In this document: positions 1 to 35,990 of the stretch, in pieces
Layout: each line of letters opens with the position of its first letter
How positions within the stretch are numbered: the stretch's first letter is position 1
Assembly (NCBI GenBank): GCA_018052945.1
Contig: JAGPMH010000014.1
Span: 1,491-37,480 of the forward strand
Length of the DNA: 35,990 bases
Direction of reading: 5' to 3'
DNA from: Negativicutes bacterium
GTDB lineage: Bacteria; Bacillota; Negativicutes; JAGPMH01
The notes under the pieces: model-generated
Seen by the model: only the letters and a program-made list of their open reading frames with translations
Told to the model about the DNA's origin: nothing
The model's database searches: none
Position numbers and translations under genes: made by a program

Positions 1-48
1 TATCCGTTTTTATTGGTCCAGTTTATTATTGAATGTGGGGTTTATTAT

Positions 49-1290
49 TTAGCAATTTTTCATTGCTTTTAATGTTTTTTCGGCCATTCCTTTAATTTTA
101 CGGGATGGTACTGCACAAACAGCAATTCTAACACCAGCCGCTAATGGAACTGCATAGATTAAATCATCATGTAATTTATTGCAAACAGCATCTGAATCAG
201 ATGATGGTATGGAGATAAAGAATCCTGCACGATATGGTAACATATTTAAACCACATTCTTTAGCTTCAGCCATAAAGATATTCGCCCGTTCTTTAATTAA
301 TTCATAAAAACCATCACGCTCTTTTTCAAACTGTGATAGCAATTGTTTATCATTATAGATCGTCGCAAGCAATTGCATTGCTCCCCTATTGATATTTGAC
401 CAAGTTGCTCTGCTAGTGTATTGATTAATATCGGCAAACTCTTTGCTGATTTCTTTACTGGAAGATATCCCAATCATTGCACCGGTACGTTGACCATACA
501 TCGTATAACCTTTAGACATGCTGAATGCCAAGATTCCTAAAATATTAGCAGGCAAGTTGCTGAACTGTTTTAAGAAACGACGAGTTTCATTTTTTTCTCC
601 GGCATAATCAATATAGGCAATATCAACTAAAATTGTAATTTTTTTCGTACTATCTTTTGCTTCAGTTTTACAAACATCGAGTACTTTTGTCCAATCATCA
701 TCAGTTAAACTAAATCCTGTTGGATTATGAGCCGGCGTATTAATGATGATAACCAGTGAATCTTGTTTTTTCAATAAGTCATTAACTTTTAACTCAAAGG
801 CCTTAATATTGAAATTTTGTTGTTCGTCAAATAATTGGTAAGTATCAAGTTTACGTAACGCTTCTTTACATAAGACAGTATACGGACCCCAATACCAATC
901 TGAGGTAAGAATTGTATCACCAATTTCAGAATAATTCCAAATAGTATGATGTATTACTCCGCTACCACCTGCCGTTGCTACAGCATTGATATAAGCATCA
1001 GGCTTATTATCTTGGAAAGTTAAGTTGATTGTAGCATCAAGATAACTAGGTAGTCCCGCTATCGGTGCATAATTTATTAAATCATTAATTGGCATTTCTC
1101 TTAAAACTTTTTCAACAGTGGGGATGCAGGCTAATTCTTCATTATCATCCATTATCGCTCCAATTGTTGCGTTCACTACTTTATCTTTACCAAATTCTGC
1201 AGTTGCTTTTACTGCAGCACCACTGGCACCAAAAATCTTGTCAGTTGCAAATTTTCCTTTAGAATGAGAGGCAGCAATACTTGTTAACAT
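49..1290 (-). CDS. Class I/II PLP-dependent aminotransferase
   Basis: A 413-residue fold-type I aminotransferase, probably acting on aspartate or aromatic amino acids. The sequence shows the substrate/PLP loop HNPTG (about 188-192), a D-x-x-Y PLP-ring contact (D223, Y226) and the Schiff-base lysine in SMSKGYTMYGQRTG (K260), with a following Arg (R268) expected to bind the PLP phosphate. The start is the ATG at 1290, behind a strong AAAGGAGG. It lies downstream of the lysC terminator and so is probably transcribed separately, although the adjacent aspartate-family genes suggest a link to that pathway. Substrate specificity cannot be read from the sequence; aspartate, aromatic or alanine transamination are all possible. 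The first 48 bases of the window, downstream of it, show nothing clear. Confidence 0.85.
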   Translation of the reverse strand: MLTSIAASHSKGKFATDKIFGASGAAVKATAEFGKDKVVNATIGAIMDDNEELACIPTVEKVLREMPINDLINYAPIAGLPSYLDATINLTFQDNKPDAYINAVATAGGSGVIHHTIWNYSEIGDTILTSDWYWGPYTVLCKEALRKLDTYQLFDEQQNFNIKAFELKVNDLLKKQDSLVIIINTPAHNPTGFSLTDDDWTKVLDVCKTEAKDSTKKITILVDIAYIDYAGEKNETRRFLKQFSNLPANILGILAFSMSKGYTMYGQRTGAMIGISSSKEISKEFADINQYTSRATWSNINRGAMQLLATIYNDKQLLSQFEKERDGFYELIKERANIFMAEAKECGLNMLPYRAGFFISIPSSDSDAVCNKLHDDLIYAVPLAAGVRIAVCAVPSRKIKGMAEKTLKAMKNC

Positions 1291-1351
1291 TATATTAAAT
1301 CCTCCTTTTGCTTAAAGCAAAAATAATTTATAGTTTAATAAGTTATATTAA

Positions 1352-1380
1352 TTAGTATACAATAATTGTATGCATACTAA
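1352..1380. promoter_or_regulatory. Nested palindrome upstream of the aminotransferase, possible operator
   Basis: The 15-base core ATACAATAATTGTAT (1357-1371) is a perfect palindrome around one central base. It is nested in a second inverted repeat, TTAGTAT (1352-1358) and ATACTAA (1374-1380). It lies 62 bases upstream of the aminotransferase start, where a promoter would be expected, and TTGTAT inside it could act as a -35. I see no convincing -10 partner. A repressor operator is an inference; chance symmetry in AT-rich DNA is possible. Confidence 0.35.
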
Positions 1381-1420
1381 AAGGTACAAAATGAATTATT
1401 ATTTCTCATTTTGTACCTTT
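1380..1420 (-). terminator. Terminator after lysC
   Basis: Perfect 15-bp stem (1380-1394 with 1406-1420) with an 11-base loop. On the minus strand it is followed by a short T run, and on the plus strand by a run of nine T's, so it could work in both directions. It begins 18 bases past the lysC stop and separates that operon from the aminotransferase gene. Confidence 0.85.
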
Positions 1421-1438
1421 ATTTTTTTTTGAATTAAA

Positions 1439-2677
1439 TTAAGCTTTATCAGCTACCGGAAAAAATTTATCATGAATTGCATTTACAGCGTCTTTAACTT
1501 GAGAAGCTTTGATTAAACAGGAAATACTAATTTCGGAAGTACTAATAACTTCAATATTAATACCGGCAGTCGCTAAAGCACCAAACATACCAGCCGCGAT
1601 ACCAGGACTTCCCAACATCCCAGCACCAACAATCGAAACTTTAGCAACATTTTCGTCAATAGTGACGCCAATTGCTTGTAAGTCTTTAGCGATATTAGTA
1701 ACAATTTCTCTAGCATTATTTAAATCAGTACTAGCTACTGTAAATAACATATCGGTTACATTTTTTTCATCATTTCTTACACTTTGAACGATCATATCAA
1801 CATCAACATTAGCAATTGCTAGTGCATCAAAAATTTTATGAGCAATACCAGGGCAATCAGGAACACCCAATACAGCTATTTTTGCTACATCATTATCGTG
1901 AGCTACCCCGCGAATTATAAACTCTTTATCTTCCATTGTATATTCCTCCCTGATAATAGTACCTGTTTCTTGTGTAAAAGTTGAACGAACATGGATTGGT
2001 ACTCCAAAATTTTGCCCCATTTCAACAGAGCGTGGTTGCATAACACCTGCTCCTAATCGAGCCATTTCGAGCATTTCATAATAAGTAATTTCTTTCATTT
2101 TTCTAGCATTAGAGGCAATTCTTGGATCAGCAGAGTAAACACCATCAACATCAGTAAAAATTTCGCAAGAATCAGCTTTTAAAGCACCGGCAATAGCAAC
2201 GGCCGAAGTATCAGAACCACCACGTCCCAGTGTAACAAAGTTCCCTAATTTATCTGACCCCTGGAAGCCTGCTACTATTACTACATTACCTTTATCTAAT
2301 TCTTCAAACACTCGGTTTGGTTTAATATCTAAAATTTTCCCTTTGTTATGAACTGAATTTGCCAATAAGCCAGCTTGTGTACCTGTTAAAGAAACAGCCG
2401 GTTGACCTAGCATATTAAAGGCCATTGCCAATAAAGAAATTGAAACTTGTTCACCTGTGGTTAAAAGCATATCTATTTCACGAGGATATTTATAAGGATC
2501 CCCAGTGATATCTTTAGCTAATTTTAGCAAATCATCAGTAGTATCGCCCATTGCTGAAACTACTACAACGACTTTATCATCTTCTTTTTTTTCATCTAAA
2601 ATTCTCTTTGCTACAGCCATAATTTTTTCTGTTGTAGCAACGGAACTACCACCAAATTTTTTTACTATTAACGCCAT
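1439..2677 (-). CDS. lysC: Aspartate kinase
   Basis: Phosphorylates aspartate to 4-aspartyl phosphate, the first step towards lysine, threonine and methionine. The N-terminal amino acid kinase domain opens with the family signature KFGGSS (7-12) and carries GRGGSDTSAVAIA mid-protein. The C-terminal part (about 270-412) is two ACT domains, the usual feedback sensor. I start at the ATG at 2677 (412 residues, normal length) because AGGAGG lies seven bases before it. A reading frame running further upstream to 2758 adds residues that match nothing in the family and would place the true ribosome site inside the gene. It is the last gene of the pheB-hom-thrB-lysC group but also has a promoter of its own at 2709-2737. 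Confidence 0.95.
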   Translation of the reverse strand: MALIVKKFGGSSVATTEKIMAVAKRILDEKKEDDKVVVVVSAMGDTTDDLLKLAKDITGDPYKYPREIDMLLTTGEQVSISLLAMAFNMLGQPAVSLTGTQAGLLANSVHNKGKILDIKPNRVFEELDKGNVVIVAGFQGSDKLGNFVTLGRGGSDTSAVAIAGALKADSCEIFTDVDGVYSADPRIASNARKMKEITYYEMLEMARLGAGVMQPRSVEMGQNFGVPIHVRSTFTQETGTIIREEYTMEDKEFIIRGVAHDNDVAKIAVLGVPDCPGIAHKIFDALAIANVDVDMIVQSVRNDEKNVTDMLFTVASTDLNNAREIVTNIAKDLQAIGVTIDENVAKVSIVGAGMLGSPGIAAGMFGALATAGINIEVISTSEISISCLIKASQVKDAVNAIHDKFFPVADKA

Positions 2678-2708
2678 AGTCATCCTCCTAAGATTGTTCA
2701 CAAATGCA

Positions 2709-2737
2709 ATATTAGCATATTTCACAGAAAAAAACAA
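2709..2737 (-). promoter_or_regulatory. Promoter for lysC with extended -10
   Basis: Read on the minus strand: -35 TTGTTT (2732-2737), a 17-base spacer, then TGC TAATAT (-10 at 2709-2714, TGn extension). Transcription would start near 2702, giving a leader of about 25 bases, too short for a lysine riboswitch. This allows lysC to be expressed apart from hom and thrB. Confidence 0.6.
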
Positions 2738-2811
2738 ATACTTTTTTACAGTGGACACTCATTGCAAACAGCCTTGATAAAATGCTGATTTGTAAAATTT
2801 ATTGAAATATA

Positions 2812-3717
2812 TTATAAAATATAAGCTCCTTTAGTATCAATATCTAAGATTAAATAGGAGGATTTTACTTTATGTTTATTAAATGTTTCAACCATTGCTT
2901 GTCCAATTTTTTCTTCGTTTGTTTCGACAAAAGCAATTAGGCAAGGACCAGCCCCACTTAGTGCTGCGCCTAAAGCACCATTATTTAAGGCACTGTCAAA
3001 AACTTCAGCCATTCCTGGAATCAATTCCATTCGATAAGGCTGATGGATTTTATCTTGCAATGCTTCTTGTAAGTTTTCAAAGTTACCTTGCATCAATGAA
3101 CCTACTAAAAAAGCAGTTCGACTAACATTAAAGACTGCATCTTGCAAACTAACTTTAGCTGGTAAAACCTTTCGTGATAGCTTTGTTGATAAATTAAACT
3201 CCGGTACTGCAACCACTAGTTTTAATGGCTTCGGTGGTAAAAAAGACAAGCATTTGGCATCACCGTCATTTTCAATACTGAGTGTAATTCCACCAAATAA
3301 AGCAGGTGCAACATTATCAGGATGACCTTCTATTTCAGTGGCAATTTGTAATAATTTATTTTTATCAAAGACATTGCCGATAGCTGCATTGGCAGCCATC
3401 AAGCCAGAGACAATAGCAGCGGCACTGCTTCCCAAGCCTCGTGCTAGTGGAATATTATTGTACATCTTAATATGAGCACCTTTGTAAGGAGCATTAGCAA
3501 GCTGCAATAATTTTTTTATTGCCAACCAAATTATATTTCGTTCATCACGGGGAATGTAATTACTACCTTCGCCGAAAATTTCAATAATAAGTTCTTCTTT
3601 GGAGGACAGAGTTAATTCTAAATCATTATAAATACTGCAAGCAAGTCCAATTGAATCAAATCCTGGACCACAATTTGCAGAAGTTCCTGGAACTCTAACT
3701 TTAATTGTTTTTGACAT
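2812..3717 (-). CDS. thrB: Homoserine kinase
   Basis: Phosphorylates L-homoserine, giving the substrate of threonine synthase. It is a 301-residue GHMP-family kinase with the ATP-binding glycine/serine loop ARGLGSSAAA (92-101), an N-terminal PGTSANCGPGFD segment (10-21), and a C-terminal GALGAALSGAGPCLIA motif, all as in ThrB. It starts at an ATG preceded by AGGAG, 38 bases downstream of the hom stop. No threonine synthase gene is in the window, so the next pathway step is encoded elsewhere. Confidence 0.95.
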   Translation of the reverse strand: MSKTIKVRVPGTSANCGPGFDSIGLACSIYNDLELTLSSKEELIIEIFGEGSNYIPRDERNIIWLAIKKLLQLANAPYKGAHIKMYNNIPLARGLGSSAAAIVSGLMAANAAIGNVFDKNKLLQIATEIEGHPDNVAPALFGGITLSIENDGDAKCLSFLPPKPLKLVVAVPEFNLSTKLSRKVLPAKVSLQDAVFNVSRTAFLVGSLMQGNFENLQEALQDKIHQPYRMELIPGMAEVFDSALNNGALGAALSGAGPCLIAFVETNEEKIGQAMVETFNKHKVKSSYLILDIDTKGAYIL

Positions 3718-3755
3718 AATAAAATCTCCTGATAATTACAACTTTAAAGACTAGC

Positions 3756-5042
3756 TTATTCTTCAACCCTTATTACATTATAAACTTCAGTCACAACGTT
3801 TAAGGATTTAATATTAGTAAGTGCTTTTTGAATATTGACATCACTAATCGCACCAGTTAAAAGTACTAACTCAGCTTGATTATTTAGTTTTTGTTTTTGA
3901 ATAACTGAACCTAAACTAACTTTTTGATCACCAAAAGCTCCGGCGATTAAGGCTAATACGCCTGGTTCGTCTTTTACTAAAAGTCTAATATAATAAGAAG
4001 AAATCGATTCATCAATTGAGGCAATTTTTTTATCTTCAAAACAGGTGCAGAGAATTCTACCGCTCATATCATGAACAATGTTACGAGCAACATCAATTAC
4101 ATCAGCTACAACGGCACTAGCAGTTGGTAATGAACCGGCGCCACGACCATAAAACATTGCTTCACCAACGGCATTCCCATTAATATAAATAGCATTGAAT
4201 ACATCGTTAACAGAAGATAGTGGATGCTTATTACTGATAAAAGCCGGATGAACTCGAACTTCAATACCGTTATCGACATTGTCTTTAGCAATTGCTAATA
4301 ATTTTACAACATAACCTAATTCTTTAGCATATTTGATATCATCAGGTGTTATTTTGGTAATACCTTCCACGTAAACATCATTTAAAGATACCTTGGTATT
4401 AAAAGCAATTGATGATAATATTGCTAATTTTCTAGCCGCATCTAGTCCGCCCACATCAGCTGTTGGATCTGATTCAGCATAGCCTTTTTCTTGTGCTTCT
4501 TTTAAAACCTGATTATAATCCATACCTTCATTGCTCATTTTAGTAAGCATATAATTAGTAGTACCGTTAACGATACCCATTACTTCGGTAATTTTATTAG
4601 CCGTTAGACATTGCTTCAACGGTCTAATAATCGGAATTCCTCCACCAACACTGGCCTCAAACATAAAGTCAACTTTATGAGCAGTGGCAGCTTCAAACAT
4701 TTCTCTACCATGTAGAGCGACAACATCTTTATTAGCGGTAATAACATGTTTTTTTGCTTGTAGTGCTTGGAGCATATATTGTCGTGCTGGGTTTTCGCCC
4801 CCCATTACTTCTACAACAATATTTATTTCAGCATCATTGATAATATCTGAAAAATCAGTCGTTAAGTTTAAGTTCGCATCAAACGCCTTAGCTTTTTCAA
4901 TATTACGAACTAATACTGTTTTTATGTTAATCGGAAATCCTACCTTTTGTGAGATTTCGTGATTGTTTTCTTTTAAAACATTAACAATTCCTTGGCCAAC
5001 TGTCCCTAGTCCTAATAAAGCGATGTTAATAGTTTTACTCAT
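3756..5042 (-). CDS. hom: Homoserine dehydrogenase
   Basis: Reduces aspartate semialdehyde to homoserine with NAD(P)H. It is the 428-residue monofunctional form. The N-terminal Rossmann loop is GLGTVGQGIV (11-20), the central catalytic region has NGTTNYMLTKM followed by YAESDPTADVGGLDAARKL, and the last ~80 residues form an ACT domain (starting near SSYYIRLLVKDEPGVLA), the usual site of threonine inhibition. It lies 17 bases behind the pheB-like gene and just ahead of thrB, forming a threonine-branch operon. Confidence 0.95.
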   Translation of the reverse strand: MSKTINIALLGLGTVGQGIVNVLKENNHEISQKVGFPINIKTVLVRNIEKAKAFDANLNLTTDFSDIINDAEINIVVEVMGGENPARQYMLQALQAKKHVITANKDVVALHGREMFEAATAHKVDFMFEASVGGGIPIIRPLKQCLTANKITEVMGIVNGTTNYMLTKMSNEGMDYNQVLKEAQEKGYAESDPTADVGGLDAARKLAILSSIAFNTKVSLNDVYVEGITKITPDDIKYAKELGYVVKLLAIAKDNVDNGIEVRVHPAFISNKHPLSSVNDVFNAIYINGNAVGEAMFYGRGAGSLPTASAVVADVIDVARNIVHDMSGRILCTCFEDKKIASIDESISSYYIRLLVKDEPGVLALIAGAFGDQKVSLGSVIQKQKLNNQAELVLLTGAISDVNIQKALTNIKSLNVVTEVYNVIRVEE

Positions 5043-5059
5043 AATTTACCAATCCTTTC

Positions 5060-5515
5060 TTATGGCATAATGCTTTGGCCTAATACTTCTAGGCGCTTTA
5101 CACCTTCAACCATGCGCAATTTATCTAATAATGCTTCTAAGTCAATTGCCAATTTTGCTGTTTCAATCGATATTGTCGCATTAGCAACCCCTTGAAGCGG
5201 TATTCCTTGATTAATGGTGAGAATACTACCACAATCAGCGGAAATTGTATTTAAAACACGTGATAAAACTCCTGATTTATGCTCTAATAATACTGCAAGT
5301 GTAACAATTTTATCACGACTGGCTTCATAAAATGGGAATACATAATCTTTGTATTTATAATAAGCACTTCTGCTTAGTTCCATTTTTTCTACAGCCTCAT
5401 TAATTGTTTTTGCCTCGCCTCGTTTTAACATATCTTTAACTTTTATAGTTTTCTTTATAGCTTCAGGTAATATTTCTTCTCTAACCAGATAAAAACCCGA
5501 TTGTTCTTTATGCAT
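5060..5515 (-). CDS. pheB: ACT domain protein, PheB (UPF0735) family
   Basis: A 151-residue protein of the PheB/UPF0735 family. The C-terminal half (about 70-148) is a single ACT domain (VTLAVLLEHKSGVLSRVLN), a fold that binds amino acids. The N-terminal half contains a segment (INEAVEKMELSRSAYYKYKD, about 38-57) that looks like a helix-turn-helix. In Bacillus the homologue sits beside pheA; here it leads the hom-thrB-lysC operon. Family members have no firmly assigned reaction. An amino-acid-sensing regulator of the aspartate branch is a reasonable inference from its position and domain order, not a demonstrated role. Start: ATG with GGAGG. Confidence 0.85.
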   Translation of the reverse strand: MHKEQSGFYLVREEILPEAIKKTIKVKDMLKRGEAKTINEAVEKMELSRSAYYKYKDYVFPFYEASRDKIVTLAVLLEHKSGVLSRVLNTISADCGSILTINQGIPLQGVANATISIETAKLAIDLEALLDKLRMVEGVKRLEVLGQSIMP

Positions 5516-5565
5516 AAAAACGCCTCCGTACTTTGAGAATGGATAACAATCTACATACAGTAGAC

Positions 5566-5595
5566 ATTATAACATTGTTTATTAATAAAATACAA
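5566..5595 (-). promoter_or_regulatory. Promoter of the pheB-hom-thrB operon
   Basis: Minus strand: -35 TTGTAT (5590-5595), 18-base spacer, perfect -10 TATAAT (5566-5571) with a TGn extension. The leader to the pheB start is only about 45 bases, so it has no room for a T-box or riboswitch. Confidence 0.7.
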
Positions 5596-5607
5596 GAAAA
5601 ATAGATT

Positions 5608-5661
5608 AAATATTAAAGGACTATCAAGATAAATAAATCATTTGATAGTCCTTTAATATTT
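5608..5661 (-). terminator. Terminator after rpe
   Basis: A 20-bp stem, 5608-5627 with 5642-5661, with a 14-base loop. The stem includes the rpe stop codon. AT-rich flanks give T tracts on both strands. It closes the long housekeeping block and insulates the aspartate-pathway operon. Confidence 0.85.
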
Positions 5662-6308
5662 TATTGTTGTTTTAATTGGGCAATAGTACCTTTTATATCA
5701 TTAGAACCATATACTGCCGAACCGGCTACTAAAATATTAGCACCATGCTTGATGACTTTGGGGGCAGTCTCTAAATTAATACCACCATCAACTTGAATAT
5801 CAATCTTAAGTTTTTTTGCATCAATCATTTCTTTTAGTCTGGCAATTTTATTTAAAGTTGCCGGAATAAAAGATTGTCCCCCAAAACCAGGATTTACACT
5901 CATCAATAAAACCATATCTAACTCTGGTAAAATTTCTTCTAAAGTATTTAATGGCGTGGCAGGATTTAATGAGACGGCTACTTTAACCCCACTACTTTTA
6001 ACCTTTTGTACTAGACGATGTAAATGGTTGGCCGCCTCAATATGAATAGTGATAATATCAGCGCCAGCTGCTATAAAATCATCAATCAAGTTCTCGGGGT
6101 TATTAATCATTAAGTGAACATCAAAGGGTAACTTTGTTACCGTTCTTAACGCTTTAACTATTGGTGCACCTAAAGTTAAGTTTGGCACAAAATGTCCATC
6201 CATAACATCTATGTGAATCATATCAGCACCAGCCTGATCTATTTTTATTATCTCTTCGCCTAATTTTGAAAAATCTGCGGATAAAATTGAGGGAGCTACT
6301 TTTATCAT
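5661..6308 (-). CDS. rpe: Ribulose-phosphate 3-epimerase
   Basis: Interconverts ribulose 5-phosphate and xylulose 5-phosphate in the pentose phosphate pathway. The 215-residue TIM barrel carries the metal-binding motif [12 protein letters not shown] (about 32-43), a conserved DVHLMI strand, [10 protein letters not shown] (about 136-145) and the C-terminal VDGGIN and AGSAVY phosphate-binding strands. It starts one base after the rsgA stop, so translation is probably coupled. It is the last gene of the block. Confidence 0.96.
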
Positions 6309-6309
6309 T

Positions 6310-7182
6310 TTAATAAACCTTCTTTGCTTTTAATATTTCACTGAGAATTTGCAGATAAGAATTATAGCGATCAATGGTTATTATTTTTTCTTCAACAGCC
6401 TTTTTGATCGCACAATTTGGCTCTTTATCGTGAATACAAGTGTTAAATTTACATTGTCCAATGAACTGAGTAAATTCTGGAAAATAATATGGCAATTCAG
6501 TTTCTAAGATATGTTCAAATTCTGTAAAACTAAACCCCGGTGTATCTACTACAAAGGAATTTTCGTCCAACGTTAATAATTCTGCATACCTAGTAGTATG
6601 TTTCCCACGAGCTATTTTTTCACTAAGTCCACCCGTTGTTAATTTTAGTGTTGGACTAATTGCATTTAAAATTGAAGACTTTCCGACACCGGAAGGACCG
6701 GCAAAAACTGATATTTTATTTTTTAAATTAGCTCTTAGGTTTTCAATATTATAACAACTTTCAGCTGATACCATTATGATATTATAACCAATATTATAAT
6801 ACACGGAAAGCTTTTGTTGTAATTGCGCAGTATCAACTAAATCAACTTTGTTAATACAAATTATAATGTCTAAGGCTGATTTTTCGGCTAATATTAAAAA
6901 TTTGTCTAACAAATTAAAGTTAATATTAGGATTAATGGCGGCAAACGTTAGAATGACTTGATCAACGTTTGCGACTAAGGGGCGTTCGAGTAAAGTTGTT
7001 CGTGGTAATATTTCTTCGATAATACCATTGTCATCTTCTAATATAGTATAGTCCACTTTATCTCCAACGCCTAAGGAAAATCGGTTCTTTTTTAATCTTC
7101 CACGCAACTTACAAGCTATTAATTTATTACCCTCTTTTACATAATAATAGCCATTATAAGCTTTTATTATTATTCCTGTCAT
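6310..7182 (-). CDS. rsgA: Ribosome small subunit-dependent GTPase A
   Basis: A GTPase that checks late maturation of the 30S subunit. The circularly permuted order is visible: the N-terminal OB domain, then NKVD (111-114), then the P-loop GPSGVGKSS (162-170), then DTPG (213-216), then a zinc site of C244, C249, H251 and C257. The length of 290 is normal. It directly follows prkC. In Bacillus subtilis the homologue CpgA is a PrkC substrate, so the adjacency is functionally plausible here. Confidence 0.96.
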
Positions 7183-7192
7183 ATTGTTAACC

Positions 7193-9052
7193 TCATAGTA
7201 TCTTTTCTAAAACTAGCGAGCCATTAAGATATAATTGAGCTCTAGTTTGCCCATTTAATTCAATCGGTTTTTGAATTTTATCACCAGGCTTATGAATATT
7301 TTCATAAATAATATGGCGACCATCATTATCAGTTACAACAATTTGTACAGCTTGTTTGGCTGCACCTTCCGGAATGGTATAAGTAATTACTCCCATTGCT
7401 GTTTTTTGCTGACTGTTTTTAGCAATTGTAAAGTCAATATTTGAATTTTCATCTACTTCAGTTCCTGGCGCAGGATTTTGCCCTAAAATAGTACCATTTG
7501 CTGAGTTATTGTCATTGACTTCTGTAATATTGCCAACCTTTAGTTTTAAACTTTCTAATTGTTTGGTTACTGCTTCTAGTTTATTTCCTCTAAAATCAGC
7601 TAACTTCACTTTATTATTAACACCTTTACTAATAACAATATCAATAGCTGAACCCTTGGCAACTTGACCGGAAGCTTTAGGATTTTGACTTAAAATAGTT
7701 TCAGCCGGTTGATCAGAAAATTCTTCGTCAACTTTTCCAATTTTCAGACCAAGCTCCCCTAATTTTCCTTGTGCTATTTTTAAAGTTAAGCCTCTGATAT
7801 CAGGCATAGTAACCATTTCTCCACCTTTACTAATATAAATGGTTACTAAGCGTTGCTCTTTTACAATGGAGCCCGCTTCCGGATATTGTGAAACTACAGA
7901 ACCTACCGGAACCTTAGGATCGAAAGTTTCAGCGACATTTACTCTTAAATTAGCATCCTCCAGCATTGTTTTTGCCGAAGTAAGTTGCATGCCTACAACA
8001 CTTGGAACATTTACCTCAGCATTGCTCCAAAACTTCCCGTAAGCTAAAAATGATCCAATAAAGAAGCCTACGGATAATAATAAGACTAGCATTAAAATAA
8101 CTTTTGTACGATTTTTATGATAAAATTTCTTAAAATCAAAGGCTGTATTTTTTTCTTCTTGAATTTGTTTTTGAATTGGAATAATTTGAGTTGCAAATTC
8201 ATCCTCAGCAATGGGTTTATTATAACGACTATTAAAGTAATTTTGTACTAAATTTAAATCTTTGATCATAGCTGATATATTGTCATAGCGATCTTCTGGA
8301 TTTTTTTCCATAGCCTTACTAACAATTGCTTCAGCCATCGGTGGTATTAATTCATTATGTTTACGCACTGGTATTGGTTCATCTTGTAAGTGCTTTAGAG
8401 CAATACTGACTGGTGTTTCACCTTTAAACGGAACAGTACCAGTTAACATTTCATACAATAAAACCCCTAGTGAATAGATATCGGATTTGGCACTTACAGA
8501 AATCCCGCGTGCTTGCTCCGGTGAGAAATAATGAACCGAACCTAAGACTGTATTTCCGTGGTTCATCGTTGTCGAAGTTATGGCCTTAGCAATCCCAAAA
8601 TCAGTTACTTTAACTCTCCCGGTAGTTGTTAAGAGAATATTATGTGGTTTTATATCACAATGCACAAGATTATTTTGATGAGCATGTTCTAATGCCTCTG
8701 CGATATCAGTAGTAATTTTAAGAGCATCAGCAATATTTAAAATGCCTTCACGCATTATTTTTTCCTTTAAAGTTTCACCTGAAACAAACTCCATTACAAT
8801 ATAATTTTTATCCCCATCACTACCAACATCATAGATATTAACAATATTAGGATGTGACAATTTTGCAGCAGCTTGTGCTTCATACTTAAAACGAGTTTTA
8901 AAGTCACTATCATTTACAAATTGCGGATGTAACATTTTAATCGCTACAAAGCGATCTAATAATTTATCATGAGCACGATAAACATCAGCAGTGCCACCAC
9001 CACCAATATGCTCTAACACTGTATAGCGATTATCAAGGATACGATTTAACAT
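7193..9052 (-). CDS. prkC: PASTA-domain Ser/Thr protein kinase
   Basis: A membrane Hanks-type kinase that senses peptidoglycan fragments or lipid II and phosphorylates cytoplasmic targets. Cytoplasmic kinase domain 1-270: glycine loop IGGGGTADVY (16-25), ATP lysine K39, catalytic loop HCDIKPHN (131-138), DFG (151-153). One membrane helix lies at about 317-338. Three PASTA repeats follow outside (about 347-413, 415-480, 484-550), then a further ~70-residue beta-rich tail. The usual HRD is HCD here, so the kinase lacks the Arg that contacts a phosphorylated activation loop; D133 and N138 are intact. It lies between prpC (its phosphatase) and rsgA. Confidence 0.95.
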   Translation of the reverse strand: MLNRILDNRYTVLEHIGGGGTADVYRAHDKLLDRFVAIKMLHPQFVNDSDFKTRFKYEAQAAAKLSHPNIVNIYDVGSDGDKNYIVMEFVSGETLKEKIMREGILNIADALKITTDIAEALEHAHQNNLVHCDIKPHNILLTTTGRVKVTDFGIAKAITSTTMNHGNTVLGSVHYFSPEQARGISVSAKSDIYSLGVLLYEMLTGTVPFKGETPVSIALKHLQDEPIPVRKHNELIPPMAEAIVSKAMEKNPEDRYDNISAMIKDLNLVQNYFNSRYNKPIAEDEFATQIIPIQKQIQEEKNTAFDFKKFYHKNRTKVILMLVLLLSVGFFIGSFLAYGKFWSNAEVNVPSVVGMQLTSAKTMLEDANLRVNVAETFDPKVPVGSVVSQYPEAGSIVKEQRLVTIYISKGGEMVTMPDIRGLTLKIAQGKLGELGLKIGKVDEEFSDQPAETILSQNPKASGQVAKGSAIDIVISKGVNNKVKLADFRGNKLEAVTKQLESLKLKVGNITEVNDNNSANGTILGQNPAPGTEVDENSNIDFTIAKNSQQKTAMGVITYTIPEGAAKQAVQIVVTDNDGRHIIYENIHKPGDKIQKPIELNGQTRAQLYLNGSLVLEKIL

Positions 9053-9071
9053 TATCTAACCTCCTTAATAT

Positions 9072-9782
9072 TTAATATCTTACTAAAATTGCAGTTATAT
9101 TATCGGTCCCACCAGCCTTTAAGGCTGTTTCAAATAAAGAATCAAGTACTAACTTTAAATTCTGTTCATTCAATATTGCTTCCAATAATTGTTCTGTACT
9201 AACCATATTAGTTAAGCCATCAGTACATAGTAATAACATATCATCAGGAAATAGTTTTAAAGAGCCGGTTTCAATATTAATCGTTTCTTCAATTCCGACA
9301 GCTCTAGTCAAAACGTTCTTTTGAGGATGATTTTGTGCTTCTTCTTTATTGATAGACCCTTGTTCTAATAACTCCCAGACCAACGAATGATCGTTAGTTA
9401 ATTGCGTTAATGTTTTATTGCGGATTAAATATAACCTGCTGTCACCAATATGTCCCCAAAAGACTGTTTCATTTTTAATCAGTACGCTGGTAACCGTAGT
9501 TCCCATTCCATTATAGGAGTCATTAATAGTTGCTTTCGCTAAAATTTCTTTGTTGGCGGTATTAATAGCATGCTTCAATAATTGTGTAAAATCAGTACTG
9601 TCAGTTTCATTGTGTAAAATTATTTTTTTAATTGTTTCAACAGCTAATTGGCTAGCAATTTCACCTGCTAAATGCCCACCCATGCCATCGGCTACCACGT
9701 AAAAATCAGGTGAGATACAGGCAAAACTATCTTCATTGATTGGTCTAACTAAGCCAATATCACTTTTGGCGAATGCTAGCAA
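9072..9782 (-). CDS. prpC: PP2C-family Ser/Thr protein phosphatase
   Basis: Metal-dependent phosphatase opposing PrkC. Metal-binding Asp motifs are present: INEDSF near the start, VVADGMGGHLAGE, GDSRLYLI, LLCTDGLTN, and a terminal GGTDNITAILV. I favour the TTG at 9782 as start: AGAGGTGA lies five bases before it, and the N-terminus then reads (M)LAFAKSDIG, matching the family's usual opening. The alternative GTG at 9791 lies inside that ribosome site. The stop is 19 bases before prkC, so phosphatase and kinase are made together. Confidence 0.93.
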   Translation of the reverse strand: MLAFAKSDIGLVRPINEDSFACISPDFYVVADGMGGHLAGEIASQLAVETIKKIILHNETDSTDFTQLLKHAINTANKEILAKATINDSYNGMGTTVTSVLIKNETVFWGHIGDSRLYLIRNKTLTQLTNDHSLVWELLEQGSINKEEAQNHPQKNVLTRAVGIEETINIETGSLKLFPDDMLLLCTDGLTNMVSTEQLLEAILNEQNLKLVLDSLFETALKAGGTDNITAILVRY

Positions 9783-9820
9783 AGTAATCACCTCTTAAAA
9801 TATTATTAATTATCTTAAAG

Positions 9821-10303
9821 CTATATACATACTGTTTCATATAATATTCTGGTATTGCCAATTTTAAAAATATCGCCATGGTTTAAAGCTACTTCAGTAA
9901 TTTTTTCTTCATTAAGAAAAGTTCCATTTAAACTGGAGGCATCAAACAAGACATGTTTACTATTTTGAAATAAAATATAAGCATGTAGTCTTGAACTGTT
10001 AATATCCTTTAGTGGCAATTCATTAGTTTTTCTTCTGCCAATATTAATTCGGCTTGATCCTATACTTAATTTAAAACCTTGGTCATCACCTTCTATGATA
10101 GACAACGAGGCTGTTTTTTTTACGGTAATGGATTTTGTGGCCGTTATATTATCTTTTGAAAAGACTAACGTTTTAAATTGATCATCTGCTACGATGATTG
10201 TTTGTGCAGTAATGTCAGTGCTACTTTCTATATAAGCCTCTTGATATAGTTTGTTTTTATGCTTTACCTTATTTTGCAACAAAGACTTAAGCTTATTTAA
10301 CAT
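9821..10303 (-). CDS. FHA domain protein
   Basis: A 160-residue soluble protein. The C-terminal half (about 78-158) is a forkhead-associated domain that binds phosphothreonine: INIGRRKTNELPL, then the conserved SSRLHAYI loop, then DASSLNGTFLN (the N-G pair is intact). The N-terminal ~75 residues are basic at first, then beta-rich, and resemble nothing I recognise. Immediately upstream of prpC-prkC, it is a likely PrkC substrate or reader. No membrane segment is visible. Confidence 0.85.
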   Translation of the reverse strand: MLNKLKSLLQNKVKHKNKLYQEAYIESSTDITAQTIIVADDQFKTLVFSKDNITATKSITVKKTASLSIIEGDDQGFKLSIGSSRINIGRRKTNELPLKDINSSRLHAYILFQNSKHVLFDASSLNGTFLNEEKITEVALNHGDIFKIGNTRILYETVCI

Positions 10304-10314
10304 AAAAAGCTCCT

Positions 10315-11355
10315 TTATTTTAATAGATGTTTATTGCGAAGTTGCCCACAAGCTGCTTGAATATCAACACCCATTTCTCTTCGAATCGTAACGTTAATAT
10401 GATTTTGTTCTAAAGTATCAACAAATAACTTTATGTGCTGATTCGCTGGTCGCTGATAGCCTTTTTCACTAACAGGATTAATCGGAATGATGTTAACGTT
10501 TGCTAAAATCCCCCTTAATAATACTGCTAATTCTTTGGCATGGTTTATTTGATCGTTTAAATCTTTTATTAGAATATATTCAAAAGTTATGCGTCGATTA
10601 GTTTTTGCTACATAATTTTTAGCTGCTAAAATCAAAGGCTGAATTGAATAAGTTGTATTGATAGGCATTAACATTGTTCTTATATCATCATTTGGTGCAT
10701 GTAATGAGATTGATAAAGTAATGGGCAATTCTTCAGTGGCCAACTTTTCAATATAAGGAATTAAACCAGCTGTTGATAAAGTAATGCTACGATAACTTAA
10801 ATTTAGTGTGTAACTTTCATGACACAATTTAATAAAATTTAAAACATTATCGTAATTAGCCATCGGTTCACCAGAACCCATAATTACAATTGAATTTATT
10901 CTTTCAGCATAGTTATCTTGCAATAACTTATTAATATATAAAACTTGTGCTAATAATTCTCCTACTGTTAAATTGCGTGTTAATCCATTAACCGCAGAAG
11001 CACAAAAGGTACAGTTCATTCCACAGCCAACTTGAGAAGATACACAAACACTATTGCCGTAGGATTGACGCATTAACACTGTCTCAACAGTATTGCCATC
11101 ACTGTACATAAATAAAAATTTAATTGTTTTTTTATCTTTAGAAACTAATTGTTCTTTTAAAATTGGTTTATCAATAACACACAGTTCAGTTAGTTTTGTG
11201 CGAAGATTTAATGGTAGATTAGTCATTGCTGTAAAATCTTCCAGTTGGTCTTGATATAACCATTTTATAATTTGCTTAGCACGATATTTTTCAATACTAT
11301 TTTCTTTGCAAAAACTTTCGAGTTCCTGCAAAGTATAACCAAATATATTTGTCAT
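10315..11355 (-). CDS. rlmN: 23S rRNA/tRNA adenine-C2 methyltransferase
   Basis: Radical-SAM enzyme methylating A2503 of 23S rRNA and A37 of some tRNAs. The iron-sulfur motif is C111-x3-C115-x2-C118 (GCGMNCTFCAS). IVIMGSGEPMANYDNV is the SAM-binding GEP region. C336 in the C-terminal AACGQL is the expected methyl-transfer cysteine. The length of 346 is normal. It starts at an ATG behind AAAGGTGA and sits between rsmB and the FHA gene. Confidence 0.96.
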   Translation of the reverse strand: MTNIFGYTLQELESFCKENSIEKYRAKQIIKWLYQDQLEDFTAMTNLPLNLRTKLTELCVIDKPILKEQLVSKDKKTIKFLFMYSDGNTVETVLMRQSYGNSVCVSSQVGCGMNCTFCASAVNGLTRNLTVGELLAQVLYINKLLQDNYAERINSIVIMGSGEPMANYDNVLNFIKLCHESYTLNLSYRSITLSTAGLIPYIEKLATEELPITLSISLHAPNDDIRTMLMPINTTYSIQPLILAAKNYVAKTNRRITFEYILIKDLNDQINHAKELAVLLRGILANVNIIPINPVSEKGYQRPANQHIKLFVDTLEQNHINVTIRREMGVDIQAACGQLRNKHLLK

Positions 11356-11367
11356 TTATTATCACCT

Positions 11368-12702
11368 TTAGTTATTGCGTTTCATTCTTGCAATAAAAAA
11401 TCCATCCATTTTATCATTATGAGGCCAAATTTGAATTAATTCTTGCGTTGTTTTTGTTATTGGTAAAAATTGTCCGGTTACTTCAAGTTGAAAATTTTTA
11501 TTATCTTGTAAAAACTGATAAATTACAGTTTGATTTTCTTCTTCTTCCGTTGTGCAAGTACTATAAACTAATACTCCGCCCGGTTTTACACACTTAGCGG
11601 CGCTATTAAGAATTTCTTGTTGTAATGTTGGTAATTCCTTAATTAACTCTTCCTCCTTGCGCCATCTTGAATCTGGTTTACGTCTAATAACACCTAGTCC
11701 TGAACAAGGTGCATCTACTAAAACTTTATCGGCAAAATTTTGATACTGCGTATGTAATAATTTTGCATCTAGTAATGTTGGCTCAATATTAGTTAATCCT
11801 AGCTTAGTAGCATTTTCTTTTATTTTATCTAATTTGTGTTGATAAATATCAGTTGCAATAATTTTACCGGTATTGTTCATTAGTGTTGCCATGTGTGTTG
11901 TTTTCCCACCAGGAGCACTACAAGCATCAATGATAATATCATTTTCTGTTGGTGCAACAATATGTGCAACTAACATTGAACTTTCATCTTGAATTTGAAA
12001 TAAGCCTTGTTTTAATGACTCTAAACTTGATAAGTTAGGATGTTTTAAGCAAATAATACCTTCCGGTACTACTGTTGATGCGATAACTTCCATCTCTTCT
12101 GTTGCTAGTATTTTTAACAGTTCTGCTCTAGTTTGTTTTAAAGTATTAGTACGCAAACATAACGGTGGAGCAGAATTATTAAAAATACAAAGCTTTTCAG
12201 TATCAGTAAATCCTAATTTTTTTATCCATCGCTTAATTAGCCATTGTGGATGAAAATAAGTTAGTGCTAAAAACAACTCCGGATCGGTATTTCTATCCGG
12301 GAATTGTGCTTTTTCCGGAGATCTTACAGCATTGCGTAAAACTCCATTAACAAATTTAACCGTACCCGAATGACCATATTTTTTAGCTAATTCTACTGCT
12401 TGATTACAAGCGGCCGAGGGCGGTATTTTAGACATGAAAAAAATTTGGTATATACCCATTCTCAAAATGTCTTGAATAATAGGAGATACTTTTTTCAGTG
12501 GACGCGATAAATACTTTCCTAAAATCCAATCAATTGTTTTACCGGCTTTAACGGTTCCATATACCAATTCTGTAATAAATCGACGATCTTGATCTGACAC
12601 TAACTCATGTTTTTTTATTTCACGATCTAAAGAAATATTAGCATAAGCTGAGTTTGTATTAACATCATTAATAATTTTAAGGGCTATTTCCCTTGGATTC
12701 AT
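11368..12702 (-). CDS. rsmB: 16S rRNA m5C967 methyltransferase
   Basis: SAM-dependent cytosine-5 methyltransferase. The N-terminal ~140 residues are a NusB-like RNA-binding domain (RRFITELVYGTVK). The C-terminal half is the methyltransferase, with DACSAPGGKTTHMA as the SAM loop and the two active-site cysteines in VDAPCSGLG (about 331) and YSTCTTEEEE (about 382). At 444 residues it is the usual size. Neighbouring fmt and rlmN are its standard partners in Firmicutes. Confidence 0.96.
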   Translation of the reverse strand: MNPREIALKIINDVNTNSAYANISLDREIKKHELVSDQDRRFITELVYGTVKAGKTIDWILGKYLSRPLKKVSPIIQDILRMGIYQIFFMSKIPPSAACNQAVELAKKYGHSGTVKFVNGVLRNAVRSPEKAQFPDRNTDPELFLALTYFHPQWLIKRWIKKLGFTDTEKLCIFNNSAPPLCLRTNTLKQTRAELLKILATEEMEVIASTVVPEGIICLKHPNLSSLESLKQGLFQIQDESSMLVAHIVAPTENDIIIDACSAPGGKTTHMATLMNNTGKIIATDIYQHKLDKIKENATKLGLTNIEPTLLDAKLLHTQYQNFADKVLVDAPCSGLGVIRRKPDSRWRKEEELIKELPTLQQEILNSAAKCVKPGGVLVYSTCTTEEEENQTVIYQFLQDNKNFQLEVTGQFLPITKTTQELIQIWPHNDKMDGFFIARMKRNN

Positions 12703-12714
12703 TTAATCACCTTT

Positions 12715-13464
12715 TCATTTTAAGAATTGAATAATTGCACTTTTAACAAGTTTTACATCAATTCTTGTATTTTTACAAGGACCATCCGGTCTTATATTTA
12801 ACACCCCAACTACTGGTAGTGGATAGATATCTTGTATTCCACTAGTTAAATCACGTTCACAGGCTATTGCTAACACAGCTTTTGGTTTTAATTTTTTTAT
12901 TATTTGTCGAGCTAACGTTCCACCCGTTACTACAGCAAAATTAAAGCCCAATTCTTTTGCTAAAATATTCAAAGCCCCAATTTGACATTTGCCACACTCT
13001 TTGCAATTATTTGTATCTCTTGTTATTTTGTGCGGACAATCTTCAAGCTGTAAACAGTGCGGTGTTAGAACCAAGAGCTCATGCGGTTGCACCTTAATAT
13101 GTCTATTTTTAATTATTTGATTACTTACTTCAATAAAGGAAGACTCAATTTTCTCTTTATTAATATCAAATAGTTTTCCCAACATAACTGCCAAAGGAAA
13201 TAATAAATTAATTGCTGTCCATGCTTGTCTTTTAAAAAAAGAGAAAGTTGGACAGCCAATAATTGCCAAAATCATTCCTAATAACCCTAAGGAAACAATT
13301 AAAAAAATTAAGATAAGTCCTCCGGCTATGAAAAATGGTAGTATTTCATTAATATCATACAAACCGCTAAAGCTTATTTTCCAGGCAGCATAAGCACAAA
13401 AAATGATAAAAACAAGGCTTAATAAAATAAGAGCAATAAACAATCTTTTTTTAGGTTTATACAT
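12715..13464 (-). CDS. DUF116 membrane protein with cysteine cluster
   Basis: A 249-residue DUF116-family protein of unknown function. Two membrane helices are visible (about 8-30 and 43-68). The cytoplasmic part has a cysteine cluster, C137, C143, C154, C157, C160, plus C202 and C230, which looks able to bind an iron-sulfur cluster or zinc. The family is commonly encoded between fmt and rsmB in anaerobic Firmicutes. I can propose no reaction. Spacing to both neighbours is 10-12 bases, so it is part of the operon. Confidence 0.8.
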   Translation of the reverse strand: MYKPKKRLFIALILLSLVFIIFCAYAAWKISFSGLYDINEILPFFIAGGLILIFLIVSLGLLGMILAIIGCPTFSFFKRQAWTAINLLFPLAVMLGKLFDINKEKIESSFIEVSNQIIKNRHIKVQPHELLVLTPHCLQLEDCPHKITRDTNNCKECGKCQIGALNILAKELGFNFAVVTGGTLARQIIKKLKPKAVLAIACERDLTSGIQDIYPLPVVGVLNIRPDGPCKNTRIDVKLVKSAIIQFLK

Positions 13465-13474
13465 TGTTTCACCT

Positions 13475-14410
13475 TTATTCTAATTTGTCATTAATTGAAA
13501 TTTGATTGCCACAAACAAAATCTTTTGCGGTCATTTTACGTTTACTTTCAGGTTGCAATTCTAAAATTTCTAAAATCCCTTTACCGGTTTGTACTGTAAA
13601 ACCAGTTTCTGTTAAGGATAAAACTGTTCCAATTTCACCAATAGTAACATTATCAATAACTTTTGTTTGCCAAATTTTTAATTTTTTTCCTTTAAATATT
13701 GAAAAAGCAACGGGCCAAGGATTTAAGCCCCGTACTAAATTATAAATTTCCTGTGCCGGTAACAGCCAGTTTATTCTTTCTAACTCTTTGGTTAGTAATG
13801 GTGCATAAGACGCTTTTGCATCGTTTTGTTTATTTCGTACTACTGAACCTTCTGCTATTTGTTTAATTGTTTGCAATAGAGTTTTTGCACCAATATTCAT
13901 TAAAGTATCATGCAGTTCACCGGTATTCATTTTAGCGGAAATTGATACTTCTTCTTTTAAAATCATATCACCAGTATCAAGACCAACATCCATATACATT
14001 GTAGTAATCCCTGTTTTTGTCTCACCATTAATAATTGACCAATGAATTGGTGCAGCTCCACGATATTTTGGCAATAACGATGCATGAACATTGATGCATC
14101 CTAATTGGGGGATATCAAGGATAGCCTTTGATAGAATTTGTCCAAAAGCTACTACTACAATTAGATCCGGTGCTAATTTTTTCAACTGTTCTTCAGTTTC
14201 CGAAGTTTTAATTTTTTCTGGTTGTAAAACAGTTAAATTATGTTCTAAGGCATATTCTTTAATTGGTGATGGCGTTAATTTCTGCCCCCGTCCTTTAGGA
14301 CGATCTGGTTGAGTAATTACTGCTATAACTTCATAGTTTTCATTTAAAGTTTTCAAACAAGGGACAGCAAAATCAGGTGTACCCATAAAAACAATTTTTA
14401 AATTATTCAT
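13475..14410 (-). CDS. fmt: Methionyl-tRNA formyltransferase
   Basis: Formylates initiator Met-tRNA using 10-formyl-THF. The N-terminal transferase domain has FMGTPDFAV (8-16), the catalytic N107 and H109 (INVHAS), SLLPKYRG (111-118) and D145 in DVGLDTGD. The C-terminal part is the tRNA-binding OB domain. I start at the ATG at 14410 (311 residues), two bases beyond the def stop, with AAGGGA seven bases before it. A frame open further upstream lies inside def and adds unrelated residues. Confidence 0.95.
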   Translation of the reverse strand: MNNLKIVFMGTPDFAVPCLKTLNENYEVIAVITQPDRPKGRGQKLTPSPIKEYALEHNLTVLQPEKIKTSETEEQLKKLAPDLIVVVAFGQILSKAILDIPQLGCINVHASLLPKYRGAAPIHWSIINGETKTGITTMYMDVGLDTGDMILKEEVSISAKMNTGELHDTLMNIGAKTLLQTIKQIAEGSVVRNKQNDAKASYAPLLTKELERINWLLPAQEIYNLVRGLNPWPVAFSIFKGKKLKIWQTKVIDNVTIGEIGTVLSLTETGFTVQTGKGILEILELQPESKRKMTAKDFVCGNQISINDKLE

Positions 14411-14411
14411 A

Positions 14412-14867
14412 TTATTTCCCTTTCGAGATCGTTTTGGCTTTGTCAATAAATAAGATGCCATCTAAATGATCAATTTCATGTTGAAACGCACGTGCCAATA
14501 AGCCTTCAGCATTAATTCTTTTAATTTTACCTTTTCGGTCTGAAAATTCCACAGTTATTTTTGCCGCTCGTTCTACTTCCCCTAAAATTCCAGGGATGCT
14601 AAGGCATCCTTCAGTATCACAGGCTACGCCTTCTGTCTTTATGATATTAGGATTTATTATTTCGATTAATCCTTCGCCGGTATCAATGACCACAACTCTT
14701 AGTGATACTCCGACTTGTGGTGCTGCTAAACCTACACCATTTTCGTCATACATTGTTGTTGCCATATCTTCCAGTAGTTTTTTTATTTTTTTATCTATTT
14801 TAGTAACAGGTTTAGCAATTTCTTTCAAAACCGGTGCCCCTGCTTTTTTAACCTCTAATACAGTCAT
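14412..14867 (-). CDS. def: Peptide deformylase
   Basis: Removes the N-formyl group from nascent proteins. All three family motifs are present: GVGLAAPQVG (44-53), EGCLS (86-90, metal ligand C88) and HEIDH (130-134, ligands H130 and H134, catalytic E131). At 151 residues it is a normal short Firmicute form. It is followed immediately by fmt, pairing addition and removal of formyl groups. The 68 bases between priA and def are very AT-rich and may hold a weak promoter; I found no clear -35/-10 pair. Confidence 0.96.
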   Translation of the reverse strand: MTVLEVKKAGAPVLKEIAKPVTKIDKKIKKLLEDMATTMYDENGVGLAAPQVGVSLRVVVIDTGEGLIEIINPNIIKTEGVACDTEGCLSIPGILGEVERAAKITVEFSDRKGKIKRINAEGLLARAFQHEIDHLDGILFIDKAKTISKGK

Positions 14868-14935
14868 ATTACACTCCTATAATTAATATCAATATTAAAA
14901 TTTTATCATATTTTAAAAATAAAAGCTATTTATGG

Positions 14936-17338
14936 TTAAATGATACTCATTGGATCAACATCAATACTGATATTTGCTCTACTACTAATATCAATAGCAG
15001 TTAAATATTTTTTTACACTGTCTAAAGACTGAGCCTTAATTAAAATATTGTATCGGTATAAATTATTTATTTTTTCAATCGGCGGTGTAAATGGTCCTAA
15101 AAGATCAGTTTCTTCAAGATTAATATTACTTCTAAGCTCATTTATTAAGGCTTGCGCTTGTTCTTGAGCTATATTTTTTTCTTGATTGTAAAATGTTAGT
15201 TTGATTAACTTAGTAAACGGTGGATAATTTAGTTGCTTTCGATATAATATTTCCTCTTGATAAAATGCTTCATAATCATGAGTTTTACTAGCCAATAAAA
15301 CATAGTGGTTAGCATTGTAGGTTTGAATGATGACCTTTCCTTCAATTTCACCACGCCCGGCTCTACCAGCAGCTTGCGTTAAAAGTGCAAAAGTTCGTTC
15401 AGCCGAACGAAAGTCTGGAATGTTTAAGGCTGAATCTGCGCTAATAATACCAACAGCAGTAACATTTTTTATATCATGCCCTTTTGCTACCATTTGCGTT
15501 CCTAATAAAATATCAAACTTTTTTTCTTTAAAATCGTTGATTATTTTATCATGAGAAAACTTCCCTTTAGTTGTATCGTAATCCATACGAGCAATTTTTG
15601 CTTGTGGAAATTCTTTTTGCAATTCTTCTTCCAGTCTTTGAGTTCCAGTCCCAAAATATTTAATATAACGGCTAGAACATTTGGGACAAATATCAGGAAT
15701 AACTTTTGGTTTATGACAATAATGACATTGAAGCTTACCGGAATTATGATAAACCAACGTTGCGGCACAACTATCACAGGTCATAACATAACCACATTCA
15801 CGACATAAAATAAAGGTTGAAAAACCACGTCGATTTAATAATAAAATTATCTGCTCATTGACAGCTAAAGTTGAAGAAATTAATTTATGTAAATCATGGG
15901 AAATTATTTTTCTTCGGCCTTTTTTTAACTCATCGCGCATATCAACTAAATTAACGGCTGGCAAAACACTATTATCAATTCGTTGCGATAGCTTCAGTAA
16001 TGTTATCTTCTTATTAAGTGCTGCGAAATAAGTATTTAATGCCGGAGTTGCACTACCTAATAATAATAAACCGTTACTAAGCTTTAGACGCTGTTGTGCT
16101 ACATTGACAGTATTATATTTAGGGCTTTCCTCTTGCTTATAAGAAAAATCATGTTCTTCATCCATAATGATAATGCCTAAATCTACAACCGGAGCAAAAA
16201 CCGCTGATCTAGCACCAATAACAATATTAGCATCTTTGGTCCGAATTCTAGTGAAAACATCATTTCTTTCGGAAATTGATAACTTACTATGAATTACAAC
16301 GACGTCGCTATCAAATTCAGCTTTAAATCTTTTCACTATTTGACTTGTTAACGCAATTTCTGGAACTAGTACAATCGCTTGTTTGCCAGACTTAATAACC
16401 TTTTTCGTTATTTCAATATAAACTTGAGTTTTGCCACTACCGGTAATGCCATATAGTAAAAACGGTGCATATATTTGTTGGGTTAAAGCATGATTCAGTG
16501 ATAGTAGTGCCTGAGATTGTTCGGGATTTAAAGTTATCTCTTTTTTTGAACCTACTAAATCATCATAACTATTGCGCAATACTCTGTGTTCTTCAATTAT
16601 AATAGCATTATGCTTTTTTAAAGCATTAATAGTATCGCGCGAAATTTTCAAAATTTTAAGCTCAGCTGTCGTTAAAATATCTTTATTTGCTAAATAATTC
16701 AAAACTTTTTGCTGTGCTGGCTTGTTTTTGAAAAAGTTTTTATCTTCAATAAAACTAGGGTTTAGTTTTATAATATTTTCGACTTTAATATTAGCTTTAT
16801 TTTTTATTTCATATTCTTTCACTAATAATTTTTTTTCTATTAAATAATCTAATGCTATTTTACAATCATAATGTAAAAATACTTTTGATAAGTCTAGCAA
16901 CGACCAAGCCTTATTACTCTTTATTATATATTGTAAAATTTCATTAAACTTAAAAGCAGAAAAATCAGCATTAAAATTAACATTTTCGGCAATTTTATAT
17001 AGTATATTTATCTTAATACCACTATTACCGGGAATAAACAATCTTAATGCATCGACTAAGGAGCATAGATAATAACTAGAAATCCATTTTGCAGTTTCTA
17101 ACATATTATTATCAAACCACGGTTGACTATCAATCGTTTCAATAATTGATTTTAAATTATCAGCATCATTAGTTTCTTCAACTTTTACAATGAACCCTTC
17201 CATTTTTTGTTTGCCAAAAGGCACAACAACACGCCAACCGACATCAAGAAAACTTAATTCGCTTGGAATATGATAAGTATATGGTTTGGTAATGCTTTTA
17301 ACTGTTGTATTAACAAAAATCTGTGCAATTTTTTTCAT
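14936..17338 (-). CDS. priA: Primosomal replication restart helicase PriA
   Basis: 3'-5' DNA helicase that reloads the replisome at stalled forks. The N-terminal ~200 residues form the DNA-binding domain. The helicase core has the Walker A GITGSGKT near residue 300, DEEH, and GSATPAL. The cysteine-rich zinc insertion runs from CRECGYVMTCDSC through CHYC to CPKC. AAGRAGRG is motif VI. I prefer the ATG at 17338 (800 residues) because GGTGA lies before it; the ATG four codons upstream lacks a ribosome site. It is preceded by a hairpin at 17360-17383 that may limit readthrough from metK. Confidence 0.95.
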   Translation of the reverse strand: MKKIAQIFVNTTVKSITKPYTYHIPSELSFLDVGWRVVVPFGKQKMEGFIVKVEETNDADNLKSIIETIDSQPWFDNNMLETAKWISSYYLCSLVDALRLFIPGNSGIKINILYKIAENVNFNADFSAFKFNEILQYIIKSNKAWSLLDLSKVFLHYDCKIALDYLIEKKLLVKEYEIKNKANIKVENIIKLNPSFIEDKNFFKNKPAQQKVLNYLANKDILTTAELKILKISRDTINALKKHNAIIIEEHRVLRNSYDDLVGSKKEITLNPEQSQALLSLNHALTQQIYAPFLLYGITGSGKTQVYIEITKKVIKSGKQAIVLVPEIALTSQIVKRFKAEFDSDVVVIHSKLSISERNDVFTRIRTKDANIVIGARSAVFAPVVDLGIIIMDEEHDFSYKQEESPKYNTVNVAQQRLKLSNGLLLLGSATPALNTYFAALNKKITLLKLSQRIDNSVLPAVNLVDMRDELKKGRRKIISHDLHKLISSTLAVNEQIILLLNRRGFSTFILCRECGYVMTCDSCAATLVYHNSGKLQCHYCHKPKVIPDICPKCSSRYIKYFGTGTQRLEEELQKEFPQAKIARMDYDTTKGKFSHDKIINDFKEKKFDILLGTQMVAKGHDIKNVTAVGIISADSALNIPDFRSAERTFALLTQAAGRAGRGEIEGKVIIQTYNANHYVLLASKTHDYEAFYQEEILYRKQLNYPPFTKLIKLTFYNQEKNIAQEQAQALINELRSNINLEETDLLGPFTPPIEKINNLYRYNILIKAQSLDSVKKYLTAIDISSRANISIDVDPMSII

Positions 17339-17359
17339 TAACTTCACCATAGAATTAAC

Positions 17360-17383
17360 AAAGGGACTCTAATGAGTCCCTTT
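17360..17383 (-). terminator. Hairpin between metK and priA
   Basis: A perfect 10-bp stem (AAAGGGACTC, 17360-17369, with 17374-17383) and a 4-base loop, just after the metK stop. The minus-strand 3' flank is TTTGTTAATTCT, a weak T tract. It probably ends most metK transcripts, with partial readthrough into priA. Confidence 0.65.
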
Positions 17384-17400
17384 GTAGATTTTATAACTAA

Positions 17401-18591
17401 TTATAATCCAGCTTCAGCTTTTAAAACATCAGCTTTATCAGTACGTTCCCATGGTAAATCTAAATCAGTTCTACCAAAATGACCATAAGCTGCTGTTTGC
17501 TTGTAAATTGGTCTACGTAAATCTAAAGATTTAATGATACCAGCTGGTCTTAAGTCAAAATGTTTTGCAATTAAAGTAGAAATTACCGCTTCAGCAACTT
17601 TAGCAGTGCCGAAAGTCTCAACCATAATTGAAACTGGTTTTGCTACACCAATTGCGTATGCTAATTGAATTTCACATTTTTCTGCAAGTCCTGCCGCAAC
17701 TACATTCTTAGCAACATAACGCGCCGCATAAGCTGCAGATCTATCAACCTTTGTAGGATCTTTACCGGAGAATGCTCCGCCACCATGACGCGCCATTCCG
17801 CCATAAGTATCAACAATAATTTTTCTACCAGTTAAACCAGCATCACCTTGTGGTCCCCCTACTACGAAGCGACCAGTTGGATTAATATAATATTTAGTAT
17901 TTTCATCTAAAAATTCTGTCGGAATAATCGGCTTAATTACATGTTCCATCAAATCTTTTTCAATAGTTTTTAAATCAACTTCCGGACCATGTTGAGTTGA
18001 AATAACAATGGCATCAATTCTTACCGGTTTGCCATCAACATACTCCACTGTTACTTGAGTTTTTCCATCAGGACGTAAATATGATAATGTATCATTTTTG
18101 CGAACTTCTGACAAACGACGTGATAATTTATGTGCTAAAGAAATAGTAAGTGGCATATATTCTGGAGTTTCATTGGTCGCATAACCAAACATCATGCCTT
18201 GGTCGCCAGCACCAATAGCATCGATTGAATCTTCCATTTCGCCGTCTTTTGCTTCTTTTGCTTTATCAACACCCATAGCGATATCAGCTGATTGCTCGCC
18301 AATTGATGTCATTACACCACAAGTATCGCCATCAAAGCCGAATTTAGCTCTGGTATAACCGATCTCACGGATTGTTTCTCTTACTATTTTCGGTATATCA
18401 ACATAGCAATTAGTTGTTATTTCCCCGACTACATGTACTAACCCAGTTGTAACTAGGGTTTCACAAGCAACACGACCCATTGGATCTTTTGCTAAAATAG
18501 CATCTAATACGCTATCTGAAATTTGATCAGAAATCTTATCAGGATGGCCTTCTGTTACGGACTCTGATGTAAATAAAACACTTTTACTCAC
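17401..18591 (-). CDS. metK: S-adenosylmethionine synthetase
   Basis: Makes SAM from methionine and ATP. Signatures: [13 protein letters not shown] near the N-terminus (His and Asp at the ATP site), [12 protein letters not shown], and the glycine loop [21 protein letters not shown] (20 of these residues fit the P-loop-like signature). The start is a GTG at 18591, with AAGGAGG six bases before it, giving 396 residues, the usual length. A frame beginning at 18630 falls inside the riboswitch terminator and is not used. Expression is controlled by the SAM-I riboswitch directly upstream, so SAM represses its own synthesis. Confidence 0.97.
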
Positions 18592-18610
18592 AATATTCCT
18601 CCTTAAATTT

Positions 18611-18639
18611 ATAAATAAAAAAACTCTCATAAAGAGAGT
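18611..18639 (-). terminator. SAM riboswitch expression-platform terminator
   Basis: Minus strand: ACTCTC, loop TTTAT, GAGAGT (18623-18639), followed by a run of seven T's and more T-rich sequence. The stem lies between the aptamer and the metK ribosome site, and bases in GAGAGTAGC just before it can join an alternative antiterminator. Confidence 0.85.
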
Positions 18640-18654
18640 AATTTTTTAGCTACT

Positions 18655-18741
18655 CTCATCTTATTAGGAATTGGCACCGTTTTGAAAATTCAATGGTTGC
18701 CGCAGCTTCATTGGGCCAGTCCCTCCACTACTCTTGATGAG
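18655..18741 (-). promoter_or_regulatory. SAM-I (S-box) riboswitch aptamer
   Basis: On the minus strand the conserved S-box order is complete: P1 5' strand CTCATC, then AAGAGTAGTGGAGGGACTGG, then CCCAATGAAGCTGCGGCAACC, whose central AAGC and GGCAACC are diagnostic, then GGTGCCAATTCCTA, and the P1 3' strand GATGAG (18655-18660). When SAM is bound, P1 is held and the terminator at 18611-18639 forms, lowering metK. The promoter should lie in 18742-18790, but I cannot define it with confidence. Confidence 0.95.
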
Positions 18742-18787
18742 TTATTTAATTTTTCTATTGCAATTTTAAATGAAAATCATCAAAAAA

Positions 18788-19993
18788 TCAAGCATTATCT
18801 TTTAATGAAATTATTTTATCGATAATGATGCTTGCTAGTTTATGTTTTGACATCTTCTCTAATGATTCAACAGTACCATTTTTATATAATATTTTAACAA
18901 TATTAGTATTAGAATTAAAGCCAGCTCCTGGTAAGGATACATCATTAGCAATAATCATGTCAAGATTTTTCTTTTCCACTTTACTTTTTGCATATTTAAT
19001 TAAGTCATTCGTTTCTGCGGCAAATCCAATTAATAATTGTTCCGCAGTTTTAATACTACCTAACTCCATTAAAATATCAGGATTTTTCTCCAAGACAACA
19101 GTCATAGATTGATCACTTTTCTTGATTTTAATATCAGAAACATTGCGTGGATGATAATCGGCAACTGCTGCTGCCTTTATTGTTATATCAGTATCATTAA
19201 ATTCTCGCAAAACAGCTTTACGCATTTGAGCCGCAGTTTCGATGCTGATTAACCTAACACCTTCCGGTGCCGGCAATGCAGTCGGACCTGAGACTAATAC
19301 AACTTCTGCGCCACGCAAAACGGCTTCTTTAGCAATTGCATAGCCCATTTTACCACTAGATCTATTGCCAATGTAACGAATTGGATCTAATGGTTCAATC
19401 GTTCCACCGGCGGTAATAAGAATTTTTTTATTTTTTAAAGCTTGAGAATCTATTTTAAAATGATTTTTTACAATTGTAACGATTTTTTCCGGTTCGGGCA
19501 AGCGACCAAGCCCTTCAATACCACAGGCCAACATTCCTGATTCAGGCTCTATCAAATTATAACCATAATGTGATAATTTAGTAATATTATCTTGAACAAT
19601 TTGATTTTGATACATATTAGTATTCATTGCTGGCGCTATGTAGACCGGTGCTTTTGTAGCCATAACGGTTGTAGTCAGCATATCATCAGCTATGCCATTC
19701 GCAAGTTTACCAATGATATTAGCGGTAGCTGGAGCAATTAAAATCAAATCGGCTTTACTGGCTAAAGCAATGTGCTCAACGTTCCAATTTGTTACTTTTT
19801 CCCACATGCTAACCACTACTGGATTACAACTTAACTCTCTAAGTGTCAAAGGTGTAATGAAATTAGTAGCAGCTTCTGTCATTATGACATTAACATTAGC
19901 CTTACTCTTGCGCAGTTTACTAACGATATCAGCGGCTTTATAAGCAGCAATACCACCACTAATGCAAACAAGAATATTTTTTCCTGTTAACAT
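18788..19993 (-). CDS. coaBC: Bifunctional phosphopantothenoylcysteine decarboxylase/synthetase
   Basis: Two successive steps of coenzyme A synthesis. The N-terminal CoaC flavoprotein domain (1-185) has ISGGIAAYK (11-19), catalytic H74, the PAMNTNMY motif (121-128) and C157 in ACGIEGLGRLPEPE. The C-terminal CoaB domain (190-401) has ITAGGTIEPLDPIRYIGNRS, then AAAVADYHP, then a lysine-rich nucleotide site. The length of 401 is standard. It lies nine bases behind rpoZ. Confidence 0.96.
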   Translation of the reverse strand: MLTGKNILVCISGGIAAYKAADIVSKLRKSKANVNVIMTEAATNFITPLTLRELSCNPVVVSMWEKVTNWNVEHIALASKADLILIAPATANIIGKLANGIADDMLTTTVMATKAPVYIAPAMNTNMYQNQIVQDNITKLSHYGYNLIEPESGMLACGIEGLGRLPEPEKIVTIVKNHFKIDSQALKNKKILITAGGTIEPLDPIRYIGNRSSGKMGYAIAKEAVLRGAEVVLVSGPTALPAPEGVRLISIETAAQMRKAVLREFNDTDITIKAAAVADYHPRNVSDIKIKKSDQSMTVVLEKNPDILMELGSIKTAEQLLIGFAAETNDLIKYAKSKVEKKNLDMIIANDVSLPGAGFNSNTNIVKILYKNGTVESLEKMSKHKLASIIIDKIISLKDNA

Positions 19994-20002
19994 AACAACC
20001 TC

Positions 20003-20209
20003 CTACTTAATGCCGGTTTTTGTTCTTTCAAAAGAAATACAATCTTGAGCAATTTCTTCTAAAGCATTAGTTACTTTTTTATTTGATTTGCTTTTTACGG
20101 TTAAAGTAGCACCATCCATTAACTCTCTTGCTCTTTTAGCAGCTAACACTACCAAGGTATATTTACTGTCAACTTTTGTTACTAAGATATCTAATGAAGG
20201 ATTAATCAT
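20003..20209 (-). CDS. rpoZ: RNA polymerase omega subunit
   Basis: A 68-residue omega subunit that helps fold and stabilise the beta' subunit. It starts MINPSLDILVTKVDSKYTLV and contains AAKRARELMDGA, the conserved helix. The short C-terminus is typical of Firmicutes. Its ATG overlaps the gmk stop by eight bases (ATGATTAA arrangement), implying translational coupling. Confidence 0.93.
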   Translation of the reverse strand: MINPSLDILVTKVDSKYTLVVLAAKRARELMDGATLTVKSKSNKKVTNALEEIAQDCISFERTKTGIK

Positions 20210-20828
20210 GTTTTAATTTCTCACTTTCGCATATATTTAAGATGATTTTTTTTCTACGCTTAGAATTAAATTTTTCGGCTGAAATAATAGTAGCAATACT
20301 ATCTACTGCCGTTTCAACTTTATCATTAACTACGACATAATCGTATTTAAGAGCATATTGTATTTCTTCAGTAGCTGCCGCTAATCTTTTCTTGATACTA
20401 TCTTTAGAATCAGTACCTCTTTTAGTAATTCTTGCTGCTAATTCATCTAATGATGGTGGCAAGATATAAATAAAAACTCCCTCCGGAAACTTTGCTTTTA
20501 CTTGCATTGCTCCTTGAGGATCAATTTCTAACACTACATTTTTACCTGATTTTAAAATTTTTAAAACTTGTTCTTTTGGCGTACCATAATAATTGCCATA
20601 AACTTCAGCATACTCTAACAACAAGTCATTTTTAATCATTTCCTCAAATTCATCTTTTTCTTTAAACCAATAATTAATACCATTAGTTTCGCCTAATCGT
20701 GGTTTTCTGGTTGTTGCTGATACTGAATATTGCAAATTCGGTATCTGACGTAATAACTCTTGACAAATAGTTCCTTTACCAGCACCAGATGGGCCCGATA
20801 AAACAAATAATATGCCACTTTGTTGCAT
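20202..20828 (-). CDS. gmk: Guanylate kinase
   Basis: Phosphorylates GMP to GDP. The P-loop is GPSGAGKGT (12-20), followed by the GMP-binding SVSATTRKPRLGE and the YGNYYGTPKEQV segment. I start at the ATG at 20828 (208 residues), seven bases beyond AAGGAGG. A TTG further upstream would place the ribosome site inside the gene. The gmk-rpoZ-coaBC order is conserved across Firmicutes. Confidence 0.96.
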   Translation of the reverse strand: MQQSGILFVLSGPSGAGKGTICQELLRQIPNLQYSVSATTRKPRLGETNGINYWFKEKDEFEEMIKNDLLLEYAEVYGNYYGTPKEQVLKILKSGKNVVLEIDPQGAMQVKAKFPEGVFIYILPPSLDELAARITKRGTDSKDSIKKRLAAATEEIQYALKYDYVVVNDKVETAVDSIATIISAEKFNSKRRKKIILNICESEKLKHD

Positions 20829-20846
20829 AAACAATCCTCCTTGCAA

Positions 20847-21113
20847 TTATTCAGTTGTTTCTTCGTGATGCTCTTTATTAACTAAGCGATGTGCTACGGT
20901 CTCAGGTTGGACTGCTGATAATATAATATGGTCACTATCAGTTATAATTACAGCTCTAGTTCTGCGTCCATAAGTAGCATCAATAAGCATGCCTCGATCA
21001 CGTGCCTCTTGAATAATTCTTTTAATTGGAGCCGATTCAGGGCTAACGATTGAAATAATGCGGTTGGCAGAAACAATATTACCAAAACCGATATTAATTA
21101 GTTTGATATCCAT
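20847..21113 (-). CDS. remA: RemA/DUF370 family DNA-binding regulator
   Basis: An 88-residue protein with the RemA signature: [18 protein letters not shown] at the N-terminus, then [20 protein letters not shown], then a strand with [17 protein letters not shown]. In Bacillus subtilis RemA is an oligomeric DNA-binding activator of biofilm matrix genes. In species without those genes its target is unknown. Its position between yicC and gmk is the family's usual location. Confidence 0.92.
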
Positions 21114-21147
21114 TTATAAAAGCTCCTTTTGCAAAATATCATAATTT

Positions 21148-22032
21148 TTATTCGACGTTTTGAATTTGTTCACGAATTTTTTCAATTTCACTTTTCAGTT
21201 CAACAATAATATTAGCTACAGTAAAATCGTTGGCCTTTGAAGCAATAGTATTAGTTTCACGGTTTATTTCTTGAACAATGAAATCGAGTTTACGACCAAT
21301 TGGTTCACTGACTTCAAGGTTTGTTTTAAATTGTATAAAATGACTACTTAATCTAACTAGTTCTTCAGTAAAGTTGATTCTATCAGCAAAAAGGGCCACT
21401 TCTTGCAATAATCTGCCCTCATCTACTACCACGTTGCTATCATTAATAAATTCTTTAACTTTTACTAATAATTTATCGCGATAATCATTCGTAATAATAG
21501 GCTCCTGTACTTTTATTGTTGAAACTAATTCTTCAAGTTTACAAACTCGACTTAGTAAATCATTTTTAATATTTTGACCTTCTATTGTACGCATTTGGAG
21601 AATATTTTCTACTGCCGCAGTTAAGGCCAAGTTAAGCTTATCCGCAAAAATTGTAATATCAGCTTCATCTTCCGTTATTACCAATACATCAGGTTGTTTG
21701 GCAATTTCTAATAAAGCTGTAGTATAAGGTATTTCTAAGGCCACCGCTAATTCCCTTAAAACATTATCGTAAGCTATCGCCAATTTTTTGTCAACATTTA
21801 CTTTTTTATTGCTATTATTAAACAAATCCATCGATATTGATATATCAACTCTGCCACGATGTATTTTACTGGTAATAGTTGTCCTAATTTTATCTTCAAG
21901 CTGATTTAATGTTTTAGGCATTTTTATAAAAATATCATTATATCGATGATTAACAGTTTTTATTTCTACAACAAATTTAACTTCCTCGTCGCTGTATACG
22001 CCACGACCAAACCCCGTCATACTTTTTAACAA
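21148..22032 (-). CDS. yicC: YicC/YloC family endoribonuclease
   Basis: A 294-residue YicC-family protein; family members are reported endoribonucleases. The N-terminus reads (M)LKSMTGFGRG, then VEIKTVNHRYNDIFIKMP. The C-terminus has the conserved GRKLDFIVQEINRETNTIASK. The start is a TTG at 22032: AGGTGA lies seven bases before it, whereas the in-frame ATG four codons later is 19 bases from any ribosome site and would lose the conserved lead residues. It is the first gene of the housekeeping block. I saw no convincing promoter in the ~70 bases upstream. Confidence 0.93.
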   Translation of the reverse strand: MLKSMTGFGRGVYSDEEVKFVVEIKTVNHRYNDIFIKMPKTLNQLEDKIRTTITSKIHRGRVDISISMDLFNNSNKKVNVDKKLAIAYDNVLRELAVALEIPYTTALLEIAKQPDVLVITEDEADITIFADKLNLALTAAVENILQMRTIEGQNIKNDLLSRVCKLEELVSTIKVQEPIITNDYRDKLLVKVKEFINDSNVVVDEGRLLQEVALFADRINFTEELVRLSSHFIQFKTNLEVSEPIGRKLDFIVQEINRETNTIASKANDFTVANIIVELKSEIEKIREQIQNVE

Positions 22033-22106
22033 GATAATGTCACCTGCCTTATCTTTTGCTTATCTCATGTTAAATTCTCTACATAACGTAAAAATCCTTT
22101 AAAAAA

Positions 22107-22141
22107 AAGAGATCAACAGTATATAAATACTTTGATCTCTT
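22107..22141 (-). terminator. Terminator after the pyruvate:ferredoxin oxidoreductase gene
   Basis: A 10-bp stem, AAGAGATCAA (22107-22116) with 22132-22141, extendable inward by the AGTAT/ATACT pair, followed on the minus strand by eight T's. It separates this gene from yicC. Confidence 0.9.
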
Positions 22142-22155
22142 CTCTTACAGCAAAT

Positions 22156-25100
22156 TTATTGCTTAGCTAGTTTTTCATAATTTTCTAGTCTTTCAAAAGC
22201 ATCTTGTTTAGTTTTATTAAATAAAGCTTCAGCCGTTTCTGGGAAACGTTTTTTTAAGGATGAAAATCTTACTTCACCCATTAAAAACTCATTAAAATCC
22301 TCAGTCGGTGTTTTTGAATCTAAAATAAATGGATTTTTCCCTGCATCTTTTAACTGCGGATTATAGCGGAACATTGACCAATATCCACATTCCACTGCTT
22401 TTTTAGCTTCTAAATGGCTTGTGCCCATACCATTTTTAATACCATGGCTAATACATGGAGCATAAGCAATGATTAAAGAAGGTCCTGGATAAGCTTCCGC
22501 TTCTTGTATTGCTTTAATAGTTTGATTTTTATCAGCACCCATAGCAATTTGTGCTACATAAACATAACCATAGCTCATTGCCATCATCCCTAGATCTTTC
22601 TTTTTCGTATTCTTGCCACTGGCTGCAAATTTGGCAATGGCTGCTGCTGGGGTAGCTTTAGAAGCTTGCCCTCCGGTATTAGAATAAATTTCTGTATCAA
22701 AGACCATTACATTAATATCTTCACCGGAAGCTAACGCGTGATCAAGACCACTAAACCCAATGTCATAAGCCCAACCATCACCACCAAATAACCATTGAGA
22801 CCTTTTAACAAGAAAATCGCTGTTTTCTAAGATAAATTCAATGTCAGGATTGTTTAATGTAGTTTCTTTTAATACTGCTATTAGATTATCAGCTAGTGCG
22901 CGAGTTTGCTCAGCCTTATTGATATTAGCAAGCCATGCTTGACATTTTTCCGTTATAGCAGTATTTAAGTTAGCGGAAATCAAGGATTTAACTTTCATTG
23001 CTAATTGTTCTCTTATCTGATTGGCTGCAATATGCATCCCTAAACCAAATTCAGCATTGTCTTCAAACAAGGAGTTTGCCCATGCCGGACCATGCCCTTT
23101 ATGATTAGTAGTATATGGCACTGCAGGAGCTGAGCCGGCCCATACAGACGAACAACCTGTAGCATTTGCAATCATCATTCTATCACCAAACAGTTGTGTA
23201 ATAAGCTTAGCATATGGCGTTTGAACACAGCCGGCACAAGCACCGGAGAACTCTAGTAATGGTTGTTCAAATTGACTACCTTTAACAGTAAACTTATTAG
23301 CCGGATTTTCTTTAGGAGTTATTGTCATAACATAATCCCAGATAGCAACCTTATCCATTTGTGAAGTTATAGACTCCATTGTTAAGGCAGATTCTTTGGC
23401 CGGACAAATCTGTGCACAGTTTCCGCATCCAGTACAGTCAAGTGGCGAAATAGCCATATGATATTGTAAATTATCAGTTCCGATAGCTTTCTTACACACT
23501 AATCCTTCAGGTGCTGAATTTACTTCTTCATCATTTAATAAAATAGGTCTAATTGATGCATGCGGACAAACATATGAACACTGATTACATTGAATACATT
23601 TATCAACATTCCACTTTGGTACATGGATAGCAATACCTCTTTTTTCATAAGCTGCACTGCCAAAAGGGAAGGTACCATCTTCCATGCCAGCAAAAGCACT
23701 TACTGGTAATTTATCGCCTTCTTGACGAGTCATTGGTATAAGAATATTATCAATAAATTCAGGATTTTTGCTTACCGCAACAGTTTCATCTTCAGTCGCT
23801 TGAGCCCATTCCGCCGGGATTTCAACTTTAACTAATGATTTTAAACCATGATCAATTGCTGCATTATTCATTTTTACAATATGCTCACCTTTATGACCAT
23901 ATGATTTTTCAACAGCTTGTTTTAAGTAAGCTACAGCATCCGCAATTGGGATGATATCAGCAATTTTAAAGAATGCCGACTGCATAATCATATTAATTCT
24001 GCCACCTAGTCCAATTTCTTCAGCAATTTCTACTGCATCTATGATATAGAAATTAATATTATTTTGAGCTAGATATTTTTTCATGCTAGCAGGTAGTTCA
24101 GCATCCAATTCTTCTTCTGTCCATAAGCAATTTAATAAGAAATTACCACTAGGCTTTAAGCCTTCAAGGACATCATAATTATGCACATAAGATTGATTGT
24201 GACAAGCAATAAAATCAGCTTTGTCAACTAAATATGGTGATTTTATCGGTTGTGCGCCAAACCGCAAATGAGAAATTGTAATGCCGCCTGATTTTTTTGA
24301 GTCATATGCAAAATAAGCTTGAGCATACATATCAGTATGATCACCGATTATTTTTATCGCATTTTTATTAGCACCAACGGTTCCATCAGAACCAAGCCCC
24401 CAGAATTTGCAAGCTTTTGTACTAGCAGGAGTTGTATCAATATCTTCTGCTTGTGGCAATGAAGAATATGTAACATCATCAATTATACCCACTGTAAAGT
24501 TGTCTTTTGGTTCACTAGCTTTTAGGTTGTCAAAAACACCTTTAATATGGGTAGGTGTAACATTTTTGCCACCAACTCCACAACGTCCACCAACAATCAC
24601 TGGTTTTACTGTTGCATTATAAAAAGCTGATTTTACATCCAAATATAATGGTTCAGCTAGCGAGCCTATTTCTTTAGTTCGATCCAATACAGCAATTTTT
24701 GTAACAGTTTCCGGAATTTGCTGTAGGAAGTGCTTAATAGAAAATGGACGATATAAATGTACTGTTAATAAACCGACCTTTTCTCCATTATTATTTAAAT
24801 AATCTACAGTTTCTGCAATAGTTTCACACATTGAGCCCATAGCAATGATAACTCTATCTGCATCAGGGGCTCCATGATAATTGAATAATTGATAATTTCG
24901 ACCTGTTAATTTGTTGATCTCTTGCATATATTGTTCAACAGTTTCTGGCAAGGTTTCATAATATTTATTTAAAGATTCTCGATGTTGAAAATTAATATCA
25001 GAATTCTGCACTGTACCACGTAATACCGGATGATCAGGATTTAAAGCTTTTCTTCTAAATTTATTTACGGCTTCCATATCTAATAAATTTGCTAATTCAT

Positions 25101-25674
25101 CATATTCCAGCACTTCAATTTTTTGAATTTCATGGGAGGTTCTAAAACCATCAAAGAAATTTAAAAATGGAATACTGGATTTAATTGCTGCTAAATGAGC
25201 AACCGCCGCTAAGTCCATAACTTCTTGAACACTACTTTCAGCTAACATTGCAAAGCCTGTTTGACGAGTAGCCATAACATCAGAATGATCACCAAAGATA
25301 CTGATAGCATTAGAACCAACAACTCTAGAACTGACATGGAAAACACCAGGTAATAACTCTCCGGCAATTTTATACATATTCGGAATCATCAATAATAATC
25401 CTTGTGAGGCAGTATAAGTTGTTGTTAACGCTCCAGCTTGCAATGAACCATGGACAGCACCAGCAGCTCCACCTTCTGATTGCATTTCTACGACTTTGAC
25501 CGTTTGATTGAAAATATTCTTCTTACCACTAGCTGCCCACGTATCAACGTGTTCTGCCATATCACTAGATGGAGTTATTGGAAAAATTGCAGCTACGTCT
25601 GTAAATGCATATGAAATATAAGCTGCTGCTGTATTACCATCCATCGTCTTCATCATTCTTTTCTTTTCCATCAT
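22156..25674 (-). CDS. nifJ: Pyruvate:ferredoxin (flavodoxin) oxidoreductase, single chain
   Basis: Oxidises pyruvate and CoA to acetyl-CoA and CO2, passing electrons to ferredoxin or flavodoxin; it can run in reverse. The 1172 residues carry all domains in the usual order: N-terminal TPP pyrimidine domain (FPITPSSDMAEH), transketolase-C-like and gamma domains, two [4Fe-4S] motifs CIQCNQCSYVC (about 691) and CTGCGNCAQIC (about 745), a third cluster with CAGC near 812, and the TPP diphosphate site GDGWAYDIG (about 963) with NTGGQASK. Start: ATG behind AAAGGAG. It is a single-gene unit with its own promoter, T-box leader and terminator. The leader is unusual for this enzyme. The gene could equally be called por. 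Confidence 0.95.
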   Translation of the reverse strand: MMEKKRMMKTMDGNTAAAYISYAFTDVAAIFPITPSSDMAEHVDTWAASGKKNIFNQTVKVVEMQSEGGAAGAVHGSLQAGALTTTYTASQGLLLMIPNMYKIAGELLPGVFHVSSRVVGSNAISIFGDHSDVMATRQTGFAMLAESSVQEVMDLAAVAHLAAIKSSIPFLNFFDGFRTSHEIQKIEVLEYDELANLLDMEAVNKFRRKALNPDHPVLRGTVQNSDINFQHRESLNKYYETLPETVEQYMQEINKLTGRNYQLFNYHGAPDADRVIIAMGSMCETIAETVDYLNNNGEKVGLLTVHLYRPFSIKHFLQQIPETVTKIAVLDRTKEIGSLAEPLYLDVKSAFYNATVKPVIVGGRCGVGGKNVTPTHIKGVFDNLKASEPKDNFTVGIIDDVTYSSLPQAEDIDTTPASTKACKFWGLGSDGTVGANKNAIKIIGDHTDMYAQAYFAYDSKKSGGITISHLRFGAQPIKSPYLVDKADFIACHNQSYVHNYDVLEGLKPSGNFLLNCLWTEEELDAELPASMKKYLAQNNINFYIIDAVEIAEEIGLGGRINMIMQSAFFKIADIIPIADAVAYLKQAVEKSYGHKGEHIVKMNNAAIDHGLKSLVKVEIPAEWAQATEDETVAVSKNPEFIDNILIPMTRQEGDKLPVSAFAGMEDGTFPFGSAAYEKRGIAIHVPKWNVDKCIQCNQCSYVCPHASIRPILLNDEEVNSAPEGLVCKKAIGTDNLQYHMAISPLDCTGCGNCAQICPAKESALTMESITSQMDKVAIWDYVMTITPKENPANKFTVKGSQFEQPLLEFSGACAGCVQTPYAKLITQLFGDRMMIANATGCSSVWAGSAPAVPYTTNHKGHGPAWANSLFEDNAEFGLGMHIAANQIREQLAMKVKSLISANLNTAITEKCQAWLANINKAEQTRALADNLIAVLKETTLNNPDIEFILENSDFLVKRSQWLFGGDGWAYDIGFSGLDHALASGEDINVMVFDTEIYSNTGGQASKATPAAAIAKFAASGKNTKKKDLGMMAMSYGYVYVAQIAMGADKNQTIKAIQEAEAYPGPSLIIAYAPCISHGIKNGMGTSHLEAKKAVECGYWSMFRYNPQLKDAGKNPFILDSKTPTEDFNEFLMGEVRFSSLKKRFPETAEALFNKTKQDAFERLENYEKLAKQ

Positions 25675-25694
25675 TAATCGCTCCTTTAGAAAAT

Positions 25695-25728
25695 AAAAAA
25701 CCCCTGTTCAATTGCATTTGAACAGGGG
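25695..25728 (-). terminator. T-box leader terminator
   Basis: An 11-bp stem, CCCCTGTTCAA (25701-25711 on the plus strand) with 25718-25728, a 6-base loop and a minus-strand run of six T's followed by TATTTT. Its 5' strand overlaps the CCCT needed by the antiterminator, so the two structures exclude one another. Confidence 0.93.
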
Positions 25729-25980
25729 CGTAAATTTTTACGCGGTACCACCCTAATTTATCACTATAATATCAATCTATCAATTGACTCCTAGCTAACG
25801 CCTAGAATACGCCTCTGCCTAATCGGAATTCTTTCGGAGAAGAGTTCATGGGTGATTTAATCAGCATTTAATCTGCACCGGTTTTCAGCAAGCACCGGCT
25901 CTCTGTGGCAAATATCCAATACCTTTGTTCCCAATCATAACCTTTGTTGTTTTTTAAAAGTGTAAAGTTGTAAACCTCTG
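25724..25980 (-). promoter_or_regulatory. T-box riboswitch, probably tRNA-Leu responsive
   Basis: On the minus strand the diagnostic T-box AGGGTGGTACCGCG lies at 25741-25754. An antiterminator is drawn by AGGG pairing with CCCT (25724-25727) and GCGTAAA with TTTACGC (25728-25734), leaving the 7-base bulge TGGTACC. Stem I has the conserved distal ACAGAGAGCCGG and TGCTGAAAACCGG elements. An upper helix pairs ATTGGATATTT with AAATCACCCAT, leaving GAACTC in the specifier loop, so the specifier is most likely CUC (25842-25844, Leu). The UGGU bases pair with a discriminator A, as in tRNA-Leu; the shifted UCU (Ser) would need a G discriminator and UGGC. Uncharged tRNA would favour readthrough into the oxidoreductase gene. 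Confidence 0.93.
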
Positions 25981-25986
25981 ATGTAG

Positions 25987-26015
25987 ATTATCCCATCATT
26001 TTTCTATTGTGTCAA
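25987..26015 (-). promoter_or_regulatory. Promoter of the T-box/oxidoreductase unit
   Basis: Minus strand: perfect -35 TTGACA (26010-26015), 17-base spacer, -10 GATAAT (25987-25992). Start near 25980, giving a leader of about 305 bases, all occupied by the T-box and terminator. With the accessory-operon terminator at 26077-26123, this accounts for the 461-base gap between the two genes. Confidence 0.85.
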
Positions 26016-26076
26016 TACTTTTTGCAAATAAATTTTAATAATAATATAGTTATTGTAAATAACTTCAATCTATGTA

Positions 26077-26123
26077 AAAAAAGTAATAAGCAGTCTTTAA
26101 ACTTTACTGCTCATTACTTTTTT
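26077..26123 (-). terminator. Terminator of the accessory operon
   Basis: An 18-bp stem with one G-T/A-C irregularity (26077-26094 with 26106-26123), ending in six T's on either strand. It lies 13 bases beyond the last zinc-ribbon gene and before the oxidoreductase promoter. Confidence 0.88.
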
Positions 26124-26135
26124 ATATTTATAATT

Positions 26136-26789
26136 TTATTTTAACAATGGACATTTACACCTAAAACAATAGTCCGCTTCGATATCATTTAAAGAGCTAC
26201 AAGCATTGCAAAAAATAATACTATCATTTGATTTATCATATTTTTCATAAGTCTTTAACTTTCCATGGTGCCTTACCTTATCGCCAATATTAAAATAGTT
26301 AAAAACAGTATCATCATCCTCAGCTCTCAACGAAATAGTATTATTATCAGCTTTTATTAAAACATAATAAACTAAGTATTCCTCAATATAATAATCATTA
26401 TTGGAAGTATGTCTTCTTCTACTATGTTCTTCTATTTTTTTATCGATTACCACACCATCAAAAGTCTTTGTTTTATTAATAGAAATTACTTGAATTAGTG
26501 CAATTACTATAAACATAGCACTAATTATCAACCCAATAAACAAAGCCTCTGGGTTTTCCATCTCATTACTGGTCTCACCATAGATATAAAAACTAATAGT
26601 AACAATTAGCGACAAAATTACCGCAAAAAGTAATGACCAAGTTTTAGTATCTTTAATATATTTTTTAAAAGCTGGATCATTTATTTTTGTTGAATATCCT
26701 ACAAGTTTGTTTTTTTTTATTTCTTTTCCACATTCAACGCAAAAGTTTTTATTTTTTGGTGAATCAGCACCACAATGCGAACAGACCAT
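26136..26789 (-). CDS. Membrane protein with N- and C-terminal zinc ribbons
   Basis: A 217-residue protein I do not recognise. It has a double zinc-ribbon layout: C3, C6, C17, C20 at the N-terminus and C194, C197, C208, C211 at the C-terminus. Between them are two membrane helices (about 52-71 and 83-103) and a ~90-residue beta-rich stretch (about 105-190). With two helices, both ribbons should lie on the same, probably cytoplasmic, side. ATG behind AAGGTGG. It is the last gene of the accessory operon, 26 bases after the DUF2207 gene. A role in binding metal, RNA or a partner protein is open. Confidence 0.8.
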   Translation of the reverse strand: MVCSHCGADSPKNKNFCVECGKEIKKNKLVGYSTKINDPAFKKYIKDTKTWSLLFAVILSLIVTISFYIYGETSNEMENPEALFIGLIISAMFIVIALIQVISINKTKTFDGVVIDKKIEEHSRRRHTSNNDYYIEEYLVYYVLIKADNNTISLRAEDDDTVFNYFNIGDKVRHHGKLKTYEKYDKSNDSIIFCNACSSLNDIEADYCFRCKCPLLK

Positions 26790-26815
26790 ATTATAACCAC
26801 CTTATTATCATGTTA

Positions 26816-28678
26816 CTATCTACCACCATAGCTACTACCACCACTTCCGCTACCACCGCCAGAAGAAAACCCTCCGCCATCACCTGTTTCGGAAGATTTA
26901 TTATCTTTTGTGGCTATAGCAATTGAAGTTTCAATTGAACTAATCATATTTTCCATACTCTGATTAAAATTATTGAAGCTATTGGCATTATAATTATAAT
27001 AATACCAACCATAACCAAATGTAATGTCACCGTCTTTCATATCAGGAAACATGAGAGATAATTGCTTAATAACTTTATCTGCTACTCCTAATGTAACAGC
27101 ATAAACTAAATAATGTTCCCAAATAATCAAACTCGGAATTTCGTGTTTTTCCATTTCTGAAAAGTCAGTTAAAAATTTTTTAAAAGCACGCCATTTTACA
27201 AAATCTTCTCTACCTTCAGTAGTATGGCGCTTAAACAATCTCGGTACTAAACCAAGGATAGCTCCGGAAATTATTAATCCGCTACCAAGAAACCGCTGCT
27301 CTTGAATTACAATGCAACCCAAAATAAATATAATTAAGCCACTAATTAACGTTACTACAGGCATATTAGATGGAGGTTCAAAAAATTTATATTGTTCAGT
27401 TTCAATTCTTACAGCTTCTTGCCAATATAACCAAAATTTATAAAATGATTTTTTGTGATTTTTAGAAAAACTTTCGATTTCATCAATATAAAAAGTTTGT
27501 TCAACTGAAGCAAGATGTTGTCTAAAATAATCTAATAAAAATTGTTCGTGTTGTTTTAAATTGTTTGCCGTTGGGTTTAATATACTAACTTTATACCTTG
27601 TAATAATTTTATTCTTCCAAATAATATTTTTTTCTTCGCTTTTTTCTTCGTCAATTTTCAAAAATTTTCGCCGTGCTAAATCAAGAATAGTTGCTGTAAT
27701 ATCCTGCGCTTTAATTTTATCAAAATTCCATAAAACACTTAATTCAGCTGGAGTATATTCAGCCGGTAACTCTCTACAATATTCACCATTAAAAACTGTT
27801 TTATGGTTTTTACCGTACTTTATCCATAAATATGCCGTAAGTATTATTGTCGCAAATACTAATAAAATACTTAATATTATTTCTAACTTAACCATCATTC
27901 TTTTATTATTAGCTTCACTAGCCCATTTTGATTCTTCTTTGAGAATTTCTTCTAAAGCATTCTTATTAGTATAAACCATGGAAGGTACATTATTGAATAA
28001 TGCTGTTGGCATAATTATTCTAGCTTCTAAGAATTGATTAGCATTAAAATCTTCACTACTTAAAACTACTTGGTTATCATCAAGAAATTTTATTTCACCA
28101 TTTAATGGGCCATGTCCCCATATTTTAATGTCCTTACCTTTAATGTATGATTGCGAAGCATTAGGCAAAGTTATTTTTATGCTAACATCGTCAATATTAT
28201 GTTTATTAGTAGCACTGATAAACTTTCGATAAAATTCAGCTATATCATTATGAATTTTTACAGCATTTGTCACTTTATAACTTACAACAAAATTTCTTTG
28301 CTGATTCTCAGCATTGATACTCCAATCAACGATTATTTTATCATTATCTTTTTTTGTTAAATATGTTCCCGGAGGACCATATTTTGAGCCTTGATTGAAT
28401 TTATAAGGCTGATTATTTTCACTGACAATTATATCGCTGATTACGTTATTATTACTCTGTGCAATATTAATATAAAAACCGTTCCATTTACCGTTAAAAT
28501 ATACAGTAATTTTTTCTGTAACGTTCATCGAAGCATCATTTAAAATTTGCGCCTCAATTTTAATATCTTTTATTTCTATTGATCTTTCTGCTTTAGCAGT
28601 ATTAAAAAATGATACTATAATAAGAAAAAAAATAAAAGCAATTAAACTACGATATACTTTATTAATAAATAATTTCAT
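26816..28678 (-). CDS. DUF2207 family predicted membrane protein
   Basis: A 620-residue protein with the DUF2207 architecture. A signal peptide (about 1-30, ending AKA) is followed by an extracytoplasmic beta-sandwich (about 31-240) with the family's GKWNGFYINI region. Then come a membrane helix (about 263-288), a cytoplasmic winged-helix-like region (about 300-430), and a closely spaced helix pair (about 445-485). The tail is very rich in Gly and Ser (GDGGGFSSGGGSGSGGSSYG), as is common in this family. Family function is unknown, but its genes often accompany lemA, as here (10-base gap). Confidence 0.85.
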   Translation of the reverse strand: MKLFINKVYRSLIAFIFFLIIVSFFNTAKAERSIEIKDIKIEAQILNDASMNVTEKITVYFNGKWNGFYINIAQSNNNVISDIIVSENNQPYKFNQGSKYGPPGTYLTKKDNDKIIVDWSINAENQQRNFVVSYKVTNAVKIHNDIAEFYRKFISATNKHNIDDVSIKITLPNASQSYIKGKDIKIWGHGPLNGEIKFLDDNQVVLSSEDFNANQFLEARIIMPTALFNNVPSMVYTNKNALEEILKEESKWASEANNKRMMVKLEIILSILLVFATIILTAYLWIKYGKNHKTVFNGEYCRELPAEYTPAELSVLWNFDKIKAQDITATILDLARRKFLKIDEEKSEEKNIIWKNKIITRYKVSILNPTANNLKQHEQFLLDYFRQHLASVEQTFYIDEIESFSKNHKKSFYKFWLYWQEAVRIETEQYKFFEPPSNMPVVTLISGLIIFILGCIVIQEQRFLGSGLIISGAILGLVPRLFKRHTTEGREDFVKWRAFKKFLTDFSEMEKHEIPSLIIWEHYLVYAVTLGVADKVIKQLSLMFPDMKDGDITFGYGWYYYNYNANSFNNFNQSMENMISSIETSIAIATKDNKSSETGDGGGFSSGGGSGSGGSSYGGR

Positions 28679-28688
28679 TTTATTATCC

Positions 28689-29246
28689 TCAAAAATTAAT
28701 TTTTAAACTATCTCTTTCACTACTACTTGGTCCTAACGAATAATATGAAACCATTTCAAAGCCTAAAAATCCGGCTATTAAATTAAAAGGGAACAACTCA
28801 ATTTTAGTATTAAATTTTTGAACAGTATCATTATAAAACTGTCTTGCAAAGGAGATCTTATCTTCAGTATCAGTAAGTTGTGACTGTAATTCTAAAAAAT
28901 TAGTATTAGCCTTTAGCTCAGGATAAGCCTCTGCTACCGCAAATAGTGATTTTAAGGCACCACTTAAAATATTTTCCGCCGCTAATTGCTCATTAATATT
29001 TTGCGCACTAATAGCACCAGTTCTCGCAGCTGTCACTTTTTCAAAAGTTTCTTGCTCATGCTTGGCATAACCTTTAACTATCTCTACTAAATTAGGAATT
29101 AAATCATGTCTCCGTTTTAATTGAATATCAATTTGCGACCAAGAGTTTTGTACTCGTTGTCTTAATATTACCAAACTATTATATGTTACCATTAAAAAAA
29201 CACCAATTAATAAAAGTAGCACAATCACTATTATTATACTTGTCAT
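28689..29246 (-). CDS. lemA: LemA family protein
   Basis: A 185-residue LemA protein. One N-terminal membrane helix (about 3-22) is followed by the family signature YNSLVILRQRVQNSWSQIDI and LKRRHDLIPNLVEIVKGYAKHE, then a helical bundle ending YNDTVQKFNTKIELFPFNLI. LemA proteins are small membrane-anchored helical bundles of unknown biochemical role, known as the source of a Listeria antigen presented to T cells. It directly precedes the DUF2207 gene in the same transcript. Confidence 0.93.
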   Translation of the reverse strand: MTSIIIVIVLLLLIGVFLMVTYNSLVILRQRVQNSWSQIDIQLKRRHDLIPNLVEIVKGYAKHEQETFEKVTAARTGAISAQNINEQLAAENILSGALKSLFAVAEAYPELKANTNFLELQSQLTDTEDKISFARQFYNDTVQKFNTKIELFPFNLIAGFLGFEMVSYYSLGPSSSERDSLKINF

Positions 29247-29260
29247 AAAATATCCCCCTT

Positions 29261-30532
29261 TTATGGTAGTGGTAAAAATTTTTCAATAACTTTCTCATTA
29301 TTAAGCAGTATAATCCCCTGTTCCTTTAACCTTTTAATAATTTCTTGATATTGAGGCAATAAAACATTTCCTAATGCATCAGTAAACCAAATATATTGGA
29401 TGGTATCATCATTAAAATATATTGCCAGCCCTTGATATGTTGCACTCTTAGCTAACATATATGAACCAGCGGAACCAGGAGAAGTAGCCCTTCCTGATAA
29501 CAATGATAATAACAATACCCAAAAGAATAAACGTTTAAACCATTTGGGATTTTCCATGGTAACTTGTTCAAATTTAACAATATCAGAAAATTGATACTTT
29601 TTAAAATTGCCAGCAGTTGCAATTAAAATTTCTTTTTCAGTAAAACTAAGCTGAAAGGAAGCATACACTGCCGAAGAATAAATAATTATTAATCCTCCAA
29701 TAGCCATACTCCAAAAAACTATCGGTAATATTATCCATTCGCTATTCAGTGCTGGAATACTGCCAATAATAAACAAAGGCAAGGCAAAAAAGAATATCAA
29801 TAACATTAAGCCTAAAATATCGCTAATAATAATTTTGGATTGAGGATATTCAATAATATTGTTGTTTTGCTTAACGCTAGGTCTTAAAAAACCTAGTAAT
29901 AATCCAATAATAATAATTGCTAAACCGATCTTACGATGAGGATACCAAATATTACTAGGTGGTTCTGAAAAAATACTAGTCATAGGACCTGCATTAGTAA
30001 AATAATCATTATATTCTACTTTTAAATATTGTTTTTTGTTATTAAAATACCCTTCAATATAGGCAAAATCTTTATCTGTTTTAGTTAAATTAAATTTTTC
30101 TAATGGAATTTCTTTTGTCGTAAAAAAAACAGGCATTGAATAATAATTATTAGTATATAAACTTAGCCGTTCCAAATCTTCACTACTTACTTTGTCTTGA
30201 AATTTACTTTGTTTAATTTTGCCATCATAAATTAACTTAATATTTTCAAAATAATCAACAAACTCATTAGCAGGTAAAGTTGAAATTTTCCCGTTAGTTT
30301 TTTCCAAAATATATTGTTCTAAAGGTAACTTTGATAATCTTTTCTTATCTTCTGAAATAAAGCCATAACTTTTCTTTATTTCATTTTTTTGTTGTAAAGA
30401 AAAATCAACATAACTCATACTTATTAATTCGGTGTTTTTTTGAAAACACAATAAAATACCACCGATAATTGCCAGTGCCATAATTATTTTTTGCCAATAT
30501 CTAATTTTCCGTAAATAAATATTATTATCCAC
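29261..30532 (-). CDS. Multi-pass membrane protein, unknown
   Basis: A 423-residue protein I do not recognise. One helix near the N-terminus (about 15-32) is followed by a ~165-residue region likely to lie outside. Then come helices at about 200-217, 233-258 and 267-292, a short stretch (FTEKEILIATAGNFKKYQFSDIVKFEQV) that resembles the strands of a bacterial PH-like domain, and another hydrophobic segment near 333-347. The start is a GTG at 30532 behind GAGG. It is 14 bases from both neighbours. A membrane partner of LemA/DUF2207 is a contextual inference. Confidence 0.75.
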   Translation of the reverse strand: MDNNIYLRKIRYWQKIIMALAIIGGILLCFQKNTELISMSYVDFSLQQKNEIKKSYGFISEDKKRLSKLPLEQYILEKTNGKISTLPANEFVDYFENIKLIYDGKIKQSKFQDKVSSEDLERLSLYTNNYYSMPVFFTTKEIPLEKFNLTKTDKDFAYIEGYFNNKKQYLKVEYNDYFTNAGPMTSIFSEPPSNIWYPHRKIGLAIIIIGLLLGFLRPSVKQNNNIIEYPQSKIIISDILGLMLLIFFFALPLFIIGSIPALNSEWIILPIVFWSMAIGGLIIIYSSAVYASFQLSFTEKEILIATAGNFKKYQFSDIVKFEQVTMENPKWFKRLFFWVLLLSLLSGRATSPGSAGSYMLAKSATYQGLAIYFNDDTIQYIWFTDALGNVLLPQYQEIIKRLKEQGIILLNNEKVIEKFLPLP

Positions 30533-30546
30533 CCTATTACCTCACC

Positions 30547-31452
30547 TTATTGTTGCTTACTTATTATTTCTTCAATGTTAATATAATTAGGCGACCATCG
30601 CTTAACTTCCTCTATCGCAGCATTTTTCTCAATTTCTGTATATTTTATTAATTTAAAATACTCTGCTCCGGAGTTAGCATGTTTTACCAAAACTCTTCCT
30701 AAATTAGGCGCATAATAAGTTAAAGTTTTGAGTCCAAAAACATCATTGTATTCTTCTATTACCAGACAATTTTCTATTATCTTGAAATCAAGGTTAAGAT
30801 TTTCATTCAATGCCACAACTTTCCAAGTTGTAGTGCCAAAATCATCTGTAACAGTCCAAGTTTGCCCAATAGTTGGATTGTTCTTAATAATCGGCGTTGG
30901 TTTGTGCGTTATATTTTGATCATAAATCAAATAGACTCCATCTTTTAATTCTAGATAATAAAATCCATAACCATATTCTGCACCTGCTTCAAAATTACTT
31001 TCACTTTCACTAACAATAATTTTGGAGTTTGTGAGAAGGTTCGCACTAATCCTAGTCACTGGACCTGATTGTCCATCAGGATAATTCAAAAAAAATTCAC
31101 ACTTTAAACCAGGTTTCGGCAAATATGTTTTTGCTAATGCTAAATTAACACTATCTTCGTTACTAGCAATAACATTTTGAGTGACTGCTTCTTTATAATT
31201 ATGGTTTGTTACAGGGTTAGACTGTTTCTTAGATATTGTCCAATAAATGCTTCCTGTTATTAAAGTTAACAACGCAATAATAAAAAATATTACTATGAAA
31301 ATATTTTTTGTGATTTTCTCCTTCTGACTAACTTCATTATTTGCTATATTAAAATTTTGCATAGTAACATCAGTTATTTTATTGCCACAAGCACCGCAAA
31401 AAACATCATCATCACTGACAGTACTATTACAATTCGGACATTTTTTTAGCAC
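30547..31452 (-). CDS. Zinc-ribbon, single-pass membrane protein with outer domain
   Basis: A 301-residue protein of unknown function. The N-terminal zinc ribbon has C5, C8, C19, C22 (CPNCNSTVSDDDVFCGAC). A linker is followed by one membrane helix (about 51-73). The remaining ~225 residues are beta-rich and should be extracytoplasmic, with a TIGQTWTVTDDFGTTTWKVV stretch like the repeated beta units of many secreted Firmicute proteins. I choose the GTG at 31452, because AAGGTG lies five bases before it and the ribbon then begins at once. An ATG at 31494 would overlap the upstream gene and add a poorly matching lead. Confidence 0.75.
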   Translation of the reverse strand: MLKKCPNCNSTVSDDDVFCGACGNKITDVTMQNFNIANNEVSQKEKITKNIFIVIFFIIALLTLITGSIYWTISKKQSNPVTNHNYKEAVTQNVIASNEDSVNLALAKTYLPKPGLKCEFFLNYPDGQSGPVTRISANLLTNSKIIVSESESNFEAGAEYGYGFYYLELKDGVYLIYDQNITHKPTPIIKNNPTIGQTWTVTDDFGTTTWKVVALNENLNLDFKIIENCLVIEEYNDVFGLKTLTYYAPNLGRVLVKHANSGAEYFKLIKYTEIEKNAAIEEVKRWSPNYINIEEIISKQQ

Positions 31453-31475
31453 ATTATCACCTTCATTAAGCTTAA

Positions 31476-32546
31476 TTATAACAATGCTCCGCATTTAGTA
31501 CAAAATTTCTTTGCTATCAAAATCTTCTCACCACATTCGCCACAAAATTTAATTTGTTCACTATCAATATTGATCTCAGTTCCTTGCCAATAATTATTGA
31601 TTAGATTTTCCATATTAATAATTACTTCATTTTTAGTATTAGTTTGATAATTTAAAACATAGTTATCATTATTTTCTGTTATTAATATTAAATGATTAGT
31701 AAAAGCGGTTGCAGTCAAAAAAGCTTGTGCTAATATTACTGGTTCTTCTTTTATTGTCGTTATAATTTCAATTCCTATAGCGCCAAGCCAGTTTGTTAAG
31801 AATTCAACTCCGATAGCCTGCCCTAAATTACTTAAAGTTATAGTATTATTTTGTATCGTAGTAAAAAACCCGAGATTTTTTAAAGATTCAAGATGCTTCG
31901 GCTGCAATGAAATTTGTTGTTTCTTTAAGGTTTGATTAAGTTCAAATAACGTAGGTAATAACCATCTGGTATCAGCACTAGCTAAAGAAGATTTAATTAA
32001 ATCTAAAAAGTCATTAATGTAGATACTGTTATTAATTTGAGGATTATACTCTAACATACTCTCAAGGCTAGCTCTTTTATAAAAATCCAGTCCCGCAAAA
32101 AAGCAAATAACTGTCTCTAACTCCTGATTTCCTGAAATAATATTATTGTAACCTTCTTGTCCTATACTACAATATAAGTCCGACCACCAACTCATGAAAT
32201 TATTGAAATTTTTAAATAATATATTGATAAACTGATTTTCACTATTTTTAAATTGAGCAATAATTTTACTATGTTTCTTAGAAAAAAACACTTGATAATA
32301 ATCTTTTTCTGATATCGAACCACCACTTTTAAAATTAACAACTAAATCAGGTTCTAATATTATCTCTGAGAATTCCTGCAAACTATCACTTTTTAATAAC
32401 TCTTGAAAAAATTTTGAAGGATTTTCATTGGTGCTCTGTTCTATATCAGTTTTAAAAGGGGAAAGATTATTTCCCCTAAGCCCTGAAATTTTAAAAAGAT
32501 GATTAAAATCATCAAAGTTTAGCTTGAAAACTAAATTATTGTCCAT
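31476..32546 (-). CDS. Protein with C-terminal zinc ribbon, unknown
   Basis: A 356-residue protein I do not recognise. There is no signal peptide or clear membrane helix. The first ~200 residues look mixed alpha/beta, followed by a possible winged-helix-like region (LESLKNLGFFTTIQNNTITL, about 215-235). A Ser/Asn-rich linker leads to a zinc ribbon at the extreme C-terminus, C335, C338, C349, C352 (CGECGEKILIAKKFCTKCG). ATG behind AGGAAGG, 16 bases after the large repeat protein. It could be a cytoplasmic adaptor for that protein; this is inference from order alone. Confidence 0.75.
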   Translation of the reverse strand: MDNNLVFKLNFDDFNHLFKISGLRGNNLSPFKTDIEQSTNENPSKFFQELLKSDSLQEFSEIILEPDLVVNFKSGGSISEKDYYQVFFSKKHSKIIAQFKNSENQFINILFKNFNNFMSWWSDLYCSIGQEGYNNIISGNQELETVICFFAGLDFYKRASLESMLEYNPQINNSIYINDFLDLIKSSLASADTRWLLPTLFELNQTLKKQQISLQPKHLESLKNLGFFTTIQNNTITLSNLGQAIGVEFLTNWLGAIGIEIITTIKEEPVILAQAFLTATAFTNHLILITENNDNYVLNYQTNTKNEVIINMENLINNYWQGTEINIDSEQIKFCGECGEKILIAKKFCTKCGALL

Positions 32547-32562
32547 TTTCTAACCTTCCTTA

Positions 32563-35500
32563 TTACTTTTTAGCAATTTTTAAAGAACTTAAGCGACTTG
32601 TCAATTTGTTGACAAAATCACCGGGGGTATCATAACCTATACTTTTTAATAACTCAGCTCTTGTATCAGGAGCTAAACTACGGTCATTTATAATATCCAG
32701 CCCCTTTTCCATATTACTTGGCATATCAGAAATTTTATAGCCCATATTTTTATAACCTTGTTCAATATTTTTTATCTGATTACCAGCTTTTCTTAACTGC
32801 TCTAATGCTTCTGTTTTATTAACAATATCTCCTTTTTCCCAATAATGATTTACTTTGTATTTTTCCATCATTCCAAAAGCTTCTGCATCTAACAATTCAC
32901 GTTGTCCTAACGCTGCTTGTCGAGCCGTTGCACAATCCGGTGCATTTCCTTTCAATATTGCTGTTCTTTGAGTGTTAAAATCCCTAGCAGCTTCTGGATG
33001 ATATACATCAGTGGCATTTTCACCATGAAGCTCCGCCCATTTTTGAACCTTTCCAGCATCATCTAATTTATTCCAATCCACACAAGGGAATTTTTGAGCA
33101 GCTTGTTCTGGGCTATAGCCAGTTCTATCACCATAAGCTTTATAATAAAGCTTTTCCCACTCATCACGTGGAATCTCTACCCATTCTTCAGTTCCATCTG
33201 GGTTTGTAACTTTTCGTAAAGCTACTACATCATTATCAGTATTAACATCCCACGGTGCTTTAGCTTCAGGTGTTCGTACTGTTTCTAACCTAACCTCACC
33301 ATACTTACTTGATAGTTGACCTTCTACCTCCCGATAAGAGGGTTGATGAACTTTAGAATCAATTGCTTCATTAAATTCCATTCTAATCTTTTTCGCACCT
33401 TCGGAACCTAAATCACCTTTTATTCCATCAACTTTATCAACGTCTTTTAAAATTCTCATTGCGGCTGGATCAGCTTTTAAATCTAAAATATCATCAACTG
33501 TTATGTCTTCATGATTTTTGATTTTTTTATCAGATAGCTTCCAAACCTTTTCTTCCGCTTGCATTTTATATTCCTCATATTCAGCCTGCTTTTTAATAAT
33601 TTCTGTCTGCTTTTCCTTTGGAATTTTATCAAAATCTTCAATTTTACTTTCGATTTTTTTCTGTACAGCTATTTCTTGTTGAGTAAGCGTATCCTTGGAC
33701 TTAGACATTTCAGTATCAGGATTGTTTTTACTAGTTAATTCACCTGGTTTGTTTTTTGTATTAATATCGTTTTTGTCTAATTTTATTATTTTTTCTTCAG
33801 TAGTATTAATAACATCAGTTCTTTCCATAGAATCTTTTACCGGACTTACATTAAAATCATCAATTTTATCAGCACCTTGCTTAGGAATATTATCTTTTGA
33901 ATTATTAACAAGATTATTATTAGCAGTTGCGCCTTGTTTTGATAATATATTAGAACCTTCACCCACACCACTGTTTTTTATCAATCCTAGTTTTTTACTT
34001 AGTTCTTGGTCAACTGCATTAATTTTTACAAGCCCATTTTCAATAGCATCGCCAAGTTTTTTCGTTAAAACCGGAAATCTTCTAGCAAACTCATCTGCCC
34101 CTATACTACCTACTCCTTCAAGCACTTTCGATAAACCTTCTTCAGCAATTACCATTCCGATTGCTTTTAATGTAGCCTTAGTTCCAGATTCATTATTATT
34201 AATCCCATCTTTAACTCTACTTAAAGCCTCGGCGACAGTCATAATATACTCTGAAGAACCACCTGTAGCAAGTCCTATTGCTGTTCTACCTATAATCCCG
34301 CCCCACGAAGTATTTCCTTCAGAATCTTGCCCAGTAACAATATTTTTTGCCGTTTCGGTATTAGCTTTTAATGCCGAATCAATATCTTTATACCAAGGAA
34401 CTTCGGTCCAGCGTTCTCCATTGTCAGCAATAGTTTCACCTTTGATTCTACTGTCAATAACTTTATTAATTTTAGCTAATTTTTCTTGATCAATACTCTT
34501 ATTATTTAACATATCATTTTTTAAGTCTTGAATAGCTTTTTCAACATCGCCAGGACCACCTTTTTCACCAATGCCATATTTTTCAGCAGTCTTTTGCATT
34601 TGTTCTATCTTTTTCCATTGGCTCAAGTTTTCATCAATAGCTTTACTATTAGAATCTGTTCTTTTACTCATTTTTTCAATATCTTCTAGTATTCGTTTTT
34701 TATCTTCCGCTAAATCAGTTTGCCATTTTTCAAATTTGTCTGGATCAACAATATTACCATTTTCAGTGTTTACCCATTCACCTGTTTTACTATTATATTC
34801 GATTTCTATACTCCGACCATCGGTAGCACCGGTAAGCACTTTTTTCTCGCCATCTTTAGGGGAATTAGTATTGCTAACATTATCACCAGTATCATTTCCT
34901 ATATCATCATTTTTTACAGCATCAGAATTAATGCTATTTTCCTCTGGAATGCTTTCAGGATGTTTTTCTTTATTAATACCATGATTTTTCAATGTATTCA
35001 TAGGATCTTCTGGACCAATAATATCACTATCTTTTGACGTATTTTCTTTAGTGTTGGAAATAGAGTGTTCTTTTGAATCATTAGGTATTTGACCTGCCGA
35101 TTTTTCCTCAGTTGGTTCATTTGTCCATGGTTTTGCACCATATTTCTCCAAAGTTCTTGGATACGGTTCTCCTAAAGCTGGTTTGGTTGGTTTCCATTCA
35201 CCAATAACAACAGGACCACCATCAAATGGATTTCTAGTATCCACATTAAACGGACTATCACCTTCGGCCGGATTCTCGCTCCAGTGACGACCCATTTTAT
35301 TATAACCATCTTTATTAAAACCAGTCCAATGATACCCGTCTTTACTGTAACCTTGTTTATTATAGCCCCAAGGATCAAAACCACTCCTATTGTAACCTTT
35401 GTAATCAAAACCGTCTAAATCATAGCCATCTCGATCGTAACCATCTTTGTTAAAACCATTTTTATTATAGCCAAACTCATCATATTCATTATTTTCCTTT

Positions 35501-35990
35501 AGCTGTTCTTTGTTAGCATTAGGTTTTTCCGTAGTAGTAGTTGAAGTTTTTTTGCCTTTTCCTTGAGCTAAATCGTCTTTATTGAAGCCGTCTTTATTGA
35601 ATCCATCTTTGTTGAAACCGTCTTTGTTGAATCCATCTTTATTAAATCCGTCTTTGTTGAAGCCATCTTTGTTAAATCCGTCTTTATTGAATCCATCTTT
35701 GTTAAACCCATCTTTATTGAATCCATCTTTGTTAAACCCATCTTTGTTAAACCCGTCTTTGTTAAAGCCGTCTTTGTTAAAGCCGTCTTTGTTAAAGCCG
35801 TCTTTGTTGAATCCATCTTTGTTAAAGCCGTCTTTATTGAATCCGTCTTTGTTAAAGCCGTCTTTGTTGAATCCATCTTTGTTAAATCCGTCTTTATTGA
35901 ATCCATCTTTTTTAAATCCGTCTTTATTGAATCCGTCTTTTTTGATTCTGTCTTTATTGATTCTATCTTTATTAAAGCCGTCTTTATTAA
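32563..35990 (-). CDS. Large pentapeptide-repeat protein, 5' end beyond window
   Basis: At least 1141 residues are visible. The frame is open to the window edge, so the start and any signal peptide are not seen; the first in-frame ATG (35295) lies mid-repeat and is unlikely to be the start. Order: 28 NKDGF-type units (35575-35990), a charged Lys/Thr linker, 12 looser G[YF]xxx units (35293-35472), a ~150-residue low-complexity acidic/Asn-rich stretch, a helical region, a Gly-rich hydrophobic segment (IIGRTAIGLATGGSSEY), a coiled-coil-like Lys/Glu section, and a folded-looking C-terminus (about the last 270 residues). No catalytic motif is recognised. The long repeat-plus-C-terminal-domain layout resembles surface or effector proteins, but this is inference. 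Confidence 0.8.
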   Translation of the reverse strand, partial: NKDGFNKDRINKDRIKKDGFNKDGFKKDGFNKDGFNKDGFNKDGFNKDGFNKDGFNKDGFNKDGFNKDGFNKDGFNKDGFNKDGFNKDGFNKDGFNKDGFNKDGFNKDGFNKDGFNKDGFNKDGFNKDGFNKDGFNKDDLAQGKGKKTSTTTTEKPNANKEQLKENNEYDEFGYNKNGFNKDGYDRDGYDLDGFDYKGYNRSGFDPWGYNKQGYSKDGYHWTGFNKDGYNKMGRHWSENPAEGDSPFNVDTRNPFDGGPVVIGEWKPTKPALGEPYPRTLEKYGAKPWTNEPTEEKSAGQIPNDSKEHSISNTKENTSKDSDIIGPEDPMNTLKNHGINKEKHPESIPEENSINSDAVKNDDIGNDTGDNVSNTNSPKDGEKKVLTGATDGRSIEIEYNSKTGEWVNTENGNIVDPDKFEKWQTDLAEDKKRILEDIEKMSKRTDSNSKAIDENLSQWKKIEQMQKTAEKYGIGEKGGPGDVEKAIQDLKNDMLNNKSIDQEKLAKINKVIDSRIKGETIADNGERWTEVPWYKDIDSALKANTETAKNIVTGQDSEGNTSWGGIIGRTAIGLATGGSSEYIMTVAEALSRVKDGINNNESGTKATLKAIGMVIAEEGLSKVLEGVGSIGADEFARRFPVLTKKLGDAIENGLVKINAVDQELSKKLGLIKNSGVGEGSNILSKQGATANNNLVNNSKDNIPKQGADKIDDFNVSPVKDSMERTDVINTTEEKIIKLDKNDINTKNKPGELTSKNNPDTEMSKSKDTLTQQEIAVQKKIESKIEDFDKIPKEKQTEIIKKQAEYEEYKMQAEEKVWKLSDKKIKNHEDITVDDILDLKADPAAMRILKDVDKVDGIKGDLGSEGAKKIRMEFNEAIDSKVHQPSYREVEGQLSSKYGEVRLETVRTPEAKAPWDVNTDNDVVALRKVTNPDGTEEWVEIPRDEWEKLYYKAYGDRTGYSPEQAAQKFPCVDWNKLDDAGKVQKWAELHGENATDVYHPEAARDFNTQRTAILKGNAPDCATARQAALGQRELLDAEAFGMMEKYKVNHYWEKGDIVNKTEALEQLRKAGNQIKNIEQGYKNMGYKISDMPSNMEKGLDIINDRSLAPDTRAELLKSIGYDTPGDFVNKLTSRLSSLKIAKK
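35293..35472 (-). repeat. Degenerate 15-bp (five-residue) repeat block, 12 units
   Basis: Twelve consecutive units of the form Gly-[Tyr/Phe]-[Asn/Asp]-x-x (GYNKN, GFNKD, GYDRD, GYDLD, GFDYK, GYNRS, GFDPW, GYNKQ, GYSKD, GYHWT, GFNKD, GYNKM), exactly 180 bases. It is more diverged than the upstream array, so either older or under different constraint. The aromatic and Gly positions are invariant in kind. Confidence 0.93.
35575..35990 (-). repeat. Tandem 15-bp array encoding NKDGF, 28 visible units
   Basis: Twenty-eight copies of the Lys-Asp codon pair at 15-base spacing, running off the window edge. Units are almost all NKDGF, with a few KKDGF and NKDRI near the upstream end. Differences between copies are mainly GAT/GAC, GGA/GGC/GGG, TTC/TTT and AAT/AAC, which are synonymous in this frame. 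This shows which frame is translated and suggests selection on the peptide. Confidence 0.95.

Follow-up and report, generated by a model that had tools for sequence, protein, structure and literature searches.

The T-box leader and its target gene

The window analysed here is a stretch of 35,990 nucleotides from a Negativicutes bacterium (contig JAGPMH010000014.1, positions 1,491 to 37,480). Its minus strand carries a promoter-like site, a T-box leader and a gene for a 2-oxoacid oxidoreductase of the pyruvate:ferredoxin oxidoreductase (PFOR) type (Table 1). The Rfam covariance model RF00230 aligned with the leader over its full length (model positions 1-219, E 1.5e-25), and the score was above the gathering cut-off of 93 bits. 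The promoter-like site lies upstream on the same strand and ends 39 bases before the T-box. The segment CGCCCCU serves both as the 5' arm of the terminator and as the 3' arm of the antiterminator, thus the two structures are mutually exclusive; two-sided changes were seen in the terminator at columns 263/286 and 265/284 of the leader alignment (A1). The leader therefore possesses an antiterminator with a UGGN bulge whose formation excludes that of an intrinsic terminator. The bulge UGGU of T-boxes pairs with the NCCA end of uncharged tRNA, and the U in the window leader would fit a discriminator base A73.

Downstream of the terminator, a Shine-Dalgarno sequence (AAGGAG) is followed by the start codon of the PFOR-type gene, 46 nt behind the T-box. 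The encoded protein matched the TIGR02176 model (pyruvate:ferredoxin oxidoreductase) over its full length with 1908 bits (cut-off 911). The next gene on the same strand is yicC, which starts about 120 bp beyond the PFOR-type gene, and a single-gene transcription unit is plausible. A sequence-only reading of this DNA had proposed a complete T-box with antiterminator, terminator and promoter directly before a PFOR-type gene; the covariance-model search that it had suggested, the hairpin folds, the promoter match and the position of the gene all agree with this proposal. These results confirm the leader as a genuine T-box; its type is ordinary, and its novelty lies in the kind of target.

Table 1. 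Features of the T-box locus (window coordinates) and a T-box of another clade member (coordinates of its own locus)
Feature	Position	Strand	Evidence
Sigma-70-type promoter-like site TTGACA-17-GATAAT	25987..26015	-	11/12 matches, TG precedes -10
T-box leader RNA (RF00230)	25721..25947	-	117.2 bits; 10-leader alignment with covarying stems
Specifier codon AUC (Ile)	25854..25856	-	bulge position rule; register of the genome's T-boxes; 10/10 leaders
UGGU of T-box bulge	25747..25750	-	inside AGGGTGGTACCGCG 25754-25741 (sequence)
Antiterminator	25723..25755	-	fold -10.3 kcal/mol; consensus T-box sequence
Intrinsic terminator	25700..25729	-	12-bp hairpin and T run; -20.1 kcal/mol, z -6.3
PFOR-type 2-oxoacid:ferredoxin oxidoreductase paralog, 1172 aa	22156..25674	-	TIGR02176; paralog clade; pocket residues
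T-box before ilvN-ilvC-ilvB-PFOR (G013)	L190 11266-11487	-	

Elsewhere in the window, an ordinary SAM riboswitch (RF00162, 77 bits; 18653-18743, minus strand) precedes metK (17401-18630). The run of genes upstream of the T-box (26136-35295, minus strand) encodes zinc-ribbon proteins, a DUF2207 membrane protein, a LemA protein and large proteins (356, 423 and 910 aa) without a Pfam match.

Specifier codon and distribution of the leader

The register of the specifier was calibrated on the 15 other T-boxes of the genome; the genes that follow these were named by visual inspection of the translated sequences. In these T-boxes the specifier lies one base 5' of the basal stem I strand and reads AUC for ileS, ACC for thrS, UAC for tyrS, UUC for pheS, GUA for valS, CUU for leuS, GGC for glyQ, UGC for cysE, CUC for leuA, and UGG before trpB and the other trp operon. 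The same register gives AUC (Ile), then A and CCC, in the PFOR leader. The position rule of TBDB, which counts from the 3' end of the bulge and takes positions 2-4 as the specifier (PMC7778990), also yields AUC. The codon is invariant in all ten PFOR leaders found, and in their alignment both stems that flank the specifier loop have support, which for the upper stem comes from two-sided changes; the orthologous leaders thus agree in the specifier codon of their stem I loop. Among the 16 T-boxes of the genome, only those of ileS and the PFOR-type gene have an AUC specifier, which suits control of an isoleucine-specific step.

A Leu specifier had been suggested by the sequence-only reading, and the specifier loop does contain a UUA triplet close by on the 5' side of AUC (25860-25858, beginning 4 nt before it). 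It is, however, in the wrong register relative to both the 15 other T-boxes and the TBDB rule. It is changed in G031 (AGUAAAUC) and absent from most ilv leaders (GAGUAAAUC, GAGUAGAUC), and AUC is kept in all of these; moreover, UUA accounts for 1% of the Leu specifiers in TBDB (PMC7778990). With AUC in the specifier position of every orthologous PFOR leader, we regard a Leu-specific T-box as hardly credible.

In most leaders of the group the specifier loop reads AAYAAA / GAUUAAAUCA, unlike the loop-E motif AGUA/GAA. Among the PFOR leaders, AGUA is present in G117, G050 and G036 and altered in the window leader and others; the 3' side of the loop has GAU or UAG where the loop-E motif has GAA. 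The departing segments correspond to window positions 25854-25863 and 25924-25929 (minus strand) and to A1 columns 36-41 and 104-113. The draft assembly yielded no gene for tRNA-Ile(GAU), and tRNA-Ala is likewise missing, probably because rRNA operons were left unassembled.

A BLASTN search of 380 genomes of the class Negativicutes detected the leader directly before a PFOR gene in G016, G036, G050, G026, G117, G312, G009, G044 and G031 (E values 9e-31 to 7e-44), thus the survey of orthologous leaders proposed by the sequence-only reading found the T-box conserved in relatives. The PFOR of G117 (L017, Bacillota MAG CTSoil_075) is the closest to the window enzyme among 80 named loci (74% identity), and its leader matched RF00230 with 88.5 bits (E 6e-20), slightly under the gathering cut-off. 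Homologous leaders with AUC also precede acetolactate synthase (ilvB) genes in another Negativicutes family. A scan of 398 genomes sampled across the phylum gave no further similar leader at E 1e-8 in the 397 other genomes, only about a dozen of which belong to Negativicutes. The T-box is not a general trait of PFOR genes: none of the examined PFORs outside the T-box clade is preceded by a T-box core, and no hidden T-box was found before the sister copy L202 (G029). In the literature searched we found no link between a T-box and the control of nifJ/PFOR; coverage of the older T-box surveys was incomplete and a prior mention is possible.

Two other T-boxes are recorded here as separate observations. 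In L015 (383-579; G000:C30) a T-box precedes ilvN, followed by ilvC, a leuA-type gene and a further gene. Its specifier is ambiguous, UUC in the usual register and CUU one base 5', and tRNA-Leu GAG is present; possibly this is a shifted Leu specifier. In L164 (G012:C1:17594-17689) a related T-box with a CUC (Leu) specifier lies before a gene whose multi-pass membrane product may be a transporter.

The paralog clade, its substrate pocket and its gene neighbourhoods

The T-box-controlled gene is not the sole PFOR gene of the genome: a second PFOR, with the ordinary LAI pocket, was found on contig C38 (L174), and each genome checked has at least one additional PFOR. In a tree of 129 sequences the T-box PFORs fell in one clade of 12 rows with 100% support, which after the addition of 40 loci grew to 30 rows with 99% support; the named neighbours in the tree include Pelosinus, Selenomonas and Phascolarctobacterium (Negativicutes). 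The target of the T-box is thus a separate paralog, not the housekeeping PFOR. Inside the 30-row clade there are two separate sets of T-box copies, which implies that some lineages lost the leader or else that it moved.

Positions with a residue that is fixed within the clade but uncommon outside it were listed before any structure was considered, and this blind list contains I124, V222 and V844 of the window enzyme. In the pyruvate-specific DaPFOR the pocket for the methyl group of pyruvate is lined by Leu121, Ala219 and Ile843 among others (PMC5020499). Alignment to 1b0p, whose numbering is one below that of PMC5020499, places these three alignable pocket residues at I124, V222 and V844, respectively. 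In separating the clade (168 sequences) the Leu121, Ala219 and Ile843 positions rank 4th, 1st and 7th of 1168; a simple random draw that ignores linkage between sites would place all three among the first seven with a probability of about 1e-7. Further clade-fixed changes lie just past the Arg114 equivalent, at window positions 118-120. The equivalents of Thr31, Glu64, Arg114 and Asn996 (T34, E67, R117 and N999) are invariant. Judged by its full-length TIGR02176 match and its catalytic residues the window enzyme is a PFOR, yet it does not have the methyl pocket of the pyruvate-specific enzyme. As the catalytic residues are invariant and the pocket residues replaced, the chemistry appears to be retained and the substrate pocket altered. 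It must be noted that the changes (L to I, A to V, I to V) are small. In StOFOR1, mutations at the Ala219 and Ile843 equivalents alter the range of 2-oxoacids; specificity changed little on mutation of the Leu121 equivalent (PMC5020499), which counts against the pocket argument.

Other PFOR paralog clades of Negativicutes (L194, L200, L209, L216, L217, L219; L188, L220) have different pocket residues, namely A219T with I843V or I843A, and also Phe/Val/Ala at the three positions.

The neighbourhoods of clade members without the homologous leader were inspected, and key neighbour genes were confirmed with NCBIfam. In G013 (L190) a T-box read as GUC (Val) is followed by ilvN-ilvC-ilvB-PFOR, and in G058 (L215), where there is no T-box, the order is ilvD-PFOR-ilvC. 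Other members without a T-box adjoin threonine genes: regulator, RidA, threonine ammonia-lyase, PFOR and transporter in G041 (L198); RidA, threonine ammonia-lyase, ThrP-like permease and PFOR in G012 (L223); threonine ammonia-lyase, permease and PFOR in G023, G005 and G043. In other T-box-less neighbourhoods the permease or RidA adjoins the PFOR gene. The T-box copies have no adjoining threonine genes. Threonine dehydratase and the isoleucine branch share the metabolite 2-oxobutyrate, which is also the sole isoleucine-specific carbon precursor, because ilvBN, ilvC and ilvD serve valine as well. Together with the Ile T-box, the ilv and threonine dehydratase operons associate the clade with 2-oxobutyrate. 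Part of the clade may work in the oxidative direction, as the threonine operons suggest.

The genome contains methylmalonyl-CoA mutase genes, propionyl-CoA is therefore likely to be available. It also has a threonine dehydratase homolog (449.6 bits) and two LeuA-type genes, thus other routes to 2-oxobutyrate are possible and the PFOR-type enzyme may be redundant. An argument from the absence of other routes had to be dropped: threonine dehydratase homologs scored above the cut-off in 23 of the 24 genomes checked. A TIGR00977-type CimA exceeded its cut-off only in G044, G009 and G026.

Proposed function and comparison with known systems

It is likely that an isoleucyl-tRNA-sensing T-box controls here a dedicated, specificity-shifted PFOR paralog, and that this paralog is most likely a 2-oxobutyrate synthase. 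That the leader responds to tRNA-Ile, which substrate the enzyme takes and that it works reductively are our inferences. In cells short of isoleucine, tRNA-Ile(GAU) without its amino acid would pair with the leader at two places, the AUC specifier of stem I and, by the NCCA end, the UGGU of the antiterminator bulge. This would stabilise the antiterminator, block the terminator and allow transcription of the PFOR-type gene, whose product would convert propionyl-CoA, CO2 and 2 reduced ferredoxin to 2-oxobutyrate and CoA.

The sequence-only reading had instead seen a central-carbon enzyme tied to leucine demand through acetyl-CoA and LeuA. This is probably wrong: the target is a second paralog with a changed pocket and with relatives in ilv and threonine dehydratase operons, which argues for isoleucine and 2-oxobutyrate rather than for pyruvate or acetyl-CoA supply. 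A broader version of the idea, an ordinary PFOR induced under amino acid shortage and supplying acetyl-CoA or pyruvate (oxidatively or reductively) for branched-chain synthesis, could draw on TIGR02176 being an equivalog for pyruvate, on the intact catalytic residues, on acetolactate synthase being fed by pyruvate and on the adjoining ilv genes in G013 and G058. We nevertheless consider it unlikely, since the genome has a housekeeping PFOR whose pocket is unaltered, the pocket residues are replaced across the whole clade, the specifier is for Ile only although pyruvate supply would benefit Val and Leu too, and the threonine dehydratase neighbours match 2-oxobutyrate better.

The enzyme might also carboxylate branched acyl-CoAs (2-methylbutyryl-CoA to 3-methyl-2-oxopentanoate, or isobutyryl-CoA to 2-oxoisovalerate), which would leave one transamination to Ile or Val. 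Anaerobes are known to form isoleucine from 2-methylbutyrate, and both the Ile T-box and the ilv operon of G013 under its Val-type T-box would be in keeping with such a role. This is quite improbable, because the pocket changes are conservative, Ala219Val narrows one side and suits an extra methylene over a branch, and the threonine dehydratase operons yield 2-oxobutyrate, not branched oxoacids. That the window enzyme serves threonine fermentation as a catabolic 2-oxobutyrate:ferredoxin oxidoreductase, turning 2-oxobutyrate into propionyl-CoA, and has acquired an Ile T-box is very unlikely: clade members do occur in threonine dehydratase-permease-RidA operons, but the T-box copies lack adjoining threonine genes, homologous leaders precede ilv genes, and the T-box would switch the gene on at isoleucine shortage, when a drain of 2-oxobutyrate would do harm.

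For the whole clade, we lean towards the view that these Negativicutes 'PFORs' form a previously unassigned family of 2-oxobutyrate:ferredoxin oxidoreductases, which by branch act as isoleucine-tRNA-controlled synthase or as threonine-fermentation enzyme. If so, the synthase branches would let propionate-forming anaerobes build isoleucine from propionyl-CoA and CO2, bypassing threonine and citramalate, and the other branches would be the catabolic enzyme of threonine fermentation. Ferredoxin-dependent carboxylation of propionyl-CoA to 2-ketobutyrate for isoleucine synthesis is established in anaerobes (PMC7476758); for the 2-ketobutyrate synthase activity, that paper cites Buchanan 1969, Monticello 1984 and Eikmanns 1983. 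In the literature searched we found no dedicated, regulated gene for this enzyme, and the clade is a candidate gene for the propionyl-CoA-dependent isoleucine synthesis biochemically reported since 1969. Specifier, pocket residues and operon contexts make the re-annotation of a subfamily of Negativicutes 'pyruvate:ferredoxin oxidoreductases', otherwise modelled as central-carbon enzymes, probable. A T-box may thus expose the substrate of a misassigned enzyme, in this case by Ile-specific control of the sole isoleucine-specific step.

It is instructive to set the locus beside known systems. With the Ile-class T-boxes of RF00230 (ileS and ilv operons) the leader shares the architecture, the UGGU bulge, the AUC specifier and the transcription-termination logic, and its closest sequence relatives are the leaders of ilv genes in Negativicutes; it differs in its target, a PFOR-type oxidoreductase, and the specifier loop of most PFOR leaders departs from the usual AGUA/GAA pair. 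Like the PFORs of known structure (TIGR02176; 1b0p and 2c42 of D. africanus, 6cin of M. thermoacetica), the window enzyme is a full-length single chain with conserved catalytic residues, but it belongs to a separate paralog clade with Ile/Val/Val in place of Leu121/Ala219/Ile843. The Sulfolobus StOFOR is a 2-oxoacid:ferredoxin oxidoreductase whose range, including 2-oxobutyrate, is set partly by the same pocket positions; it differs in being a two-subunit archaeal enzyme with a wider pocket that has Lys, Asp and Thr there (PMC5020499). The reductive carboxylation of propionyl-CoA by 2-ketobutyrate synthase, known as an activity, is the same reaction, and serves the same purpose, as the one proposed here.
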